A stretch of DNA of 64,000 nt from a virus. A program made the translations under genes and the position numbers. The notes beneath the pieces are model-generated. The model was not told the origin of the DNA and searched no databases. It worked only from the letters and a program-made list of their open reading frames with translations. The DNA lies in the IMG/VR virus record IMGVR_UViG_3300030419_006726, positions 90,916 to 154,915 of that record; one strand, 5' to 3'. Positions 1 through 64,000 of this stretch are shown one piece after another; position 1 is the stretch's first letter; every line of letters begins with the position of its first letter.

Positions 1-1356
1 CAACAAGACCTTTCTGATGATGAGCTGTTGGATGGGGGAGTGCCAAATCCGCAGAACTGGCAAGCCGCAGAAAATGAGGCCGGCGCCAACCCGCCCGCCG
101 GCGTCAATGAGGACTATGATGGCGACATATCGTCGGGATCCAGTCCGGCTGAGAACACCCTTAGAGTACCCTTCGGCCCAGGCACTGAAGAATCCATCAA
201 TTATCCATCCGGAACCATTCGACCATTTTTGATCAAAGGCGCTTATCCTGGCAACTTGTACAAGTTCAAAAATATGAGCGATATTGACTTGAGGGTCCGC
301 GAATATGGCGATGTAATAACTGGCAGCTATCCGGTTACGGCCAGAATATCAAGAAAGTTTTTCGATGGAGTGGAGGAGTATAACGCGACAGCTTCAAAAC
401 CAGACGAAGAATATAGAAGACGTGAAATTAGGGCGCTCAAAAATACGATGAATAGCTATAGCACTCTAAGCAAGCATTATTGCTATATATACCCACCAGA
501 TTTGGAGTATAAACGTTACGACAATGATGACGGAGGCCAAGGGGACAACAATAACAGTTTTCCCTCAACAGTGGATTATGAAGTTTATGGCTGGGATAAG
601 GAACAGCAAGCGATTAATTTAATAAGCATTCCTTCAATCTTTTACGGCTCATCAATCCAAAAAGGGTCAGTCAGTTTAAAATACTATATAACCGGTTCAT
701 TGATTGGAGAGTTGCGTGATGAAAATAAAAATGGAGAGTTAATCCAAGTCGGCCCAACGGGCAGTTTAAGCTCTGGATCTACAGCTGGTGTTGTTCTTTA
801 CAACGAAGGTTTCATATTACTAACAGGTAGTTGGGGACTGGGTGCAAGCTCTAATGGATCTATAACCCAAAAGAAAGTAAAGTTTGGAAGTACTGCAGTC
901 GACAATTCTTGGCTATATTTTGGATATGGCGCAAATGATGGCAATTCTTTTTCGCCAGATGAACATGATGATGGTGCTAACACTACAGATCCAGTATCTG
1001 CAAGTTTTGACATTTCTTTTAACGGAACAACTTATGTTCCCACCATGACAATGTTCGCTCATGCCCCCAAGTCAAAATTAAATACATCGACAAATCCAAC
1101 ATTTGTAAAAGCAGGCCAAAATATTGAGCCGCTAATTCGTAAAATCAGGTATAACGAGAAGCAAAATCTAAAAATCAAAAACACGATATCCTCATCCTTC
1201 GCAGATCCTACTGGAAGTTTTGCAAAGCAAACGTTTATTACCAAGATCGGAGTTTACGATGAGAATAAGAATCTTATAGGTATTGCGTCTGTTGCGAATC
1301 CTGTTAAAAAATTAGAAGATTTAGCGTATACTTTTAAGATAAAGTTGGACGTATGA
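1..1356 (+). CDS. Virion structural protein, 5'-truncated
   Basis: The frame is open from the first base, so the true start lies upstream and 451 codons are visible. The protein is Gly/Ser/Asn/Thr-rich with no transmembrane segment. It ends in a segment of the form TKIGVYDENKNLIGIASVANP...FKIKLDV, which I associate with structural (tail or baseplate-linked) proteins of marine T4-like phages. That link is memory of the family style, not a domain match. The stop TGA at 1354-1356 abuts the ATG of the next gene, so the two are probably co-transcribed. The exact virion role is unknown. Confidence 0.6.
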   Translation, partial: QQDLSDDELLDGGVPNPQNWQAAENEAGANPPAGVNEDYDGDISSGSSPAENTLRVPFGPGTEESINYPSGTIRPFLIKGAYPGNLYKFKNMSDIDLRVREYGDVITGSYPVTARISRKFFDGVEEYNATASKPDEEYRRREIRALKNTMNSYSTLSKHYCYIYPPDLEYKRYDNDDGGQGDNNNSFPSTVDYEVYGWDKEQQAINLISIPSIFYGSSIQKGSVSLKYYITGSLIGELRDENKNGELIQVGPTGSLSSGSTAGVVLYNEGFILLTGSWGLGASSNGSITQKKVKFGSTAVDNSWLYFGYGANDGNSFSPDEHDDGANTTDPVSASFDISFNGTTYVPTMTMFAHAPKSKLNTSTNPTFVKAGQNIEPLIRKIRYNEKQNLKIKNTISSSFADPTGSFAKQTFITKIGVYDENKNLIGIASVANPVKKLEDLAYTFKIKLDV

Positions 1357-1905
1357 ATGATTTTAGGATTAGATGTATCAACCAGTATAACTGGTGCAAC
1401 GCTGCTGGATGACAGTGGCAATATTGTTTTTAACGAGGCGTGGGATACAAGAAAGTTTAAAGATTTTTTTGACAAAGCGGAATTTATAAAGGAGAGAATA
1501 AAACATGTTTATGGAAATTATGGCAATCACCACGGTAGCGTTGACAATATCAGCGTTAGGCATATATTTATCGAACAGTCGCTCCAATCTTTTAGAAGCG
1601 GCTTTTCTTCGGCAAAAACACTTTCTACATTATCGCGGTTCAATGGGGTCGTTTCCTGGGTATGTTTCAACTACTTCAGAATCAAGCCAGAATATGTCGC
1701 CGCCACCACAGCAAGAAAGTTGTGTGGTATTAAAGTTCCCCGAGGGAACAAAGCTAAAGATGTAGTTTTGCAGCATGTGATTGACACAGAGTCATCATTT
1801 GTTTTCGAAAAAACAAGACATGGGAATCCAAAACCGGACACATTTGATCGTGCAGATTCGTTAATTATAGCAAAAGCTGGCTATATATTATGCAAGGCAA
1901 AATAG
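1357..1905 (+). CDS. RuvC-like RNase H-fold nuclease (Holliday junction resolvase-like)
   Basis: A 182 aa protein beginning MILGLDVSTSITG. This is the RuvC/RNase H-fold first strand with the catalytic Asp at residue 6 and the small-residue turn after it. Further candidate acidic ligands are E73 in FIEQSLQS and D164/D167 in the C-terminal DRADSLIIA helix, giving the D-E-D-D pattern of RuvC-type resolvases. Length agrees with RuvC-like phage resolvases (150-190 aa). T4 uses endonuclease VII (gp49) to debranch DNA before packaging; I infer that this enzyme fills that role. It starts directly after the upstream stop codon, so its start depends on translational coupling. Confidence 0.75.
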   Translation: MILGLDVSTSITGATLLDDSGNIVFNEAWDTRKFKDFFDKAEFIKERIKHVYGNYGNHHGSVDNISVRHIFIEQSLQSFRSGFSSAKTLSTLSRFNGVVSWVCFNYFRIKPEYVAATTARKLCGIKVPRGNKAKDVVLQHVIDTESSFVFEKTRHGNPKPDTFDRADSLIIAKAGYILCKAK

Positions 1906-1907
1906 TA

Positions 1908-1916
1908 ACTATTTAT
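1908..1916 (+). promoter_or_regulatory. ACTATTTAT element before the 1931 gene
   Basis: One of thirteen near-identical ACTA[A/T]TTAT elements seen just upstream of virion or leader-tagged genes. It ends 14 bases before the ATG. If it is a -10 box, the RNA would start very near the Shine-Dalgarno, so this copy is less convincing than others. Confidence 0.35.
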
Positions 1917-1930
1917 ATTAGGAGGTTATG

Positions 1931-3121
1931 ATGAAACTTATAATGGAGAATTGGCGCAAGTTCGTCGCAGAGACCGAGCGAACTAAAAACTACGGTGACT
2001 TATATCTTTTTGAAAACGATTCAATTCAAAAAGTTTCTTTTTATGACAGATTCACCTCTCTCAGAGAAAGTGATGAAGATTTCGAGATTTTTCTTGAGCA
2101 ATGGGAAAAATCTGTTGATTATATTTTCAATAATCTCTCAGAACAAGAAGAAAGTAACGATGCGATTTTAAGAGCAAGTACTCAGGCATATATGCTTCTT
2201 CAAAGAGGTGGAGCAGCAGTGGGCAAGGTAATGAATTTTGCCAAAAAATTAAAAGATAAAGGCGCTTTAGGTAAAGTAGGCGATGTAGTTTTAACAGGAT
2301 TAATAGCAGCTGCAGGTGCTGTAACAATTAATTCGTTAATGCAACAGGGAGTGGACGCGTCTGAATTTCAACAGGCTGTAGCACAAGTCGCTGATGCAGC
2401 ATCAGCGGTAGATCCAAACGTTGCACAAGCAGTAGAACAAGTAGCTCAAAATCCAGAAGCAGCGCTTGAAGTGATGCCACAGCTTGATCAAGCAGTGGAA
2501 CAGTCCGCGCAACAGCTAAGTCAAGTTGACAATGAAGCTGTACAGCAAATGGCGCAAGAAGCAGAAAAAGTTTCACAACAAATTCCTGAAAAGGATGAAT
2601 TTGCGTCGATGTTCGAAGACGCATTGCGTCAAGATAGAGTGCAATCAGACACAGGCGAGACTGGGATTACAAACATTGAACAATCAGAACAAATAGATTA
2701 TTGGGATTACAGTGATGAAGATTTTCAACAAGAGGGCTGGCGCGACAAAGTAAATGATATATTTGATAAAATATTTGGGCGTGGTCACTCGAAAGGGAGA
2801 GGTTTCCCAATCGGCGACCCGGAGGCGTGGAGAGAAACTTTTGAAATTCTTGACAACACAAGAGGTGGAGAACATGGGGCATGGCTCCAGGGAGCCGAGG
2901 GTGATATGAGCCGATCAGAATTTAAAGAACTTATAAGTGCTTTAGATCAACAAGGGGTGGATAAGAAAGTTTTAAGAACACTTAATAGAGTATACCGTCA
3001 AGGTAAAATGCAGGCTTTCGTAGGTAAGCTAGAAGATACTATACTAAAACTTGCCGACTACGATGACGTTGCAGATATTAGAAACTGGAAAGCCCCAGCC
3101 CCCGAACAAATGCCATTTTAA
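1931..3121 (+). CDS. Leader-tagged (KLxxENWRKF) predicted head-internal protein
   Basis: A 396 aa acidic protein starting MKLIMENWRKFVAETE, the same leader style as the genes at 55690, 62745 and 63260. I chose the second of two tandem ATGs (1928/1931) because AGGAGG at 1920-1925 is 5 bases from it and only 2 from the first. After the leader there is a VAE site, a Gly/Ala-rich hydrophobic stretch (around residues 120-145, VGDVVLTGLIAAAGAVTINSL region), then a Gln/Ala/Val-rich helical region of coiled-coil type and a charged C-terminus. No enzyme motif is visible. I infer an internal head protein that might meet the membrane during DNA entry. Confidence 0.5.
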   Translation: MKLIMENWRKFVAETERTKNYGDLYLFENDSIQKVSFYDRFTSLRESDEDFEIFLEQWEKSVDYIFNNLSEQEESNDAILRASTQAYMLLQRGGAAVGKVMNFAKKLKDKGALGKVGDVVLTGLIAAAGAVTINSLMQQGVDASEFQQAVAQVADAASAVDPNVAQAVEQVAQNPEAALEVMPQLDQAVEQSAQQLSQVDNEAVQQMAQEAEKVSQQIPEKDEFASMFEDALRQDRVQSDTGETGITNIEQSEQIDYWDYSDEDFQQEGWRDKVNDIFDKIFGRGHSKGRGFPIGDPEAWRETFEILDNTRGGEHGAWLQGAEGDMSRSEFKELISALDQQGVDKKVLRTLNRVYRQGKMQAFVGKLEDTILKLADYDDVADIRNWKAPAPEQMPF

Positions 3122-3156
3122 TTTGTTTGATAATTTGAAAATACCTGTGAAAACAC

Positions 3157-3185
3157 TTGCCAATCATTTGCAAATGATATATACT
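3157..3185 (+). promoter_or_regulatory. sigma70-like promoter before primase
   Basis: -35 TTGCCA (3157-3162), 17 bp spacer, -10 TATACT (3180-3185). The predicted start of transcription is near 3192, at the primase ATG itself, so the message would be leaderless or nearly so. Confidence 0.5.
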
Positions 3186-3192
3186 GTAAGTG

Positions 3193-4125
3193 ATGCAAGA
3201 AAAGCTCCAAATTTTAACTGATGTTCTCGGACGATTTAAAAAGTCAAACGATGAACACCTTTTTCGTTGTCCGTATTGCGAACATTCTAAGTACAAATTC
3301 TCCGTCAACATTGACAAGAATGTATACAAGTGTTGGATTTGTGATGCGAGAGGTCGTCATTTAAGGCGAGTCGTCCGACGTTTTGGAACATTCAAGCAGC
3401 GCCAAGCTTGGGATCAACTGACAGATGAAGTTGATTTAACTTCGTTTGATTCTATTTTTGATCCTGCAATTGAATTAGAGACCGAACAAACGGTTGATTT
3501 GCCAAGTGAATTTATATCATTGGCAAATAAAAATCTTCCGATTACGTCAAAGCCGGCCATGAAATATCTCAGAGACCGCGGCGTAACAAGGTCTGATATT
3601 CTTAAATGGAAAATTGGATATTGCTCATCGGGCCAATATGAAAATAGAATAATTGTACCATCATTTAGAGACGATGGATATGCAAACTACTTTGTCGCGA
3701 GAACATATTCAAAACATTGGAAGCGATATTTGAATCCACCGGCTAGCAATAATGTTGTATTCAACGAGCTTTATATTGATTGGAATAGTGATCTTTGTAT
3801 TGTTGAGGGAGTTTTTGATGCTATTGTTGCCGGCAATGCTGTGCCCCTTTTGGGCTCTTCTTTGCGTGAAAATTCAAAACTTGTTCAGCAAATTGTAAAG
3901 CACGACACGCCAGTTTATCTTGCCCTAGATCCTGACGCAAAGGCCAAAGAGCAGAAGATTGCAAAGATGTTTATGCAATATGATATTGAGCTATACAAGG
4001 TTGATGTTTCTGGTTTTGATGATGTTGGCGAGATGACAAAAGAAGAATTTAAAAATTGTAAACGAAATGCTGCATTTATAAAAATGGATAACTATTTATT
4101 ATACGAAGCGCTTAATGCCATATGA
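3193..4125 (+). CDS. DNA primase (zinc finger + TOPRIM), T4 gp61-like role
   Basis: A 310 aa DnaG-type primase. The N-terminal zinc-binding domain has C26PYC29 and C47WIC50. The TOPRIM domain has the glutamate motif IVEGVFDAI (E205) and the DxD motif ALDPDAK (D246/D248). It should make RNA primers for lagging-strand synthesis at the fork with a helicase that is not in this window. It is shorter than DnaG because it lacks the helicase-binding C-terminal domain, as in T4 gp61. A GTG at 3190 is an alternative start one codon upstream. A sigma70-like promoter lies directly in front and no strong Shine-Dalgarno is visible, which together suggest leaderless expression. Confidence 0.85.
   Translation: MQEKLQILTDVLGRFKKSNDEHLFRCPYCEHSKYKFSVNIDKNVYKCWICDARGRHLRRVVRRFGTFKQRQAWDQLTDEVDLTSFDSIFDPAIELETEQTVDLPSEFISLANKNLPITSKPAMKYLRDRGVTRSDILKWKIGYCSSGQYENRIIVPSFRDDGYANYFVARTYSKHWKRYLNPPASNNVVFNELYIDWNSDLCIVEGVFDAIVAGNAVPLLGSSLRENSKLVQQIVKHDTPVYLALDPDAKAKEQKIAKMFMQYDIELYKVDVSGFDDVGEMTKEEFKNCKRNAAFIKMDNYLLYEALNAI
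4091..4099 (+). promoter_or_regulatory. ACTATTTAT element inside primase 3' end
   Basis: A copy of the recurrent ACTA[A/T]TTAT element, 35 bases upstream of the ATG of the leader-tagged gene at 4135 and followed by TATACG as in the copy before the tail sheath gene. It could let 4135 and 4477 be expressed late although they follow an early gene. Confidence 0.35.
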
Positions 4126-4134
4126 GGAAACATT

Positions 4135-4470
4135 ATGAAAATTACAAAATCTAAACTACGTCAAATTATTATGGAGGAGCTTGAAGGAGAAGATCCAGCA
4201 CCTGAGCCCGTTGCAGATGCGCCGGCAGCTGTCTCCCATAGTGCCCCCGAAACTTCAATGGCTGCGGGCATGCCAGCAGTTACCGCCGGCGATTTTGAAG
4301 GAATGGCCCATGCCGCAATTGCAGCAATTGTGCAATTGGCATCCGAAGCCGGCGTTGATTTGGATATTTCATCTGGCCAGCCTCCAGTTGAGCCAGAACC
4401 CCCCATGCAAGAGGGCGATATCTCATTGGACGAACTAAAGAAGCTAATTAAGTCTGAGCTTTTAGGGTAG
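4135..4470 (+). CDS. KITKSQL-leader protein, acidic, Pro/Ala-rich
   Basis: An 111 aa protein starting MKITKSKLRQIIMEEL, the leader shared with the proteins at 8531, 9216, 9467, 9742 and (as NITKSQL) 20189. The leader is basic and helical and contains IME, an [IL]xE protease-type site. The rest is acidic and Ala/Pro/Glu-rich with a hydrophobic middle (FEGMAHAAIAAIVQLASEAG) and no known domain. GAGGAAAC lies ahead of the ATG. I infer a small head-internal protein; no function can be assigned. Confidence 0.55.
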   Translation: MKITKSKLRQIIMEELEGEDPAPEPVADAPAAVSHSAPETSMAAGMPAVTAGDFEGMAHAAIAAIVQLASEAGVDLDISSGQPPVEPEPPMQEGDISLDELKKLIKSELLG

Positions 4471-4476
4471 TTCAAG

Positions 4477-5061
4477 ATGGACAAGACATTACTTGAATTC
4501 ATCAGAAAAGAAATAAGCACAGTTAAGAAAGCTAAAACATTTTTGTTGGAATCGCCTGGGCAACAAGGCGCCATGGCACAGCCTGGAATGGAAGATTTGG
4601 CGGATAGTATTCAGTCGATGGTGAAGGGTTTATCGCTTGAGGAGGTTTCTGAATTATTTTCTGTAGTTTTCAGCGGGCTTGAAGGTGGTGCTGAACAAAT
4701 GAAGAGTTATGAAGAGCCAGATCAAAGTCCTGAGCCAGAGACTCTTTATGTCCCAGGCGCGGAAGGCAGACCTCAGATGGGTTTCCGCGAAGAGTTGATC
4801 AGAACAATAAAAGAAGTTTTAGAAGAGGGTTTGGACGATTACCACGATTTTATGGATCCAGTTTCGATGGTTACTGGAGATAGTGGCCCAGCTTCGATGG
4901 GTGATGAAGAGTTAAATGAACTAGAAGGAGCTAGAGAGTTTGCAGATGTGTTTCATGAAAAATATAATGATCATCAAGATCCTGCGCTTGGTTCCGCATC
5001 CGATGCAGCTTATGAAATGAGCTTATCTTTGGAGCAGTTTTTCTCTGGCACTAAGTCATAA
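4477..5061 (+). CDS. Hypothetical acidic protein, possible head-internal
   Basis: A 194 aa acidic protein (MDKTLLEFIRKEIS...) with a short basic N-terminal helix ending in FLLES, again an LxE site, followed by Gln/Gly/Met-rich and Glu-rich sequence. It lies 6 bases after the leader-tagged gene at 4135 and has a similar style: basic helix first, acidic remainder. The leader itself is not one of the two conserved types. No domain is recognised. It may be core-like but this rests on context only. Confidence 0.45.
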   Translation: MDKTLLEFIRKEISTVKKAKTFLLESPGQQGAMAQPGMEDLADSIQSMVKGLSLEEVSELFSVVFSGLEGGAEQMKSYEEPDQSPEPETLYVPGAEGRPQMGFREELIRTIKEVLEEGLDDYHDFMDPVSMVTGDSGPASMGDEELNELEGAREFADVFHEKYNDHQDPALGSASDAAYEMSLSLEQFFSGTKS

Positions 5062-5066
5062 ATTCC

Positions 5067-5095
5067 TTGATAAGTTATCAATAGTATGTTATATT
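5067..5095 (+). promoter_or_regulatory. sigma70-like promoter before gp47-gp46
   Basis: -35 TTGATA (5067-5072), 17 bp spacer, -10 TATATT (5090-5095) in the 65 bp gap before the recombination nuclease. Transcription should start near 5101-5102, leaving a short leader with AGGGAGGA. Confidence 0.6.
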
Positions 5096-5126
5096 AAATA
5101 GGTACACTTATGTTTAGGGAGGACGT

Positions 5127-8100
5127 GTGCCTAAATTTGCTCACATTGCTGATACTCATATCAAGAACCTGAAGTATCATTACGAATATCGGATTGTTTT
5201 CGATCAACTTTACGAAAAACTAAAAGAAGAACAAGTTGATTACATCATTCATTGCGGAGATATTGCACACACAAAGACGCAAATCTCACCAGAGTTTGTA
5301 GAGTTATGTACTGACTTCTTTCGCAATCTCGGAGATATCGCTCCAACGCATATTGTACTTGGCAACCATGATGGCAATTTGCGTAATTCAAGCCGCCAGG
5401 ACGCGCTTACACCAATTGCAGATGCACTGCAGCACCCCAACATTTTTCTTCATAAAAACTCTGGAGAAGTAAAACTTGATGATAATTACTGTTTGAACGT
5501 GTTGTCGGTTTTCGATGAAGAGAACTGGATCCAACCCAGTGACCCAAGTGCAATCAATATTGCTCTTTATCATGGATCCATTTCTGGGGTAAAGACTGAT
5601 ACCGGCTGGATAATGGAGAGTGGCGAGCATGATATCAGCATTTTTAATAATCATGATTTTGGTTTTCTTGGGGATATACACAAGACCAACCAAGCCCTAG
5701 ATTCAGAAGGTCGAATCAGATACCCAGGCAGCACGATTCAACAGAATCACGGCGAGACAAATGACAAGGGATTGTTGCTTTGGGATATTAAAGATAAAGA
5801 TAATTTTACTTGTGAACATGTTGCTTTTAAAAACCCAAAGCCGTTCATCACGATTGAGCTGACAACAAAGGGTCGAATCCCCAAGCGAAAAACAATCCCA
5901 TCAGGCGCCCGCTTGCGACTTGTCAGTAATAACAATTTGCCGCTCGATGTTATGAAGAAGGCGGTCAACACTGCAAAGTATCGATTCAAACCAGAAAGCA
6001 TATCTTTTCTTAATCGTGCCGCTGGACAAAGAGGCAATGTTGAAGAATTGACAACAAACTTGTTTCAGGAAGATCTTCGCGATCTTGTTGTGCAGCAAGA
6101 GTTTATCGAAGAGTATCTAAAAGACTATGAAGTAGAGAGCGACTTACTTGAAAGAGTAATCAGGCTCAATGAGAAGTATAATAAGATTGCCGAAGAGAAT
6201 GAGGAAGTTTCAAGAAATATTAACTGGAAATTGAAAAGTTTTGAGTGGGATAACTTATTCAACTATGGGGAGGGAAACAAGATAGACTTTTCTAAGCTTA
6301 ATGGTATAGTTGGAATATTTGGAAAGAATTATTCCGGAAAGAGCAGCGTAATCGATGGCATGCTTTATACGATGTTTAATTCCACATCTAAGAAGGAGAG
6401 GAAGAATCTAAACGTCATTAATCAAAATCAGGAATCTGCAACCGGAAAAGTCGAGATAGAAGTTGGAAACAAAACATATGTTATTGAGAGAAGTTCTGAA
6501 AAATATATTAAACGATTGAAAGGAGAAGAGACTTTAGAAGCCAAGACTGACCTTGAGTTCCACTCGGTTGATAAAGTTATGGATCAAAACATTAGCGAGA
6601 ATGGTCTAACAAGAAACGATACAGATAAGAATATTCGGAAGAAGTTCGGAACGCTCGATGACTTTCTTTTGACAGCGATGTCCTCGCAACTTGACTCCCT
6701 ATCTTTTGTCAAAGAAGGGTCAACAAAGCGTAAGGAAATTCTTGCAAAGTTTCTGGACCTAGAGATTTTTGAAAAGAAGTTCAAGCTCGCAAAAGAGGAT
6801 ACAGTCAATATCAAGGGCGCTCTACGTCGACTTGAGGGCAAAGAGTTTGATGAAGATATTTCTATAGCAAAAGAGCAGCTTGAAGAAAACGAAGAAGTTC
6901 TAAAGACACAGAAGCACAAGTGCGAAAGTATTCAAACTGAAATTGCACTATTGAACTCAGAATTGGCGACGATAACCAATAAAATTGAATCAATTCCAAC
7001 AGAGATTATTGATGTCGTTAAAGTGCAAAATAATATTCGATCTAAAAAGAATCAAGTAATTTCCTTACTTTCTCAGAACGATGAATATAAGATTCAGCGA
7101 AAAGACAAAGAAACATTGTATCAGAAAATTTCTGAGTTTCTTGACGTGTTTGATGTTGAGAGCGTCAATAAGAAAAAGGAAACAATCGATCACTTGGTTG
7201 AAACAATTTCAGATCTAGAAGGCAATCTGTCTCTCAAGCAGGAGGAGCTTAATAGAAATCAAAAGAAGTGCCAACTCCTTGACGGAATTCCCTGCGGTAG
7301 CTCCTTTCCTTCTTGCAAGTTTATTAAGGATGCACACGTTGCAACAGCAATGCTTCCAGTCAACTTGGATGAGATATCTTCCCTGGAAGAGAAGACGACA
7401 ATTTTTCAAGAAGAACTTGAGAACATGAATCCGCAGAAGATCAATGATCATTTGCGGAAATACGAACAGTTGCTGTCGAGAAAGACAGAAGTAACCAGCA
7501 ATATTGCAGACTTGAATTTGAAAATTGAAAGAAACTCATCTGTTGTCGAGAGGACAAAAAATGACCTTGAAAAGCTACAAGAGACGCTAGCACAATATGA
7601 AGAAAACAAGGAAGCAATTGAAAATCTTGAAGAACTAACACGTCAGCAAGTCGTCTTGACAAAGACGATCAGACGCGAGACCACATCCTTCAAAAAGTGT
7701 GAAAATAAGATTATGCAACTTTACAAGGATAACGGATCTCTAGAACAAAAACTTGAGCACCTTATCGAGCAAAAAAACGAACTTCAAGATTTAAGAGAGG
7801 AGTATTCTGCCTATGATCTCTATATGCGCTGCATGCACTCAAACGGAATCGCTTATGATATTATCAAGAAGAAGCTTCCGGTAATCAATGAAGAGGTCGC
7901 AAAAGTTCTTGCAAACATCGTTGACTTCGAAGTTTTCTTTGACGATGATGGAAAGCGCTTAAACATTTTCATTAAGCATCCAAATCACGATGCCCGTCCG
8001 CTTGAAATGGGTTCGGGCGCCGAAAAAACAATTGCGGCCATGGCCATCCGGCTTGCATTGCTTTCTGTTTCGAATCTTCCAAAGGGCGATATTTTTATTC

Positions 8101-8282
8101 TGGATGAGCCTGGAACTGCTCTAGATCCAGAAAACCTTCAAGGCTTTGTTAGCATCTTGGACATTATTAAATCGTATTTCAATACAGTTTTGTTGATCTC
8201 GCATATGGATGCGCTCAAGGATATTGTTGACATGACCATTGATATTGAGAGAAAAAACGGGTATGCTTTTGTGAATCAATAA
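5127..8282 (+). CDS. Fused Mre11-Rad50 (SbcD-SbcC; T4 gp47-gp46) recombination nuclease
   Basis: A 1051 aa single chain that joins two proteins which are separate in T4. Residues 1-330 are a calcineurin-like phosphoesterase (D9xH11, G44D45, G79NH81D82). A Rad50/SMC ATPase follows, with Walker A GKNYSGKSS from residue 399, long coiled coils, a hook-like C723-x6-C730, signature MGSGAEKTIA from residue 961 and Walker B ILDEPG (D993/E994). It should resect DNA ends for UvsX-driven recombination-dependent replication. The start is GTG with AGGGAGGA at 5116-5123. The Cys spacing differs from the usual CxxC zinc hook. The fusion is seamless in the sequence, with no stop or frameshift. Confidence 0.9.
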   Translation: MPKFAHIADTHIKNLKYHYEYRIVFDQLYEKLKEEQVDYIIHCGDIAHTKTQISPEFVELCTDFFRNLGDIAPTHIVLGNHDGNLRNSSRQDALTPIADALQHPNIFLHKNSGEVKLDDNYCLNVLSVFDEENWIQPSDPSAINIALYHGSISGVKTDTGWIMESGEHDISIFNNHDFGFLGDIHKTNQALDSEGRIRYPGSTIQQNHGETNDKGLLLWDIKDKDNFTCEHVAFKNPKPFITIELTTKGRIPKRKTIPSGARLRLVSNNNLPLDVMKKAVNTAKYRFKPESISFLNRAAGQRGNVEELTTNLFQEDLRDLVVQQEFIEEYLKDYEVESDLLERVIRLNEKYNKIAEENEEVSRNINWKLKSFEWDNLFNYGEGNKIDFSKLNGIVGIFGKNYSGKSSVIDGMLYTMFNSTSKKERKNLNVINQNQESATGKVEIEVGNKTYVIERSSEKYIKRLKGEETLEAKTDLEFHSVDKVMDQNISENGLTRNDTDKNIRKKFGTLDDFLLTAMSSQLDSLSFVKEGSTKRKEILAKFLDLEIFEKKFKLAKEDTVNIKGALRRLEGKEFDEDISIAKEQLEENEEVLKTQKHKCESIQTEIALLNSELATITNKIESIPTEIIDVVKVQNNIRSKKNQVISLLSQNDEYKIQRKDKETLYQKISEFLDVFDVESVNKKKETIDHLVETISDLEGNLSLKQEELNRNQKKCQLLDGIPCGSSFPSCKFIKDAHVATAMLPVNLDEISSLEEKTTIFQEELENMNPQKINDHLRKYEQLLSRKTEVTSNIADLNLKIERNSSVVERTKNDLEKLQETLAQYEENKEAIENLEELTRQQVVLTKTIRRETTSFKKCENKIMQLYKDNGSLEQKLEHLIEQKNELQDLREEYSAYDLYMRCMHSNGIAYDIIKKKLPVINEEVAKVLANIVDFEVFFDDDGKRLNIFIKHPNHDARPLEMGSGAEKTIAAMAIRLALLSVSNLPKGDIFILDEPGTALDPENLQGFVSILDIIKSYFNTVLLISHMDALKDIVDMTIDIERKNGYAFVNQ

Positions 8283-8291
8283 ACTACTTAT
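8283..8291 (+). promoter_or_regulatory. ACTACTTAT element before membrane/leader cassette
   Basis: A one-base variant of the recurrent ACTA[A/T]TTAT element, ending 16 bases before the ATG at 8308 and upstream of AGGAG. It may drive the coupled cassette 8308-10602. Confidence 0.4.
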
Positions 8292-8307
8292 AGGCAGGAG
8301 AAATATT

Positions 8308-8529
8308 ATGTCCAGCCACGAAGAATGTGCCGAATGTGCCCGGCAACCTAGTTTATTAGATAGAATTTTAGAAAGAGCGATATCCCGAAAGTTGTTGGTG
8401 TTCTTGACGGCCACCGGCTTGATGACCTATTCGACCCTCGATTCTGAAACATGGGGCTTAATTGCCGTTGTGTATATCGGTGGTCAATCAGTCGTTGATA
8501 TGATGAAAGCATATCGTCACGGAGGTTAG
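8308..8529 (+). CDS. Small membrane protein, holin-like by size and topology
   Basis: A 73 aa protein with a polar Cys/Glu N-terminus (HEECAECARQ) and two closely spaced hydrophobic segments (about residues 30-45 and 48-63), ending in a short charged tail (KAYRHGG). Size and topology would suit a class II holin, or an inner-membrane anchor for the small proteins that follow. No sequence signature proves either, and no endolysin gene is in the window. AGGAG is well spaced before the ATG. It is the first gene of a tightly coupled run. Confidence 0.45.
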   Translation: MSSHEECAECARQPSLLDRILERAISRKLLVFLTATGLMTYSTLDSETWGLIAVVYIGGQSVVDMMKAYRHGG

Positions 8530-8530
8530 A

Positions 8531-8824
8531 ATGAAAATTACAAAAACACAACTTAAACAGATTATTAAAGAAGAACTCAAAGCTGTCAAAGAAGCGTTCA
8601 CTGATTATGGTGACGACCCTCGCGCTGCTGAGTACCACGCTCAAGAATTAATTGATGCTATGTATCAAGAACAGGCTGGAAATGTTTGGCACTATATTCA
8701 AACTGCCCTTCAGATCTCGCCCGGCGAAGAACAGCGACTGTGGGATATCATCAGAGAAGATGCCCAGGACGATCCCGGGGTTGCTCTGCAGGAAGCTAGC
8801 TCAAAGAATAAGGAGGCTTTATAA
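8531..8824 (+). CDS. KITKTQL-leader protein
   Basis: A 97 aa protein starting MKITKTQLKQIIKEEL, with VKE-A just after the leader as a possible protease site. The remainder (residues 25-97) is acidic and helical (DYGDDPRAAEYHAQELIDAMYQ...) with no domain I know. Its stop codon overlaps the next ATG (TAATG), so translation is coupled. I infer head packaging from the leader. Confidence 0.55.
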   Translation: MKITKTQLKQIIKEELKAVKEAFTDYGDDPRAAEYHAQELIDAMYQEQAGNVWHYIQTALQISPGEEQRLWDIIREDAQDDPGVALQEASSKNKEAL

Positions 8825-9219
8825 TGTTACAGCCAGTTTTAGAATTAATTGGAGGCTTGTTGGTCCAGGCTCATGGTTTGGTTGTCTTAGTTGCGGCATT
8901 TTGTTACGATATCCTTTATTACTTGCACGTAGAGGCACCTAGGTTAGAGGGTTTGTTGGTAGGGGTGTTGTTGGCTTGGCTGCTGCTTCGTAGAGAAAGG
9001 CATCCACTCCTACGCGTTTTGAGCGCACCACTTAAGCTGATTTTAGACATCCTAGATTTAGCTTGGGATCAATTATGCGAAGTAGTTTTGGATCTTTGGG
9101 GCACAGCCACAGGCTGGATCCATTCCGGCGTCTCTTGGTGCAGAGATCGCCTACGCGGCGGCTACGACAGGGTGATGGCCCTATTGGGCAGATTAAAAGA
9201 AAAGGTATCAGGAAAATGA
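8824..9219 (+). CDS. Membrane protein with amphipathic C-terminal half
   Basis: A 131 aa, Leu/Val-rich protein. Two or three hydrophobic segments (about residues 8-35 and 42-55) are followed by an arginine-rich turn and a long amphipathic helical tract (LKLILDILDLAWDQLCEVVL), with a basic end. It lies between two leader-tagged genes and overlaps both at stop/start codons. No family is recognised. It could be a lysis, superinfection or envelope-remodelling protein. Confidence 0.45.
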   Translation: MLQPVLELIGGLLVQAHGLVVLVAAFCYDILYYLHVEAPRLEGLLVGVLLAWLLLRRERHPLLRVLSAPLKLILDILDLAWDQLCEVVLDLWGTATGWIHSGVSWCRDRLRGGYDRVMALLGRLKEKVSGK

Positions 9220-9470
9220 AAATCACAAAAACACAACTTAAAAGAATTATTAAAGAAGAATTAAAAGAATACGCCACGGCTCAAGAGCCACCAATGGATA
9301 ATCCTGGGCCGCCCCCGGGGCGTTTTGAGAAGCTTTTTGAAAAGGGCGCTCCCGGTGATGTTTTTGCCGAAGCAGTCGCCAGCCAACTGTGGCTAGATGA
9401 AGAAAGCGATTTTGAAGCCGTAGTGAGGGCCCTCAAAGATGGTCTGGAAAGGTGGAAAGAGTATAAATGA
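9216..9470 (+). CDS. KITKTQL-leader protein
   Basis: An 84 aa protein starting MKITKTQLKRIIKEEL. The frame is open further upstream, but this ATG is chosen because it starts the conserved leader and forms an ATGA overlap with the preceding stop. LKE follows the leader. A Pro/Gly-rich linker (PPMDNPGPPPGRFE) leads to a small acidic helical region (FAEAVASQLWLDEESDFEAVVRALKDGLERW). The function of that module is unknown. Confidence 0.55.
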   Translation: MKITKTQLKRIIKEELKEYATAQEPPMDNPGPPPGRFEKLFEKGAPGDVFAEAVASQLWLDEESDFEAVVRALKDGLERWKEYK

Positions 9471-9745
9471 AGATCACCAAATTCCAACTTAAACAGATTA
9501 TTAAAGAAGAGCTACACAAGCTTAAAGAAGGCGGATATGCAGGACACCAGCGGAAGTTTCCCCGCCCCTTTCCTAAGACTGCAAAGTGGTGGTCTCAAGC
9601 ATTCAACACGGTTATTGAAGACGAGATTGGTTTTTCAGAACCTACCCCATACCAAAAAAAAGCTATCTTAGATGGCCTTCGAAGCGTTATGAACGACATG
9701 GATTTTCAAGAGCCTGCTGAGCCTCAAGAGCCCGAACTACCATGA
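9467..9745 (+). CDS. KITKFQL-leader protein
   Basis: A 92 aa protein starting MKITKFQLKQIIKEEL. LKE-G at residues 20-23 matches the T4 gp21 cleavage consensus (L/I-x-E then small residue). The body (KFPRPFPKTAKWWSQAFNTV and later) is similar in size to its neighbours but not in sequence. ATGA overlaps at both ends place it in one translational unit with 9216 and 9742. Unknown function. Confidence 0.55.
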   Translation: MKITKFQLKQIIKEELHKLKEGGYAGHQRKFPRPFPKTAKWWSQAFNTVIEDEIGFSEPTPYQKKAILDGLRSVMNDMDFQEPAEPQEPELP

Positions 9746-10080
9746 AAATCACAAAATCACAACTTAGACAAATTGTTGAGGAAGAACTAAAAGAGGTTAG
9801 AGCTAGCATGATGGGTACCGATTGGGCCTCCTTTCCTCCTCGTGATTTTGAGAGCCATGGTGAAGGTTCGATGGCCGTCAATCAATTGCACCGCACAGAA
9901 GAACTTGCAAGAAAGCTACAAGACATGATTTCTAAGGACGACAATCTAGAAGAGTGGGTAGAGTCGAAAATCACAAAAGCTCAAGATTATTTGTCATCTG
10001 TACTAAATTACATGAGCGGCGAAAGAGGTCAGGTCGCCGAATTGCGCAACCAACTTAGCACCAATTCTGAACAAAAATGA
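9742..10080 (+). CDS. KITKSQL-leader protein
   Basis: A 112 aa protein starting MKITKSQLRQIVEEEL, with LKE at residues 16-18. The rest is helical and mildly acidic (HRTEELARKLQDMISKDDNLEEW... and a C-terminal heptad-like stretch). ATGA overlaps at both ends. No domain recognised. Confidence 0.55.
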   Translation: MKITKSQLRQIVEEELKEVRASMMGTDWASFPPRDFESHGEGSMAVNQLHRTEELARKLQDMISKDDNLEEWVESKITKAQDYLSSVLNYMSGERGQVAELRNQLSTNSEQK

Positions 10081-10469
10081 GTTGGCGCCTTGTTAAATTG
10101 CAGTTATCAAAATTTTGGCTTTGGCTAAAAAAGAACTGGAAAGTAGCCAGTATTGTCGTGTTGTCTTTGACTGTTGCCTTTTTGTTGAAAAGAGACAGGA
10201 GAGTGGTTGCCGAATCCCTGAAGATTGCGCAAGAGAGCTATAAGAATCAGATCGACGCTCTGAACGAGAGTTACGCAAGAGAAGAGTTGCGCCGTGCAGA
10301 AGCTGCCGAAAACTATCAAAATACAGTCGAGAAAATAGAGAGGGACTATTTGAAAGACAAAAGAAAACTCTCAAATGAAGAAAAGAAGAGACTGAAAGAA
10401 TTGATCGACTCTTCCCCAGAAGAGCTTGATTTATTAATCGAAGAGGAGTTTGGTTTTGAAAAAGTATGA
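10077..10469 (+). CDS. Single-pass membrane protein with periplasmic-type coiled coil (i-spanin-like)
   Basis: A 130 aa protein with a basic N-terminus, one hydrophobic segment near residues 22-39 (VASIVVLSLTVAFLL), then a long charged coiled coil (residues 45-115) and an acidic end. N-in topology with an external coiled coil is the plan of inner-membrane spanins, but many unrelated phage proteins share it. The secreted coiled-coil protein at 10643 would be a logical partner. Coupled by ATGA to the preceding gene. Confidence 0.45.
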   Translation: MSWRLVKLQLSKFWLWLKKNWKVASIVVLSLTVAFLLKRDRRVVAESLKIAQESYKNQIDALNESYAREELRRAEAAENYQNTVEKIERDYLKDKRKLSNEEKKRLKELIDSSPEELDLLIEEEFGFEKV

Positions 10470-10602
10470 TGAAATAAAAGATTGGCTTGATTCAAGGGGT
10501 CTAACAACGGCAGATGTAATCAAGCTTTCTGCAACTTTTGTAATTTCTGTTGGAATCATCGGGATTATGTTGTATGGAGCGATAGCTGCATTAGTGCTAT
10601 AA
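10456..10602 (+). CDS. 48-residue single-pass membrane protein
   Basis: A short gene read from a TTG start (10456-10458) with GAGGAG at 10443-10448, overlapping the end of the previous gene by 14 bases. The 48 aa product has a charged N-terminal half (MKKYDEIKDWLDSRGLTTAD) and a hydrophobic C-terminal helix ending AALVL. The start codon is unusual but spacing and topology are convincing. Candidate pinholin or antiholin-sized peptide; function unknown. Confidence 0.45.
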   Translation: MKKYDEIKDWLDSRGLTTADVIKLSATFVISVGIIGIMLYGAIAALVL

Positions 10603-10617
10603 AATTATTAAGATTAG

Positions 10618-10626
10618 TGTTATAAT
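10618..10626 (+). promoter_or_regulatory. Extended -10 promoter before secreted coiled-coil gene
   Basis: TGTTATAAT (TGnTATAAT, -10 at 10621-10626) with no good -35. It lies 16 bases before the ATG at 10643, with GAGGTG between. Confidence 0.4.
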
Positions 10627-10642
10627 TTGTTTTGAGGTGTAA

Positions 10643-11074
10643 ATGAAGAACCTAGCAATACTAATTGGCTTATGCGTGTCAACGGCCGCATACGCTGATC
10701 CGCAATTTACGGATCTACAAGAAGGCGACCCTGCCCCTTTTGACGGGAAGCTGTTTAATTATGAGGCTGTTTCGCAATTAATTGTAAGCAGGGAATTAGC
10801 CGAAGAAGAGTGTGATATAGAAACACAATATCAATTAGACTTGCAAGCCGCACAACATCAGCTTGAGGTCGAGCGCTTTCAGATTCGTTACGATGGTTTG
10901 CAAGAAAGATACGATGCTATGAATTTGCTGAAGGATGATGAAGTCGCACGCCTTCAGGATCTGATAGGCGAACATCCCAATCGCCGTAGCGTCTGGATGT
11001 TTGCCGGCGGTGTTGTTGCGGGAATTGGAACATCTATCGCAATCATGTATGCGACTGCAGAACTAACGGATTAG
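10643..11074 (+). CDS. Exported coiled-coil protein with C-terminal membrane anchor
   Basis: A 143 aa protein. Residues 1-18 (MKNLAILIGLCVSTAAYA) are a typical Sec signal peptide with AYA-D as the likely cleavage site. A coiled-coil region (about 55-105, Gln/Glu/Leu-rich) is followed by a hydrophobic segment around 117-133 (MFAGGVVAGIGTSIAIMY). It may span the periplasm and anchor in a membrane, and may work with the i-spanin-like protein two genes upstream. An extended -10 promoter suggests it can be expressed separately. Confidence 0.5.
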   Translation: MKNLAILIGLCVSTAAYADPQFTDLQEGDPAPFDGKLFNYEAVSQLIVSRELAEEECDIETQYQLDLQAAQHQLEVERFQIRYDGLQERYDAMNLLKDDEVARLQDLIGEHPNRRSVWMFAGGVVAGIGTSIAIMYATAELTD

Positions 11075-11082
11075 GAGAGAGT

Positions 11083-11400
11083 ATGACTTTTGCTGTACCG
11101 GTTGATGAAAAAACACCGCAAAGTGTTTTAAAAGAGCAGCTCGACATGGGCGCTAGATTAATGTTGACAATTCCCTTTGGATCAACTATTAACAATATGG
11201 AAGGATTTATATCTGTCATGGGCGCAAAGAATATACATGATCCAGTCATGACGTTCTGTGTTGGAAAGCCAACTGGAGGCTGTATTGTTTCTACAATTGT
11301 TTTTGATAATGCAAAAACGTATTCTACTTTTATTGAAAAGCTTCACAATGATCGATATATTAATTTTGAGTTGCTTGACGAAGACAAGATATTAAATTAA
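11083..11400 (+). CDS. Hypothetical protein
   Basis: A 105 aa soluble protein (MTFAVPVDEKTPQSVLKEQL...), mixed alpha/beta by appearance, with a Gly/Cys patch (CVGKPTGGCIVS). TAGGAGAGAG precedes the ATG. It forms a run with 11401 and 11801 leading into terminase. No family is recognised. Confidence 0.5.
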   Translation: MTFAVPVDEKTPQSVLKEQLDMGARLMLTIPFGSTINNMEGFISVMGAKNIHDPVMTFCVGKPTGGCIVSTIVFDNAKTYSTFIEKLHNDRYINFELLDEDKILN

Positions 11401-11817
11401 ATGAAAAAAGATCCTGATAAAATTGCTAGAATAGAAAAGGCCATGGCAAAGAAATATGGCATAGAGTCTGTACAGAATCCAAAATCAAATTGGAACGAAG
11501 AGAAAGAAAGACAATATCTAGAGCAATTAAAAAAGTTCGATGAGAAACATCGGAAAGCATCATCAACTTCTGATAAAGTTGAAGTTAATGGTGTTTTTGT
11601 TTCAAAAAAACTACTTAATAGAGAGTCTATTGATTGGAATCGCACTTGTTCTGTTTGTAGTGAACACACAATTGAAAAACGAGATGATATTTATTTTTTA
11701 AAATTTGATTGTTGTTTAATGTGTTACATAAAATATATCGAAGACAGAGAAGAACGATGGCTATCAGGATGGAGACCAGATTTAGGAGAAAATAAAAAAG
11801 ATGGCAACAACACTTGA
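11401..11817 (+). CDS. Zinc-ribbon protein upstream of terminase
   Basis: A 138 aa protein that starts immediately after the previous stop codon. The N-terminal two thirds are highly charged and helical. The C-terminal part has CSVC and, after about 22 residues, CCLMC, which can form a zinc ribbon. Small zinc proteins in front of the large terminase gene are common in marine T4-like phages. A role in packaging (small terminase-like or regulator) is possible but not shown. Confidence 0.5.
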   Translation: MKKDPDKIARIEKAMAKKYGIESVQNPKSNWNEEKERQYLEQLKKFDEKHRKASSTSDKVEVNGVFVSKKLLNRESIDWNRTCSVCSEHTIEKRDDIYFLKFDCCLMCYIKYIEDREERWLSGWRPDLGENKKDGNNT

Positions 11818-12355
11818 AATTATTAGAGGTCTTGCACAAGCGGCTGCAAATGGTTATGACGGCAGTCATGTGGAGAGTATGAGCCATGATGGTGAGGCTA
11901 GAAAAATTGGACTGAAAAGGGAAGAAGGGAGCCCCATCAACGATTCTCGCGTTGTTGACGGTTTTAGTGTGAAGTTTCACGGAAACCAATTGTGCATCCA
12001 TTACCAGTCAGATGTTCAGCTAAAAGAAGTCTACGGAAAGGATTTCGAATCAGAGATGGAGAGCATGATCGACAAAGTAAAAAACTTCCTGCAGAAAGAG
12101 TATAAAAAAATAACAGGCGAAAGCGTCTCTTTGAAAAAGGACCCAGACAGCGAAGTCCAAGTGTTGGTACAAAACACTTCAAGAGTTCGCACGTGGGTTC
12201 AGGCGTATTGTTATTACAATATTGGCGGTATCGATGGCGTAGATCAGATTGTTGAGGATAGCGAAGATCGTCTGGATGCTAATTTTAAAAGCTTTCTAGA
12301 TCAGGGCGGCTTCGGCAAGCGCCCAAAGAATGATACTCGCAAGAAAGCGAAATGA
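11801..12355 (+). CDS. Hypothetical protein preceding terminase
   Basis: A 184 aa protein overlapping the previous gene by 17 bases. The N-terminal half contains VDGFSVKFHGNQLCIHYQSD. The middle is a charged helix and the C-terminus is basic (GFGKRPKNDTRKKAK). Context (immediately 5' of terminase) suggests a virion or packaging role. No domain known to me. Confidence 0.5.
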   Translation: MATTLEIIRGLAQAAANGYDGSHVESMSHDGEARKIGLKREEGSPINDSRVVDGFSVKFHGNQLCIHYQSDVQLKEVYGKDFESEMESMIDKVKNFLQKEYKKITGESVSLKKDPDSEVQVLVQNTSRVRTWVQAYCYYNIGGIDGVDQIVEDSEDRLDANFKSFLDQGGFGKRPKNDTRKKAK

Positions 12356-12356
12356 A

Positions 12357-13946
12357 ATGTCGTATCAATTATCGAAGAAACAGATAATAAAGGAAATTAT
12401 TGCTTGCGGAAAAGATCCAGTTTACTTTCTTAATAATTATGCAAAAATTTCTCACCCGTTACATGGAAGTATTCCATTTAAGACTTACGATTTCCAAACG
12501 CAATTGTTAAAAGATTTTAACGATTATCGTTTTAATGTTATACTAAAAGCCCGACAGTTAGGTATCTCCACGATCACTGCGGGTTATGTTGTTTGGATGA
12601 TGCTGTTTCATAAAGATAAGAACATTCTTGTTATGGCAACAAAATTCGGAACTGCTGCAAACTTGGTCAAAAAAGTTAAAGCAATTATGAAAAACCTACC
12701 AGATTGGTTGTCGATTGCAAGTATTGAAATCGATAACAGAACCTCTTTTGAATTAACAAATGGTTCACAAATTAAAGCCTCTTCAACATCAGCCGACGCT
12801 GGTCGTTCAGAGGCTTTGTCTTTGTTGGTGCTCGATGAGGCCGCGCATATTGATGGTCTAGATGATTTATGGACTGGTCTATATCCTACACTATCGACTG
12901 GTGGTCGCTGCATCGCTCTGTCAACTCCAAATGGTGTTGGTAACTGGTTCCACAAAGCATATACCGAAGCAGAACAGAGCGCAAATGACTTCTACCCAAC
13001 GCGTCTTCCGTGGGATATCCATCCGGATCGCGACTTGGAGTGGTTTGAGAAAGAGACACGCAACATGTCCCGCAGACAAATTGCACAAGAGCTTGAGTGC
13101 AATTTCAACACCTCTGGAGACACTGTGATCCACCCAGACGACATTAAGAGAATTCTAGAATACACTAAAGAGCCTCGACATAAAACAGCGTTTGATAGAA
13201 ATTTCTGGATTTGGGAAGAGTGTCAGCCAGACAGTACATATTTGATGGTAGCCGACGTTGCTCGCGGCGATGGTAAAGACTATTCTGTCTTTCACATTGT
13301 CAAGCTAGAGACAATGGAGGTGGTAGCAGAGTATCAGGGGAAATTAGCACCAGATGTTTTTGCGAACATGCTAAATCAAGTAGGTAGAGAGTATGGCGGT
13401 TGTATGCTAGTTGTTGAAAATAATAGCATAGGCCACACGGTTTTGACAAAGTTGTCTGAAATGGAATATCCAAATATATATCATTCAATCAAGGCGACAC
13501 ATGAATATATTGATCAATATCAGGCCGAAAGTATGAACAGTGCTGTCCCGGGTTTTACCAATTCGATGAAAACACGCCCCTTAATCGTTGCAAAACTTGA
13601 AGAATTCATAAGAAATAAACTAATTACCATATATTCAAACAGATTAGCAAACGAATTAAAGACTTTTATTTGGCATAATGGTCGTCCTCAAGCGATGCGC
13701 AGTTATAATGACGATTTGGTCATGGCGCTAGCGATTGCTTGTTGGATCCGCGACACAGCTCTTCAAGTCAATGAAAGAGAATTGGAATATAACAAGGCAT
13801 TTTTAGGTTCAATGGTTTACACAGGCAAAACTTTCAACACAGCAATCCCCGGGATGCATAACTATGACAAGAGTAGTTCGTTAAAGCAAAAGGCCACCGA
13901 ATCTCATAAACAGCAAAAAGAATTTATTTGGTTACTAAAAGGATAA
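12357..13946 (+). CDS. Terminase large subunit (T4 gp17-like)
   Basis: A 529 aa packaging ATPase/nuclease. The ATPase domain has Walker A-like ARQLGIST (65-72) and Walker B LLVLDEAAH (D160/E161). The RNase H-like nuclease domain has D300 in VADVARGDGKDYS, a Glu in LVVENNSIGH and a late Asp in SYNDDLVMALA. It should cut concatemers and pump DNA through the portal. I chose ATG 12357, two bases after the upstream stop; an in-frame ATG at 12330 would add nine residues overlapping that gene. Portal follows after 3 bases. Confidence 0.93.
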   Translation: MSYQLSKKQIIKEIIACGKDPVYFLNNYAKISHPLHGSIPFKTYDFQTQLLKDFNDYRFNVILKARQLGISTITAGYVVWMMLFHKDKNILVMATKFGTAANLVKKVKAIMKNLPDWLSIASIEIDNRTSFELTNGSQIKASSTSADAGRSEALSLLVLDEAAHIDGLDDLWTGLYPTLSTGGRCIALSTPNGVGNWFHKAYTEAEQSANDFYPTRLPWDIHPDRDLEWFEKETRNMSRRQIAQELECNFNTSGDTVIHPDDIKRILEYTKEPRHKTAFDRNFWIWEECQPDSTYLMVADVARGDGKDYSVFHIVKLETMEVVAEYQGKLAPDVFANMLNQVGREYGGCMLVVENNSIGHTVLTKLSEMEYPNIYHSIKATHEYIDQYQAESMNSAVPGFTNSMKTRPLIVAKLEEFIRNKLITIYSNRLANELKTFIWHNGRPQAMRSYNDDLVMALAIACWIRDTALQVNERELEYNKAFLGSMVYTGKTFNTAIPGMHNYDKSSSLKQKATESHKQQKEFIWLLKG

Positions 13947-13949
13947 AGC

Positions 13950-15899
13950 ATGGCACGAAGAGATAAAAATCCAAGAAATCCAGAATCTCAGTTATTTAAA
14001 AGACTGACTAGATTATTTTCTGGCCCCATCGTAAACCACAGAACGGAGACGGGTCGGAGGATTCGTAGACAACATCTGGACAAATATGCGCAAAACTTCA
14101 GAAGCGCCAGCGGGCAACAGTTTAAGAAAAGCACCTACAACCCAATGGATACATTGGCTGCTAATGCTATTTCAAATCAAAGAAGGTCTGAGAGATATGT
14201 CGATTTCGACCAAATGGAATACACGCCTGAGATTGCATCGACATTGGACATTTATGCAGACGAGATGACAACCTCATCAGAATTGCAGCCAATGCTAAGA
14301 ATTAAGTGTCCGAACGAAGAAATTAAAGCTGTTCTTGGCACACTGTACAAAAACATACTTAACACTGAAGCGAATCTTTTTGGTTGGTGTCGAACGATGT
14401 GCAAGTATGGAGATTTTATATTATACCTCGATATTGATGAGGACATGGGTATCAAGACTGTTATTCCAATTCCACCACATGAAGTCGAAAGGCTTGAAGG
14501 CGAGGATAAAACAAATCCAAACTACATCCAATACCAGTGGAATTCCGCCGGCCTGACATTTGAAAATTGGCAAATTGCACATTTTCGTATTTTAGGAAAT
14601 GATAAGTATGCACCGTATGGCAGTTCCGTTCTTGAGCCTGCCCGTCGAATTTGGAGACAGCTTACACTGATGGAAGACGCTATGATGGCCTATCGTGTCG
14701 TTCGCTCTTCTGAACGTCGCGTGTTTTACATCGATGTTGGATCAATTGCCCCACAAGATGTAGAGCAATATATGCAAAAGGTTGTCACTCAAATGAAGCG
14801 CAACCAAGTTGTAGATCCAGATACAGGCCGAGTTGACTTGCGCTACAACCCACTCAGTATCGAGGAAGATTATTTTATCCCTCAACGAGCCGGCCAGTCT
14901 TCAAAGATAGAGAATCTTGGAGCCGGCGCCAACACTACAGCTATTGATGACGTGAAATATCTCCGAGACAAGTTGTTTGCTGCGCTTAAGGTGCCTCAGT
15001 CATATTTGTCCCGAGGCGAAGGCGCAGAAGAAGATAAGACAACGTTGGCACAGAAAGATGTTCGCTTCGCTAGAACCATTCAAAGATTGCAGAGAGTTGT
15101 AATTTCGGAATTGGAAAAGATTGGAATTATTCATCTTTATACTCTTGGGTTTAGAAATGATGACTTGTTGAGTTTCAAATTGTCCCTCAGTAATCCATCA
15201 AAGATCGCCGAACTTCAAGAGCTTGAGCATTGGAAAACAAAGTTTGATACAGCAGCTGCCGCAACCGAGGGCTTCTTTAGTCGTCGCTGGGTTGCAGAGC
15301 ACGTGTTCAACCTATCAGAAGAAGAGTTCCTTCGCAATCAGCGTGAAATGTACTACGATAGAAAGGTGGACGCATCTCTTGAGGCTGCAGCTGCAGCACC
15401 CGCCGCCGGCGGTGGCGGTGACTTAGGTGGTGGCTTAGGCGGCGACTTGGGCGGTGATTTGGGCGGCGATTTAGGTGGAGATCTTGGGGATGAGGACCTT
15501 GGTGGCGAAGAGCCTGCCGAAGACGAAGGCATGCTCTTGGCTGAGCCAGATGCACCAGCAAATCGCGACTCCCCAAAGCCGGGCGAGGTTTATTCCCGCC
15601 GCGGCTGGAAAGGCAAAACACACGAGAAAGCCAGAAATTATCGAAAGGGCGGCTTTAAAAAGAATCAAATGCACGCGGCCAGCCCAGAGATTTCAGCAAG
15701 AACCGCCATTCCTGGCTTGAAAGATTTCCAAGGACTAGCAAGAATGAGCAATCTTTTTGAAGAGAAGCAGTCTAATTATATATTGAATGATAACAAAGAA
15801 GAAAAGAGATTGTTCAAAGTCAATTACGATATTAGGACACTTTTAGAAAACCTAGAGTCGAAAGATGTATTGGAGTCAGGTAAAAATGAAGAGACATAA
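13950..15899 (+). CDS. Portal vertex protein (T4 gp20-like)
   Basis: A 649 aa portal subunit, the dodecameric ring through which DNA enters and to which neck and prohead core attach. The core region (MEYTPEIASTLDIYADEMTT, FGWCRTMCKYGDFILYLDID, LKVPQSYLSRGEGAEEDKTT) is typical of T4-type gp20. Residues about 488-521 are a low-complexity Gly/Asp/Leu/Glu tract built from GGDL units, absent from T4 gp20 as far as I know. It separates the portal body from a basic segment (RRGWKGKTHEKARNYRKGGFKKNQ) and the C-terminus. The 3' end overlaps the next gene by 14 bases. Confidence 0.92.
   Translation: MARRDKNPRNPESQLFKRLTRLFSGPIVNHRTETGRRIRRQHLDKYAQNFRSASGQQFKKSTYNPMDTLAANAISNQRRSERYVDFDQMEYTPEIASTLDIYADEMTTSSELQPMLRIKCPNEEIKAVLGTLYKNILNTEANLFGWCRTMCKYGDFILYLDIDEDMGIKTVIPIPPHEVERLEGEDKTNPNYIQYQWNSAGLTFENWQIAHFRILGNDKYAPYGSSVLEPARRIWRQLTLMEDAMMAYRVVRSSERRVFYIDVGSIAPQDVEQYMQKVVTQMKRNQVVDPDTGRVDLRYNPLSIEEDYFIPQRAGQSSKIENLGAGANTTAIDDVKYLRDKLFAALKVPQSYLSRGEGAEEDKTTLAQKDVRFARTIQRLQRVVISELEKIGIIHLYTLGFRNDDLLSFKLSLSNPSKIAELQELEHWKTKFDTAAAATEGFFSRRWVAEHVFNLSEEEFLRNQREMYYDRKVDASLEAAAAAPAAGGGGDLGGGLGGDLGGDLGGDLGGDLGDEDLGGEEPAEDEGMLLAEPDAPANRDSPKPGEVYSRRGWKGKTHEKARNYRKGGFKKNQMHAASPEISARTAIPGLKDFQGLARMSNLFEEKQSNYILNDNKEEKRLFKVNYDIRTLLENLESKDVLESGKNEET
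15411..15511 (+). repeat. GGDL-coding tandem repeat in portal gene
   Basis: About eight degenerate 12-base units of the form GGCGGYGAYTTR encode GGDL/GGGL/GDEDL. Units differ mostly at third codon positions. The tract is prone to slippage and probably varies in length among relatives. Confidence 0.75.
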
Positions 15900-16704
15900 T
15901 AAAAAAAGAAATACAGCGTTTTTATATGAGACATTGGTCGTTGAGTTAACAAAGAGCATTGTTCAGAAAAATCAGAAAAGAAAAGAACAAATTTCAGAGA
16001 TGCTAAAGACTCACTTTGACCAAGGAACCATGCTGAGAAAAGAGTTGGATCTTTTTAAGGCCTTGTTGGAGACGGATGGTCTCGACATGAAAACGTCAGA
16101 AAGATTATTAACAGAAGCAAAGCGACAATACACTTCTTTGAATAAAGAGAGGATATTTGAGGAACAAAGCGAACTAATCAAGAAGATTAATACCACTTTG
16201 TCAAAGGGCGTGTTTTCTAATTTTATGCCAAATTATAAAGACTTGGCCACTATTGGACAAATATTCAGCGATTCGACACCAATAAAGAGCAGAGTCTTGT
16301 TGGAAAACAAAGTCGTAGAAAAGCTCTCCAGCAAAGAGCCAACAAAAGAGCCTTCAATGCAGCCGATTGATAACATTGTATACAAGACCTTTGTTAACAA
16401 GTTTAATGAGCAATATAGTGGAAAGTTAACTGAACAACAGCAGGCGCTGTTGTCTTATTATATTTCTTCATTTGCTGACAATGGATTACAGCTCAAGATA
16501 TTTTTGAACGAAGAGTTGACAAGGTTAAAAAATAGTTTGGCTGCCTCGCTCCACACCAGCGAGATTAGTGCGGATAACGATATGGTCAATAGCACAAACA
16601 AAGTTATCGCTAAATTGGAGGAGTATAAAAATGTTCCAATCGACAAAACGATGATCGAGAGCATTCTGAAGACTCAAGAACTTGTTAGGGAGATTGAAAG
16701 CTAA
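15886..16704 (+). CDS. Head-module protein, helical
   Basis: A 272 aa, mainly helical, basic-to-neutral protein (MKRHNKKRNTAFLYETLVVEL...). I start it at ATG 15886, preceded by GGAGTCAGG, rather than at an in-frame ATG 21 bases upstream that lacks a Shine-Dalgarno. Its place between portal and protease is where T4 has prohead core genes 67 and 68, but it is longer and I see no sequence match. It ends overlapping the next ATG (TAATG). Probable head assembly or virion protein. Confidence 0.55.
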   Translation: MKRHNKKRNTAFLYETLVVELTKSIVQKNQKRKEQISEMLKTHFDQGTMLRKELDLFKALLETDGLDMKTSERLLTEAKRQYTSLNKERIFEEQSELIKKINTTLSKGVFSNFMPNYKDLATIGQIFSDSTPIKSRVLLENKVVEKLSSKEPTKEPSMQPIDNIVYKTFVNKFNEQYSGKLTEQQQALLSYYISSFADNGLQLKIFLNEELTRLKNSLAASLHTSEISADNDMVNSTNKVIAKLEEYKNVPIDKTMIESILKTQELVREIES

Positions 16705-17240
16705 TGCCCGTCAATGTTACAATTGGCACGAAAGAAGAGCCGAGAACAATAACTTTAGAATTAAATGCTAGGACGAGCATGGCTGGCGATATAATGATTT
16801 TCGACCACGCAGATATTGATATTGTTTTGGTCTTGAAAGAAGGCAAGGTTTTGACCTTTCCTAAAGATATAATGTCAGAAGTTGTGTACGGAGCACAAAA
16901 TCGTCTGTTTACATACCTTCGATCAAAGGGCTTAATCAAATACGAGTCAATCCAAGGTGGAAGCATTTACGGATCTATGGAAGCCACTTTGCAAGAGGGT
17001 GAAAATTTTAATCCTGTTGACATGACACTGATTAATGTTTCGAAATGGATTGGTGATGAGCGTCCATATTTCGAATACATGGAATCTTATGAAGATATGG
17101 ATGCGGAACGCATGCTCGATCCGGACAACATGTCCAGCACGGAGCTAGGCGAAGTTCCTCATGAAGAAAAGAAGGGATCCATTCGCCCGGGCTGGATGAG
17201 AGACCCGTATAGTTTGAATTACTTGTATACATCTGGATAG
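16704..17240 (+). CDS. Hypothetical head-module protein
   Basis: A 178 aa acidic protein. The first 110 residues look like a compact alpha/beta domain (VTIGTKEEPRTITLELN..., then TYLRSKGLIKYESIQGGSIYGSMEA). The C-terminal part is acidic and ends GWMRDPYSLNYLYTSG. Its position in the portal-protease interval suggests a head protein. Function unknown. Confidence 0.5.
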   Translation: MPVNVTIGTKEEPRTITLELNARTSMAGDIMIFDHADIDIVLVLKEGKVLTFPKDIMSEVVYGAQNRLFTYLRSKGLIKYESIQGGSIYGSMEATLQEGENFNPVDMTLINVSKWIGDERPYFEYMESYEDMDAERMLDPDNMSSTELGEVPHEEKKGSIRPGWMRDPYSLNYLYTSG

Positions 17241-17247
17241 AGAGGTT

Positions 17248-17577
17248 ATGATGGAATTATTGTGGTTTGTGTTGACCGCATATGGACTAACACAGATTGT
17301 TGTTTACGGGTCAATTTTTAATAAAATTAGACCGACCAAGCGCTGGCTTGGTGGTTTCGGAGAGCTATTTCATTGCCCAATGTGTATGGGCTTTTGGATT
17401 GGCGTTTTTTTGTGTGGCATAAATGGATTTACAGAACTATTTACATTTGATTATAGTATTGCAAATTTTTTAATTTGCGGATGGCTATCTTCGGGTACAT
17501 CATACATTTTTAATGTATTGTTCTGCGATAACGGATTTCAAATAGGAGTACATAATGGACAACCATTGGACAAGTAA
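17248..17577 (+). CDS. DUF1360-like membrane protein
   Basis: A 109 aa protein with two or three transmembrane helices and a CPMCMGFW motif near residues 47-54, the hallmark of DUF1360-type proteins (CPxCxGFW) as I remember them. Tandem ATGs at 17248 and 17251 follow AGAGG, and the second has better spacing. An integral membrane protein between portal and protease is odd for a head module. T4 proheads assemble on the inner membrane at gp20/gp40, so it might take part in initiation, but that is inference. Confidence 0.55.
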   Translation: MMELLWFVLTAYGLTQIVVYGSIFNKIRPTKRWLGGFGELFHCPMCMGFWIGVFLCGINGFTELFTFDYSIANFLICGWLSSGTSYIFNVLFCDNGFQIGVHNGQPLDK

Positions 17578-17620
17578 GTGGCGCCTGCAGCCCGTTCGTC
17601 GCTGCTGCAAGGGCTCTTAA
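17555..17620 (+). CDS. 21-residue basic peptide ORF
   Basis: A short frame overlapping the end of the previous gene: ATG at 17555 preceded by AGGAG at 17544-17548 with ideal spacing. The product is MDNHWTSKWRLQPVRRCCKGS, basic with a CC pair. It ends just before a GC-rich hairpin (17626-17640). The Shine-Dalgarno is the main support; it may be a real micropeptide or a leader ORF for the protease gene. Confidence 0.35.
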   Translation: MDNHWTSKWRLQPVRRCCKGS

Positions 17621-17625
17621 CTCAA

Positions 17626-17640
17626 GCGGGTAGCGCCCGC
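17626..17640 (+). other. GC-rich hairpin between micro-ORF and protease
   Basis: GCGGG-TAGCG-CCCGC forms a 5 bp stem. No T tract follows, so it is unlikely to be an intrinsic terminator. It lies 17 bases before the protease ATG and could affect its translation or mRNA stability. Confidence 0.4.
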
Positions 17641-17656
17641 ACTATAGGTAACAAAC

Positions 17657-18253
17657 ATGGCAAAGAAACTTTTACGAGAATATTATGAATTATGCGAAGG
17701 CGGCATCTGTCAAGATCTTTTAACTGAAGAGGAAAAAAGATATGTAGCCACCGGCGGGATGATTTTGTCTGGAAAACTTCAAGAGGCAGATTGCCAGAAT
17801 GGAAATGGCCGTGTATACCCTCAAGCAATTCTAGAAAGAGAAATGAAGAATTATAAAAAGCTTGTAAAAGAGAGAAGGGCTCTTGGCGAACTAGATCACC
17901 CCGACGATTCAGTTATTAATTTAAAAAATGCATCTCATATGGTGACAGATGTTTGGTGGGACGGCCCTAATGTTATGGGCAAGGTTCAAGTTCTCAACAC
18001 GCCATCGGGCAAGATTCTTAAGGAACTTGTGAACGATGGCGTAAAGTTGGGCATCTCTTCTAGGGGCCTAGGATCCGTTACTGAGAGTCAGGGAAAGACC
18101 ATGGTCGAGGACGATTTTCAGTTAATTTGTTTTGATTTTGTTTCTGAGCCCTCGACGCCAAATGCTTTTATGATCAAAGAAGCAAAAGAAAATAGAGTAT
18201 TTACTAAAGCAGACCGCATCAATAGGGCTTTAAATAGCATCTTGGACGATTAA
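17657..18253 (+). CDS. Prohead maturation protease (T4 gp21-like)
   Basis: A 198 aa herpesvirus-assemblin-fold serine protease. The catalytic His is in GELDHP (H81) and the catalytic Ser in GISSRGLGS (S134/S135). The N-terminal ILSGKLQEADCQNGNGRVYP segment is typical of gp21-type proteases. In T4 the enzyme is assembled inside the prohead, cuts scaffold, capsid and internal proteins at [IL]xE sites, then destroys itself. Here the many [ILV]xE sites after the conserved leaders make it the obvious processor of the tagged proteins. Confidence 0.92.
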   Translation: MAKKLLREYYELCEGGICQDLLTEEEKRYVATGGMILSGKLQEADCQNGNGRVYPQAILEREMKNYKKLVKERRALGELDHPDDSVINLKNASHMVTDVWWDGPNVMGKVQVLNTPSGKILKELVNDGVKLGISSRGLGSVTESQGKTMVEDDFQLICFDFVSEPSTPNAFMIKEAKENRVFTKADRINRALNSILDD

Positions 18254-18255
18254 AA

Positions 18256-20184
18256 ATGAAGAGGTCTGATCTAAAAAAGATTCTTATGGAAGAGGCGCTT
18301 TCTATTTTAAGTGAGAAAATGTCTGAAGAGGATCGTTGCGAAAAGATAATGGCAATGACCATGCAACAAATCGCAGACAACATGCTGCAAGACGAGTGGA
18401 GAGAGTGTCGGAAAAATGTAGATCTCAGGCAGAGAATCAAAGACAAGATTGATGACTCTAAGCCTGAAGAGCCGGCTGCAACATCATCTCCCGAAGAAGG
18501 CCCAACTGGGACACCTCCAGAAAGCATCACAGACCGCCCAGATCCTAGATCCGCCGGCAAAGCAAAACCAACAGGAGTTGCCCCGGGCGAAAGACCAACA
18601 AAAGTCCAGCCTACCGAGAAGCCCGCAGATGCAGCCGCAGAAGAAGAGGACGAAGACGCTATTTATGGTCTAACCTCAAAAAAGAATCCAGAGTCTCTAC
18701 TAAACATCTTAAGTAAAGCCGGCTTTGAAACAGGCGTGATTCGTAAAGTGATTGCTAAAATGAAGCAATTAGCCGATGACGATAACATTGTGCTCGAAGC
18801 AGTCTCTCTTAGAGGCCGCGGCAGCGAACAAGACAGAGTTATGAACTCTGAAAGTGTTGGAGAATTAATATCATTAGTTAGAAGCCTGGGTCTCGATGCA
18901 GACCAGAACAGAGCTATGATGAAAGCTCTTAACAATTGGGGCAACAGAAATACAGTTAGATTTGAAAAGCCGACATATGCTCCTGCTGCCCAACCCGCGC
19001 CAGAAAAACCTGCTGCGGGGCCAGAGAAACCTGCTGCGGGGCCAGAGAAAGAGGAGCCTCGCGCTGCAGGCGGGCTTACTGACGACCCCCCAGCCTACAC
19101 GACTGCAGAAGATCCCGCACAAACTGCAGACGTGGATGTCGGTGAATTTGGTCTTAGTTCCGATCCTCCCTCAGAAGAAGGCCAGACTGATATCGCCTAT
19201 TCCGGTTTAGGCTACGGAGATGCTTATGCGAAACGAAAGGAGGAAGAAGCCGTAGCAGCAGTTGGCGACATGGAAGAAAAAAGAAAGGCAGCGCTAGCTG
19301 CAGCTTTTGCTCGAAAAAAAGAAGCAACTGACAAATTCGAACGCGCACCTGAAGGCGACGAACTTCTATCGGCATCGAATGCCGTGATGGACGCAGAACG
19401 GAAATTTAAAAAGGCAAAAAAGGCTCTCGAAGCGGAGTCCTCCCCGGAAGCTGTTGAAAATTATCTGAAAGATGTGGAGGCTGACTTAGCTCGTATGAAA
19501 GACCTTCCCGCTGTTGAAGGGGATCCGTTTGATTTCACAGATTTCGATGAGAAAGAAGCCGCCGGTCTTGAGCCCGAAGGCGAAAAGGAGAAGCTTTCGA
19601 GAGAGGACTTGATAGCCCGGGCAATTAAAGATATTAAAAACATGGATGATATTCAAACGTTTCGATCTAGATATTTTGATCTCTTAAAAAAGACCGAATA
19701 TTGGAAAGACGCGGGCTATAACGATTATGGAAAAGCAAAACATATTATTGACAAATCTATGGGAGACATTATAGCCAATGCAGATGAGATCGTACATGCT
19801 ATTTCTAACCGATTGCAACTAGATGATGAGCACATTGAAGATATAAAGAAAATAACAAATTTTGGCGATAAAGAAAGAAGATTTGTACGACAATTAATAA
19901 TGCTCTCAGCTGCAAAATTATGGGTCGAAGAGAAGTTTCCAAAAAACCCAGTGCTAGATGATAAAACATACAAGAGGTGGAGAGCTACAAAAGGCGGCCA
20001 AACTTTAGTTGATAGATTGACTGACCCGAAGGTTCTTGCATCATTTGGGGAGGAGGTCGCATCCTCTGGCGATCAGCCACTTGCGAGAACTGGCGCGGAC
20101 GTGCGGCAGCTTGATGTTCAAGACTCGCTTCAAGAACAGAAGACATTTAATCGTTGGAAATTATTAGCAGGAATAAGGGAGTAA
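18256..20184 (+). CDS. Large acidic prohead core-like protein with terminal tags
   Basis: A 642 aa, strongly acidic Ala/Pro/Glu/Lys-rich protein that starts 2 bases after the protease. It begins MKRSDLKKILMEEALSIL, a variant of the KITKSQL leader, and ends TFNRWKLLAGIRE, close to the scaffold end KRMKELAGIK. The middle holds low-complexity APEKPAAGPEK repeats and coiled-coil regions (about residues 330-420). These features fit a scaffold/core protein degraded or packaged during maturation. No enzyme motif is visible. Confidence 0.6.
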   Translation: MKRSDLKKILMEEALSILSEKMSEEDRCEKIMAMTMQQIADNMLQDEWRECRKNVDLRQRIKDKIDDSKPEEPAATSSPEEGPTGTPPESITDRPDPRSAGKAKPTGVAPGERPTKVQPTEKPADAAAEEEDEDAIYGLTSKKNPESLLNILSKAGFETGVIRKVIAKMKQLADDDNIVLEAVSLRGRGSEQDRVMNSESVGELISLVRSLGLDADQNRAMMKALNNWGNRNTVRFEKPTYAPAAQPAPEKPAAGPEKPAAGPEKEEPRAAGGLTDDPPAYTTAEDPAQTADVDVGEFGLSSDPPSEEGQTDIAYSGLGYGDAYAKRKEEEAVAAVGDMEEKRKAALAAAFARKKEATDKFERAPEGDELLSASNAVMDAERKFKKAKKALEAESSPEAVENYLKDVEADLARMKDLPAVEGDPFDFTDFDEKEAAGLEPEGEKEKLSREDLIARAIKDIKNMDDIQTFRSRYFDLLKKTEYWKDAGYNDYGKAKHIIDKSMGDIIANADEIVHAISNRLQLDDEHIEDIKKITNFGDKERRFVRQLIMLSAAKLWVEEKFPKNPVLDDKTYKRWRATKGGQTLVDRLTDPKVLASFGEEVASSGDQPLARTGADVRQLDVQDSLQEQKTFNRWKLLAGIRE

Positions 20185-20188
20185 ATCA

Positions 20189-21088
20189 ATGAGTACCAAT
20201 ATTACAAAATCACAGCTTAAAAAACTATTAAAAGAAGAATTCAAGAGAAGATTGAAAGAGAGGGCCGACCCTGCAGGGGTGGATCCAAATCGATTCCCGA
20301 CAAAATTAAGTCAAGTAAAGGCAGATCCTGAAGATGCTAGGCGCGATGCCACTGGCGGTACCGCTGACGGTGCACAGCCCGACGATGTTATTGGTGTTAC
20401 TCCAAATTATACAGCACCGGTCGCCCAACTAAAGCCCTCTCAGTCGAGTATGAATATTGCAAAGGCCATGGCCCAGGCGCTATCAATGCTTGCTGGTAAA
20501 ATGGATACTGGTGGAGATTTGGGAGCATTTATTAGTAACGATGGTCACATTATGGATGGCCACCATCGCTGGGTTGCGACTGCAATGGTGGATCCTTCAA
20601 AAGAGGTTGGCGGATATCTGGTGGACTTTCCTGGCACCCAGTTGATTGCAATTCTAAACGCTATCACGGTTGGTCGCCTAGGCAATCCCGATGGGAAAGC
20701 CGGAAAAGGAGGCTTTGAACAATTTCAGCCAGAACCAATCTTGAGGCAGTTGACGGAATACTACCAAAACGGTATCCCTGGAAAATTCCCTTGGTCACCA
20801 GAAGAGGTGCAGCAAACTGTGCACGAACACGGCGGTGGAGAAGGGGAGCAAGCTATTCGAGCACTAGCTGGTAGGTTTGCAAAAAATGTGACGGCTCTTA
20901 AATTTGAGGTTCCACCCGGCGCCCCCGCAAGACCTGACATGCCCGTTATTGATGGCGACAAGGCTATCAAGACAGCTGTCGGAGCCCTTGCTGGCGGCGA
21001 GGTAGATGTCAATGAACCGTATGCCGATCAGCAGGAAGTTGCAGAGGCAAAAACATATGATCGCTGGAAAGAACTTATTAAAGGCTAA
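20189..21088 (+). CDS. ParB-like domain protein with capsid-type tags
   Basis: A 299 aa protein with NITKSQLKKLLKEEF at its N-terminus and TYDRWKELIKG at its C-terminus. Between them, residues 113-133 (FISNDGHIMDGHHRWVATAM) match the ParB/sulfiredoxin-like motif with DGHHR at 123-127, which binds nucleotide or acts as a nuclease in ParB-like families. LKE follows the leader. GGGAG precedes the ATG. Located directly after protease and core protein, it is best explained as an enzyme packed in the prohead. Substrate unknown. Confidence 0.6.
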   Translation: MSTNITKSQLKKLLKEEFKRRLKERADPAGVDPNRFPTKLSQVKADPEDARRDATGGTADGAQPDDVIGVTPNYTAPVAQLKPSQSSMNIAKAMAQALSMLAGKMDTGGDLGAFISNDGHIMDGHHRWVATAMVDPSKEVGGYLVDFPGTQLIAILNAITVGRLGNPDGKAGKGGFEQFQPEPILRQLTEYYQNGIPGKFPWSPEEVQQTVHEHGGGEGEQAIRALAGRFAKNVTALKFEVPPGAPARPDMPVIDGDKAIKTAVGALAGGEVDVNEPYADQQEVAEAKTYDRWKELIKG

Positions 21089-21092
21089 AAAA

Positions 21093-21524
21093 ATGAAAAG
21101 ATCAGAATTAAAACAAATTTTAAAACCCTTAATTAAAGAATGCATCAAAGAAGCAATTCTTGAAGAGGGGCTGTTGTCAAATGTTGTTTCAGAAGTTGTT
21201 AAAGGCTTGGGAACAAACACGATTGTTGAGCAAAAAGCCCAACCGGCTCCAAGACTAGCGATTAATGAAGAACGCGAGCGGGAACAAATTAGGGCTCAAA
21301 CCACCAACACAAGAAAGAAAATGCTTGATGCTATTGGTGCTGCTAGCACGATCAATGGCGTTAATATTTTTGAGGGCACTGAGCCACTTAGACGCGGCGG
21401 TTCAGCCGGTCCTGCCGGCCCCTCTTCACCGCTAGGCGATGTAGACCCTGGAGATCCAGGCATTAATATTGATGGCATCTTTTCTGTTGGCGGATCAAAG
21501 TGGAAGGCATTGATGGGTAAATAA
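21093..21524 (+). CDS. Leader-tagged small core protein
   Basis: A 143 aa protein starting MKRSELKQILKPLIKECIKEA, the same leader type as the 642 aa core-like protein. LEE-G at residues 26-29 matches the gp21 consensus. It ends GGSKWKALMGK, a third version of the WKxL terminal tag. The central part is Gly/Pro-rich. I start it at 21093, where the leader begins, although the frame is open upstream within the previous gene. Confidence 0.5.
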   Translation: MKRSELKQILKPLIKECIKEAILEEGLLSNVVSEVVKGLGTNTIVEQKAQPAPRLAINEEREREQIRAQTTNTRKKMLDAIGAASTINGVNIFEGTEPLRRGGSAGPAGPSSPLGDVDPGDPGINIDGIFSVGGSKWKALMGK

Positions 21525-21525
21525 A

Positions 21526-21783
21526 ATGGCAAATAAAATAAATATTGCGGTCAAGGCCAGACCGAGAGAAAAGGCTGACAGATTAATAAGAAGATTTATC
21601 AAGAAAGTTAAAAAAGAAAAGATTGTTGAAAGGTTCCGCGAGAACAGGTATTACAATCCGCCATCCATAAAGAAGAGGCTAAAGAGAGAAAGGGCACAAA
21701 GACAGCGAGAGCGGGACTTGGCAAAGCTCAAAAAGAAGCAACAACGCAGATTAAAAAACAGACAAACACGAAATAAAAACTAA
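21526..21783 (+). CDS. rpsU-like: Ribosomal protein bS21 homologue
   Basis: An 85 aa, very basic protein. Residues 15-60 (ADRLIRRFIKKVKKEKI...FRENRYYNPPSIKKRLKRERAQ) follow the bS21 pattern: an RFKKKVxxxGI-like helix, then RRxYExPSxKRxRK. Cellular bS21 is about 55-71 aa; the extra part is a Lys/Arg tail. Viral bS21 is known from metagenomic and pelagic phages and is thought to enter host 30S subunits and bias initiation near the Shine-Dalgarno. It sits between core-like and fibre-like genes, starting right after the previous stop. Confidence 0.8.
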   Translation: MANKINIAVKARPREKADRLIRRFIKKVKKEKIVERFRENRYYNPPSIKKRLKRERAQRQRERDLAKLKKKQQRRLKNRQTRNKN

Positions 21784-21787
21784 TTAT
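21779..21787 (+). promoter_or_regulatory. ACTAATTAT element before structural genes
   Basis: A copy of the recurrent element overlapping the bS21 stop codon, 22 bases before the ATG at 21810 and upstream of AAGGAG. It is well placed to drive the fibre-like genes. Confidence 0.45.
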
Positions 21788-21809
21788 ATAAGATTTAAGG
21801 AGAAAACAT

Positions 21810-22298
21810 ATGTCACGATGGTATAACGAAGGAAATAGCGCGTCCGAGAACGGCGCCGCGGGCCAGCGATTCAATCTTCGAAGCGGTGGAAGAAGTAGAC
21901 ACGTTGTTAATATTGCAGGGCCAGGAAGGACTGGAGATGCTGCATATACATTTACAGAAGCCACCAGCGCGCCATCGGCAGCAACAGATGGCTATAAGAA
22001 TGATGGCTTGCAGAAAACTTTGCATATTTTAGCGATGAACAACAATACTGGTCAAAATTGCGCTCTTAAGATTTGGGCTTATCATTCGTTTGCTGGCCAG
22101 TGGGCTATATTGCAGGGGGTGGATCCAACGGATGGCACTCATCACGACATTGTTCTTACGATTGCTGATGATAGCGATGATTATTTTATTGTTCCCATCG
22201 AGGGAGTAGAAAGGATTGCAATTCAATGCACCAATTATAATAGTGGTGCCAATGATCCGGAGAACGTGACAGTCTATTTGGGTGTGAACAGTATTTGA
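21810..22298 (+). CDS. Predicted virion protein, beta-rich
   Basis: A 162 aa protein, Gly/Asn/Thr/Asp-rich and largely beta by appearance (HILAMNNNTGQNCALKIW..., PENVTVYLGVNSI). It has a strong Shine-Dalgarno (AAGGAG) and an ACTAATTAT element upstream, and is the first gene of the fibre-like set. No named family. It may be a head decoration or a fibre adaptor. Confidence 0.5.
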   Translation: MSRWYNEGNSASENGAAGQRFNLRSGGRSRHVVNIAGPGRTGDAAYTFTEATSAPSAATDGYKNDGLQKTLHILAMNNNTGQNCALKIWAYHSFAGQWAILQGVDPTDGTHHDIVLTIADDSDDYFIVPIEGVERIAIQCTNYNSGANDPENVTVYLGVNSI

Positions 22299-22321
22299 TA
22301 TTTTTCAGTGGGAGCAAGTAA

Positions 22322-24820
22322 ATGGCAGAATTTGGATGGTCATACATAAGTTGCGGAGATGTTCTTACCGGTTCTGGTGGGCCCCACGGAGCAGTTCAGT
22401 TCAAAACGCCCGGTGGTATTGATGGCTCAGCTGCATTTATTTATGACACCGGATCAAACAGGGTGGGAATTGGTCTCGATTGGCCAAACATGGATGGGAA
22501 TACCCTTCCAGATGCCGCACTACACGTTGTCGGAGATGTGTCCGTAACAGGAACGATTTACGCCACAGAGTATCAAATCCTTAATGTGACAAGGGTAGAG
22601 GAAGAGGGCTCCACAAAGTTCGGTACAAATGCGGATGACGATCATGAATTCACCGGTAGTCTAAAAGTCAACGGCACACTTACCACAAATGGCACAGTCA
22701 CTTTAGGCGATGCGTCAGATGACGTAATAACATCCACTGGAAAACTAACAGCTTCCGCTGGTATTTTGATACCTGATAGCGAGAACGCTACAGATCCGAC
22801 CAACACGACCGTTGGACTTCACCTTGGTACCGGTGCCGATTTAAGCATTTATCATAACGGTACAAATTCCCATATTGCAAACGCCACCGGAGATTTAAAA
22901 ATTCAATCTACCGTTAATTCGGCAGAGTGTATTTTAATTCGTGCGAATGGTGGAACATCAGAAACAATTAAGATATATTCTGATCAAGGCACAGCTGGCA
23001 ATTCTATCACATTGGCGTCAGACGCTGGTGGGATTTTGTTTAATTTAGATGCCACCAGTGGCAAGAAGATACACGCAGATGTCGAAAGCACTGATGCGGA
23101 TTCTATTCATTTAGACTCTGAGGGCGGGATTAAATTAGAGTCTGACGCGCATCCAGTTAATATTACTGGTGATCTTGTGGTCAGTGGAAGTAGTATTATA
23201 TTGGGCAATGCCGATACAGATGTTATATCATTGACCGGCCAAGTGACGGCATCAGCCGGTATTTTAATTCCCGATGCCGATGCTGTAGATAAAACTTTGC
23301 AAATCGGAACTGGTGGTGATTTTTATATTGCTCACGATGGTACTGATACGGCCCTTACAAATGCCACGGGTAAGCTTAAAATTACATCAACCGTCAACGC
23401 TGCAGAGGCTATTCGAATTAGAGCAAACGGCGGTACAGACGAAACAATTAAGATATATTCTGATCAAGGCACAGGTACTGATTCAATTTCGCTGGTATCA
23501 GATGCGGGTGGTGTCACAGTAGAGGCTGACCTATACGTTACACAGAAGATAGTTCATGTCGGTGATACTGATACTTATATCGACTTTACAACTGACGACA
23601 TAAATTTTCAAGTTGGCGGCGTCAATTTTCTAGATCTTACCGAGGATACTCAAAACGAAGTAACTTTTAATGAGGGTGGCGCTGACGTTGACTTTAGAGT
23701 CGAATCTGCAGATGAATCCCATATGCTTTTTATCGAGGGCTCTTCCAATAGGATGAGCATCGGTGACAACACAGGATCCCCCGGCGCTACATTAGAAGTT
23801 AAAAATCACGCTTCTGCCGGCGCTACTGGGGTGCCACTTGTGCAACTAAATAGCAACGACACCGACCAACAATGCCTCGATATTAATGCTTCTAATATTA
23901 CCGCAAACGTAGTTAATGTAACAGCAAACGCTGTAACAACAGCAAGAGTGCTTGCTATTGGCGCAGACGGATTAACAACTGGTAATGCTTTTTATGTTGA
24001 TGATAATTCAGCAGATACGGGAACAAGAAATACCGCAATCGTAATTCAGAATAATGCTGCAGCAATTGCCGCCACAGCGTTCACAGTACAATCAGATGGC
24101 GGTATTACAGGAATAAAACTAGACAAGAATTTCTCAGATACTACCGCAGCAACAGTAACCGGCCTGAATATAGATTTTGATAAGACTGGCGCCAGCACGT
24201 CAAACAACACCATGTACGGTCTCAATATTGACATGGACAACACGACAGCCACCAATGGTAACAACTATATGTATGGCTTACACGTCACCCCGACGCTTAC
24301 GCACGCTGCTGACGCCGGCGGAGCCTTTGTATACGGCGCGCTCATTAATGCACAAGGTGGAACAAACGGCAGCAGCCTCATCACAGGCGCAAGAGTCGAA
24401 GCAGGTGGCGGCGATATCAACTATGGAATCCAGCTTGACGTTGAGGATGGTGGTGTCGATCTTAGAATTGAAAGTTCGGCCGATAGTGGCGATTATTTCC
24501 AGATTCAAACCACCACCCACGGTGCAACAACAATTACAACAGTTGATGATGACGCTGCTGCTGCTGATCTTACATTTACTATTGACGGTGATATTATTTT
24601 AGGTCCTGCCGGCGGCGATGTTCTTCCGGACGGCGACAATACTAGAAATCTAGGCTCAGCTGCGAAGCGTTGGGCCAATATATATACCGGCGACTTGCAT
24701 CTTAAGAATGATCGCGGTGATTGGACAATTGTTGAGGAAGAAGACTTTTTGTGTGTAATTAATAATAAGACAGGTAAGAAATTTAAAATGAACCTGATTC
24801 CATTGGAGGATGATGAGTAA
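22322..24820 (+). CDS. Fibre-like virion protein with internal repeats
   Basis: An 832 aa Gly/Thr/Asp/Ala-rich beta-repeat protein. Two copies of a module (DLSIYHNGTNS...DLKIQSTVNSAECILIRANGG...ETIKIYSDQGT and its relative) lie exactly 480 bp apart, and a third relative is in the next gene. The C-terminus (GDNTRNLGSAAKRWANIYTGDLHLKND) is the NLGSxxxRWxxIYxGDL motif common at the end of marine phage fibre or capsid-appendage proteins. GGGAG precedes the ATG; the stop overlaps the next ATG. Confidence 0.6.
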   Translation: MAEFGWSYISCGDVLTGSGGPHGAVQFKTPGGIDGSAAFIYDTGSNRVGIGLDWPNMDGNTLPDAALHVVGDVSVTGTIYATEYQILNVTRVEEEGSTKFGTNADDDHEFTGSLKVNGTLTTNGTVTLGDASDDVITSTGKLTASAGILIPDSENATDPTNTTVGLHLGTGADLSIYHNGTNSHIANATGDLKIQSTVNSAECILIRANGGTSETIKIYSDQGTAGNSITLASDAGGILFNLDATSGKKIHADVESTDADSIHLDSEGGIKLESDAHPVNITGDLVVSGSSIILGNADTDVISLTGQVTASAGILIPDADAVDKTLQIGTGGDFYIAHDGTDTALTNATGKLKITSTVNAAEAIRIRANGGTDETIKIYSDQGTGTDSISLVSDAGGVTVEADLYVTQKIVHVGDTDTYIDFTTDDINFQVGGVNFLDLTEDTQNEVTFNEGGADVDFRVESADESHMLFIEGSSNRMSIGDNTGSPGATLEVKNHASAGATGVPLVQLNSNDTDQQCLDINASNITANVVNVTANAVTTARVLAIGADGLTTGNAFYVDDNSADTGTRNTAIVIQNNAAAIAATAFTVQSDGGITGIKLDKNFSDTTAATVTGLNIDFDKTGASTSNNTMYGLNIDMDNTTATNGNNYMYGLHVTPTLTHAADAGGAFVYGALINAQGGTNGSSLITGARVEAGGGDINYGIQLDVEDGGVDLRIESSADSGDYFQIQTTTHGATTITTVDDDAAAADLTFTIDGDIILGPAGGDVLPDGDNTRNLGSAAKRWANIYTGDLHLKNDRGDWTIVEEEDFLCVINNKTGKKFKMNLIPLEDDE
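22830..23480 (+). repeat. Diverged 480 bp-spaced repeat, with a relative at 28315-28470
   Basis: Bases 22961-22993 and 23441-23473 are identical over 33 bases and sit in longer diverged copies of one protein module. A related module in the neighbouring gene (28315-28470) shows the two genes share repeat ancestry. Confidence 0.7.
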
Positions 24821-27800
24821 TGGCTCTTATAGGTGAAATAACTGGTTCAGGTGGACTTACAGCGTCCGGAAGTGTTTTTATTAGTGGATCCCTACAACTT
24901 TCGCAAGAAACTGGTGATCCAACCATCCTTGAAAACATGGGTGGTGCCATTTATATTAAAGAAGACACAGATGGGGCAGACCAGTTTTATTTTAGAAATT
25001 CTGCCGGCACCGTTACACAATTAGGTTCTGCCGGGGCTGCAACCGATAATACTTGGACTGGAGTTAACACTTTTGATGGCGAGATAACTGCTTCAAGCGG
25101 ACTTCTTTTTGCTGATGATAAGAAGCTCTATTTTGGAACAGATAAAGACTGGTCAATTGAATATGATGAAGACGGTGACGATGATTTAGTAATGACGGGC
25201 GATAAGTTGAGTATCGAAAGTTCGACTGCCGGCAGACCCAGAGTTACAATTAAAAATACAACCAACGATGCAAACAGCGCGACATTGCGTTTCGTTAAAG
25301 ATAAAGGAGCCGCAGGTGCTGCTGATGACAATGTAGGGGTGATTGAGTTTTACGGAGATGACGCAAACCAAGATCAAGTATTGTTTGGGCGTATTAGAAC
25401 GCGAGTTGCGGTGCACACAAATGGCCAAGAAGGCGGAAAGATGCATCTTTCAGTTGCCTCCCATGATGGAGAATTAAATCACGGTCTCGTCATCACAGAC
25501 GGTAACGCCGAAGACGAAGTAGATGTAACAGTTGGTAATGGCTCTGCTTCTAGGACCACCATCGCCGGCGACATGACGATTACAACGATTGCAAATCCTG
25601 GTTCTGATGTGGACAAGTTCTTAGTTTCGAACAGTGGAGTCGTAGGGTTCAGGACTGGTGCAGAGGTCGCTTCAGACATTGGTGCTACGTCAACTACCGC
25701 AACCAACAACTTTACCGGCGATGTGACCGCCTCACAAGGCTTGACAATTCCTGATGATACTTTGTTGAGGTTCGGAAATGCTTCTGGTGGCGATGCCACT
25801 ATTGAATATGACGAAGACGGAACAGACGAGCTTCGGTTCGCTGGCGCTGCAGTAACATTCGAACAAGCAACCTCCTTTGATGCAAATGTGACACTAGGAA
25901 ATGCGGCATCAGATGTTACAACTGTAACCGGTCAGTTAACTGCATCTTCTGGCATAGCAATCACGGGCTCTATTCACATTGGTGCTAGCCTTACGAATGC
26001 TGGTGGCGATACTGACAAATTCTTATGCGTTGATCCAGACGGAGAATTGAGATTTCGAACCGGCGCAGAGGTTGCCTCCGATATTGATGCGGTGGCTGCT
26101 GATGCCAATATTACTTTCACCGGAAAATTGACAGCTTCAAATGGGCTTTTAATTAGCAATCTTGAGAATCCTGGCTCCGATGTTGATAAGTTCTTGGTTT
26201 CAAACAGCGGGTTAATTCAGTTTCGTACTGGAGCAGAAGTCGCTTCTGATATAGGTGCCACTTCAACTACCGCGACTAACAACTTTACCGGTGATATGAC
26301 TGCTTCACAAGGATTGGCTATTCCGGATGATACCTTGCTCAGATTTGGTAACGCTTCTGGTGGTGATGCCACTATTGAATATGATGAAGATGGAACAGAT
26401 GAGCTAAGATTTGCCGGCGCTGCAGTAACATTCGAACAAGCAGCCTCCTTTGATGCAAATGTGACACTAGGAAATGCGGCCACCGACGTTACAACTGTAA
26501 CTGGCCAACTAACAGCTTCTAATGGTGTGGCCATCACGGGCTCTATTCATATTGGTGCTAGCCTTACAAACGCCGGCGCCGACACTGACAAGTTTCTTTG
26601 CGTTGATCCAGATGGTGAATTAAGATTCCGTACTGGCGCTGAAGTGGCTTCTGATATTGATGCAACTGCAACCACTGCAACCAATAATTTTACTGGAGAT
26701 GTGACCGCTTCTCAGGGTTTGACTATTCCTGATGATACTTTATTAAGATTTGGCAATGCATCCGGCGGCGATGCCACTATCGAATACGATGAAAATGGCA
26801 CTGATGAACTTCGGTTCGCTGGCGCTGCAGTAACCTTTGAGCAGGCCGTTTCTTTTGATGGAAATGTGACATTGGGGCTCTCTAATGCAGATGCGGTTAC
26901 GGTTCCAGCACAACTTACTGCTTCAGAAGGTCTTCTCATCAAAGATGACAGGAAACTATATTTTGGCGATGGCCAGGATTGGTCAATAGAATACGATGAA
27001 GATGGCGATGACGACCTTAAGATGACTGGGACTACCCTCACAGTTGCAAGTGATACTGTTACTTTTACCTCAGAAGCATCAACCGATCCTTTGGTTATAA
27101 TTAAGAATTACACTAATGACGAGAACGGAGCGCGCCTACGGTTTGTAAAAGATAAAGGCGCTGCCGGCGCAGCAAATGATGTTGCAGGTGTTATTGAATT
27201 CTATGCCGATGACGCCAGTCAAGATCAGGTCTTGTTTTCTGAAATTAAATCTCAGGTTGCGGTACACACAAATGGTCAAGAGGGTGGTAAGTTAAGCTTA
27301 TCAGTTGCTTCTCACGATGGTGAAAGTCAGCCTGGACTTGTTATTACTGACGGTTCTGCAGAGGATGAAGTTGATGTAACAGTAGGCAACGGCTCTGCCT
27401 CTAGAACGACAATAAGCGGCGATATGACAATTACAACTATCGCAAATCCTGGCTCTGATGTTGATAAATTTTTAGTTTCAAACAGTGGCGTTGTGGGATT
27501 CAGAACCGGAGCAGAGGTTGCTTCAGATATCGGCGCTACGTCAACTACTGCAACCAATAACTTTACCGGAGATTTAACCGCTTCGCAAGGTCTGTCTATC
27601 CCTGACGACACTTTGTTGAGATTTGGTAATGCTTCTGGTGGTGATGCTACATTTGAGTACGACGAAGATGGCACAGACACGCTTTTGTATGCCGGCGCCT
27701 CTTTAAGAATTTCTGATGATGTAAAATTAGAGTTTGGCTCTGGAGGAGACGCTACAATTGAGTATGACGAAAACGGCACAGATGAGCTTCGTTTCGCAGG

Positions 27801-29415
27801 CGCAGCAGTAACGTTTGAGCAAGCCGCCTCTTTTGACGGCAATATGACACTGGGGCTTTCTAATGCTGATGTGGTTACCGTTCCGGCACAATTAACTGCC
27901 TCTGAGGGCATTCTTGTTAAAGATGATAGATTTTTATACTTTGGTGATGGCCAAGATGTTTCATTCGAATATGATGAAGACGGCAATGATACATTAATTA
28001 TTTCTGGTAATCCGGTATTAATATCCAGTCAACTAACAGCTTCTGCTGGTATAGCTATCACCGGCTCTTTCCATATCGGCGCCAGCCTTGTGAACGCCGG
28101 CGGCGACACTGATAAGTTCCTATGTGTTGATCCGGATGGAGAAGTAAGATTCAGAACTGGAGCGGAAGTTGCCTCTGACATTGGCGCGCTAGCGGCGGAT
28201 GCAAATATCACTTTTTCTGGCAAAGTGACGGCTTCGAATGGCTTGGTTGTAGCTACATCAGATGATGGATTGATGATGGCCGATGGCATACCAATCAATA
28301 TTGGCGCTAGTGGTGATCTGACAATTTATCACGATGGTACAGATTCAACAATACTAAACAGCACTGGTGATCTTAAAATACGTTCAACAGTCAACTCAGC
28401 AGATGCGATCTTCATTGAGGTTGACGGCGGAACATCTGAAACAATTATGATCCACTCCGATCAAGGTACAGCAGCTGCAGCTGCAACAGAGACCGACGCA
28501 TCTATTCAGCTACATTCGGATGTTGGCGGAATTGGCCTCCACTCCGGACTAAACGGAGACAACGCTATCAGGATCGAAGCCAATGGTGGCGCCAACGAGA
28601 CTATTGTAATTCACGCAAATCAAGGTACTGGAGAGGATCACGCAAACTCTTCAATCCTATTGCTTTCTGATGTCGGGGGTATTGGACTTACGGCGACTGG
28701 CTTAACTGGTGTTATGACAGATGGCAATTCGGATGCAGCAGTTCAATTGACCGCTCTTGCTGGTGGTATTGGTTTGCGTACCACTTCAAATCTAGCCGGC
28801 GCAATTCAGATCGAGGCTGACGGCGGCACGTCTGAGACAATTATTATTAAATCAGATCAGGGTACTGGTAAATGGGTAAAGGGTACAAACAACTCGTCAA
28901 TTCAAATATTGTCAGACGTTGGAGGTGTTAGTATTGACACTCCAGCCTTAAATCATGTGCACTCTTTTAGCACTGATGCGCTAACAAATGCTTTTGGCGC
29001 CGATGGCGACACATGCGGAACAATTATTAAATATTCCCCAGGGGCCGACGATACTTTAACTGTTGGACAGCTATACTTTTTCCACACTGATGGAACTTGG
29101 AATCAGTGTGACGCTGATGCGGTTGCAACCGGTGGGTCGCAATTACTAGGAATCGGCCTAGGAAATGCGCGCACAGTTGGCGTACTAATTAAAGGATTTG
29201 TCAGAATTCCAAGCACTGAAATCTTAAATGTTCCTGGCTCAAATGCTAGCCCTGGCTTGCCAGTTTATATGTCCACCACTGCTGGCCACCTTGACTTTAC
29301 CGCTCCAAGCGGAAATGGTGATATTGTTCGAATCGTCGGATATGCAATTCAAGACGATACAGATGTTTTGATCTACTTTGATCCAGACCCAACTTATGTT
29401 GAGGTTAGTGCGTAG
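24820..29415 (+). CDS. Giant repetitive fibre-like virion protein
   Basis: A 1531 aa protein built from repeats: 3-5 copies of an NNFTGDxTASQGL...LLRFGNASGGDATIEYDEDGTDELRFAG module, three of an AITGSIHIGASL...DGELRFRTGAEVASDI module, and two of a roughly 200-residue block (nt 25110-25700 and 26950-27560). The C-terminus (VGQLYFFHTDGTWNQCDADA... to YFDPDPTYVEV) resembles a capping domain of marine phage appendage proteins. It should form an elongated, perhaps trimeric, fibre. No chaperone or autoprotease domain is visible. Confidence 0.6.
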   Translation: MALIGEITGSGGLTASGSVFISGSLQLSQETGDPTILENMGGAIYIKEDTDGADQFYFRNSAGTVTQLGSAGAATDNTWTGVNTFDGEITASSGLLFADDKKLYFGTDKDWSIEYDEDGDDDLVMTGDKLSIESSTAGRPRVTIKNTTNDANSATLRFVKDKGAAGAADDNVGVIEFYGDDANQDQVLFGRIRTRVAVHTNGQEGGKMHLSVASHDGELNHGLVITDGNAEDEVDVTVGNGSASRTTIAGDMTITTIANPGSDVDKFLVSNSGVVGFRTGAEVASDIGATSTTATNNFTGDVTASQGLTIPDDTLLRFGNASGGDATIEYDEDGTDELRFAGAAVTFEQATSFDANVTLGNAASDVTTVTGQLTASSGIAITGSIHIGASLTNAGGDTDKFLCVDPDGELRFRTGAEVASDIDAVAADANITFTGKLTASNGLLISNLENPGSDVDKFLVSNSGLIQFRTGAEVASDIGATSTTATNNFTGDMTASQGLAIPDDTLLRFGNASGGDATIEYDEDGTDELRFAGAAVTFEQAASFDANVTLGNAATDVTTVTGQLTASNGVAITGSIHIGASLTNAGADTDKFLCVDPDGELRFRTGAEVASDIDATATTATNNFTGDVTASQGLTIPDDTLLRFGNASGGDATIEYDENGTDELRFAGAAVTFEQAVSFDGNVTLGLSNADAVTVPAQLTASEGLLIKDDRKLYFGDGQDWSIEYDEDGDDDLKMTGTTLTVASDTVTFTSEASTDPLVIIKNYTNDENGARLRFVKDKGAAGAANDVAGVIEFYADDASQDQVLFSEIKSQVAVHTNGQEGGKLSLSVASHDGESQPGLVITDGSAEDEVDVTVGNGSASRTTISGDMTITTIANPGSDVDKFLVSNSGVVGFRTGAEVASDIGATSTTATNNFTGDLTASQGLSIPDDTLLRFGNASGGDATFEYDEDGTDTLLYAGASLRISDDVKLEFGSGGDATIEYDENGTDELRFAGAAVTFEQAASFDGNMTLGLSNADVVTVPAQLTASEGILVKDDRFLYFGDGQDVSFEYDEDGNDTLIISGNPVLISSQLTASAGIAITGSFHIGASLVNAGGDTDKFLCVDPDGEVRFRTGAEVASDIGALAADANITFSGKVTASNGLVVATSDDGLMMADGIPINIGASGDLTIYHDGTDSTILNSTGDLKIRSTVNSADAIFIEVDGGTSETIMIHSDQGTAAAAATETDASIQLHSDVGGIGLHSGLNGDNAIRIEANGGANETIVIHANQGTGEDHANSSILLLSDVGGIGLTATGLTGVMTDGNSDAAVQLTALAGGIGLRTTSNLAGAIQIEADGGTSETIIIKSDQGTGKWVKGTNNSSIQILSDVGGVSIDTPALNHVHSFSTDALTNAFGADGDTCGTIIKYSPGADDTLTVGQLYFFHTDGTWNQCDADAVATGGSQLLGIGLGNARTVGVLIKGFVRIPSTEILNVPGSNASPGLPVYMSTTAGHLDFTAPSGNGDIVRIVGYAIQDDTDVLIYFDPDPTYVEVSA
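25080..28190 (+). repeat. Complex intragenic repeat block
   Basis: Protein repeats are nearly identical while the DNA differs at many third positions. Exceptions occur: 25843-25907 and 26416-26480 match over 65 bases with one mismatch. The copies of the GDATIEYDEDG unit lie near 25790, 26370, 26770, 27650 and 27750. Confidence 0.75.
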
Positions 29416-30620
29416 TGGCAGTTGGCAAGGTAAATGATGTAGCTGGCGCTAGCATTGGTAAAGTACAAGGTGTGGCCGCGGCCAGTATTGGTAAGTTAAG
29501 CGATGTTGCAGCATCGCTGGGCGAAGAGGAACAATATACTCGTCTTGCGATGGTTGTTGGAGAAAGCGCTGAGGTATATTGGACTACATCATCAACAATT
29601 AACTCTATGGAGGATTGGACGCTTCTCGATCTCGGCTCTGGTGGCTATGATTCTGTTAAGTGGGGCCATGACTCTGACGGCAACGAGGTTTGGATTATTG
29701 CTCGCGATAGTGCCTCAGATCCCATGTATATTGCGGTGTCTGATGGATCCACTAACTGGGTACCTTCGGCTAGTGCTAACTGGGTAAGCGTGCGTCCGGA
29801 CGGCGGCAGACAGTTGGACGGCAAAGGTCACAGAGTATCTTACGGTAATACCGGCAGCGACGATCAGGCAACATGGATGCTTGCGTCGGTTGGCGAGAGC
29901 GAATACGCATACTATGTCTCAGGCAGCATTACGGATCCATCCAACTGGGAAGTTGTCTTCAGAGGCTTTGATGGATCCAGCCAAGAAGGCTCTTTCCGCC
30001 CTATGCTCTGGAACAGAGAGGAGGATGATGAAAAATCCACATTCCTTATTGGTGTCAACAATCCCGGAGAGTTGTGGGCCAGTGCTAACGGTACGGGCTC
30101 AGGAGACAACAATGATTGGATGGAAGTTGACGGTGGATTCTCAGGCAATTCCAAGAACAAAGGCGCCGCCGCCTATTCACAGGGCAAGTGGGTTGTCCTG
30201 GGCCAGCAGAGCGCCGAACATCATAGAATAGGAGAAGGCTTTCCCCCGACAACGTGGGCAGACTTAAATGAACCCGCTGCCAACAGGCAAATGCTATCAA
30301 TTGCAACCGATATGACCGGCACAATGATAGCCGTTGGAAAGAATAGTTATGTTTGGAGAAGCTTTGATAATGGGGACAATTGGGAGGAGATCCGTGTGAC
30401 AGGCTCAAATGCCGGCGTGTACAGAACATGGAGAGGTATTGCGTATGACAATAACATGCTTAATGAAGATGGTGGTGGCACTTGGTTGGTTGCAGGCTCT
30501 GGTGGTGATTTTATGGTAAGCACCGACAACGGTGAAAATTGGCACCCATTCTCAATCTCAGATTCCACAAATAGACAGTATAATGCGGTTGCCTTCAACT
30601 GCACGGGCGCATACCAGTAG
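29415..30620 (+). CDS. BNR/Asp-box beta-propeller-like virion protein
   Basis: A 401 aa protein read from GTG overlapping the previous TAG. The N-terminus carries three imperfect repeats of ASIGKVxxVAA (residues 1-35), likely an attachment element. The rest has Asp-box motifs of BNR/sialidase propellers (SFDNGDNW, STDNGENW) and regularly spaced Trp-rich blades. Glycan-binding tips often use this fold, so receptor or surface-sugar recognition is plausible. No sialidase catalytic set is evident. Confidence 0.6.
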   Translation: MAVGKVNDVAGASIGKVQGVAAASIGKLSDVAASLGEEEQYTRLAMVVGESAEVYWTTSSTINSMEDWTLLDLGSGGYDSVKWGHDSDGNEVWIIARDSASDPMYIAVSDGSTNWVPSASANWVSVRPDGGRQLDGKGHRVSYGNTGSDDQATWMLASVGESEYAYYVSGSITDPSNWEVVFRGFDGSSQEGSFRPMLWNREEDDEKSTFLIGVNNPGELWASANGTGSGDNNDWMEVDGGFSGNSKNKGAAAYSQGKWVVLGQQSAEHHRIGEGFPPTTWADLNEPAANRQMLSIATDMTGTMIAVGKNSYVWRSFDNGDNWEEIRVTGSNAGVYRTWRGIAYDNNMLNEDGGGTWLVAGSGGDFMVSTDNGENWHPFSISDSTNRQYNAVAFNCTGAYQ

Positions 30621-30657
30621 CGTTCGAACATTTAATTGGATTTTTAAGATAGTACGC

Positions 30658-30666
30658 ACTATTTAT
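30658..30666 (+). promoter_or_regulatory. ACTATTTAT element before scaffold and capsid genes
   Basis: A recurrent-element copy in the 80 bp gap, 34 bases before the scaffold ATG and upstream of TAGGAG. It is the best candidate promoter for the gp22-gp23 pair. Confidence 0.5.
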
Positions 30667-30700
30667 TTGTGACAAATTTTATTATCCTAGGAGATTTTTT

Positions 30701-31825
30701 ATGTCTTCAATGTTAGAACAAGCAATCATTGATGCGACAGCTTTGAAAGAAGCCGCAATTAAAAACGCCGAGGCGGCTATTATTGAAAAATATGCCCCTG
30801 AAGTTAAGAAGGCAGTAGCCACACTATTAGAACAAGAAGAAGAACTTGATCTGGGCGCCGACCCTGCAGGTATGGGCCTTGATACCGGCCCGGTAGCTAT
30901 GGAAACTTCCGTCGATCTACCGCCAGCTGCCGGTGACGGCGAAAGTGTCTGCCCCTGCCCAGAAGAGGGCGAAGCAGAGGAAATAGAGGTTGATATCGAT
31001 CAATTGCGAAAAATGGCACTGCAAGAGCCTGAAGGCGGACTTGAAGATCTCGGAGCGCTAGCTGGCGAACCATTCCCAGGAGAAGACGAATTGGCATTGC
31101 AAGAGGAAGTTGATATTGATGAAGATTTCTTAACAGCTCTCTTAAGAGAAGCCAAGAAAAAGTCGAAACCCGATGGAGATGGTGACGGTGTTCCGCCATG
31201 GGCTGACAAGGACGACGATGATCCAGAGGTCCAAGAAGAAGAAATTGAAATCAATGAAGAAAACATTTCTGATATTATTGAAGAATTAGTTGTTGATATG
31301 GAGCCGCAAAAGACTGGCTGGCTTGGAACAGGCCTACCAGAACTTGAGCATGCCGCCGAAATGGAAATGGCCCGCCGCCAATCAACAGAACACGAAGAAG
31401 AAAAAGCTGAGTATGAAAAGTCTATCAAAGAACTTGAAGAGCAGAATACAGCTTTAAAAGAATACACTTTTAAATTAAAAGAAGCGCTTACTCGTTTGAC
31501 AGGCAATCTCGATGAGTTGAATCTGTCAAATGCGCGTTTACTATATACGAACCGAACGTTAAGTAGCATCTCCTTGAATGAGAGACAAAAAAATAAAATT
31601 GTCCAAGCTATTTCAAATGCCGGTTCTGTCGAAGAGGCGAAAACAATATATGAGACCCTTCAGAGCACAGTGGGATCCACTCCGTCAAGGAGAACTCCAC
31701 AATCACTGAGCGAAGCAGTATCACGTCCCTCGACCGGTCCAATATTAACCAATAGAAGGCCAACAAACCAAAATCAAGACAATTCTTTCACCAAAAGGAT
31801 GAAAGAGTTGGCAGGCATTAAATAA
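30701..31825 (+). CDS. Prohead scaffolding protein (T4 gp22-like)
   Basis: A 374 aa, very acidic, helical protein directly upstream of the major capsid gene. The N-terminus (MLEQAIIDATALKEAAIKNAE...IIEKYAPEVK) is typical of gp22 in marine T4-like phages. Acidic Asp/Glu runs and a coiled coil (residues 225-290) follow, and the end KRMKELAGIK should contact capsid protein. Several [IL]xE sites would let gp21 degrade it. A Ca-binding-like DGDGDGVPPWADKDDDD loop lies near residue 160. Confidence 0.8.
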   Translation: MSSMLEQAIIDATALKEAAIKNAEAAIIEKYAPEVKKAVATLLEQEEELDLGADPAGMGLDTGPVAMETSVDLPPAAGDGESVCPCPEEGEAEEIEVDIDQLRKMALQEPEGGLEDLGALAGEPFPGEDELALQEEVDIDEDFLTALLREAKKKSKPDGDGDGVPPWADKDDDDPEVQEEEIEINEENISDIIEELVVDMEPQKTGWLGTGLPELEHAAEMEMARRQSTEHEEEKAEYEKSIKELEEQNTALKEYTFKLKEALTRLTGNLDELNLSNARLLYTNRTLSSISLNERQKNKIVQAISNAGSVEEAKTIYETLQSTVGSTPSRRTPQSLSEAVSRPSTGPILTNRRPTNQNQDNSFTKRMKELAGIK

Positions 31826-31840
31826 GGAGATAAAATTAAC

Positions 31841-33697
31841 ATGTCTATTTTACAAAAATTAACCGAAGGCATCGTTCAACGTGATCTCAAGAAAGAAGGT
31901 TCCGCACTACTATCAAAGTGGGAGCGTACCGGTCTTCTTGAGGGAATGGGCGACGATCGCGCTAAGGGTGGCATGGCTCGCTTGCTTGAGAATCAGGCAA
32001 AAGAGCTACTTAGGGAGGCCACAACAATGGCAGCTGGTGACGTTGAAGGTTTCGCCGCAGTTGCATTCCCTATCGTCCGTCGTGTATTCGGTGGACTTAT
32101 CGCTAACGATCTTGTTAGCGTTCAACCAATGAGCTTACCTTCTGGTCTGATCTTTTTCCTCGACTTCAAGCTCAATGATGGAAGTCGTCTAAGCACCTCC
32201 GGTTCTTCACAGTCCGTTTATGGTGGTGGCGCTGTCGCTAGCCAGATCACTGGTGGTGTTGACTTGTCCGGTGATGAGGCTGAAAACAGCTTCTACGGAC
32301 TGAACCAGGGATATGCTTCCCCAACCGGTTCCGCACTTATGACCTTGACAGTTGTTGCTTCCGGTATTGTCGGTTCTAATACCGGTGACGATGTTGATAA
32401 CAGCGTTACAGCTGCTTCCATTGGCGCTAGCACCGTCAACACTTCACTAAGCAAGCTTGTTCGCTATGACCCCGATCTTTCCGGATCTTCGGTCGTTGTT
32501 GCAACCGCCCCTGGTGACAGTGAGTTGGCACAGCTTAATCGCAACAACCTTATTTCTTTGGTTATTGCAGATGATACCGATAACAATGACGATTCTACTG
32601 GTACCGATGGTCTAAGCTCTAACAAGGGTAGACAAGTTCGTCGTTTGACAACCATGGTTGGTCGTACAGCCGCATCTGCTCAACGTTCGGTGCACAACTT
32701 GGACGTTGATTCTTCATCAGAAACATCTTACGTGCTTGTTTTCCAAGGTACAGCTTCTGTTGGTAGTGACGCTGAAGTTGCTAACCTTAAGACAGAGTTG
32801 GGTACCGGCGCTGGCGCAGAGTATTCATTCTCTTTCCCAATTGATGATAAATTCCAAGCTGGTGGGGCCATTGGTTCTGTCGTTGGTAGCACAACCTGGG
32901 GACTTGAAGGTGAAGAGAACATTCCTGAGATCGACTTGAAGGTCGATAGCATTGCAGTCACAGCGAAGACCAAGAAGCTCAAGGCCAAGTGGACTCCAGA
33001 GTTAGGACAAGATCTTAACGCTTACCACAACCTTGATGCCGAGGTCGAGCTTACCAGCATCCTCTCTGAGCAGATTGCTCTTGAGATCGATCGCGAAATC
33101 CTCAACGATCTAGTTCGTGGCGCTACTGCTGCTACTTACTACTGGGCAAGAATGCCTGGAATGTTTGTTGAGCGCGAGACGGGTGCAGAAATTGGTGCAG
33201 CTACTAAGGCTCCCGATTTCACCGGTACAGTCAGCGAGTGGTATGAGACTCTTGTTGAGACAATCAACGATGTGTCCGCTCAGATCCACCGTAAGACACT
33301 TCGCGGAGGCGCTAACTACATCGTTACTTCTCCCGAGGTTGCTAACATTCTCGAATTCACAGCTGGATTCCGCGCAAGCGTAACCGCTGATGCAGACAGA
33401 GGAACAGTTGGCGCTGTCAAGACTGGTGCTCTTAGCAAGAAATGGGATGTGTACGTCGATCCTTACTTCCCACGGAACGTTGTTCTCGTCGGACGTAAAG
33501 GTGGAAGCTTCCTTGAAAGCGGCTACGTGTACGCTCCATATGTGCCACTACAGGTGACACCCACTATCTTTGGACCAGAAGACTTCGTGCCCCGTAAGGG
33601 CGTGATGACTCGTTATGCCAAGAAGATGGTTCGTCCCGATATGTACGGTCTAGTTATCGTGCGTGGTATGCTTGGTGAGTCCGGACTAGAAAGCTAA
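31841..33697 (+). CDS. Major capsid protein (T4 gp23-like)
   Basis: A 618 aa HK97-fold capsid protein. The pro-region has the gp23-type sequence MARLLENQAKELLREA, and LRE-A at residues 57-60 predicts maturation cleavage after E59 by the gp21-like protease (T4 gp23 is cut after E65). The mature part begins TTMAAGDVEGFAAVAFPIVRRVF, as in T4-like capsids. It is longer than T4 gp23 (521 aa), with an apparent insertion around residues 130-290. Codon use is strongly biased to GGT, GCT and CGT, as expected for the most abundant phage protein. AAGGAG precedes; a terminator follows. Confidence 0.93.
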   Translation: MSILQKLTEGIVQRDLKKEGSALLSKWERTGLLEGMGDDRAKGGMARLLENQAKELLREATTMAAGDVEGFAAVAFPIVRRVFGGLIANDLVSVQPMSLPSGLIFFLDFKLNDGSRLSTSGSSQSVYGGGAVASQITGGVDLSGDEAENSFYGLNQGYASPTGSALMTLTVVASGIVGSNTGDDVDNSVTAASIGASTVNTSLSKLVRYDPDLSGSSVVVATAPGDSELAQLNRNNLISLVIADDTDNNDDSTGTDGLSSNKGRQVRRLTTMVGRTAASAQRSVHNLDVDSSSETSYVLVFQGTASVGSDAEVANLKTELGTGAGAEYSFSFPIDDKFQAGGAIGSVVGSTTWGLEGEENIPEIDLKVDSIAVTAKTKKLKAKWTPELGQDLNAYHNLDAEVELTSILSEQIALEIDREILNDLVRGATAATYYWARMPGMFVERETGAEIGAATKAPDFTGTVSEWYETLVETINDVSAQIHRKTLRGGANYIVTSPEVANILEFTAGFRASVTADADRGTVGAVKTGALSKKWDVYVDPYFPRNVVLVGRKGGSFLESGYVYAPYVPLQVTPTIFGPEDFVPRKGVMTRYAKKMVRPDMYGLVIVRGMLGESGLES

Positions 33698-33720
33698 AAT
33701 CTAGTTTAGCAAAAATGTTT

Positions 33721-33752
33721 AAAGCTCTCGTCATTTGGCGGGAGCTTTATTC
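33721..33752 (+). terminator. Intrinsic terminator after major capsid gene
   Basis: AAAGCTCTCG (33721-33730) pairs with CGGGAGCTTT (33739-33748) as a 10 bp stem with one T-G wobble and an 8-base loop. The following TTTATT is only moderately T-rich, so some read-through is likely. Confidence 0.65.
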
Positions 33753-33760
33753 GTTTGCAT

Positions 33761-33769
33761 ACTATTTAA
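33761..33769 (+). promoter_or_regulatory. ACTATTTAA element after capsid terminator
   Basis: A relative of the recurrent element, 65 bases before the ATG at 33835. The longer distance makes it weaker than other copies. Confidence 0.3.
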
Positions 33770-33801
33770 GACTGACAGACGTGTCGGAGATGCGTTTGTC
33801 G

Positions 33802-33810
33802 TGCTATAAT
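33802..33810 (+). promoter_or_regulatory. Extended -10 promoter before 33835 gene
   Basis: TGCTATAAT (TGnTATAAT; -10 at 33805-33810) without a clear -35. A small inverted repeat, CTGACA-GACG-TGTCGG, lies just upstream at 33772-33787. Confidence 0.45.
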
Positions 33811-33834
33811 TTTCAATTAAGGAGGGAAATAAAT

Positions 33835-34404
33835 ATGGCTATTCAACCAAATAAATTAAGGTTACAAAAACTATTAGAAGGCTTAAACAGGGAAATCGCC
33901 TTGAACGGTACAACGCTCAAGGGCCACCGCGCTAAAGTTTCAACAATTACAGCTGATCAGAGTATGACATTGGCGGATTCTGGCGGATTCTTTCTGCTTG
34001 ATGCAGCCGATGAAACAGCGGCTGTTACCATCACTCTTCCAACATTGGTTAGTGAGTACATCGGTGTTACATATACTTTTGCCGTAAAAGATCCATCTGA
34101 TTTGGGGTTTCTTATTACCACCGGCGATGTAACGGACACTACAGGTGATATGTACATTGGATATGCAATGCTTGGCGCTGATCAGGTCGGCAGCACTTCA
34201 AATGGTGCTGGTGGTCGCATGTTGGCTCCTGCTGCAAATGACTCTGTTATTCATCTTGATGGCAATCTTGCTAATTCTGGTGGCGAAGCCGGATCAACCG
34301 TTAAGTTAACGGCTGTTTCTGCAACGGAATGGTATGTTGAAGCACTCATCCTCACAGATGATGCCGATGCTACTGGTGCCGCACTCTTCCAGAATGGTTC
34401 GTAA
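33835..34404 (+). CDS. Monocistronic, probably abundant virion protein
   Basis: A 189 aa protein (MAIQPNKLRLQKLLEGLNRE..., then a beta-rich Ala/Thr/Gly domain ending TGAALFQNGS). The start is fixed by AAGGAGGG at 33817-33824; an in-frame ATG at 33715 would read through the capsid terminator. With its own promoter-like boxes, a strong ribosome site and flanking terminators, it is expressed as a separate unit right after the capsid gene. A head decoration protein is the most natural guess; sequence alone does not show it. Confidence 0.6.
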   Translation: MAIQPNKLRLQKLLEGLNREIALNGTTLKGHRAKVSTITADQSMTLADSGGFFLLDAADETAAVTITLPTLVSEYIGVTYTFAVKDPSDLGFLITTGDVTDTTGDMYIGYAMLGADQVGSTSNGAGGRMLAPAANDSVIHLDGNLANSGGEAGSTVKLTAVSATEWYVEALILTDDADATGAALFQNGS

Positions 34405-34433
34405 ACTTTAATTTGCTTTAAAATTTTATTTTG

Positions 34434-34465
34434 CCCCGCCTTCACATGAAGGTGGGGTTTTTTTT
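34434..34465 (+). terminator. Strong intrinsic terminator
   Basis: CCCCGCCTTC and GAAGGTGGGG form a 10 bp stem with a 4-base loop (ACAT), followed by eight T (34458-34465). This is the clearest terminator in the window. Confidence 0.92.
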
Positions 34466-34475
34466 AATATGCAAA

Positions 34476-34484
34476 ACTAATTAT
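34476..34484 (+). promoter_or_regulatory. ACTAATTAT element before 2OG oxygenase
   Basis: Directly after the strong terminator and 21 bases before the ATG at 34506. Because transcription must restart here, this copy is good evidence that the element is a promoter. Confidence 0.55.
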
Positions 34485-34505
34485 AGTTACAACATTGGAG
34501 AGCCC

Positions 34506-35192
34506 ATGGCAAAAATAAAAGGCAAGATGATCAAGCCTTTTGGTCCCGTAATTGGTAAATTCTCAATCCCACAACACATTCTTGATGATTTGAACGATAC
34601 ATGTGATTTAATATCTGAAGATGAAAAAGTAAGTGAAGCTTTAGATCATTCAAAAAGACTAGTAGGAAAAGTCAGACAAGAATTGGCAATTCCAAACGAG
34701 GTTTTGACATTACATGTTGGATATTTCAACAATGTAGTTACCACGTATCTAAAAGAATTGAACAAGCAGCCCGCCGTAATTGAAAATGCACACAGTAATG
34801 GATTAAATATTTTAAAACCCGGAGCGAAGATTGATACTCATATTAAATCGGCTTGGTTTGTTAGGTCTTTCGCCGGCGATTACAATCCTGTTCACATGCA
34901 CCCGGATGCTGTAATATCATGCGCAGGATTTTTAAAAGTTCCAGACTGGGAAGAGGAGCAAGAGCTAGACAAAAAAGATCATTATGGACTAACACATGGC
35001 TGCTTGTCGTTTTTGTTTGGCGACCTTTCAGCATTATCTTCAGCAACTTATGTTGTCCGTCCCAAAGTGGGAGATCTATATTTATTTCCAGGCTGGTTGC
35101 AACATACGGTATATCCATTTCGGTCTAAAGGTGAGAGGAGATCGTTTTCTCTGAATATCATTCCTCAAATTAGTAATAATAGCGTGGGTTGA
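34506..35192 (+). CDS. 2OG-Fe(II) oxygenase superfamily protein
   Basis: A 228 aa double-stranded beta-helix protein of the putative 2OG-Fe(II) oxygenase type common in marine myoviruses. Candidate iron ligands are H130/H132 or D134 in NPVHMHPD and H200 in GWLQHTVYPF. R211/R212 in RRSFSLNI would hold the 2-oxoglutarate carboxylate. It probably hydroxylates a protein or nucleic acid; the substrate is unknown. I start it at 34506 with GGAG ahead, since the longer frame would include the terminator. It lies between head and neck genes. Confidence 0.75.
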   Translation: MAKIKGKMIKPFGPVIGKFSIPQHILDDLNDTCDLISEDEKVSEALDHSKRLVGKVRQELAIPNEVLTLHVGYFNNVVTTYLKELNKQPAVIENAHSNGLNILKPGAKIDTHIKSAWFVRSFAGDYNPVHMHPDAVISCAGFLKVPDWEEEQELDKKDHYGLTHGCLSFLFGDLSALSSATYVVRPKVGDLYLFPGWLQHTVYPFRSKGERRSFSLNIIPQISNNSVG

Positions 35193-35193
35193 T

Positions 35194-35202
35194 ACTAATT
35201 AC
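35194..35202 (+). promoter_or_regulatory. ACTAATTAC element before neck genes
   Basis: A recurrent-element copy in the 31 bp gap, 21 bases before the ATG at 35224 and upstream of GGAGGA. Confidence 0.4.
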
Positions 35203-35223
35203 CAATAGCGGAGGATCGTATGC

Positions 35224-36504
35224 ATGGCAGTACCAACTTTAACACCAGCAAGTCAAATGAGCAAAGTTATTTTGCCAGTAACTGGAAATCCAGAGGATGT
35301 TTCCGGTTCGCTGGCTTTTGGCGTTTATTCTGGCGTAGAAGAATTTCTATCAGGCGCCGCAGCACAGGTAGAATATACATATAGAAAATTAGGTGGCGAG
35401 ATACTGGATATTGAATTATCTGCATCAAACGTATACGCGTCATACGAAGAGGCTTGTTTAGAATATTCGTATATAGTTAATATACATCAGTCAAAAAACA
35501 TTATGGGCGATGCTTTGGGTTCACAGACTGGCTCATTTGACCATCTCGGAAACCTTGATGAAGGCCCCGAAAACGTTAATTTAAAATATCCAAGATTTTC
35601 ATTCTCATACGCAAAACGTGTTGCTAGCGCCCTATCAGAAGAAGCCGGCGTAGGCGGAAATACAACGTTTTATTCTGCTTCATTTGCGAGAGTTGCAAAG
35701 CAACAGGACTATGATTTGCAAAGATTGATTTATACAGCATCTGTTGACAATTCTGATCCGGCAACGGACAGCGGTGTGGCTTTTGCTGGGCTTATTGACG
35801 GCGATACTGGAAATAAAAAGGTCAATATCTCAAAAGTTTACTACAAGACGCCTCAAGCAATGTGGAGGTTTTATGGATACTATGGTGGAATTGGTGTTGT
35901 CGGCAACATGAACACATATGGGCAATATTCGGATGATTCTACCTTTGAAGTAATTCCCGCTTGGCAAAATAAGATGCAAGCCATGGCCTATGAGGACAGT
36001 ATTTATACAAGAGTGTCACACTATTCATATGAGCTAAGAAACAACAGGCTGAGACTATATCCAGTCCCAGATGAATGGTCTCCAGAATATTTTTGGGTGG
36101 AATTTACGATTCCAACCGATATCTGGGACGAATCTGATGACATTGATTATGGTATTTCCGGCGTCAACAACATGAACAGTTTGCCATTTGACAACATTCC
36201 ATACAATAATATAAATTCTATAGGAAAGCAGTGGATTCGAAGATTTGCTTTGGCGCTAGCTAAAGAAACTCTCGGACAAGTAAGAAGTAAATTTGGTGCA
36301 ATACCAATACCGGGAGAGTCTGTCACGTTGAACGGCGAAGCTTTGATTACTCAAGGCAAAGAAGAGCAAGAAAAGTTGCGAACAGAGCTTAAAGAAGTTC
36401 TTGTCGAGTTGGAATACGATGAGCTTCTTAAATCTGATGTGGAGTTGGTGGAAGCTGCATCCAAGATTTTCCAAGCAACACCGTTGCCGATATTTGTGGG
36501 GTAA
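35224..36504 (+). CDS. Neck or head-completion structural protein (gp13 position)
   Basis: A 426 aa protein. The C-terminal section (GKQWIRRFALALAKETLGQVRSKFGAIPIPGESVTLNGEAL, then a Glu/Leu/Lys helix) is one I associate with conserved neck-region proteins of marine T4-like phages. Position before the gp14-like gene supports a gp13-like role, but length and N-terminal domain differ from T4 gp13 (309 aa). Start ATG with GGAGGA at 35210-35215. Confidence 0.5.
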   Translation: MAVPTLTPASQMSKVILPVTGNPEDVSGSLAFGVYSGVEEFLSGAAAQVEYTYRKLGGEILDIELSASNVYASYEEACLEYSYIVNIHQSKNIMGDALGSQTGSFDHLGNLDEGPENVNLKYPRFSFSYAKRVASALSEEAGVGGNTTFYSASFARVAKQQDYDLQRLIYTASVDNSDPATDSGVAFAGLIDGDTGNKKVNISKVYYKTPQAMWRFYGYYGGIGVVGNMNTYGQYSDDSTFEVIPAWQNKMQAMAYEDSIYTRVSHYSYELRNNRLRLYPVPDEWSPEYFWVEFTIPTDIWDESDDIDYGISGVNNMNSLPFDNIPYNNINSIGKQWIRRFALALAKETLGQVRSKFGAIPIPGESVTLNGEALITQGKEEQEKLRTELKEVLVELEYDELLKSDVELVEAASKIFQATPLPIFVG

Positions 36505-36508
36505 ATAA

Positions 36509-37003
36509 ATGTCAGATGATAACGAATGGAAGCAACCAGCCGCCCCTCCTCCACCACTTTTTCTTGGCGAAAAAGAAAGAGACCTTGTTAAACAGGTAAA
36601 TGATGAGTTAATTGAACGAGTTATTGGCCAACAAATTGTCTACTATCCTATTGACATAGGCAGGACGAATTTTAATGACTTATACGGAGAAGCGATTGAA
36701 AAAACATTTTTGCCCCCTGTTCGCGTGTATGCCTTGGTTGAGTTTGAGGGTATACAGACAAAGTATTCTTCAAACATTGGTTTAGATAAGGATATTTCGT
36801 TGATTGTTCATTTCCATAAGAGGCGCCTGACAGAAGACCAAGACTTATTTGTGCGCGAAGGCGATTTTGTTGTTTACGGTGATGTTTTCTATGAAATTGT
36901 TACGCTAGGGGAACCAAAACAATTGTTTGGACAAATCGACCATAGAATTGAGATTTCAGCAAAATGCATAAGAGCAAGAGAGGGCTTATTCGATGCCAGT
37001 TAG
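36509..37003 (+). CDS. Neck protein (T4 gp14-like)
   Basis: A 164 aa protein with the pattern YYPIDIGRTNFNDLYGEAIEKTFLPP...VRVYALVE, which I recognise from gp14-type neck proteins of marine T4-like phages. The N-terminus is Pro-rich. It should join the packaged head to the tail. It overlaps the next gene by 11 bases. Confidence 0.6.
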   Translation: MSDDNEWKQPAAPPPPLFLGEKERDLVKQVNDELIERVIGQQIVYYPIDIGRTNFNDLYGEAIEKTFLPPVRVYALVEFEGIQTKYSSNIGLDKDISLIVHFHKRRLTEDQDLFVREGDFVVYGDVFYEIVTLGEPKQLFGQIDHRIEISAKCIRAREGLFDAS

Positions 37004-37901
37004 AAACGACGAGAATGAAGCAAATCTAAAAGAAATTACTTTTATGCCTTCGACTTTAGAAACGATCGATCGAGCATTTTTTGAGTTCATTGACGATAAA
37101 TTAAATATCTTTACTTCAACAAATAAGGGGTGGAATAAAACACCGGTGCTGTGGGTGTCTGCAGAGCGCGCTTTTCAAATAAAAAAGAATAAACAGTTAA
37201 GGGATAACAATGGCGTTTTAAAGTTGCCCATTATTACAATCGAAAAAACATCAATAACAAAAGATTCGACAATGCATGGTCGCCTAACAGCGCATATTCC
37301 CGATATTGACGATCCTCGCGGCGGAACAATTGTTATAGCAAGAAGAATTCAACAAGAAAAGACATCAAATTTCGCAGCAGCAGATTCTGCGCGTATGCGA
37401 GGTGCAAAAAACGCTGAAAGAGTTGGAAATAATCAAAATTATTATCCGAGAAAAAACAAGAAAATTGTTTATGAGAATATATCCATTCCTTTGCCTGTGT
37501 ATGTAAATGTTAATTATTCTGTAACACTTAGAGCAGAATATCAACAGCAAATAAACGAGATGCTTACACCATTTTTGACGAGAACGGGACAAATAAATAA
37601 CTTTTTCATTAACCACGACGGGCACAAGTTTGAGGGCTTCCTGCCAAAAGATTTTGCAGCCAATAATAACGTCCAAGACCTTGGTGAAGATGAAAGAATG
37701 TTTGAAACAAAAATTGATATTCGTGTCCTGGGCCATCTTATCGGTGGTGGCACCAATCAAGAGAAGCCGAAAGTGGTGATTCGTGAGAATGCGGTGCAAA
37801 TCAGATTTCCAAAAGAGCGCGTCATAGTGGGCGACGAACACCCAGATTCTTCTGATAATGTGAAGGTCGGAAGAAAAGACCGTTTTTATAAAGAGTTATA
37901 A
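36993..37901 (+). CDS. Tail completion/sheath stabiliser-like protein (gp15 position)
   Basis: A 302 aa, basic protein with an internal segment (SIPLPVYVNVNYSVTLRAEYQQQINEMLTPFLTRTGQI) typical of tail terminator or sheath-stabiliser proteins between gp14 and gp18 in T4-like phages. It starts inside the previous gene. Assignment rests on that segment and on the order 14-like, this gene, sheath. Confidence 0.55.
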   Translation: MPVRNDENEANLKEITFMPSTLETIDRAFFEFIDDKLNIFTSTNKGWNKTPVLWVSAERAFQIKKNKQLRDNNGVLKLPIITIEKTSITKDSTMHGRLTAHIPDIDDPRGGTIVIARRIQQEKTSNFAAADSARMRGAKNAERVGNNQNYYPRKNKKIVYENISIPLPVYVNVNYSVTLRAEYQQQINEMLTPFLTRTGQINNFFINHDGHKFEGFLPKDFAANNNVQDLGEDERMFETKIDIRVLGHLIGGGTNQEKPKVVIRENAVQIRFPKERVIVGDEHPDSSDNVKVGRKDRFYKEL

Positions 37902-37931
37902 TTCTATTTTTGGTGTTTGCACAAGAAAGCA

Positions 37932-37940
37932 ACTATTTAC
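37932..37940 (+). promoter_or_regulatory. ACTATTTAC element before tail sheath
   Basis: A recurrent-element copy in the 90 bp gap, followed by TATACG exactly as in the copy at 4091. It ends 51 bases before the sheath ATG. Confidence 0.45.
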
Positions 37941-37991
37941 TATACGAAAAGGCAATAAATAAATGGCCGGAATTTAAGGAGAAGCCTGAAT

Positions 37992-40900
37992 ATGTCAGCA
38001 AAAAAGTTTAAGTTTGTATCGCCCGGGATTTTTATCGATGAAATTGATAATAGTTTTATTCCCCGAGGCCCCCAGGCAAGGGGTCCGGTGATCATCGGTA
38101 GAACCGAACGCGGCCCTGCAATGCGCCCAGTTACAGTGAGTTCGTTTTCGGAATTCATCGAAATTTTTGGAAACCCAATCCCCGGAGGTCGCGCAGGTGA
38201 TGTTTGGCGTGATGGAAACTACGTCGGACCTACATATGCTGCATATGCCGCCCAAGCTTACTTGAGAGCCGGCGTTGGTCCCGTTACGATGATTCGACTT
38301 CTTGGTCATGATCACGATAGCGAAACAACCAGCGAAGGCGATGGCGCAGCCGGCTGGAAACTTGGTTCTGGCCCAACAAACGTTAGATCAACCAACAATG
38401 GTGCTTATGGTCTGTTCCTCTGGAACTCAGGCTCTTTCCAGACTATGGATGCGATTGCGGCTGCTAAAAATGCAAGTGGTAATACGATTGCCGATGACGA
38501 TTACGAGCCCAAGCGCGCTCCGGTTTCTGGAACTCTTGCCGCAGTTTGGTATCTAACCGAAGGCAATATTGAGCTTTCTGGTGTTGCCGGCACCAGTGAC
38601 CTTGCGGTCACCGGTACGGCTTTCTTGACGCCCTCAATTGGCGCTAGCCACGAATTTAGAGCGCTAGTCAAAGATTCAAATGGCGATATTATCAAGCAGA
38701 CAACATTCAACTTTGATGATACTTCTGACAAGTATATTCGCGATGTGTTCAACACTAATCCACAATTGACCAATACACAGTTTACTCAAACCTCACAGGT
38801 CGAGAAGTATTGGCTAGGTCAATCATACGACAACTTTGTTAGATCTCACGTTTCCGGAACAGCATCCGGCAAATCAATGGCTGCTATTCTTGCAATCGAG
38901 AGCGGATCCACAGGTTGGCACGATATGAAGGGTTCTATGCAAAATGCAGAAACCGGATACTTCATCTCTCAGGATTTGAGCAGCGAGTATGCCAGCTTCA
39001 ATGCTGCCGAGATGCAAAAGCTATTCAAGTTCGTTGGGCTTGACCATGGTGCCTGGATTCAAAACAATCTTAAGATTTCTATTCAAGATATTAAGAAGTC
39101 CACTAGACCAGATTCTGATCTTTACGGAACCTTCTCGGTTGTTGTAAGAAGAATTGAAGATACTGACAACGCTCCAAGAATTGTTGAAAGATTCTCAAGT
39201 TGTACTCTAGACCCCAGTTCTCCTGATTATATTGCAAGAAAGATTGGTGATCAATATTACCAGTGGTCCGATACAGAGCGCCGTCTTAGAATTTATGGAC
39301 AGTACCCAAATCGCTCCAACTTCATTCGCGTTGTGATGAACGAAGACGTTGATGCTGGATCTACAGATCCAAGATATCTTCCATTCGGTGTACACGGACC
39401 TGTTAGATTCTCTGGCTGGACTTATATTTCCGGAGCCGCAGAGACAGTGATGTTGACTTCTGATCACGCTGACGGAACAGCACATCCTCTTGATTTTATT
39501 GGATTGCGATTCGCTAAAGGACATCCGGACATTCCTGCTTCTTATCATTTAATGGCAGATAATAGCAGCGACGACGGCGGCGGGCATGGAGCCACAGTAC
39601 CATTCTTGTTCACAGGACCACAGGCCGCCGGTCAATTCGGCTCCGAAGATCCTACAGAAACAACATGGACGGGTTCTGTCGAGTATCCAAGAGTCCCACT
39701 AAGACTCTCTGCATCCGATGGCGCTATGTCCGATCCAACCAATGCCTACTTTGGCTTCCAAACAACAAGAGAAGCGTCAAGCACAAGATACGATAGAAGC
39801 ATTCCTGACGTATTGCGTCCAATGCCGATGGGTATTAGCTCATTCGTGCCAGTCAGTAGCGATATTGATTCATCGACTGAATATTCGTACATCTTTACTC
39901 TAGACGATATCATTACCGATACGGACAAAACTCAAGTAGCTGTTTGGGTGTCCGGATCAAGAGTGGCAGGTAACTCTGCAACTACTGGTGGATATGCAAG
40001 AATCTTGACGCATGGATATGACAGATTTACATCACCATTCTTCGGTGGCTTCGATGGCCTCGACATTACAGAGATGGAGCCATTTAGAAATACACGTCTA
40101 GACGATGGTGCCGCTAATAACGAGTTGGATAACTATGCTTTTAACACTGTTAAGCGCGCTATTGATTCTTGTGCAGATCCAGAGTTTGTTGAGTACAACT
40201 TAATGGTTGCCCCTGGAATCACAAACGAGAAACTAACACAACACATGACTAATGTTTGTGAGGATCGCGGCGATGCATTGGCAATTATTGATCCAAAGGG
40301 TGGATATGTCGCGGTAGCCGAAAATACAGACGGCGAAGTCAGTCGTAGGGGTAGTGTTACCGATGTTGTTAACAACATGAGGGACAGAGGACTCAATAGC
40401 AGTTACGCATGTGCATACTATCCTTGGGTAAGAATTCAAGACACCATCAACGCACAGACTCTTTGGATGCCTCCCTCCGTGGTTGCGCTCGGTACATTCG
40501 CCAGTTCACAGCGTAAGTCAGAGCTTTGGTTCGCCCCCGCAGGCTTTAACCGCGGCGGCTTGACAGAAGGCTCGGCAGGACTACCAGTTGTTGGCGTAAG
40601 AGAGCGTCTTACATCTTCCGACCGTGACGAATTGTACGCACAAAACATTAATCCGATTGCTAGCTTCCCATCAGAGGGGATCGTAATTTTCGGACAGAAG
40701 ACTTTACAGATGCAAAGATCTTCACTAGATAGAATTAATGTCCGTCGATTGATGATCTTCCTCAAGAAAGAGGTTTCCAGATTGGCGACAAGAGTACTCT
40801 TTGACCAAAACGTTGAAGCAACTTGGAACCGATTTAAGGCACTGGTTGATCCTTTCCTTGCAAGTGTAAGAGCACGATTTGGTATCACGGAATACAGATT

Positions 40901-41045
40901 GGTTCTTGACGAGAGCACAACAACTCCTGACTTGATTGATCAGAATGTGCTTTACGCAAAGATTCTCTTGAAACCAGCAAGAGCAATCGAATTTATCGCC
41001 ATCGACTTTGTGATTGCAAATACAGGCGCTTCGTTTGACGATTAA
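37992..41045 (+). CDS. Contractile tail sheath protein (T4 gp18-like)
   Basis: A 1017 aa sheath subunit. The N-terminus (FVSPGIFIDEIDNSFIPRGPQARGPVIIGRTERGP) and C-terminal domain (YPWVRIQDTINAQTLWMPPSVVALG, FPSEGIVIFGQKTLQ, RINVRRLMIFLKKEV, ATRVLFDQN) are clear for gp18. It is about 350 residues longer than T4 gp18 (659 aa), so the surface-exposed domains (about residues 110-650) are enlarged. TTAAGGAG lies ahead of the ATG. The tube gene follows. Confidence 0.92.
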   Translation: MSAKKFKFVSPGIFIDEIDNSFIPRGPQARGPVIIGRTERGPAMRPVTVSSFSEFIEIFGNPIPGGRAGDVWRDGNYVGPTYAAYAAQAYLRAGVGPVTMIRLLGHDHDSETTSEGDGAAGWKLGSGPTNVRSTNNGAYGLFLWNSGSFQTMDAIAAAKNASGNTIADDDYEPKRAPVSGTLAAVWYLTEGNIELSGVAGTSDLAVTGTAFLTPSIGASHEFRALVKDSNGDIIKQTTFNFDDTSDKYIRDVFNTNPQLTNTQFTQTSQVEKYWLGQSYDNFVRSHVSGTASGKSMAAILAIESGSTGWHDMKGSMQNAETGYFISQDLSSEYASFNAAEMQKLFKFVGLDHGAWIQNNLKISIQDIKKSTRPDSDLYGTFSVVVRRIEDTDNAPRIVERFSSCTLDPSSPDYIARKIGDQYYQWSDTERRLRIYGQYPNRSNFIRVVMNEDVDAGSTDPRYLPFGVHGPVRFSGWTYISGAAETVMLTSDHADGTAHPLDFIGLRFAKGHPDIPASYHLMADNSSDDGGGHGATVPFLFTGPQAAGQFGSEDPTETTWTGSVEYPRVPLRLSASDGAMSDPTNAYFGFQTTREASSTRYDRSIPDVLRPMPMGISSFVPVSSDIDSSTEYSYIFTLDDIITDTDKTQVAVWVSGSRVAGNSATTGGYARILTHGYDRFTSPFFGGFDGLDITEMEPFRNTRLDDGAANNELDNYAFNTVKRAIDSCADPEFVEYNLMVAPGITNEKLTQHMTNVCEDRGDALAIIDPKGGYVAVAENTDGEVSRRGSVTDVVNNMRDRGLNSSYACAYYPWVRIQDTINAQTLWMPPSVVALGTFASSQRKSELWFAPAGFNRGGLTEGSAGLPVVGVRERLTSSDRDELYAQNINPIASFPSEGIVIFGQKTLQMQRSSLDRINVRRLMIFLKKEVSRLATRVLFDQNVEATWNRFKALVDPFLASVRARFGITEYRLVLDESTTTPDLIDQNVLYAKILLKPARAIEFIAIDFVIANTGASFDD

Positions 41046-41056
41046 TACAATTGACG

Positions 41057-41065
41057 ACTATATAC
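41057..41065 (+). promoter_or_regulatory. ACTATATAC element before tail tube
   Basis: A variant of the recurrent element in the 41 bp gap, 21 bases before the tube ATG and upstream of AAGGAG. Confidence 0.35.
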
Positions 41066-41086
41066 TATTGAAGGAGAATTAGTTAA

Positions 41087-41653
41087 ATGGCATTTTGGAC
41101 AGAAGTCACTGCAGACACCAAAGACCCAAAAAGACAGTTTAGATTTACTTTACAAATCACCGGTTTTGGTACCGGACTTATTTGGTTTGCTAAGAAAGTC
41201 AATAAACCATCTTTTACAATATCAGAAACACCACACAAATATTTAAATCACACTTTTTACTATCCCGGTAAGCTTGAGTGGAATACAATTACGGCTACTT
41301 TGGTGGATCCAGTGGATCCAGATGTTGCAGCAACTGTTTCAGACCTTGTGCGGATGGCTGGTTACAGCCCTCCTGGCACACCAGACGAAACAAGCACCAT
41401 GTCCAAGGGCAAATCAGTCGGCAGCTTGCAGGATGTTATCATTACGCAAATTGATGGCGATGGAGCGTTTGTTGAAAAGTGGACACTAAAGAACGCATGG
41501 GTTAAAGACATCAAATATGGTGATCTTGATTATGATGGTGATGACATGACCCTGGTTGACATCGAATTGCGCTACGATTGGGCAGTTTGTGAAACATCGA
41601 TCGGCAGTTCAGTAAGCGCGAACACTAAATTCTTCAGCCTTGACGGCGCATAA
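41087..41653 (+). CDS. Tail tube protein (T4 gp19-like)
   Basis: A 188 aa protein (T4 gp19 is 163 aa) with the tube pattern RFTLQITG...FAKKVNKPSFTISETPHKYLNHTFYYPGKLEWNTITATLVDPVDPD and ending WAVCETSIGSSVSANTKFFSLDGA. It polymerises into the inner tail tube under the sheath. Strong AAGGAG. Confidence 0.9.
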   Translation: MAFWTEVTADTKDPKRQFRFTLQITGFGTGLIWFAKKVNKPSFTISETPHKYLNHTFYYPGKLEWNTITATLVDPVDPDVAATVSDLVRMAGYSPPGTPDETSTMSKGKSVGSLQDVIITQIDGDGAFVEKWTLKNAWVKDIKYGDLDYDGDDMTLVDIELRYDWAVCETSIGSSVSANTKFFSLDGA

Positions 41654-41683
41654 TAATACTTAAAATAAAATGAGAGGTGAAAT

Positions 41684-42565
41684 TTGGCTAGAAACGACTC
41701 TAGACGCCTAGGCGCTAGGAGCGGTGGAGATAAATCTTCCACGCCACCTGTTATGAACGTAGATAAGGGAGCGGATAATGATTCTTCACCGCTTTCTTTT
41801 GTCGTTCCTACAGAATTTGTAGACTTGCCATCGAAAGGCAAGTTTTATCCACAAAATCATCCTTTGCATATGGTTGATACAGCCGAGATCCGGCATATGA
41901 CTGCAAAGGATGAGGATATTTTAACTTCAAGAACACTGTTAAAAAAAGGTATCGCTTTAGATCGTTTTTTGAGCAATATTCTTGTTGATAAGAGAATCGA
42001 TATAACAAAATTGTTGGTGTGCGACAAGAACGCGATGATTGTTGCAGCAAGAATTTCCGGATATGGTGCAGACTACAACACAAGAGTGGTGTGCCCTGCC
42101 TGTCTTGCGCAAGTGGAGCATGATTTTGACTTAAACAACGCAGCAATTGTTACCACGGACGATATTGATTACGAGGCACACAATGTTACATGCACAGAAA
42201 ACGGGACTTTTTTGCTTCATTTGGAAAAAATGAATGTTGAGCTTGAAGTGCGACTTATGTATGGCGCCGATGAAAAGGAGCTAGCTAGATTAACAGAGCA
42301 AAACAAGAAAAATAAACGTGCGAATTCTCTGTTAACAGATCAGCTTAAAAGATTTATTGTTTCGGTTAATGGTGATTCTGAAAGAAGAACAATCAATTAT
42401 GTTGTCGACAATATGCCAGCCATCGACGCCAGATATTTGAGAAAAATCTATCAGGCTATTACTCCAACTGTTGATTTATCACAGGATTTTGAATGTAGCG
42501 AATGCGGCCATGAGCAGCAAATGGAGGTTCCGTTTACAGCGGACTTTTTTTGGCCTGACCGGTGA
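41684..42565 (+). CDS. Baseplate hub protein (T4 gp26-like)
   Basis: A 293 aa protein from a TTG start with GAGAGGTG ahead. The segment FVDLPSKGKFYPQNHPLHMVDTAEIRHMTAKDEDILTSRTLLKKGIALDRFL is a strong gp26-type baseplate signature. Two cysteine pairs (CPAC near residue 148 and CSEC near 271) probably bind zinc. The 3' end contains a run of seven T (42545-42551) and runs 95 bases into another open frame (see the next gene and findings). Confidence 0.8.
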   Translation: MARNDSRRLGARSGGDKSSTPPVMNVDKGADNDSSPLSFVVPTEFVDLPSKGKFYPQNHPLHMVDTAEIRHMTAKDEDILTSRTLLKKGIALDRFLSNILVDKRIDITKLLVCDKNAMIVAARISGYGADYNTRVVCPACLAQVEHDFDLNNAAIVTTDDIDYEAHNVTCTENGTFLLHLEKMNVELEVRLMYGADEKELARLTEQNKKNKRANSLLTDQLKRFIVSVNGDSERRTINYVVDNMPAIDARYLRKIYQAITPTVDLSQDFECSECGHEQQMEVPFTADFFWPDR

Positions 42566-42569
42566 GTAC

Positions 42570-42812
42570 ATGGAGCAAGTGTATGAGCAGTTTTTCTATC
42601 TGCAATATACCGGTGGCTGGAGCTTTATTGAGGCATACAATTTGCCCGTTGGATTGCGAACATGGTTTGTTAAGAGACTGGCAAAGCAGATAGAGACCGA
42701 AAATAAGGCTGTTGAAGATGCGTCTTCTGGAAATAAAAATAGCAAGACATATACTGTCGACCAATTATCGCAATTTCCCGGCCTTGGCGATGGCCTAAGC
42801 CGAAAGTCGTAG
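42570..42812 (+). CDS. Small tail-assembly protein downstream of gp26-like gene
   Basis: An 80 aa protein starting MEQVYEQFFYLQYTGGWSF, chosen because this ATG follows GGTGAG and the upstream stop. The same frame is open back to at least 42471, inside the gp26-like gene, so frameshift fusion is possible. The end overlaps a terminator stem. I think of it as a tail-assembly chaperone-like or hub-assembly (gp51 position) protein, without sequence proof. Confidence 0.5.
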   Translation: MEQVYEQFFYLQYTGGWSFIEAYNLPVGLRTWFVKRLAKQIETENKAVEDASSGNKNSKTYTVDQLSQFPGLGDGLSRKS

Positions 42813-42835
42813 CTGACTTTCGGTTATTTTTATTT
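42800..42835 (+). terminator. Intrinsic terminator overlapping stop codon
   Basis: CCGAAAGTC (42800-42808) and GACTTTCGG (42815-42823) form a perfect 9 bp stem with loop GTAGCT, followed by TTATTTTTATTT. The stop TAG of the preceding gene is in the loop region. Confidence 0.85.
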
Positions 42836-42841
42836 ATGAAA

Positions 42842-42850
42842 ACTAATTAT
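42842..42850 (+). promoter_or_regulatory. ACTAATTAT element after terminator
   Basis: Seven bases beyond the terminator tail and 19 bases before the ATG at 42870. It is the second case of the element sitting directly behind a terminator. Confidence 0.5.
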
Positions 42851-42869
42851 TTTTGTCGAGGGCTTTTTT

Positions 42870-43220
42870 ATGCAAAAACAAGATATCAATGAGGACAAAA
42901 TCACCGAGTATGTGATTGATTTTGCCGAATTAAGAGAGAACAAATTAGACGAGAGTTTTTTAGCTGCTTTTGGGAACATCACCAAAATGATTTTGGGAAG
43001 AATGTTCGGAACCTCCGACTTGTATTTGCCAGTATCCGTGCGTGGTACCAGTAGTGAAGTTAAAGCTTTTGCGGGGGCTCTGGGTAGCGAAAAGAGGTAT
43101 CTAGATGCTTATAAAAAGCACGGCCTAAACGATCCTAGAACACACAGAAGCAAAAGTATGCTAAAGAGAGCAGTCGACAAATTCACCAGAGCCACTGGTT
43201 TAAAGTGGCCGTTTAAGTAG
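42870..43220 (+). CDS. Hypothetical tail-module protein
   Basis: A 116 aa, basic, helical protein (MQKQDINEDKITEYVIDFAEL... ending TRATGLKWPFK). It is first in the transcription unit that continues into tape measure and baseplate genes. No family recognised. Confidence 0.5.
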   Translation: MQKQDINEDKITEYVIDFAELRENKLDESFLAAFGNITKMILGRMFGTSDLYLPVSVRGTSSEVKAFAGALGSEKRYLDAYKKHGLNDPRTHRSKSMLKRAVDKFTRATGLKWPFK

Positions 43221-43231
43221 GGGGCTGGTAA

Positions 43232-45694
43232 GTGGCTATTTTTTTCGATCCTGACGACCCAGCCGCCACCGGAGCTGCCGCGGACAATGCCGAGAGGCTG
43301 CGACGAGCGCTCGAAGCCGCGGGCCCATCGCTAAAGGACATTGCTGAGAAAACAGCGAAGCTCATGGAGAACTATGATAAGCTTAGCGATGCTCAAAAAG
43401 CCAACGCCGATGTTGTTAATAGGCTTTTTGAACAAAAGAAAGAGTTGATCCGTGCGCTTGAAAGGGAAATTGCAAAAGGAGGCGAAGTAACAGAGGCTCA
43501 TGCGAAGCTGGCAAAACAACTAGGAATCAATATCGACGCCGGCGAGAACTACTTGGAGGTCTTGGGCCAATTAAAGGATGCGACCGAAGATCTTACCGAC
43601 GCCCAGGCCGCAGCAAACGAACAATTTGAAGATGGGCTCGACAAAATGATGGGCCTCTTGGGATTTGGAAAGAGGCAGATCGAGCAGCAGAAGAAAATTG
43701 CCAAAGTTATGAAAGTGACTGCAATGCGCATTAAGCAAATGGGTCTCGCCGCGTTTCTAGCATCTAAGGGAAAGCAGATTTTAGCAGGTATTACGGGAAA
43801 GCTACAAGAAGGTTTTATGGTTTTGTTTGTTAGTATGTTTAAGGTTGCTTTGGCCCTGGACAAAGTTACTTCTGAATTTAAAAAGCAAACTGGCATAATG
43901 GATGGCGAATACACAGACGCAATTGTCGACACGTATACCGAACTTCGACAATATGGTGTCACTGCGGAAAATGCCGGCAAATCTCAAGGCGCCTTGGTGC
44001 AGGGATTTACAAACTACACCATGCTTTCAAAAAACGAGCGATCCACAATATTGAGAACAACTGCAGTTTTAGAGGCGCAAGGCATTGCCGCAGAAACAAC
44101 AGCAGCATCTTTTCAAGTTGCAACAAAGATTCTAGGAGAAACTGGGGACCAAGCAGACGAGACAGTTAGGCAAATTAGCGCTGTTGCAAGAGAGTTGGGA
44201 ATTGCCCCGGCACAGCTTCAAAAAGATTTTGCAGCAGCTTCTGGACAAATTGCAAAATTAGGCGCCGCAGGCGAAAAAGCCTTTTTTGATATGGCTGAAA
44301 TTGCAAAAGAAACAGGATTAGAAGTTCAGAGACTTTACGATATTGTTTCGCAGTTTGATACTTTTGAGGGTGCTGCCCAAGCTGCTGGTAGATTGAATGC
44401 AATGTTGGGTGGGCCGTTCTTGGGTACCATGGAAATGATCGCAGAGACAGATCCGGCGAAAAGATTTGATATGATCCGCGGCGCCCTTGACGATGCTGGA
44501 AAATCTTTTGATTCTATGGGCTACTACGAAAAGCAAGCGATTGCAAATGCTATGGGCCTTAAGGACGTTAGCGAGTTGGCGCTTGTTATGAGCGATAGAA
44601 CCGATCTTTTGGCGGGCGCCAGCGAAAAGTCTGCAGAGGAAATTGAAAAAGAAGCAGAACGTGCCGCACAAATGCAAGACGTTATGACACAGCTAAAAGA
44701 TATTTTCTTATCTCTGGCTCCAGTAATTTTTGCAATACTAGAGCCTCTCAAGGGCTTGGCTGAACTATTAAGGGAAAATCCAAAACTTGCAAAAGCTGTA
44801 GGATATGCGCTTATGGCGTTTTTGGGTTACAAAATGTTCGCCGGCCCGATCAAGGGGATTGGCGGATTGGTCAAGGGGCTCGTAGGCGCCAAAAAAGCCT
44901 CCGAGGGCATGGGCGGCGCCCTGAAAGGTGGCATGGGCGGCCTTAAAAGCATGAAATTCCTTTTGTATATTGCCGCTTTTACAGGATTGCTGCTGGCCAT
45001 TGGGGCTATTATGGATCCGGCCCAAGGCGGCGGCGCCGGCGCGCTGCTTGACGTAGCCCTGGGCGTTTCGGTATTGTTGGGCTCCATGCTGGCCTTCTCC
45101 GCATTTTTGCAAAATCCCGTATTACTAGCAGCTTTTAAAGCGCTAACTGTCGCCATCATCGGGATGTCATTAGGTTTTGCGGCATTGGCCGGGGCCATAT
45201 CGTTATTGCCAGAGGGCGTATTAAATAAAATATTCGGAGTCGAAGAACCCCCACAAATGCCAGAGATGGAAGGGGATTTTGATGTAGCCAGTTTGACTCA
45301 ACTTGAAGCGCTCAATTGGGATAGCATATCTGAGGGTCTAGAATTGTTGATAGATCCCATGAATAATTTAGCAGACGCATCGCAAAAGCTAAACACCAAG
45401 GGACTAGAGGCATTGGCAGATCTTCCTAGAAGCATGCAGCTTCTCGACGGCGAGAAGACAAATCAGATGATTGCGATTCTTCAAGCCGGCGCCGAACTTA
45501 ACCAACCAGCTCCAGATACGCTTCTTTCAACATTAAATGAACTGATTGCTGCTGTAACAGATTCCGGCGCTGGAATTCAAGGCGCAATTGCGAGTCAAAA
45601 AGATAAAAAACTTCCTGAACTTGTAGTTAGAACAGACGCCAGAGAATTCTCGAATATGATCAAAGATACTGTTTGGGACACGATGATGGGGTGA
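43232..45694 (+). CDS. Tail tape measure-like protein
   Basis: An 820 aa protein from a GTG start. The N-terminal two thirds are helical and heptad-rich. The region 515-665 holds several hydrophobic Gly/Ala/Leu helices (AVGYALMAFLGYKMF, FLLYIAAFTGLLLAIGAIM, GVSVLLGSMLAFSAFL, VAIIGMSLGFAALAGAISLL), as in tape measures that enter the membrane on DNA delivery. At about 1.5 Angstrom per residue it would set a tail near 120 nm, similar to T4. Its position between tube and baseplate genes supports the call. Confidence 0.75.
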   Translation: MAIFFDPDDPAATGAAADNAERLRRALEAAGPSLKDIAEKTAKLMENYDKLSDAQKANADVVNRLFEQKKELIRALEREIAKGGEVTEAHAKLAKQLGINIDAGENYLEVLGQLKDATEDLTDAQAAANEQFEDGLDKMMGLLGFGKRQIEQQKKIAKVMKVTAMRIKQMGLAAFLASKGKQILAGITGKLQEGFMVLFVSMFKVALALDKVTSEFKKQTGIMDGEYTDAIVDTYTELRQYGVTAENAGKSQGALVQGFTNYTMLSKNERSTILRTTAVLEAQGIAAETTAASFQVATKILGETGDQADETVRQISAVARELGIAPAQLQKDFAAASGQIAKLGAAGEKAFFDMAEIAKETGLEVQRLYDIVSQFDTFEGAAQAAGRLNAMLGGPFLGTMEMIAETDPAKRFDMIRGALDDAGKSFDSMGYYEKQAIANAMGLKDVSELALVMSDRTDLLAGASEKSAEEIEKEAERAAQMQDVMTQLKDIFLSLAPVIFAILEPLKGLAELLRENPKLAKAVGYALMAFLGYKMFAGPIKGIGGLVKGLVGAKKASEGMGGALKGGMGGLKSMKFLLYIAAFTGLLLAIGAIMDPAQGGGAGALLDVALGVSVLLGSMLAFSAFLQNPVLLAAFKALTVAIIGMSLGFAALAGAISLLPEGVLNKIFGVEEPPQMPEMEGDFDVASLTQLEALNWDSISEGLELLIDPMNNLADASQKLNTKGLEALADLPRSMQLLDGEKTNQMIAILQAGAELNQPAPDTLLSTLNELIAAVTDSGAGIQGAIASQKDKKLPELVVRTDAREFSNMIKDTVWDTMMG

Positions 45695-45707
45695 TGGAGA
45701 ACTTTAA

Positions 45708-46760
45708 ATGAGTGACGATCTACTTTTTAATCAAGATTTATATACTTACAACGACGAAATTTTAGGAGATGTCGTCGTCGGAGATCGCCAAGGTGCAGAA
45801 GCAATGGGTGCCCTGCACACTAATGCCGCGGCCTACGCAGATCCAAGTGATGCATATGCAAACGCTCGACAAATAGTCATTAGTTTTTATTCTATGATTG
45901 GTGGGGATAATATTGGTAGTTTGAATTTTAAAGCATTTGTTACTAGTATCGCTGATAACTTTACCTGCGACTGGAACGAGCAGCAGGTATTTGGTAGAAA
46001 CGATCCAATATATAATTTTAAACATACGAAGAGAAACATCTCTTTGGCATTTCAAGTTGTGGCCGCGTCAAGATATGAGGCAGTTGCCAACATGGAAAGA
46101 CTACAAACTTTGATTAAAATGTTGTATCCTGCTTATAAAGACCCCTATGATGTTGTATCAAGTTTGACGAAATCTCCATTAATAAAATTAAAATTTGCTA
46201 ATTTAATTGCTGACCATTCAGATCCCGGCGGTGGTGCGTTTAGCACCGTAAGAGGCGGATCCGCCAACGCTAGAGAGGGCGGTTTGGTTGGTGTGATTAA
46301 ATCTTTAAATATTACCCCCAATTTTGAATCCGGCGTATATGATGGCCCGGGCCCAGCCACCATCTATCCAAAATTAATTGAAGTCTCTTTGGAATTTGGA
46401 GTTATCCATCAAGCTACGTTGGGATTTGATTCTGATTCAAACAGATGGCTAAGCTCTGAACAGGGCCATAGCGACTTTCCATATGGCGTTGATGTTAATA
46501 ATTATCAAGAATCTATCGACGGCACTACCAGGGACTTATTTGATCGCATTATGCTTGAAGAGGCTAGCGAGGTTGCGGATGCCGAGGTTGCCGCGGCCTT
46601 AGAAGCTGTGGAAGAAGCCGCGGCAGCATTAGCTGAAATCGGTGTTGCAGCTTCGTCTGACGAAAGCACCGAAGCCGATGTCGCAGAGGAGGCGGCAGTC
46701 TCTGCGGAAGCTGCCGCAGCGTTGATGGATTTAGCTAGCGCTGGCATTGGAGTCCTTTAG
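45708..46760 (+). CDS. Baseplate/tube-initiator-like protein
   Basis: A 350 aa protein. The first 270 residues look like a compact beta-rich tail domain (FKAFVTSIADNFTCDWNEQQVFGRNDPIYNFKHTKRNISLAFQVVAAS), a pattern I link to tail proteins adjoining a LysM gene. The last 75 residues are a low-complexity Ala/Glu helix. It precedes the LysM protein and hub, the place of T4 gp48/gp54-type initiators. No exact family. Confidence 0.5.
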   Translation: MSDDLLFNQDLYTYNDEILGDVVVGDRQGAEAMGALHTNAAAYADPSDAYANARQIVISFYSMIGGDNIGSLNFKAFVTSIADNFTCDWNEQQVFGRNDPIYNFKHTKRNISLAFQVVAASRYEAVANMERLQTLIKMLYPAYKDPYDVVSSLTKSPLIKLKFANLIADHSDPGGGAFSTVRGGSANAREGGLVGVIKSLNITPNFESGVYDGPGPATIYPKLIEVSLEFGVIHQATLGFDSDSNRWLSSEQGHSDFPYGVDVNNYQESIDGTTRDLFDRIMLEEASEVADAEVAAALEAVEEAAAALAEIGVAASSDESTEADVAEEAAVSAEAAAALMDLASAGIGVL

Positions 46761-46768
46761 GATTTATT

Positions 46769-47110
46769 ATGGCAAAAAGAAACAGAAATAGAACAAAAAT
46801 CGTTAATTCAGATCCACAATATCAAGAAGCCTTAGACTCTAGAAGGGTTAGGAGCTTTCGTCAATATTCTACACCTATTTTTTCAAAGATCACTCCAAAG
46901 CAAAGAGCCTCTTTGACTAGGCAGCCGCATATATGGAGAATAGGCGACAAATTTTATAAACTAGCAGACAAACATTATGGTGATTCAAGTTTGTGGTGGG
47001 TTATAGCGTGGTACAACACCACGCCCACAGAGGCTCACGTGAAGCCGGGAGACACTGTTCGAATACCATTTCCCCTAGAAACAGTCTTAAGAATGCTAAA
47101 GGTTTTTTAA
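46769..47110 (+). CDS. LysM baseplate wedge protein (T4 gp53-like)
   Basis: A 113 aa protein. Residues 50-105 form a LysM-like domain (WRIGDKFYKLADKHYGDSSLWWVIAWYN...VKPGDTVRIPFP), as in T4 gp53 and many contractile-tail baseplates. The N-terminus is basic. It ends with TAA directly before the ATG of the next gene. Confidence 0.75.
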   Translation: MAKRNRNRTKIVNSDPQYQEALDSRRVRSFRQYSTPIFSKITPKQRASLTRQPHIWRIGDKFYKLADKHYGDSSLWWVIAWYNTTPTEAHVKPGDTVRIPFPLETVLRMLKVF

Positions 47111-50100
47111 ATGAGTACAGATCCGAATTTTAAATCATGGTTCGAATCCACTGTTTTTGCTGACGATTCAAAAGAAGAAAGTATCAACATGGATACCGGA
47201 GATTCCGGCGGTACCCACCCATTGCATAACTCATGGGCATTCGTAGTCGATGGCGCCTACTATGGTGTCGGTTCAAGTGCTGTAATTACAAATCCCTTTG
47301 GGGTGATACCAATTTTCAATTGTCTCGCTTTTACACCATTGTCGTTCGGCGCCATGGAGCAAACAAGCAACATTATAGGCACTTATGCAGTCGAAAATAT
47401 TTCCGCCACAAGCGGCCCCCGGATCGCTTTTATAAGAAATAAACTAACCGGATTCACTGACGCTAACAATGAAGCCGGCAGCTCCAGTACGCGCTTCGCC
47501 GGCACTGCCAGAGTCGAATCTACACACGCCGCGGCAAGAGGATTTTTTGATGTTGGCGCCATCGTGCATAAAGGCCTGAGACTGGCAATACCATTTTATC
47601 CATGGGCAGCTGATGAGGCTTTAGATACGGGCGAAGATGCATATATGACGAACAACTATGAAGTCTGGGACAAACTCCCCAACGAATGTACTGACAGCAT
47701 CCCCGACACGGCCGGATCTTTCATCTACAACCTGCGCACCGACCCGTTGGTCCTGTTTAGACCGCAACCGCAGCCCGGCGAAGTAGACACGTCCGGCGAC
47801 ACCGCCGGTATCGACCCGACGGAGCGGACCGCACAAATCCTAGGCTATGAGAACTCGGACGACATGATGGACGCGCTGGGCGAGGGCGAGATTACCCAAG
47901 AAGCATGGCAAGCCGCGCAGACCCAGGCCGCCGAAGAAGTCGCCGCGGCGGGGTACGAGACGACCGGGGAAGACCCCATGTGGGATCTCGGCCGCAACAC
48001 CGGCGGAAATCCTATGGCGCTGCTAGCTGGTATTCATGATAGTAATTTCGACACTGTACAAGATTTTCATTCTGATATTGAGCAAAGGTTTTTAGCAATT
48101 TCAATGCAGGTAGGAACCATTGGCGCCGATGTTGCAAAGGAGTTGATGGAAGGATATAGAGACCAGCTTAAGAGTTGGCAACTAGCATGTACCAAATTTA
48201 GCGGCTTTTTTTATATGGGCGGCCGTGCTTATGCTGGCATCGGCGGCGGGATGGAGCATCCACCTAGGCTTGAGTGGGGCTTACAGGGCGCAACCGCGGG
48301 AGACGCCCCCGCGGAGAACGGCGGCATGCCTGGGGAAAACAAAGATATTTTTGGTTATAGGCAATTGAGTTATTCTAGAGAATACAGTACGCGTACCGGC
48401 GACCATTACCGACCTCGCGTAAGATCGGTAAAAGGCTACAATATCCAAAGAAACGCCACCCTGCAGATTGCGAAACATATTGCCGCCGGCGGAACCACCA
48501 GTCTCGGTGGATTTTCCATGTACGAAGGACACGGAGATCTAGGCACGTATATCGGGAAGTGTCCATATGGATCGACTATGCTCATCCCCAATGCATTCAT
48601 CGCCGACTTCGACAATCTTTGGGATTATCTGGAAGACACTGTTGTGCCTATCGAATCAGCCGAGGGCCTCACGCAGTCGGCACTCAACACGCTCAAGACA
48701 CGATGCGGCTCGCTCGGCCTGCGCACGGTCGAAACTGAAGGCGAGGACAACGTCACCTACGAGGAAGACTCGTTTGTTTACGGAGTTCGTAATGCAGAAA
48801 GCTTTGATCTTTTTTGCAATATGAATCTTTGGGGAAACTATCAAGAAGACGCGCCTGATGTATATATACCGGAAACATATCGAAGAAGCTTATTCCCAGA
48901 GTGGTCCATGAACGGCTCCACTGTTTGGAATAGCTATGCGGGGGAAAGACAAGCCGTTAACGGTTTGTCTTACAGCGAAGCCCAGTCCCGGAACTTTGAA
49001 GGCGACGATGACGAAGTCGTCATCGTCACCGAGGAAGGCGAGTATATAGATCGGACCCAAGCCTATCCGCCCTCTGCGCGGGAGCATGGAGCGTATCTTG
49101 CCTCAAATCGACGGGCCATCAGATTTATTAGTGTGTTGTCATTGCAATATGAATATGTTGATATGGTTCTTCACAACGCTGAACGTTTTATTGAAGATCC
49201 CGAAGCATACAATGCCGATGCAGCCGCATTCAATGAAAGAAGAGAGGCGGATGATGCATTTATCGAAAATGAATTAGCCGCGTATCAGGCACTTATTCAG
49301 CCCTCGCTTGATTATGCAGAAGAGATAAGAGAGTATGTCGCCACCGCCGGCCTGGAGGCCTACACGGATGCGATTGTCGAATGCGCAGAACGTCAATTTG
49401 AAGAGGGCCGATATGGCACAATTCAAGAAGCTTTGGAGGCATGCCACGCTGTTTGGAGTGGTGTGAACCTCGAAGTGCAAGACGAAGAGCAGATGAACAG
49501 AGACCGTCTTCGTGATCAGTGTGCTCTGATGGCGCTGATGGATGATATCTCAAATTTATCGCACTCGCGAGACATAGATATTAGAACCAATGGTTTGACA
49601 AATACCGTTTGTTTGGAAAACTATTCAACTGCTGTAAATCAGCAAAACTATGTCGTTAATTCATTGTTGAATAATCCTAGATTTACTGGATTTTACACAT
49701 TGACGCCGGCGAAAATTTCAGCGCTGACACCTTATCTTAGATTTTATATGGTGTACGATAGGATTAGATCAAGCAACGATGGAGAGGAAACTTTCACAGA
49801 TTTGGCAACCCCAATTTCTGTTGAAGTGCCATTCGGCAATAGTTTGTCTAAAGATTTATCGTTGGGCGGTATCGATCAAGTCAATGACATGTTTAAGACT
49901 TCACACGAAAGAGGCTATGGCGCTGGAATAAACTCATTTGAGTGGAAATATTTCGGAAAGAATGAGTTTACAGCTGACAAAGACATAACCGCAAAATTAA
50001 GTCTGCATTTTCCAAGTTTATCTGAATTTTTAAAGAACAGAAATCTACCGGTCGACGCCGATCTTGCCGAAGCCGCTTCGCTCGACAACAATTTCATTTC

Positions 50101-52669
50101 TTTCAGATATTCGGACATGGCAGCATATGCTGGCGCTGTAGCTCATATGAGCGAGCTTTCTTATACCCTTAAGGTCACAGTGGGATGGGTTTATGATACC
50201 AGTCAGGCGACTTTTCTAAGAGAGAAATTCGGATTTGAGACCTGGGAGCTTACAGCAATTGAAAATTGTTTTGCAAATTTGATTTTAAGCAAAGTAGATC
50301 ATACGATTAACATTAAAGAAGATGGATCTGTTACTGTAAATATTGAATATATTGCAAATGCTGGCGGCATTTTACGATCAGCTGCCGCAAATGTAATGAC
50401 CGATGTTGGTATGATGGTTTTTGATGATGCAATTGAAGCTGTTAAGGAGGATGTTAGAAAAGCGTGCGAGGGAACAGATGGCGGCGGCCGAAAAATGTTA
50501 TCAGATATCAGCAACGCCTCCACAAGAGTTAGGGACAGACTCGAAGTCCGCGCACATTCTGCGATGATTCGAAGGCTTGAAGGCACCCGCGGCCACGCCA
50601 ATAATGTGGCCTGGACTACTGGCGATGATCTTTTAGATCAAAAGCTGACAGAAAAAGTGCAAGAGCTTCTGCACAATACAAGGGCAGACGTTGGTCAACT
50701 GAGCAACACAACCGGCATGGTAACCCGAGAAATGTCCGGCGATGAATGGAATCTTGAACCAACGGTTTTGCCAGAAAGAATATTTTTGATTAAATTGATG
50801 CAAAATGAAATTAATTGGCTTCAAAATTATGGGCCCCAATGGAAGCAGCAAATGAGCTTTGTTGATGGTGCAAGGGTTTTTAGAAACCTTGGACCACTGC
50901 AGGGCCACCGCATTGCAGATGCACAGTCCGGGATATCTGCTAACCCGGCAGAGAATACCCAATTGGGTAGGGGATTTGAATTGGCAGAGATTGCGGTTAC
51001 GCAACGATCAGAAGCCGCCGCGGCCAGTGCTGATTTCTTTTCTTTTTCTTTTCTTCAGCCCGACCCCACAGATAGCGAGACTGGAGAGTCTATCGCTAAT
51101 CCAAATGCGGATCTGGTCGTGACCAATCCGAGTTTAACTCTTCAGCATTCGATCGATGATTATTCTGAAAACCTTGGCCGCGGCGATATCTCCAACTCCG
51201 CGGAAGTGGGCAATACTCCGGATGACATCCACACTCAAGCCTCAGAGATGGTGGCTGAGTCCAACCAAATTAGAGAGGGAGCAGAAAAATTCATTTATTA
51301 TTTCTTTTATCAAGATTTGATAGAAGTTCTTTTTTCGATAATTAAAGAAAATGCAGCCTATCTTGACAGGAGAGACAATACTGACAAGTACAGCAAAGAG
51401 GTCGAAAGAACTAAGGTTATTTTGGGCAATATTGAAATTTATGTTCCTGAGAATACGGTATCGCGATTTAATGGAACGGGTAGAATAATCGACAACCAGC
51501 AGGTTTATGTGATGAATCTTGGAGATATGCCAGTATCTGTTGCTTATTTTAGGCAATGGCTAATACACAATGTGGTCTCTAGAAACAAAAAAACATATTA
51601 TATTTTAGACTTTATCAAGGACACTCTGAGAGACTTGGTTGTTGGTCCGCTAAATGATACGTCCTGCTGGAACCGTTCTCGCGGTATGATGGAGGACAAC
51701 GGCATAATACAGGTTCATGGAACTGTTGCCAATGCTATTGGTACAACAAATCCAAGCACTGAAGAATTGGTTGATCCTCTTGTCAAACTACAACATGATT
51801 ATCGTACCTTCGTTGAATCAAATCCCGCTTCACCATTTTCCGGTGCAGGAAGCTCAGATATTACATACAGGTCATATTCGGATGCATTTGATACAGCGCC
51901 AATGCAGACTCTTATTCGGCCATCGATCAATGCAGATTTCCCCCCACTCGCAGAGCGCCCCATATTGCGCACGGATAATAGTAGGGAAATTTCCAATGTT
52001 ACTGAGTCGTTTGAATTTGTCATTCTATACGCATCGCAGATGAATACAAACCGTACCGGTGACATCCGTGCCGACGCTGCAGATGGTGTTTATCACTATT
52101 CGATTGGAAATAATAAAGGAATTGTAAAAAATATTAAATTTACCAAAGCTGAAGCTGCCGGCGTTCGCGAGGCTCGCCTAGAGCAAGTCGGTGCAATGAG
52201 AAATTCACGTGCTCAGCTAATGGATAAGTATGATGTAGAGTTGGAAACTTTCGGAACGATCGCAGTGTTGCCAGGAACTCAGATTTATATTGATCCTTTT
52301 GGCCTTTCTCCGCTTCTGGGGGATCCATCCGAAACCCCGGAAAGAGTGCTCAGACGAACTCAAGGTCAATCACTCTCATCTCGACGCGCTGTTGATCTGG
52401 GAGAGGCTAGCACTGAAACTTTTAATGATGCTTCATTGGCCGGGGTTATGGGCATTGGAGGATACTATATAATAGTTGAGGCTACTTCGTTCATTGAAGC
52501 AGGAAAGTATATGACAAAAATTAAAGCAATGTTTGACCACTTCGGCGGATCCGCAGGCTTGACACAAGAGGTTGAGCCTTCGACCGACACTGAACTGGCT
52601 CACCAAGTTGATTGTGATGCATCGATGTTGAACGCTCCAGTTCCTCAAGTTGCCGACGAAGAGGGTTAA
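47111..52669 (+). CDS. Giant baseplate/hub-like virion protein
   Basis: An 1852 aa protein, the longest here. The C-terminal part (LPGTQIYIDPFGLS, later GIGGYYIIVEATSFIEAGKYMTKIKAMFDHFG) has the pattern I associate with the end of phage tail hub proteins, and a middle segment (residues about 860-1130) looks like an ordinary beta-rich structural domain. The N-terminal third contains inserts (about residues 190-300, 395-420, 430-560 and 615-660) with clearly higher GC and different style, rich in Glu/Ala/Asp/Gly. Lengths and charge suggest surface loops gained later. No lysozyme motif is seen. Confidence 0.5.
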   Translation: MSTDPNFKSWFESTVFADDSKEESINMDTGDSGGTHPLHNSWAFVVDGAYYGVGSSAVITNPFGVIPIFNCLAFTPLSFGAMEQTSNIIGTYAVENISATSGPRIAFIRNKLTGFTDANNEAGSSSTRFAGTARVESTHAAARGFFDVGAIVHKGLRLAIPFYPWAADEALDTGEDAYMTNNYEVWDKLPNECTDSIPDTAGSFIYNLRTDPLVLFRPQPQPGEVDTSGDTAGIDPTERTAQILGYENSDDMMDALGEGEITQEAWQAAQTQAAEEVAAAGYETTGEDPMWDLGRNTGGNPMALLAGIHDSNFDTVQDFHSDIEQRFLAISMQVGTIGADVAKELMEGYRDQLKSWQLACTKFSGFFYMGGRAYAGIGGGMEHPPRLEWGLQGATAGDAPAENGGMPGENKDIFGYRQLSYSREYSTRTGDHYRPRVRSVKGYNIQRNATLQIAKHIAAGGTTSLGGFSMYEGHGDLGTYIGKCPYGSTMLIPNAFIADFDNLWDYLEDTVVPIESAEGLTQSALNTLKTRCGSLGLRTVETEGEDNVTYEEDSFVYGVRNAESFDLFCNMNLWGNYQEDAPDVYIPETYRRSLFPEWSMNGSTVWNSYAGERQAVNGLSYSEAQSRNFEGDDDEVVIVTEEGEYIDRTQAYPPSAREHGAYLASNRRAIRFISVLSLQYEYVDMVLHNAERFIEDPEAYNADAAAFNERREADDAFIENELAAYQALIQPSLDYAEEIREYVATAGLEAYTDAIVECAERQFEEGRYGTIQEALEACHAVWSGVNLEVQDEEQMNRDRLRDQCALMALMDDISNLSHSRDIDIRTNGLTNTVCLENYSTAVNQQNYVVNSLLNNPRFTGFYTLTPAKISALTPYLRFYMVYDRIRSSNDGEETFTDLATPISVEVPFGNSLSKDLSLGGIDQVNDMFKTSHERGYGAGINSFEWKYFGKNEFTADKDITAKLSLHFPSLSEFLKNRNLPVDADLAEAASLDNNFISFRYSDMAAYAGAVAHMSELSYTLKVTVGWVYDTSQATFLREKFGFETWELTAIENCFANLILSKVDHTINIKEDGSVTVNIEYIANAGGILRSAAANVMTDVGMMVFDDAIEAVKEDVRKACEGTDGGGRKMLSDISNASTRVRDRLEVRAHSAMIRRLEGTRGHANNVAWTTGDDLLDQKLTEKVQELLHNTRADVGQLSNTTGMVTREMSGDEWNLEPTVLPERIFLIKLMQNEINWLQNYGPQWKQQMSFVDGARVFRNLGPLQGHRIADAQSGISANPAENTQLGRGFELAEIAVTQRSEAAAASADFFSFSFLQPDPTDSETGESIANPNADLVVTNPSLTLQHSIDDYSENLGRGDISNSAEVGNTPDDIHTQASEMVAESNQIREGAEKFIYYFFYQDLIEVLFSIIKENAAYLDRRDNTDKYSKEVERTKVILGNIEIYVPENTVSRFNGTGRIIDNQQVYVMNLGDMPVSVAYFRQWLIHNVVSRNKKTYYILDFIKDTLRDLVVGPLNDTSCWNRSRGMMEDNGIIQVHGTVANAIGTTNPSTEELVDPLVKLQHDYRTFVESNPASPFSGAGSSDITYRSYSDAFDTAPMQTLIRPSINADFPPLAERPILRTDNSREISNVTESFEFVILYASQMNTNRTGDIRADAADGVYHYSIGNNKGIVKNIKFTKAEAAGVREARLEQVGAMRNSRAQLMDKYDVELETFGTIAVLPGTQIYIDPFGLSPLLGDPSETPERVLRRTQGQSLSSRRAVDLGEASTETFNDASLAGVMGIGGYYIIVEATSFIEAGKYMTKIKAMFDHFGGSAGLTQEVEPSTDTELAHQVDCDASMLNAPVPQVADEEG

Positions 52670-52692
52670 TGATAAGTATGGGGAATTTATAA

Positions 52693-54027
52693 ATGGCAAA
52701 AACCTATAGCGAAACGATAAAATTTAGAGGCGATGTTCCATTTAATGCCGGCACTGCATTCAAAAATGCTGTCGATTATAGAAATTTTGCCTATCAAGGC
52801 GTAGATAAAGGTGTGAATATGAAAGTTTTTAGAAACTTTCAGTCGGCCAAAAGCATATTATACGGCAGAATAAATCAATATGATATTCCAATTTTTATCA
52901 AAGACGACAGGAAGCAAGAGGGCAAAGGGTTTAAATCATTAAAGGACCAACAAGATGCGATAACCAGTTTGTCGTGCATTGATTTTGTGGCTGATGCATT
53001 TGCCGGCATGCAAAAGGATTTTAAAAAAGCAAAACTAAACAATCGTATTGTCGAGGGTGAAAAGTTCGATTCGCTAAAACCCGCCCAGTCTTTTAGTGAT
53101 CCCAAAGTAAACCATAATTTTTTGATAAGAAAGAAGTATGAATCATTTCTGCGTCAACTGAGTAGAGAGAGAAAAGATGATCGCATCTTTAATGTTAGGA
53201 CTTTTTTAGATCATTATTTTCAGTATTTGGAGGATACAGTTCATGAGCTTCCCGTCACAGTGACCGGGTTTTTAAAAAGCAAATATTGCCCACCTAGGGT
53301 GTCGGGGCTGGTAATCGACCTATATGTACACTCACATATGGCAGATGATGTCAAGGTAGAAGAGTACATTAATAGTTCTAATTTTTGTTTCTTCGCGACG
53401 GCGGCCTTAAGACACGGTTTCAGCATTGATTACAATGCTCCATGGAGAATCGTAGCTGATTTGGAATCTCCTGCAATGAAAGAGTATATGTCTAAAAGAT
53501 TTATTACTACCTATGGCGGTGTTCTTAATTATTATTACGAGCCATCCCAAATTTATGGATTTGAAGAATTTAAAAATTCTGCTTTTAAGCTGTACAATTC
53601 ATATGTTAGAAAAAGACCATTAATAACCTTGACACACACGTGCCCAGCTGGTAAACTTAAGCAGAAGTTGATAAAAAGAGAGAGAATTACTAGGGCTGCA
53701 TTCGACAGCCTTTATGACGATAGCTATTGGATCGAGAAGTACGTTAAGGTTAGAAATATTGAAGAAAACAATTACCTATCCAAACCAATTGAGAAAATGG
53801 TGATTTCAGATGCAAAAAGCTTACTTATGAGTAAATTGAAATCAACGGATTTTATTATTAGCATGATTGAGAAAAAACTGATTAATTTTGAAGACAAGAC
53901 GGGCTCTGCATCATTCAAGCTTGAGCGCATGCGCAACCGTCAAGCCTTACCCGCGGCCCCCGATTCGGCCCGGGCCGCATTTGCCGCGGCAGAGCCTGTA
54001 GATGGATCATCTGGCGGCGGTTATTAG
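52693..54027 (+). CDS. Predicted virion protein of unknown role
   Basis: A 444 aa, basic protein (MAKTYSETIKFRGDVPFNAG...). It has mixed alpha/beta content, aromatic-rich segments (YGGVLNYYYEPSQIYGFEEF) and a low-complexity Ala/Pro/Gly tail ending DGSSGGGY. Location after the giant hub-like gene suggests a baseplate or tail role. No family recognised. Confidence 0.5.
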   Translation: MAKTYSETIKFRGDVPFNAGTAFKNAVDYRNFAYQGVDKGVNMKVFRNFQSAKSILYGRINQYDIPIFIKDDRKQEGKGFKSLKDQQDAITSLSCIDFVADAFAGMQKDFKKAKLNNRIVEGEKFDSLKPAQSFSDPKVNHNFLIRKKYESFLRQLSRERKDDRIFNVRTFLDHYFQYLEDTVHELPVTVTGFLKSKYCPPRVSGLVIDLYVHSHMADDVKVEEYINSSNFCFFATAALRHGFSIDYNAPWRIVADLESPAMKEYMSKRFITTYGGVLNYYYEPSQIYGFEEFKNSAFKLYNSYVRKRPLITLTHTCPAGKLKQKLIKRERITRAAFDSLYDDSYWIEKYVKVRNIEENNYLSKPIEKMVISDAKSLLMSKLKSTDFIISMIEKKLINFEDKTGSASFKLERMRNRQALPAAPDSARAAFAAAEPVDGSSGGGY

Positions 54028-54034
54028 GTGATTT

Positions 54035-55219
54035 ATGATTTTTCAAACATTAGATGACAAGCAAGATTGTATAGGAATTTATCATGATGGGTCTATACTG
54101 CATGATTCTCTGCCCGATGATTTATCTGGCACTTGGCGGTACACACAGTATCTAAACGATAGAAATATAGAATATGCCAACCTCTACTGTAATGGCAAAA
54201 AATCACAAGAGGTGTGCCCAGATCACTTGAAAGATGATTTTGATAAAATGACCAAGAAGTTCAAGGCATATTTACGTTCGTTTCAGCTTGGTAGGATTTC
54301 ACTAAATGACCACTGTTTTTATGATTTGGTGCCTGAGAGCTTCCTGCTTGAGTACTTTGAGTTAAAAAATCAAATTACACAGCATGTTTTAAGCACGTAT
54401 GAGAAGCCCGCAAATTACGACTTCTTGCTAGATCTAACAAAGGTTGTTACAGACATCGGACATAGAAAATTAAACGTTGATTTAAACTTTGGTCGGCATA
54501 CGATCGTTTCCAAAAAAGGAAAAGAGGCGTTTTCTAAATATAAGAAATATCAACCTTACTGCAAGTATGATATCTTTGGTACAAAGACTGGACGCTTGAT
54601 TAATGTTCCCGGCTCCTTTCCGATACTAACAATGGATAAAGATTTTCGCAAAATTGTTCAACCAACAAACGATTGGTTTGTGGAACTTGATTATAATGGC
54701 GCAGAGCTTCGTACTTTTTTGGCTCTGTCTGACAAGGAGCAGCCAAAAGCAGATATTCACGCATGGAATGCGAAATATATTTTTAACAACTGCTCCCGCG
54801 ACGAAGCAAAAAATCGTATTTTCGCATGGCTTTACAATCCGCAGTCACATCACATGGAAGCTGAGAAGGTCTACAATAGAATTATGGTCAAACAGAGGTA
54901 TTGGGATGGCGAACGCGTTAAGACGCCTTACGGGCGCGATATAGCCGCCACAGAGCATTATGCGCTGTCCTATATCATTCAGAGCACACTTAGTGATACG
55001 GTTCTAAGGCAAATGATCAAAGTGCATAAATTACTTGAAAATAGAAAGTCTCATATTGCATTTAGTGTTCACGATTCAATCGTTTTGGATATGACGGACG
55101 ATGAGAAGTTTTTAATTCCAACGATTAAAGAAGTTTTCGCCCTAAACGATTTAGACACTTTTGAAGTAAGCGTAAAAGGCGGTAAGAATTTTGGATCTCT
55201 CCATAAACTAAGACTTTAA
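54035..55219 (+). CDS. Minimal family A DNA polymerase-like protein
   Basis: A 394 aa protein with the family A polymerase order: TKTGRLIN (183-190), motif A VELDYNGAELR (D219/E224), motif B R255DEAK...F263...Y267 and motif C SVHDSIVLD. It lacks any 3'-5' exonuclease domain and most of the thumb, so it is much shorter than T7-type polymerases (about 600-700 aa). Motif C reads HDS where HDE is usual. It may be a lesion-bypass or repair polymerase, a subunit whose exonuclease is elsewhere, or the replicative enzyme. Confidence 0.8.
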   Translation: MIFQTLDDKQDCIGIYHDGSILHDSLPDDLSGTWRYTQYLNDRNIEYANLYCNGKKSQEVCPDHLKDDFDKMTKKFKAYLRSFQLGRISLNDHCFYDLVPESFLLEYFELKNQITQHVLSTYEKPANYDFLLDLTKVVTDIGHRKLNVDLNFGRHTIVSKKGKEAFSKYKKYQPYCKYDIFGTKTGRLINVPGSFPILTMDKDFRKIVQPTNDWFVELDYNGAELRTFLALSDKEQPKADIHAWNAKYIFNNCSRDEAKNRIFAWLYNPQSHHMEAEKVYNRIMVKQRYWDGERVKTPYGRDIAATEHYALSYIIQSTLSDTVLRQMIKVHKLLENRKSHIAFSVHDSIVLDMTDDEKFLIPTIKEVFALNDLDTFEVSVKGGKNFGSLHKLRL

Positions 55220-55223
55220 GGCG

Positions 55224-55232
55224 ACTAATTAG
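55224..55232 (+). promoter_or_regulatory. ACTAATTAG element before thioesterase and NTase
   Basis: A recurrent-element copy ending only 7 bases before the ATG at 55240, so its message would be almost leaderless. It is the weakest placement of the set. Confidence 0.3.
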
Positions 55233-55239
55233 TAGTATC

Positions 55240-55689
55240 ATGGAACTTATTTCAACACACTTTTGCAAAGCAGCAAATGTCGGTTATCACGGCAACCTTT
55301 TTGGTGGCACCCTGTTGGGATGGCTTGACGAAGCCGGCGCAATCTTCGCATGTCAAGCCTGCGACACACCAAGAATGGTGACAAAGAAAATCTCAGAAGT
55401 TGTTTTTAACAAACCGGTTCGCCCGGGCCAAATTATTAAAATATACGGTGAAGTTGTTCGTGTTGGAACTAGGTCGATAACTATACGAATGGAGGCGAGG
55501 AGACACAGTGTCTATAACGGCTCGCAGAAGATAGTTCTTACGACTGATATGACATTTGTTCGGATTGACGGCGACGGAGAGGCGATCCCTTTAAGTGAAA
55601 AAGTCAAAAGAAAATACGGCAACCCAGAAGTAACAGTCGAGATTGTCGCGACCGATGATGAGACAAAGAACTGTTACGAGGGGGACTAA
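55240..55689 (+). CDS. Acyl-CoA thioesterase-like (hotdog fold)
   Basis: A 149 aa single hotdog domain of YciA/acyl-CoA hydrolase type: N-x-x-GNLFGGTLLGWLDEAGAIFA (catalytic Asp and helix), then VTKKISEVVFNKPVRPGQIIKIYGEVVRVGTRSITI. It should hydrolyse acyl-CoA esters in the cytosol, which could alter fatty-acid or CoA pools during infection. It is flanked by polymerase and nucleotidyltransferase genes, so it looks like an auxiliary metabolic gene. It abuts the next ATG. Confidence 0.75.
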   Translation: MELISTHFCKAANVGYHGNLFGGTLLGWLDEAGAIFACQACDTPRMVTKKISEVVFNKPVRPGQIIKIYGEVVRVGTRSITIRMEARRHSVYNGSQKIVLTTDMTFVRIDGDGEAIPLSEKVKRKYGNPEVTVEIVATDDETKNCYEGD

Positions 55690-56835
55690 ATGAAAAAACT
55701 ATTTGAAAATTGGCGAAAGAGTATTGAAGAAGATGTTGATACATCATCTTTCGTAGTGCGCGAGGAATTGCATCAGGATTTTTGGAACCAACCAGACGAT
55801 AGATTAGATCCAGAAATTAGAGAAAAGCTATTGGAAATTGCGCGACACTTTATGGAAAAATATGAAGTTTCTGATGTGCCAATCAAAGATATCACATTCA
55901 CTGGCTCGCTAGCTAACTATAACTGGTCAAAATATTCAGATGTAGACTTGCATATAATTATTGATTTTGCAGAAGTAGATGAGAACTTTGACTTGGTAAA
56001 AGAATATTTCAATTCTAGAAAATCCCTGTGGAATCTTCAGCATGAAATTATAATTCGCGATTTTGAGGTTGAAATTTATGTTCAGTCTGATAAAGAGTCG
56101 CATGCCTCAACCGGTGTTTATTCTATCCTCAACGATGACTGGGTTACGCGTCCCGCTGTGTCAACCGACGCGAGCGATATTGATTTTGACACCGTGAAGA
56201 AGAAGGCAGAGTCGCTAATGGATCAGATCGACCGAGCCTTGGAGCTTTATGATAGAGAAAAATATCAAGAAGCCCTCGATCGAGCAGAAATGTTGCGAGA
56301 GAAAATTAGAAAATTTAGACAATCCGGTCTTGAATCTGGAGGCGAATATTCTATTGAAAATATCGCATTTAAATCACTGCGCAGAAATGAATATTTACTA
56401 AAACTATCACAGCTTAAGCGCGATGCGTATGACAGGCTGATGTCAATCGATGAAGGTGTGCTTGTTAAGTTTCCAGGCGAGGATCCACTCAAGCCTAGAA
56501 AAAGTTATGATCCCATATCTTATTTGAATGATCAAGAGCTTTTGGCTCTCGCGGGAAAACAGTTCCCACCAGATCCAGCGCATGCTCCTCCAAAGATTGA
56601 GCCAGGATCCGCGGAGGAAGAAGAGTACGAAAAGCTCATGGCTCCACGAACTCCAGAAACCCCAGAAGAACGCCACTATTCGGAGCAGCAGCGAGCCAAG
56701 ATGATAGTTTGGACGTATGAGCAGGGTGGCCAGGACGAAATTTCTCACAAAGATTATCTTGACGCCATATTGGTATTAAAAAGAGCTAGAAAGTATCCCC
56801 ATCTTCAGACACACCCCGGCGGAAAAGAGGTGTGA
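55690..56835 (+). CDS. Leader-tagged minimal nucleotidyltransferase
   Basis: A 381 aa protein starting MKKLFENWRKSIEED, with IEE as a possible protease site. Residues 66-130 carry the NTase signature: G72S73 in FTGSLANYNW, D84xD86 in YSDVDLHI, and E128 in FEVEIYV as third acid. The C-terminal half is charged and helical with a Pro/Glu stretch. Minimal NTases nucleotidylate or pyrophosphorylate proteins, RNA or small molecules. With the leader I infer that it is packed in the head and delivered, similar in concept to T4 Alt. Substrate unknown. Confidence 0.65.
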   Translation: MKKLFENWRKSIEEDVDTSSFVVREELHQDFWNQPDDRLDPEIREKLLEIARHFMEKYEVSDVPIKDITFTGSLANYNWSKYSDVDLHIIIDFAEVDENFDLVKEYFNSRKSLWNLQHEIIIRDFEVEIYVQSDKESHASTGVYSILNDDWVTRPAVSTDASDIDFDTVKKKAESLMDQIDRALELYDREKYQEALDRAEMLREKIRKFRQSGLESGGEYSIENIAFKSLRRNEYLLKLSQLKRDAYDRLMSIDEGVLVKFPGEDPLKPRKSYDPISYLNDQELLALAGKQFPPDPAHAPPKIEPGSAEEEEYEKLMAPRTPETPEERHYSEQQRAKMIVWTYEQGGQDEISHKDYLDAILVLKRARKYPHLQTHPGGKEV

Positions 56836-56836
56836 G

Positions 56837-57676
56837 TTGAATGTCATTGGCTTAGGCGCCGCAGGTTGCAATATTGCTGATCAATTTGCCAAGTATCCTC
56901 AATATAATATATATAAAATTGATGTTGGGTTGGACGGCTTGAAGAAAGACGGCATATATGCGATGCCAAAACAGAAGACTGCCGAGGACTATGAGGCCAA
57001 ATGCCCTTCGCTGAAAAACTTTTTTAAAAACGTTAGCGGCGAGGTCTTGTTTATAGTTTGCGGAGCAGGTAAGATTTCTGGCTCAACATTGCGGATATTA
57101 GAAACAATTAAAAATTGTCAGATAAGTGTGATGTATGTTGTGCCGGACACTGAACTACTGAGCGAATTATCTCAAATAAGAAACAAGATTTCATATAATA
57201 TTTTGCAACAGTATGCGCGGTCTGGACTTTTAAAAAGGGTGTATATTGTTGGCAACCCATCGATTGAATCTATAATTGGAAGCGTGCCCATCGTGGGATA
57301 CTATGATAAGCTGAATGAAGTGATCGCGTACACGATGCATATGATAAATGTATTTAAAAACACACCGCCAGTTATGAATACATTTTCAGAACCTGTTGAT
57401 TTTGCTCGCATTTCTACGATTGGTACGATCGGCGATGAGCAAAAAAAAGAAAATTTGTTTTTTCCACTTGACAATATTCGCGAACGAGTGTATTATCATG
57501 GAGTACCTGACAATTTGCTCAAGAACGATGGAGGCCTCTTGAAGAGTATCACCGAACAAGCAAAAAGCTCTTCAGAGGATGGCAAGATTAAAACTAGTTT
57601 TGGCATCTTTCCTACAGAGTACGAGCAGCGATATTGTTTTACAGAGGTGCACACATCTTTTATACAAAAAAGTTAA
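56837..57676 (+). CDS. Tubulin/FtsZ-like candidate
   Basis: A 279 aa protein from TTG (56837). The order of motifs parallels FtsZ: NVIGLGAAGCNIADQF at 2-17 (FtsZ VIGVGGAGGNAV), a KID-x-GLDGL segment at 28-35, VLFIVCGAGKISGSTLRIL at 70-88 in place of the GGGTGTG loop, ISVMYVVP at 96-103, helix-strand RVYIVGNPS with N140 (FtsZ IPN), and helix KLNEVIAYTMHMINVF. The glycine loop is degenerate, so GTP binding is uncertain, and it is shorter than FtsZ or PhuZ. Alternatively it may be a Rossmann-type protein. Confidence 0.5.
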   Translation: MNVIGLGAAGCNIADQFAKYPQYNIYKIDVGLDGLKKDGIYAMPKQKTAEDYEAKCPSLKNFFKNVSGEVLFIVCGAGKISGSTLRILETIKNCQISVMYVVPDTELLSELSQIRNKISYNILQQYARSGLLKRVYIVGNPSIESIIGSVPIVGYYDKLNEVIAYTMHMINVFKNTPPVMNTFSEPVDFARISTIGTIGDEQKKENLFFPLDNIRERVYYHGVPDNLLKNDGGLLKSITEQAKSSSEDGKIKTSFGIFPTEYEQRYCFTEVHTSFIQKS

Positions 57677-57684
57677 AAAAGACC

Positions 57685-57713
57685 TTTACAAAGAGTAAGA
57701 AATAGGTTATATT
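57685..57713 (+). promoter_or_regulatory. sigma70-like promoter for gp32
   Basis: -35 TTTACA (57685-57690), 17 bp spacer, -10 TATATT (57708-57713). Transcription should start near 57720, giving a leader of about 60 bases. Confidence 0.6.
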
Positions 57714-57721
57714 ATATAAAG

Positions 57722-57745
57722 AAACAGGGGAGATTTGCTCTGTTT
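57722..57745 (+). promoter_or_regulatory. Possible hairpin in gp32 leader
   Basis: ACAGGG and CTCTGT (with one G-T pair) can form a 6 bp stem in the untranslated leader, upstream of AAGGAG. T4 gp32 represses its own translation through a folded leader, so a similar role is conceivable, but the stem is short. Confidence 0.25.
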
Positions 57746-57779
57746 ACTATAGCCAAACGGCAAAAGGAGAAGACCAATT

Positions 57780-58541
57780 ATGGCAATTGATATGGAAAAA
57801 ATGCGTAGCAAGCTTTCAAAGTTACGCGGAGAAAATGATTCGAACGGAGGCTCAGTATTGTGGAAACCACAAGAGGGCAATCAGGACATTCGAATCGTTC
57901 CGACTGAAGATGGAGACCCGCTCAAGGAAATGTGGTTCCATTACAACCTAGGCGACAATAGAGGCTTTCTGTGTCCCAAGCGTAACTTTGGAGATCGTTG
58001 TCCGGTATGTGACTTCGCATCGAACCTATGGCGCGAAGGCGTAGAGAACAACGACAACGAGAGCAAGAAGCTTGCAAAGAGCCTTTTCGTTCGCCAGCGG
58101 TTCTTTAGTCCAGTGGTCGTGCGCGGCGATGAAGATCGCGGAGTACGCATTTGGGGCTACGGAAAGACCGCATATGAACTTTTACTGGGCTATATTCTAG
58201 ACCCAGATTATGGTGACATTACAGATACTGAGAGTGGCACTGATATTACGCTCACATACACCAAGCCCTCCAAGCCCGGTGCGTTCCCTCAGACTACACT
58301 TAAGCCCCGTCGCCATACTTCTCCACTGCTAGACGATGCAGAACGGACCAGTGTGCTTCTAGACAACATCCCAGATGTTGGTGACCTGTTTGAGCGTACA
58401 ACGCCCCAACAGGTAGAGGCAATGCTTGACGGTTTCCTCTCCGATGATGATAGTGCCGAAGAGGAATCTCGCGAGAACTTTCATGTTCCCGGTACCGAGA
58501 CTAGCAGCGTCGATGCGGCCTTTGAAGAACTCTTAGGCTAA
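57780..58541 (+). CDS. Single-stranded DNA-binding protein (T4 gp32-like)
   Basis: A 253 aa protein with the gp32 plan: basic N-terminus for cooperativity (MEKMRSKLSKLRGEN, LAST-like), an OB-fold core with a zinc site (H54, C65, C74, C77; spacing H-x10-C-x8-C-x2-C, near T4's) and an acidic C-terminal tail (LSDDDSAEEESREN ... FEELLG) that recruits replication and recombination partners. It coats ssDNA during replication. AAGGAG precedes the ATG. Confidence 0.9.
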   Translation: MAIDMEKMRSKLSKLRGENDSNGGSVLWKPQEGNQDIRIVPTEDGDPLKEMWFHYNLGDNRGFLCPKRNFGDRCPVCDFASNLWREGVENNDNESKKLAKSLFVRQRFFSPVVVRGDEDRGVRIWGYGKTAYELLLGYILDPDYGDITDTESGTDITLTYTKPSKPGAFPQTTLKPRRHTSPLLDDAERTSVLLDNIPDVGDLFERTTPQQVEAMLDGFLSDDDSAEEESRENFHVPGTETSSVDAAFEELLG

Positions 58542-58606
58542 CAGTGAGAGAACCCGCAGGGAGGCATGGGGAAACAGATGTCTCACATTTTTAAAACGGA
58601 GGGATA

Positions 58607-59725
58607 ATGGCTAGAGCTAGAAAATCAACTGCCGGTAAACTATCAATTGCCGACATGCGTAAACTAATTAATAAAAAAGCAGGGCACAATGTTGCACACG
58701 ATCTTACAGAAGACAACCCGACTGCTGTTGCGGATTGGATTCCTACTGGATCGCGATGGCTTGACTCGATCATCTGTCGCGGTCGATTGGCTGGTATTCC
58801 AGTTGGAAAAATTGTCGAAATCGCAGGATTAGAGGCAACCGGCAAAAGCTTTATGGCCGCGCAAGTGGCCGCCAATGCTCAGAATATGGGCATTGATGTT
58901 ATCTATTTCGATTCCGAATCCGCCATCGATCCAACTTTCTTGGAACGTGCTGGTTGTGATTTGGAAAAACTTCTTTATGTGCAGGCTGCGTCTGTCGAGT
59001 TTGTCCTTGAGACTATTGAAGAACTCTTGGGCTCAAACGATAACCGCATGCTGTTCATATGGGATTCGTTAGCATTGACACCAGCCATTTCTGATGTGGA
59101 GGGCGACTTTAACCCTCAGTCATCAATGGCAGTCAAGGCGCGAATTCTTGCAAAGGGAATGTCAAAACTGACAGTTCCAATTGCAAATAGTCAATCAACT
59201 TTCCTCGTCTTGAACCAACTCAAAACGAACATCACAAGATCCCCTTCGGAAGTACTAACCACCCCTTATGTAACTCCTGGTGGAAAGGCCATGATTTATG
59301 CATATTCCCTCCGTATTTGGCTAACCGGGCGTAAGGCGAAAGCTAGTTTTATTACTGACAAAAACGGATTCAGAATTGGATCAGAAGTTAAGGTAAAACT
59401 AGAAAAGTCTCGTTTTGGTACTCAGGGTCGTCAATGTAATTTTAAGATCTTGTGGGGCGATGAGATTGGGATCCAAGATGAGGAAAGTTGGTTTGACGCA
59501 ATCAAATCTTCTGACAAGTTGACTTCTTCTGGTGCATGGTATACCCTAGACATGGGTGGCGGGAATGTGAAGAAGTTTCAACCCTCAAAGTGGATTGATT
59601 GTATGCAGGAAGAGGATTTCAGACAGAGAGTTGTTGAAATTATGGACGAGGAAGTAGTAAAGAAGTTTGACAAGAGAGAAGGAGACGCAGCATCTTTTTA
59701 TGAAGAAGGAGGTAACGATGCTTAG
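58607..59725 (+). CDS. uvsX: UvsX-like RecA-family recombinase
   Basis: A 372 aa RecA/UvsX protein: Walker A GLEATGKS (74-81), VIYFDSESAID (98-108, catalytic Glu region) and Walker B LFIWDSLAL (about 145-153), then the L2/P-loop-linked LNQLKTNI...TPYVTPGGKAM segment. It drives strand exchange and recombination-dependent replication with gp32 and gp47-gp46. GGAGGG precedes. Its last 8 bases overlap the next gene. Confidence 0.92.
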   Translation: MARARKSTAGKLSIADMRKLINKKAGHNVAHDLTEDNPTAVADWIPTGSRWLDSIICRGRLAGIPVGKIVEIAGLEATGKSFMAAQVAANAQNMGIDVIYFDSESAIDPTFLERAGCDLEKLLYVQAASVEFVLETIEELLGSNDNRMLFIWDSLALTPAISDVEGDFNPQSSMAVKARILAKGMSKLTVPIANSQSTFLVLNQLKTNITRSPSEVLTTPYVTPGGKAMIYAYSLRIWLTGRKAKASFITDKNGFRIGSEVKVKLEKSRFGTQGRQCNFKILWGDEIGIQDEESWFDAIKSSDKLTSSGAWYTLDMGGGNVKKFQPSKWIDCMQEEDFRQRVVEIMDEEVVKKFDKREGDAASFYEEGGNDA

Positions 59726-60056
59726 AGTAATTTCACTTATTTTCGCGCTTGGTTGCGCAACTGCACATAGCCGACCGCCGCCCACCAGAACCACAACCCC
59801 GGCACCAACTGTAACAGTTACAATTGGTTGGCATTGGGTGCCGGCAAGGTGGCATCGTGGTGTATATGTCCGCGGTTACTGGCGCCATCCGACACACGGC
59901 GTTAATCGCCGACCGTACCGACATGGACCGCCACATACGTACACGTCTCAGCCCCATCCACATTCCGTTTGGGTGCCTGGACACTGGGCTGGTCAGGGTC
60001 GTAATCGACATTGGGTGCCCGGCCACTGGCAAAACAGGCCACCGCCTAGGCGATAA
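59718..60056 (+). CDS. Exported WxxGxW-repeat protein
   Basis: A 112 aa protein starting at ATG 59718 with AAGGAGG ahead. Residues 1-18 (MLRVISLIFALGCATAHS) form a signal peptide, perhaps of lipoprotein type at ALGC. The rest is Pro/His/Arg/Trp-rich with W-x-x-G/A-x-W units (WVPARW, YVRGYW, WVPGHW twice), the hallmark of WxxGxW (PF12779-like) repeat proteins of bacterial envelopes. A secreted His/Trp-rich protein between uvsX and a deaminase is unexpected. It may act on the host envelope or in superinfection exclusion. Confidence 0.6.
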   Translation: MLRVISLIFALGCATAHSRPPPTRTTTPAPTVTVTIGWHWVPARWHRGVYVRGYWRHPTHGVNRRPYRHGPPHTYTSQPHPHSVWVPGHWAGQGRNRHWVPGHWQNRPPPRR

Positions 60057-60066
60057 AAAAAAGTTC

Positions 60067-60095
60067 TTGACTTTGCCCCCTCCATCTGTTATAGT
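60067..60095 (+). promoter_or_regulatory. sigma70-like promoter for deaminase operon
   Basis: -35 TTGACT (60067-60072), 17 bp spacer, -10 TATAGT (60090-60095). This is the closest match to the bacterial consensus in the window. CTGGAGGGGG lies before the ATG at 60118. Confidence 0.7.
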
Positions 60096-60117
60096 TAATA
60101 TAACTGGAGGGGGTTTC

Positions 60118-60522
60118 ATGTCTAGACAGTACATTACCGGACGAACTAAGCGGTTTATCGATCTTGCCTATCGAGTCGCAAAGACTTCAGATTTTGACGA
60201 CTATCGCCATGGCGCTGTGCTGGTGCGCGGGAACAATGTTATCAATGTTTCTGCCAATAAAAATAGTTATGCGCGTTTCGGTGGTCGTTTTCGTAAGCGC
60301 GATTGTGGTCATGCAACACACCACGCAGAGCTTGGGTGCATACTGGGCTTGGACCGTTCTGTCACACGCGGCAGCACAGTGTACGTTGCCAGGGTTGGAA
60401 AGCTTGGTAACATGAAAATTTCAAAGCCGTGTGAAATGTGTGAAGAAGTGCTTCGCCATGTTGGCGTTAGAAAAGTGGTGTATACAATTAATGATAAGGA
60501 GGTAGGAGTATATAAGCTATGA
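60118..60522 (+). CDS. Zinc-dependent CMP/dCMP deaminase-like protein
   Basis: A 134 aa cytidine deaminase-fold protein with zinc ligands H69-A-E71 and P104C105-x-x-C108. It probably deaminates dCMP to dUMP for thymidylate supply, though the short length and unusual basic loop before HAE (FGGRFRKRDCGHATHHAE) leave a nucleic-acid or modified-nucleotide substrate possible. The start is the ATG after GGAGGGGG; a longer frame upstream overlaps the WxxGxW gene. Confidence 0.75.
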   Translation: MSRQYITGRTKRFIDLAYRVAKTSDFDDYRHGAVLVRGNNVINVSANKNSYARFGGRFRKRDCGHATHHAELGCILGLDRSVTRGSTVYVARVGKLGNMKISKPCEMCEEVLRHVGVRKVVYTINDKEVGVYKL

Positions 60523-60611
60523 GTAGAAAAGCAAAACACAACAAAGCTCGTCGCCGTCGTAAAGTCGGCTCAAAGAAGCGAAACAATCGCCGCAAGGCAA
60601 AGAAGAGTTAG
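60519..60611 (+). CDS. 30-residue Lys/Arg-rich peptide
   Basis: ATG at 60519 overlaps the deaminase stop (ATGA) and is preceded by AAGGAGG and AGGAG (60496-60508). The product starts MSRKAKHNKARRRRKVGSKK and ends NRRKAKKS, with over half Lys/Arg. The stop abuts the UVDE ATG. The perfect fit between two genes, the Shine-Dalgarno and extreme composition argue it is real. It looks like a ribosomal-protein-like or nucleic-acid-binding peptide; no family can be claimed. Confidence 0.5.
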   Translation: MSRKAKHNKARRRRKVGSKKRNNRRKAKKS

Positions 60612-61553
60612 ATGCCAAAGAATTTCGGCTATGCATGCATGCACATGGGGTTTTCAAGCCGCCCCAAATCACAGCGAATTACAACAAACCGCACTATGAT
60701 TCGTAGAACCTTTGATGAAAAAGGTATTAAATACGCATCTGAGTTAGCGCTACAAAATGTCAGAGATTTGAACAAGATTCTTGAGTGGAATTTAGAAAAT
60801 AATATTTATTTCTATCGCTTGTCCTCAGACATATTTCCGTGGGCTAGCGAATACAATATGGAAGACTTGCCAGACTATCAGCAAATTCTTGCTGCATGTA
60901 TGCGCGCCGGCAACTTTGCCCGGAAGCATGGCATGAGGCTGACTAGTCACCCAGGACCATTCAACAAGCTTGCGTCTCCAAAGGAGCGAGTATTTCAACT
61001 TACCAAGACCGACCTCACTGTGCATGCAGACATGTTTGACATGATTGGTCTGCCACGCACGCCGCACGCAAAGCTCAATATTCATGTCGGCGCTGCGTAT
61101 GGTAATAAGCCTGTTGCCCTCGATACGTTCTGCCGCAATTTCGAGAGATTGCCAGAGTCAGTTCGTTCTCGCCTGACGGTCGAGAATGACGATAAGCCAT
61201 CCCTGTACAGTACGCAGGAATTGTATGAAGGCGTATATGAGCGCATCGGCATTCCAATTGTTTTTGACTATCACCATCATCGCCTACATCCTGGCGACCT
61301 GAGTGAGAAGCAAGCGCTTGAACTCGCCCTTTCAACGTGGCCACGAACAATTATTCCTGTCGTGCACTATGCAGAGTCGAGATCGATCGAGTACGATAAC
61401 CCAAAGATCAAGCCGCAGGCACACTCTGATTATGTGTATGATGATTTCGATGATTACGGTCACTGCATTGACGTTATGATTGAGGCCAAGCGCAAGGAGC
61501 AGGCATTGCTTAGATACCGTGAACATAATAATTATATGCAGGCAGCAAAATGA
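60612..61553 (+). CDS. UV damage endonuclease (UVDE/UvsE-like)
   Basis: A 313 aa TIM-barrel protein: GYACMHMGF start, YRLSSDIFPWAS, LTSHPGPFNKLASPKE, LNIHVGAAYGNK, LTVENDDKPSLYS and VFDYHHHRLHPGD are UVDE motifs with the metal-binding His/Asp/Glu set. It should nick DNA next to UV lesions. T4 uses the unrelated DenV for this. The gene is coupled to the exonuclease downstream by an ATGA overlap, and a FEN nuclease is the logical next step in this excision pathway. Confidence 0.88.
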   Translation: MPKNFGYACMHMGFSSRPKSQRITTNRTMIRRTFDEKGIKYASELALQNVRDLNKILEWNLENNIYFYRLSSDIFPWASEYNMEDLPDYQQILAACMRAGNFARKHGMRLTSHPGPFNKLASPKERVFQLTKTDLTVHADMFDMIGLPRTPHAKLNIHVGAAYGNKPVALDTFCRNFERLPESVRSRLTVENDDKPSLYSTQELYEGVYERIGIPIVFDYHHHRLHPGDLSEKQALELALSTWPRTIIPVVHYAESRSIEYDNPKIKPQAHSDYVYDDFDDYGHCIDVMIEAKRKEQALLRYREHNNYMQAAK

Positions 61554-62509
61554 AGAGAGTATTGATTGTTGATGCTTTGAATATGTATTTTAGAGCATAC
61601 ATTGTTGACCCTAGCTTGTCATCGAACGGCCAGCCGATCGGTGGCGTCATGGGTTTTCTTAAAATCTTGCAAAAGCAAATCCGCGACACTAAACCAGATC
61701 GCGTTGTGATCGCGTGGGATGGCCCGGGCGGTTCTCGCAAGCGTAAGCAAATGGACAAGGGGTACAAGGCTGGCCGCAAGCCAATACGACTGAACCGCTC
61801 TATCAGAAATCTTTCCGAGAGCGAAGAGGTAGAAAATAAGATTTGGCAACAAACGCGTTTGGTTGAGTATCTCAATCAGATGCCAGTATCTCAACTGCTG
61901 CTTCCAGAGGTTGAAGCAGATGATGTTATAGCATATGCCGCGGCACTGCCGTACTTTGATGGCTGGCAAAAAGTCATTGTCTCCAGCGATAAAGATTTCT
62001 TTCAGCTTTGCGATGATGAGACTGTCGTTTATCGTCCGATTCAAAAGCAAGTAATGAACAAGAAAAGAATTATTGAAGAATTTAATATTCATCCAAATAA
62101 TATGGCGTTAGCCCGAGCAATCGCCGGCGATACATCTGACAATCTTCCCGGCATCAGGGGTGTTGGGCTTCCGACCATCAAGAAGCGCCTACCATTTTTG
62201 TCCGAAGAGAAGAGCTATACGATCGATGAAGTGATTGACTTTTGCAGCGAGGTGGAGGGCAAGCTGAAGGCATATGATAGCATCGTTGAGAATCAGGACG
62301 TTATCGAACACAACTATAAGATGATGCAGCTTTACTCTCCGTCGCTGTCGTACAATGCGAAACAACAGGTACGATTCGCTATCGAAGAGGCAGATCAACT
62401 GTTCAATTTAACTGAAATGAAGAAGATGATGATTCAAGATGGCTTTGGCGCATGGAATTGGTCAGATCTTATTCAAATAATGAGGAGAATTACAGTACAA
62501 AAAGACTAA
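61550..62509 (+). CDS. 5'-3' exonuclease / flap endonuclease (T4 RNase H-like)
   Basis: A 319 aa PIN/FEN-fold nuclease: LIVDALNMYFRAY (D8), VVIAWDGPGG, EVEADDVIAY, SSDKDFFQL and a helix-hairpin-helix-like AGDTSDNLPGIRGVGLPTIKK. It removes RNA primers and flaps on the lagging strand and may complete UVDE-initiated repair. Since the family A polymerase here lacks its own nuclease domain, this is the natural partner. ATGA coupling to UVDE. Confidence 0.9.
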   Translation: MKRVLIVDALNMYFRAYIVDPSLSSNGQPIGGVMGFLKILQKQIRDTKPDRVVIAWDGPGGSRKRKQMDKGYKAGRKPIRLNRSIRNLSESEEVENKIWQQTRLVEYLNQMPVSQLLLPEVEADDVIAYAAALPYFDGWQKVIVSSDKDFFQLCDDETVVYRPIQKQVMNKKRIIEEFNIHPNNMALARAIAGDTSDNLPGIRGVGLPTIKKRLPFLSEEKSYTIDEVIDFCSEVEGKLKAYDSIVENQDVIEHNYKMMQLYSPSLSYNAKQQVRFAIEEADQLFNLTEMKKMMIQDGFGAWNWSDLIQIMRRITVQKD

Positions 62510-62513
62510 TTAT
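62505..62513 (+). promoter_or_regulatory. ACTAATTAT element before cargo-gene cluster
   Basis: A recurrent-element copy spanning the exonuclease stop codon, 17 bases before the ATG at 62531 with GAGGT between. It can express 62531, 62745 and 63260 late, separately from the DNA-repair genes. Confidence 0.45.
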
Positions 62514-62530
62514 TGTATCGAGGTATAATA

Positions 62531-62752
62531 ATGAAACTATTTACTGAACACCCAAACTCTGTGGGTGAAACATATATGCAACATTCTGTTGCTGCTACTA
62601 AATTATCACTAAGGCTATCGATGGCATCACTGGCTCAGCTAGTGCATGCCATTTTTCCGTTTTTTAGCCCTCCGTGTGGAACCGATGTGTGTTCGATGAT
62701 AGATTATTTAGAAAGCAAGAAGCCAGAAACAAGGAGGCAGTGCGATGAATAA
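62531..62752 (+). CDS. DUF6356-like small protein
   Basis: A 73 aa protein, MKLFTEHPNSVGETYMQHSV..., with the EHPxSVGETYxxH start and a hydrophobic segment SLAQLVHAIFPFF that I recognise from the DUF6356 family of small bacterial membrane-associated proteins. The C-terminus holds PPCGTDVCSMIDYL. I start it at the ATG after GAGGT rather than 18 bases upstream. Function unknown; probably acquired from a bacterial host. Confidence 0.6.
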   Translation: MKLFTEHPNSVGETYMQHSVAATKLSLRLSMASLAQLVHAIFPFFSPPCGTDVCSMIDYLESKKPETRRQCDE

Positions 62753-63263
62753 GTTGTTTGAAAATTGGAGAAGATTTTTGTTGACCGAAGCCCAGGGCAA
62801 TGCTATTTACAAGGGTTACTTGGGGTGGCAGATTCCAAATGAGCTTGTAGATCTTGCAGGCGTTGACGAGAGTTATATCAAAAATCGTATTGAGCGAGAC
62901 GGGCAAGACATTTATCACATCACTATTATTAATCCAAAAGAAACAAGACAGATTATAAAAGATATTAAAGCCGAGAAGGGACTTTCCGGCAGCAAAGCCA
63001 AGAAAGAGGTGAAAAGCATCCTTCTTCAGAGGGGGGAATCATTGGCCCAAAGTGAGTTTAGCATTGGCGAGACCAAGAGCGTAGAAGGTCCCGGCGACGG
63101 CGCCGTTGGCACAGAAGGCGAACCTTCCTCTGCATTTTTCAAAGTTGTCGAGTGGGAAGAGGCTCAGGCTTTACGTGCGGAATACGGATTGCCCCCTAAA
63201 GACTTGCATATCACGCTAGGCATTGGAGATAATGGGGATGTTCATGGAGTAGAAAAAATATGA
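62745..63263 (+). CDS. Leader-tagged 2H phosphoesterase-like protein
   Basis: A 172 aa protein starting MNKLFENWRRFLLTEAQ; LTE-A at residues 13-16 matches the gp21 cleavage consensus. The body has two H-[IV]-T-[IL] motifs, H58ITI and H155ITL, separated by 97 residues, as in the 2H phosphoesterase superfamily. That family includes T4 Acb1, which cleaves cyclic nucleotides of CBASS immunity. The domain start (GYLGWQIPNELV) and the strand before the second motif fit. I infer a packaged, injected cyclic-nucleotide or RNA phosphoesterase. The long charged insert (residues 70-128) is unusual. Confidence 0.6.
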   Translation: MNKLFENWRRFLLTEAQGNAIYKGYLGWQIPNELVDLAGVDESYIKNRIERDGQDIYHITIINPKETRQIIKDIKAEKGLSGSKAKKEVKSILLQRGESLAQSEFSIGETKSVEGPGDGAVGTEGEPSSAFFKVVEWEEAQALRAEYGLPPKDLHITLGIGDNGDVHGVEKI

Positions 63264-64000
63264 AACTTTTATTTGAAAATTGGCGAAAACATTTAAATGA
63301 AAAAACCTTTGCGGACTATGAGGCCGACAAGGGAGAGTGGGTTGATGTCCCTGTTGGCGATATCGAGCACGATCCAGACAACGTTGATCTGACTGATGAA
63401 TTATATGCTTTAATTGATATTGCATACGCCCCGATCGGAGGTCACTTTGATTTTGATTCACCGAGCGACTTGCCCAGCGATCACAATAATTGGCTAGCGA
63501 TGGACTGGGATGAAGATCCACAGCCCGATGTTTTGAGAGTTGGAAAGAAAAAGACTGGCGGTACCAAGATGACCGCGGCCGGCCACGATGGCCAGAAGAG
63601 AAGCAAGGGCCACTACATTAGAAAGACTATAGACATGCTTGGCATGCGCGGGTTTTATGCAGAGATGTCAAAAAGGATTGCTGATATTATGATTGGTAGT
63701 GGGGTTCCATATGTCGACAACGAGGAAACTGTCCGCAAAGTACTGGGCGCCAGTAAGCCAATTCAGTGGCTTGGTGCACACCCCGAAGGAAAGCATCCAG
63801 AATATCAGGGCTGGTATCGTAGGGCGGTTGGAGGCCATGAAGGTGAATTAAAAATTATGCTTGGTACACCAACAGTTTCCGCTCCAGTTGAGGAGCAGAA
63901 TGAGCCGTTTCAAAGAAAAGTTAGAGCAAAACATGACAAAATGAAAAAGAAGTTGGTCGGACCGGCTGGTGGCGCGAGATCAAAGAGTGCGCCCCCTGGT
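63260..64000 (+). CDS. Leader-tagged protein, 3'-truncated
   Basis: ATGA overlap with the previous stop; 247 codons are visible and the frame is open at the window edge. It starts MKLLFENWRKHLNEKTF, with LNE as possible protease site. The following domain (ELYALIDIAYAPIGGHFDFDSPSDLP...MDWDEDPQPDVLRVGKKKTGG, then GHYIRKTIDMLGMRGFYAEMS) resembles a GNAT-acetyltransferase-style protein common in marine phages, but I cannot confirm the acetyl-CoA loop. The last part is Lys/Arg-rich. I expect another packaged effector. Confidence 0.5.
   Translation, partial: MKLLFENWRKHLNEKTFADYEADKGEWVDVPVGDIEHDPDNVDLTDELYALIDIAYAPIGGHFDFDSPSDLPSDHNNWLAMDWDEDPQPDVLRVGKKKTGGTKMTAAGHDGQKRSKGHYIRKTIDMLGMRGFYAEMSKRIADIMIGSGVPYVDNEETVRKVLGASKPIQWLGAHPEGKHPEYQGWYRRAVGGHEGELKIMLGTPTVSAPVEEQNEPFQRKVRAKHDKMKKKLVGPAGGARSKSAPPG

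Follow-up and report, generated by a model that had tools for sequence, protein, structure and literature searches.

A Pol-beta superfamily nucleotidyltransferase with a capsid-targeting-like leader as candidate head cargo of a marine T4-type phage

The window analyzed here, i.e., the whole stretch of 64,000 nucleotides, covers bases 90916-154915 of a 154,915-base (154.9-kb) record from a marine T4-type phage. The head module of this record is of T4 type, with terminase, portal, a gp21-type protease, a gp23-type capsid protein and a contractile sheath. As the initial annotation had placed it, a nucleotidyltransferase ORF lies at 55690-56835, behind a thioesterase gene. The features of the head genes and of this locus are as follows (window positions; a slash marks a predicted cleavage site):

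17657-18253, plus strand: gp21-type head maturation protease (PHROG 207, E 3.5e-55)
31841-33697, plus strand: gp23-type major capsid protein (Pfam Gp23, E 3.7e-75), with its own predicted cleavage site LLRE59/A60
55224-55233, no strand assigned: ACTAATTAG(T) palindrome upstream of the thioesterase-like ORF, present in exactly one copy
55240-55689, plus strand: 4HBT thioesterase-like ORF (4HBT, E 1.7e-14), directly upstream of the nucleotidyltransferase ORF
55690-56835, plus strand: nucleotidyltransferase ORF, ATG start, 381 amino acids
55690-55731, plus strand: capsid-targeting-like leader MKKLFENWRKSIEE, residues 1-14, predicted gp21-type cleavage after E14 (I-E-E/D)
55810-56088, plus strand: nucleotidyltransferase domain, about residues 41-133, with Pfam matches
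55903-55947, plus strand: GS-x10-D-V-D motif, residues 72-86
56071-56073, plus strand: third acid, E128
56167-56445, plus strand: conserved C-terminal helical domain, residues 160-252, with invariant K172, R210, K228, R231 and R232
56446-56832, plus strand: C-terminal extension, residues 253-381

We saw no sign of a common function of the thioesterase-like ORF and the nucleotidyltransferase ORF. Late expression from the ACTAATTAG element, which had been considered plausible, could not be upheld. The exact site is single, one-mismatch copies were no more frequent than in shuffled sequence (19 observed, 14.6 expected), and the record contains no TATAAATA; a role of ACTAATTAG as late promoter was hence dismissed. 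The ORF that follows the enzyme gene (56837-57676, TTG start) gave no significant Pfam or PHROG match, and its glycine-rich N-terminal stretch GLGAAGCNIAD recalls tubulin/FtsZ-type GTPases.

The active-site motif of the window protein runs from G72-S73 over ten residues (LANYNWSKYS) to D84-V85-D86. In 49 non-redundant family members, G72, S73, D84, D86, H88, H118 and E128 were invariant, and the GS-x10-DVD motif with a third acid had thus been read correctly from the start. Pfam NTP_transf_2 matched 44 of these members (best E 8.7e-6), while the window protein alone reached E 9.1e-4 and 20.0 bits against a curated cut-off of 21 bits. The protein also matched PHROG 36119 (E 8e-41); BFVD matches, which are named 'polymerase, nucleotidyl transferase domain containing protein' and come from uncultured phages, place it in the same family, for which neither a function nor a packaging role has been annotated. 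A fold prediction without such a domain had been named as a refutation; the AlphaFold model (mean pLDDT 83) does contain a nucleotidyltransferase domain, modeled with pLDDT >90 and strands at 65-71, 84-91 and 125-133, which is followed by the helical domain. The core of a relative was modeled with pLDDT 93. Foldseek placed the model among nucleotidyltransferases. Its nearest solved structures were AAD(9), LinB, CdnE/CdnC and MNT, all of them nucleotidyltransferases. With the two-domain aminoglycoside/spectinomycin and other enzymes AAD(9), LinB and CdnE/CdnC it shares the GS...DxD motif, the third acid and the order of nucleotidyltransferase and helical domain; in contrast, identity is only about 12% and overall superposition is poor (TM about 0.25). 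When solved structures were searched with the family profile, the DrrA AMPylase domain came first with a weak match (E 0.0067); the same search with the single protein gave no meaningful match. SidM_N matched 15 of the 49 members and an MTPAP-like poly(A) polymerase palm 33. Judged from sequence and model, the window ORF encodes a nucleotidyltransferase of the Pol-beta superfamily with the residues of its active site intact.

The more specific label of an MNT-type enzyme held for the nucleotidyltransferase fold, whereas a minimal MNT is not what we found. With its two domains, about 250 conserved residues including a helical domain, and no match above the cut-off for the minimal MNT family, the protein is not an MNT in the strict sense and should better be described as a Pol-beta nucleotidyltransferase with helical domain. 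An MNT-HEPN pair was rejected on similar grounds, since the conserved core comprises this second helical domain as compared to a single domain of about 100 residues, and since the adjoining ORFs are the thioesterase-like one and one without family match instead of a HEPN gene. The MntA model matched only 4 of the 49 members, with E 0.03. We likewise rejected an RNA-repair nucleotidyltransferase of the RlaP type, as PF10127 had no match in six contigs but did match the control genomes. For the C-terminal extension, the search for relatives gave only the close relative L294, with 78% identity.

In an IMG/VR scan we found 264 relatives of the enzyme. Relatives occur in 45 phage records, which include Maribacter, Synechococcus, Caulobacter and Lak phages as well as uncultured jumbo phages. 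About half of the 49 family members, freshwater ones included, have no evident aromatic-anchored leader, and those of Kyanoviridae and Lak phages lack it as well. In Kyanoviridae, the gene adjoins replication and transcription genes. From the many members without leader it follows that packaging is no property of the family as such, and by these comparisons the enzyme family would either be older than the leader or manage without it.

The leader named in the initial annotation (MKKLFENWRK) is present on the nucleotidyltransferase ORF, and its occurrence in the record goes beyond chance. Six ORFs of the record start with it, as compared to an average of 0.016 matches in shuffled N-termini and to none at 864 internal methionines. 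Apart from the enzyme, these are:

1928-3121, plus strand: MMKLIMENWRKFVAE/T, body without assigned function
62745-63263, plus strand: MNKLFENWRRFLLTE/A, 2H phosphoesterase (2H-SAK; PF22547, E 1.3e-19)
63260-64000, plus strand: MKLLFENWRKHLNE/K, truncated by the end of the record
L003:2966-3544, elsewhere in the record: SAM lyase
L003:2164-2703, elsewhere in the record: ORF with an LYHVS motif

Relatives of the truncated ORF in two further contigs (G001 and G010) likewise have the leader with its tryptophan (W-leader), and a search for relatives of the 2H protein gave matches that had mainly the leader in common with it. The LYHVS ORF (LYHVS...VYKVSI...E) has no Pfam match and may have an ADP-ribosyltransferase-like fold. 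An IMG/VR search gave no relatives of its body, yet contig G016 contains one at 71049-71744, leader included.

Beyond this record, we examined 45 leader ORFs from contigs that had been fetched through the enzyme and not through the leader. Counted from the leader tryptophan, 38 of them have an aromatic residue at +3, 44 have L, I, V or M at +4, and 39 have Glu at +6, with Glu at +6 or +7 in 42; the +6 count avoids loci that were fetched by a DNA pattern itself requiring Asp or Glu there. Grouped by body, the leader ORFs of all loci formed 116 clusters, of which 76 had a single member, and alignments of 36 or 37 representatives gave MKLLxENWRxYLxE and no common sequence beyond it. Several nucleotidyltransferase relatives have a ten-residue form, e.g., MDKWQTYVDE/A or MNKWQEFLRE/A. 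Bodies present in more than one contig retain the W-leader with one exception. A scan of viral contigs for the leader pattern gave at least 120 stretches. Among 84,980 cellular genomes, this pattern hit a single contig, which is itself phage, with ORFs collinear with a viral contig. PBSV01000031.1 (L292), binned as an Opitutia genome, is a phage fragment collinear with G016. In cyanophage S-N03, a scan with the strict motif found no leader set like that of the marine contigs, a weak negative given its start-site limits. The leader strings did not occur in the literature we searched, where other searches returned only reviews and papers on T4, SPN3US and P1.

The ten N-terminal residues of T4 IPIII, MKTYQEFIAE, are sufficient for packaging. 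Of these, residues 4 and 7 control targeting and residues 8 and 10 control processing, and gp21 cleaves after L/I-x-E (PMC9026906). Like the capsid targeting sequence (CTS) of T4 IPI, IPII and IPIII, the marine leader is a short N-terminal segment common to unrelated bodies. It has W at position 0, followed by Y or F at +3, L or I at +4 and E at +6, and thus the spacing of the T4 targeting and cleavage positions (aromatic, aromatic +3, Leu or Ile +4, Glu +6), which we also found in the sequences of T4 IPII, IPIII and gp23. As in T4, a gp21-type protease is encoded in the same genome. All six contigs in which we found gp23 also have gp21, and in them gp23 has a conserved LL[RK]E/[AS] site where it would be expected. 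From the gp23 site LLRE/A of this record and the T4 motif (PMC9026906), we infer L/I-x-E specificity for its gp21-type protease. Unlike the T4 sequence, the marine consensus MKLLLENWRKYLNE is four residues longer before the aromatic residue, and an acidic residue often follows the predicted cleavage site, whereas T4 has Ala. The nucleotidyltransferase itself agrees with T4 at three of the four key positions; in place of the second aromatic, Phe or Tyr at +3, it has Ser, and its nearest relative L294 has Asn.

The strongest test of the capsid-targeting reading that sequence comparison offers is the SAM lyase. In this record and its marine relatives, the body carries a W-leader, e.g., MKEIFENWNKYILSE/SGLSR or MKDLMENWQRFLVE/SSLSR. 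In a Kyanoviridae genome the same body starts with MKTFKEFLEE/SSLSR, and in a Microcystis phage with MQFKQYILGE/SSLSR. The leader thus varies by phage, while the Glu/Ser junction stays constant. Furthermore, three nucleotidyltransferase fusions (L010/G002, L034, L068) repeat the leader within the chain, at the border between the domains and just before the enzyme. In G002:22413-24605 (locus L010) this copy follows an HExxH domain and has no start codon, and in the L068 fusion another leader type stands at both positions. As the leader is common to unrelated ORFs, matches the T4 residues, is swapped for a T4-type sequence and co-occurs with a gp21-type protease, packaging is its best reading, and that part of the original claim of a packaged MNT-type enzyme can be kept in this qualified form. 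The case for packaging now stands on comparative evidence and no longer on a single protein's leader. For the leader proteins as a group, packaging into the head, processing of gp21 type and ejection thus appear well supported, although some of them, large or without assigned function, could be structural proteins of the head. For the nucleotidyltransferase, we infer the same fate of packaging, cleavage and ejection.

We hence consider it fairly probable that the nucleotidyltransferase is a two-domain enzyme carried as head cargo. The leader would dock the protein onto the scaffold core of the prohead, like the T4 capsid targeting sequence, and the gp21-type prohead protease would cut after the leader glutamate. 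The mature enzyme would then be ejected into the new host alongside other tagged proteins, i.e., the 2H phosphoesterase, the SAM lyase and others, and might transfer the NMP part of an NTP onto a host macromolecule ahead of all phage gene expression. In weighing this account, we counted against it the enzyme's own Ser at +3, the often acidic residue after the cut, the leaderless family members and the leader ORFs that could be structural. The absent aromatic and the leaderless Kyanoviridae, Lak and freshwater relatives, in which the enzyme can work without a leader, would also fit an enzyme made and used within the infected cell, early or late, with the leader binding scaffold, membrane or a compartment. 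The Kyanoviridae gene next to replication and transcription genes points in the same direction. We regard such use in the cell as unlikely, however, given that the leader positions are those that determine targeting and cleavage in T4, that the leader closes with an L/I-x-E site where the phage encodes a gp21-type protease, and that a T4-type leader replaces it on the same SAM-lyase body. That the N-termini merely resemble each other by chance, or stem from a recently duplicated 5' gene segment with promoter or ribosome site, is highly improbable. Leader genes do frequently stand in tandem, but the six ORFs exceed by far the shuffled expectation and the leader is restricted to phages. Moreover, the leader is written in varying codons, and conservation of the DNA before it does not go beyond a ribosome site; the conserved entity therefore is the peptide, and we rejected a translation signal or copied DNA segment.

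If the enzyme is packaged, two readings of its target have to be considered, each of which we hold with little confidence. It might modify RNA ends, as part of a kit that repairs or tampers with RNA, e.g., tRNA, after cleavage by host defence. This would suit the poly(A) polymerase-like palm, the invariant basic residues of the helical domain, the leader-bearing 2H-SAK phosphoesterase of the same record, and the HAD_SAK, tRNA-ligase CPD and AAA/polynucleotide-kinase-like domains on other leader bodies. However, the RlaP family is without match in the six contigs, and the solved neighbors are mostly small-molecule adenylyltransferases that superpose poorly. A transfer of NMP onto a host protein, e.g., RNA polymerase, by an AMPylase- or UMPylase-type enzyme appears just as doubtful; it would make the protein a chemical equivalent of T4 Alt. 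Here, the DrrA domain as top profile match and the SidM_N matches are in favor, as are the Pol-beta nucleotidyltransferases among polyvalent proteins that are thought to target proteins (PMC5512222), but these matches are weak and limited to the region of the catalytic motif. As a guess, we would give protein AMPylation or similar and RNA 3'-end addition equal weight, with a small molecule or another target close behind.

T4 packs Alt, an ADP-ribosyltransferase that modifies host RNA polymerase at once. The initial comparison with Alt is sensible as an analogy only. Both would be head-delivered enzymes that modify host macromolecules immediately, although fold and chemistry of the nucleotidyltransferase differ. 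To our knowledge, there is no described example of a head-delivered NMP-transferase as an Alt equivalent. We may tentatively propose, with slightly less than even confidence, that marine T4-type phages use an interchangeable head tag on more than 100 unrelated proteins, that the prohead protease splits fusions at the internal tag, and that the nucleotidyltransferase is such an Alt equivalent of other chemistry.

Among leader bodies we found matches to protein kinases, GNAT acetyltransferases, zeta-toxin/AAA kinases, Nudix, ParB, 2H, HAD_SAK and SAM lyase, among others, and also to tRNA-ligase CPD and AAA/polynucleotide-kinase-like domains. T4 internal proteins are diverse anti-defence proteins with only the CTS in common (PMC3012670). 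An anti-restriction cargo is known in T4 with IPI*, and the SAM lyase of this record plausibly has the same role. In contrast to T4, the marine leader cargo is far larger and much of it enzymatic, internal copies occur in fusions, and packaging is deduced from sequence. New relative to T4 internal-protein delivery would be the different tag and the much wider cargo with its many enzymes. The domain classes overlap with those of polyvalent proteins from phages and conjugative elements, which are proposed to travel with phage or plasmid DNA and include metallopeptidase, kinase, GNAT, ParB-like and Pol-beta nucleotidyltransferase domains, the latter published mainly from firmicute elements (PMC5512222). 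The HExxH domain and nucleotidyltransferase in one chain of G002 resemble these, whereas marine leader cargo mostly comes as individual proteins that share a short leader. Should this leader be a capsid-targeting tag, packaged effectors of uncultured phages could be read directly from sequence. Each tagged ORF would then be a candidate head-delivered protein, so that hypothetical proteins would become testable candidates for anti-defence and takeover effectors, which in this one phage would include the nucleotidyltransferase, the SAM lyase and the 2H phosphoesterase.

Several smaller observations concern related proteins. A HAD 5'-nucleotidase (IYCDMDGVLVDF) bears the leader in viral contigs L199, G010 and G001, and the N-termini are different in its relatives from Flavobacterium and Pelagibacter phages. 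A second shared leader, K-I-T-K-x-x-L-x-x-I-I-K-E-E-L, is found on roughly eight of the record's ORFs (e.g., at 9467-10080 and 18256-21524 in the window and at L002 10919-12181), one of which has the ParB-like motif MDGHHRW. In G002 and L292 this second leader occurs beside ORFs with the FENW leader, and it may be a further head tag. Finally, the ORF after the protease gene (18256-20184) and the one in the scaffold position before gp23 (30701-31825) share the C-terminus KTFNRWKLLAGIRE or NSFTKRMKELAGIK, possibly a core- or portal-binding end.
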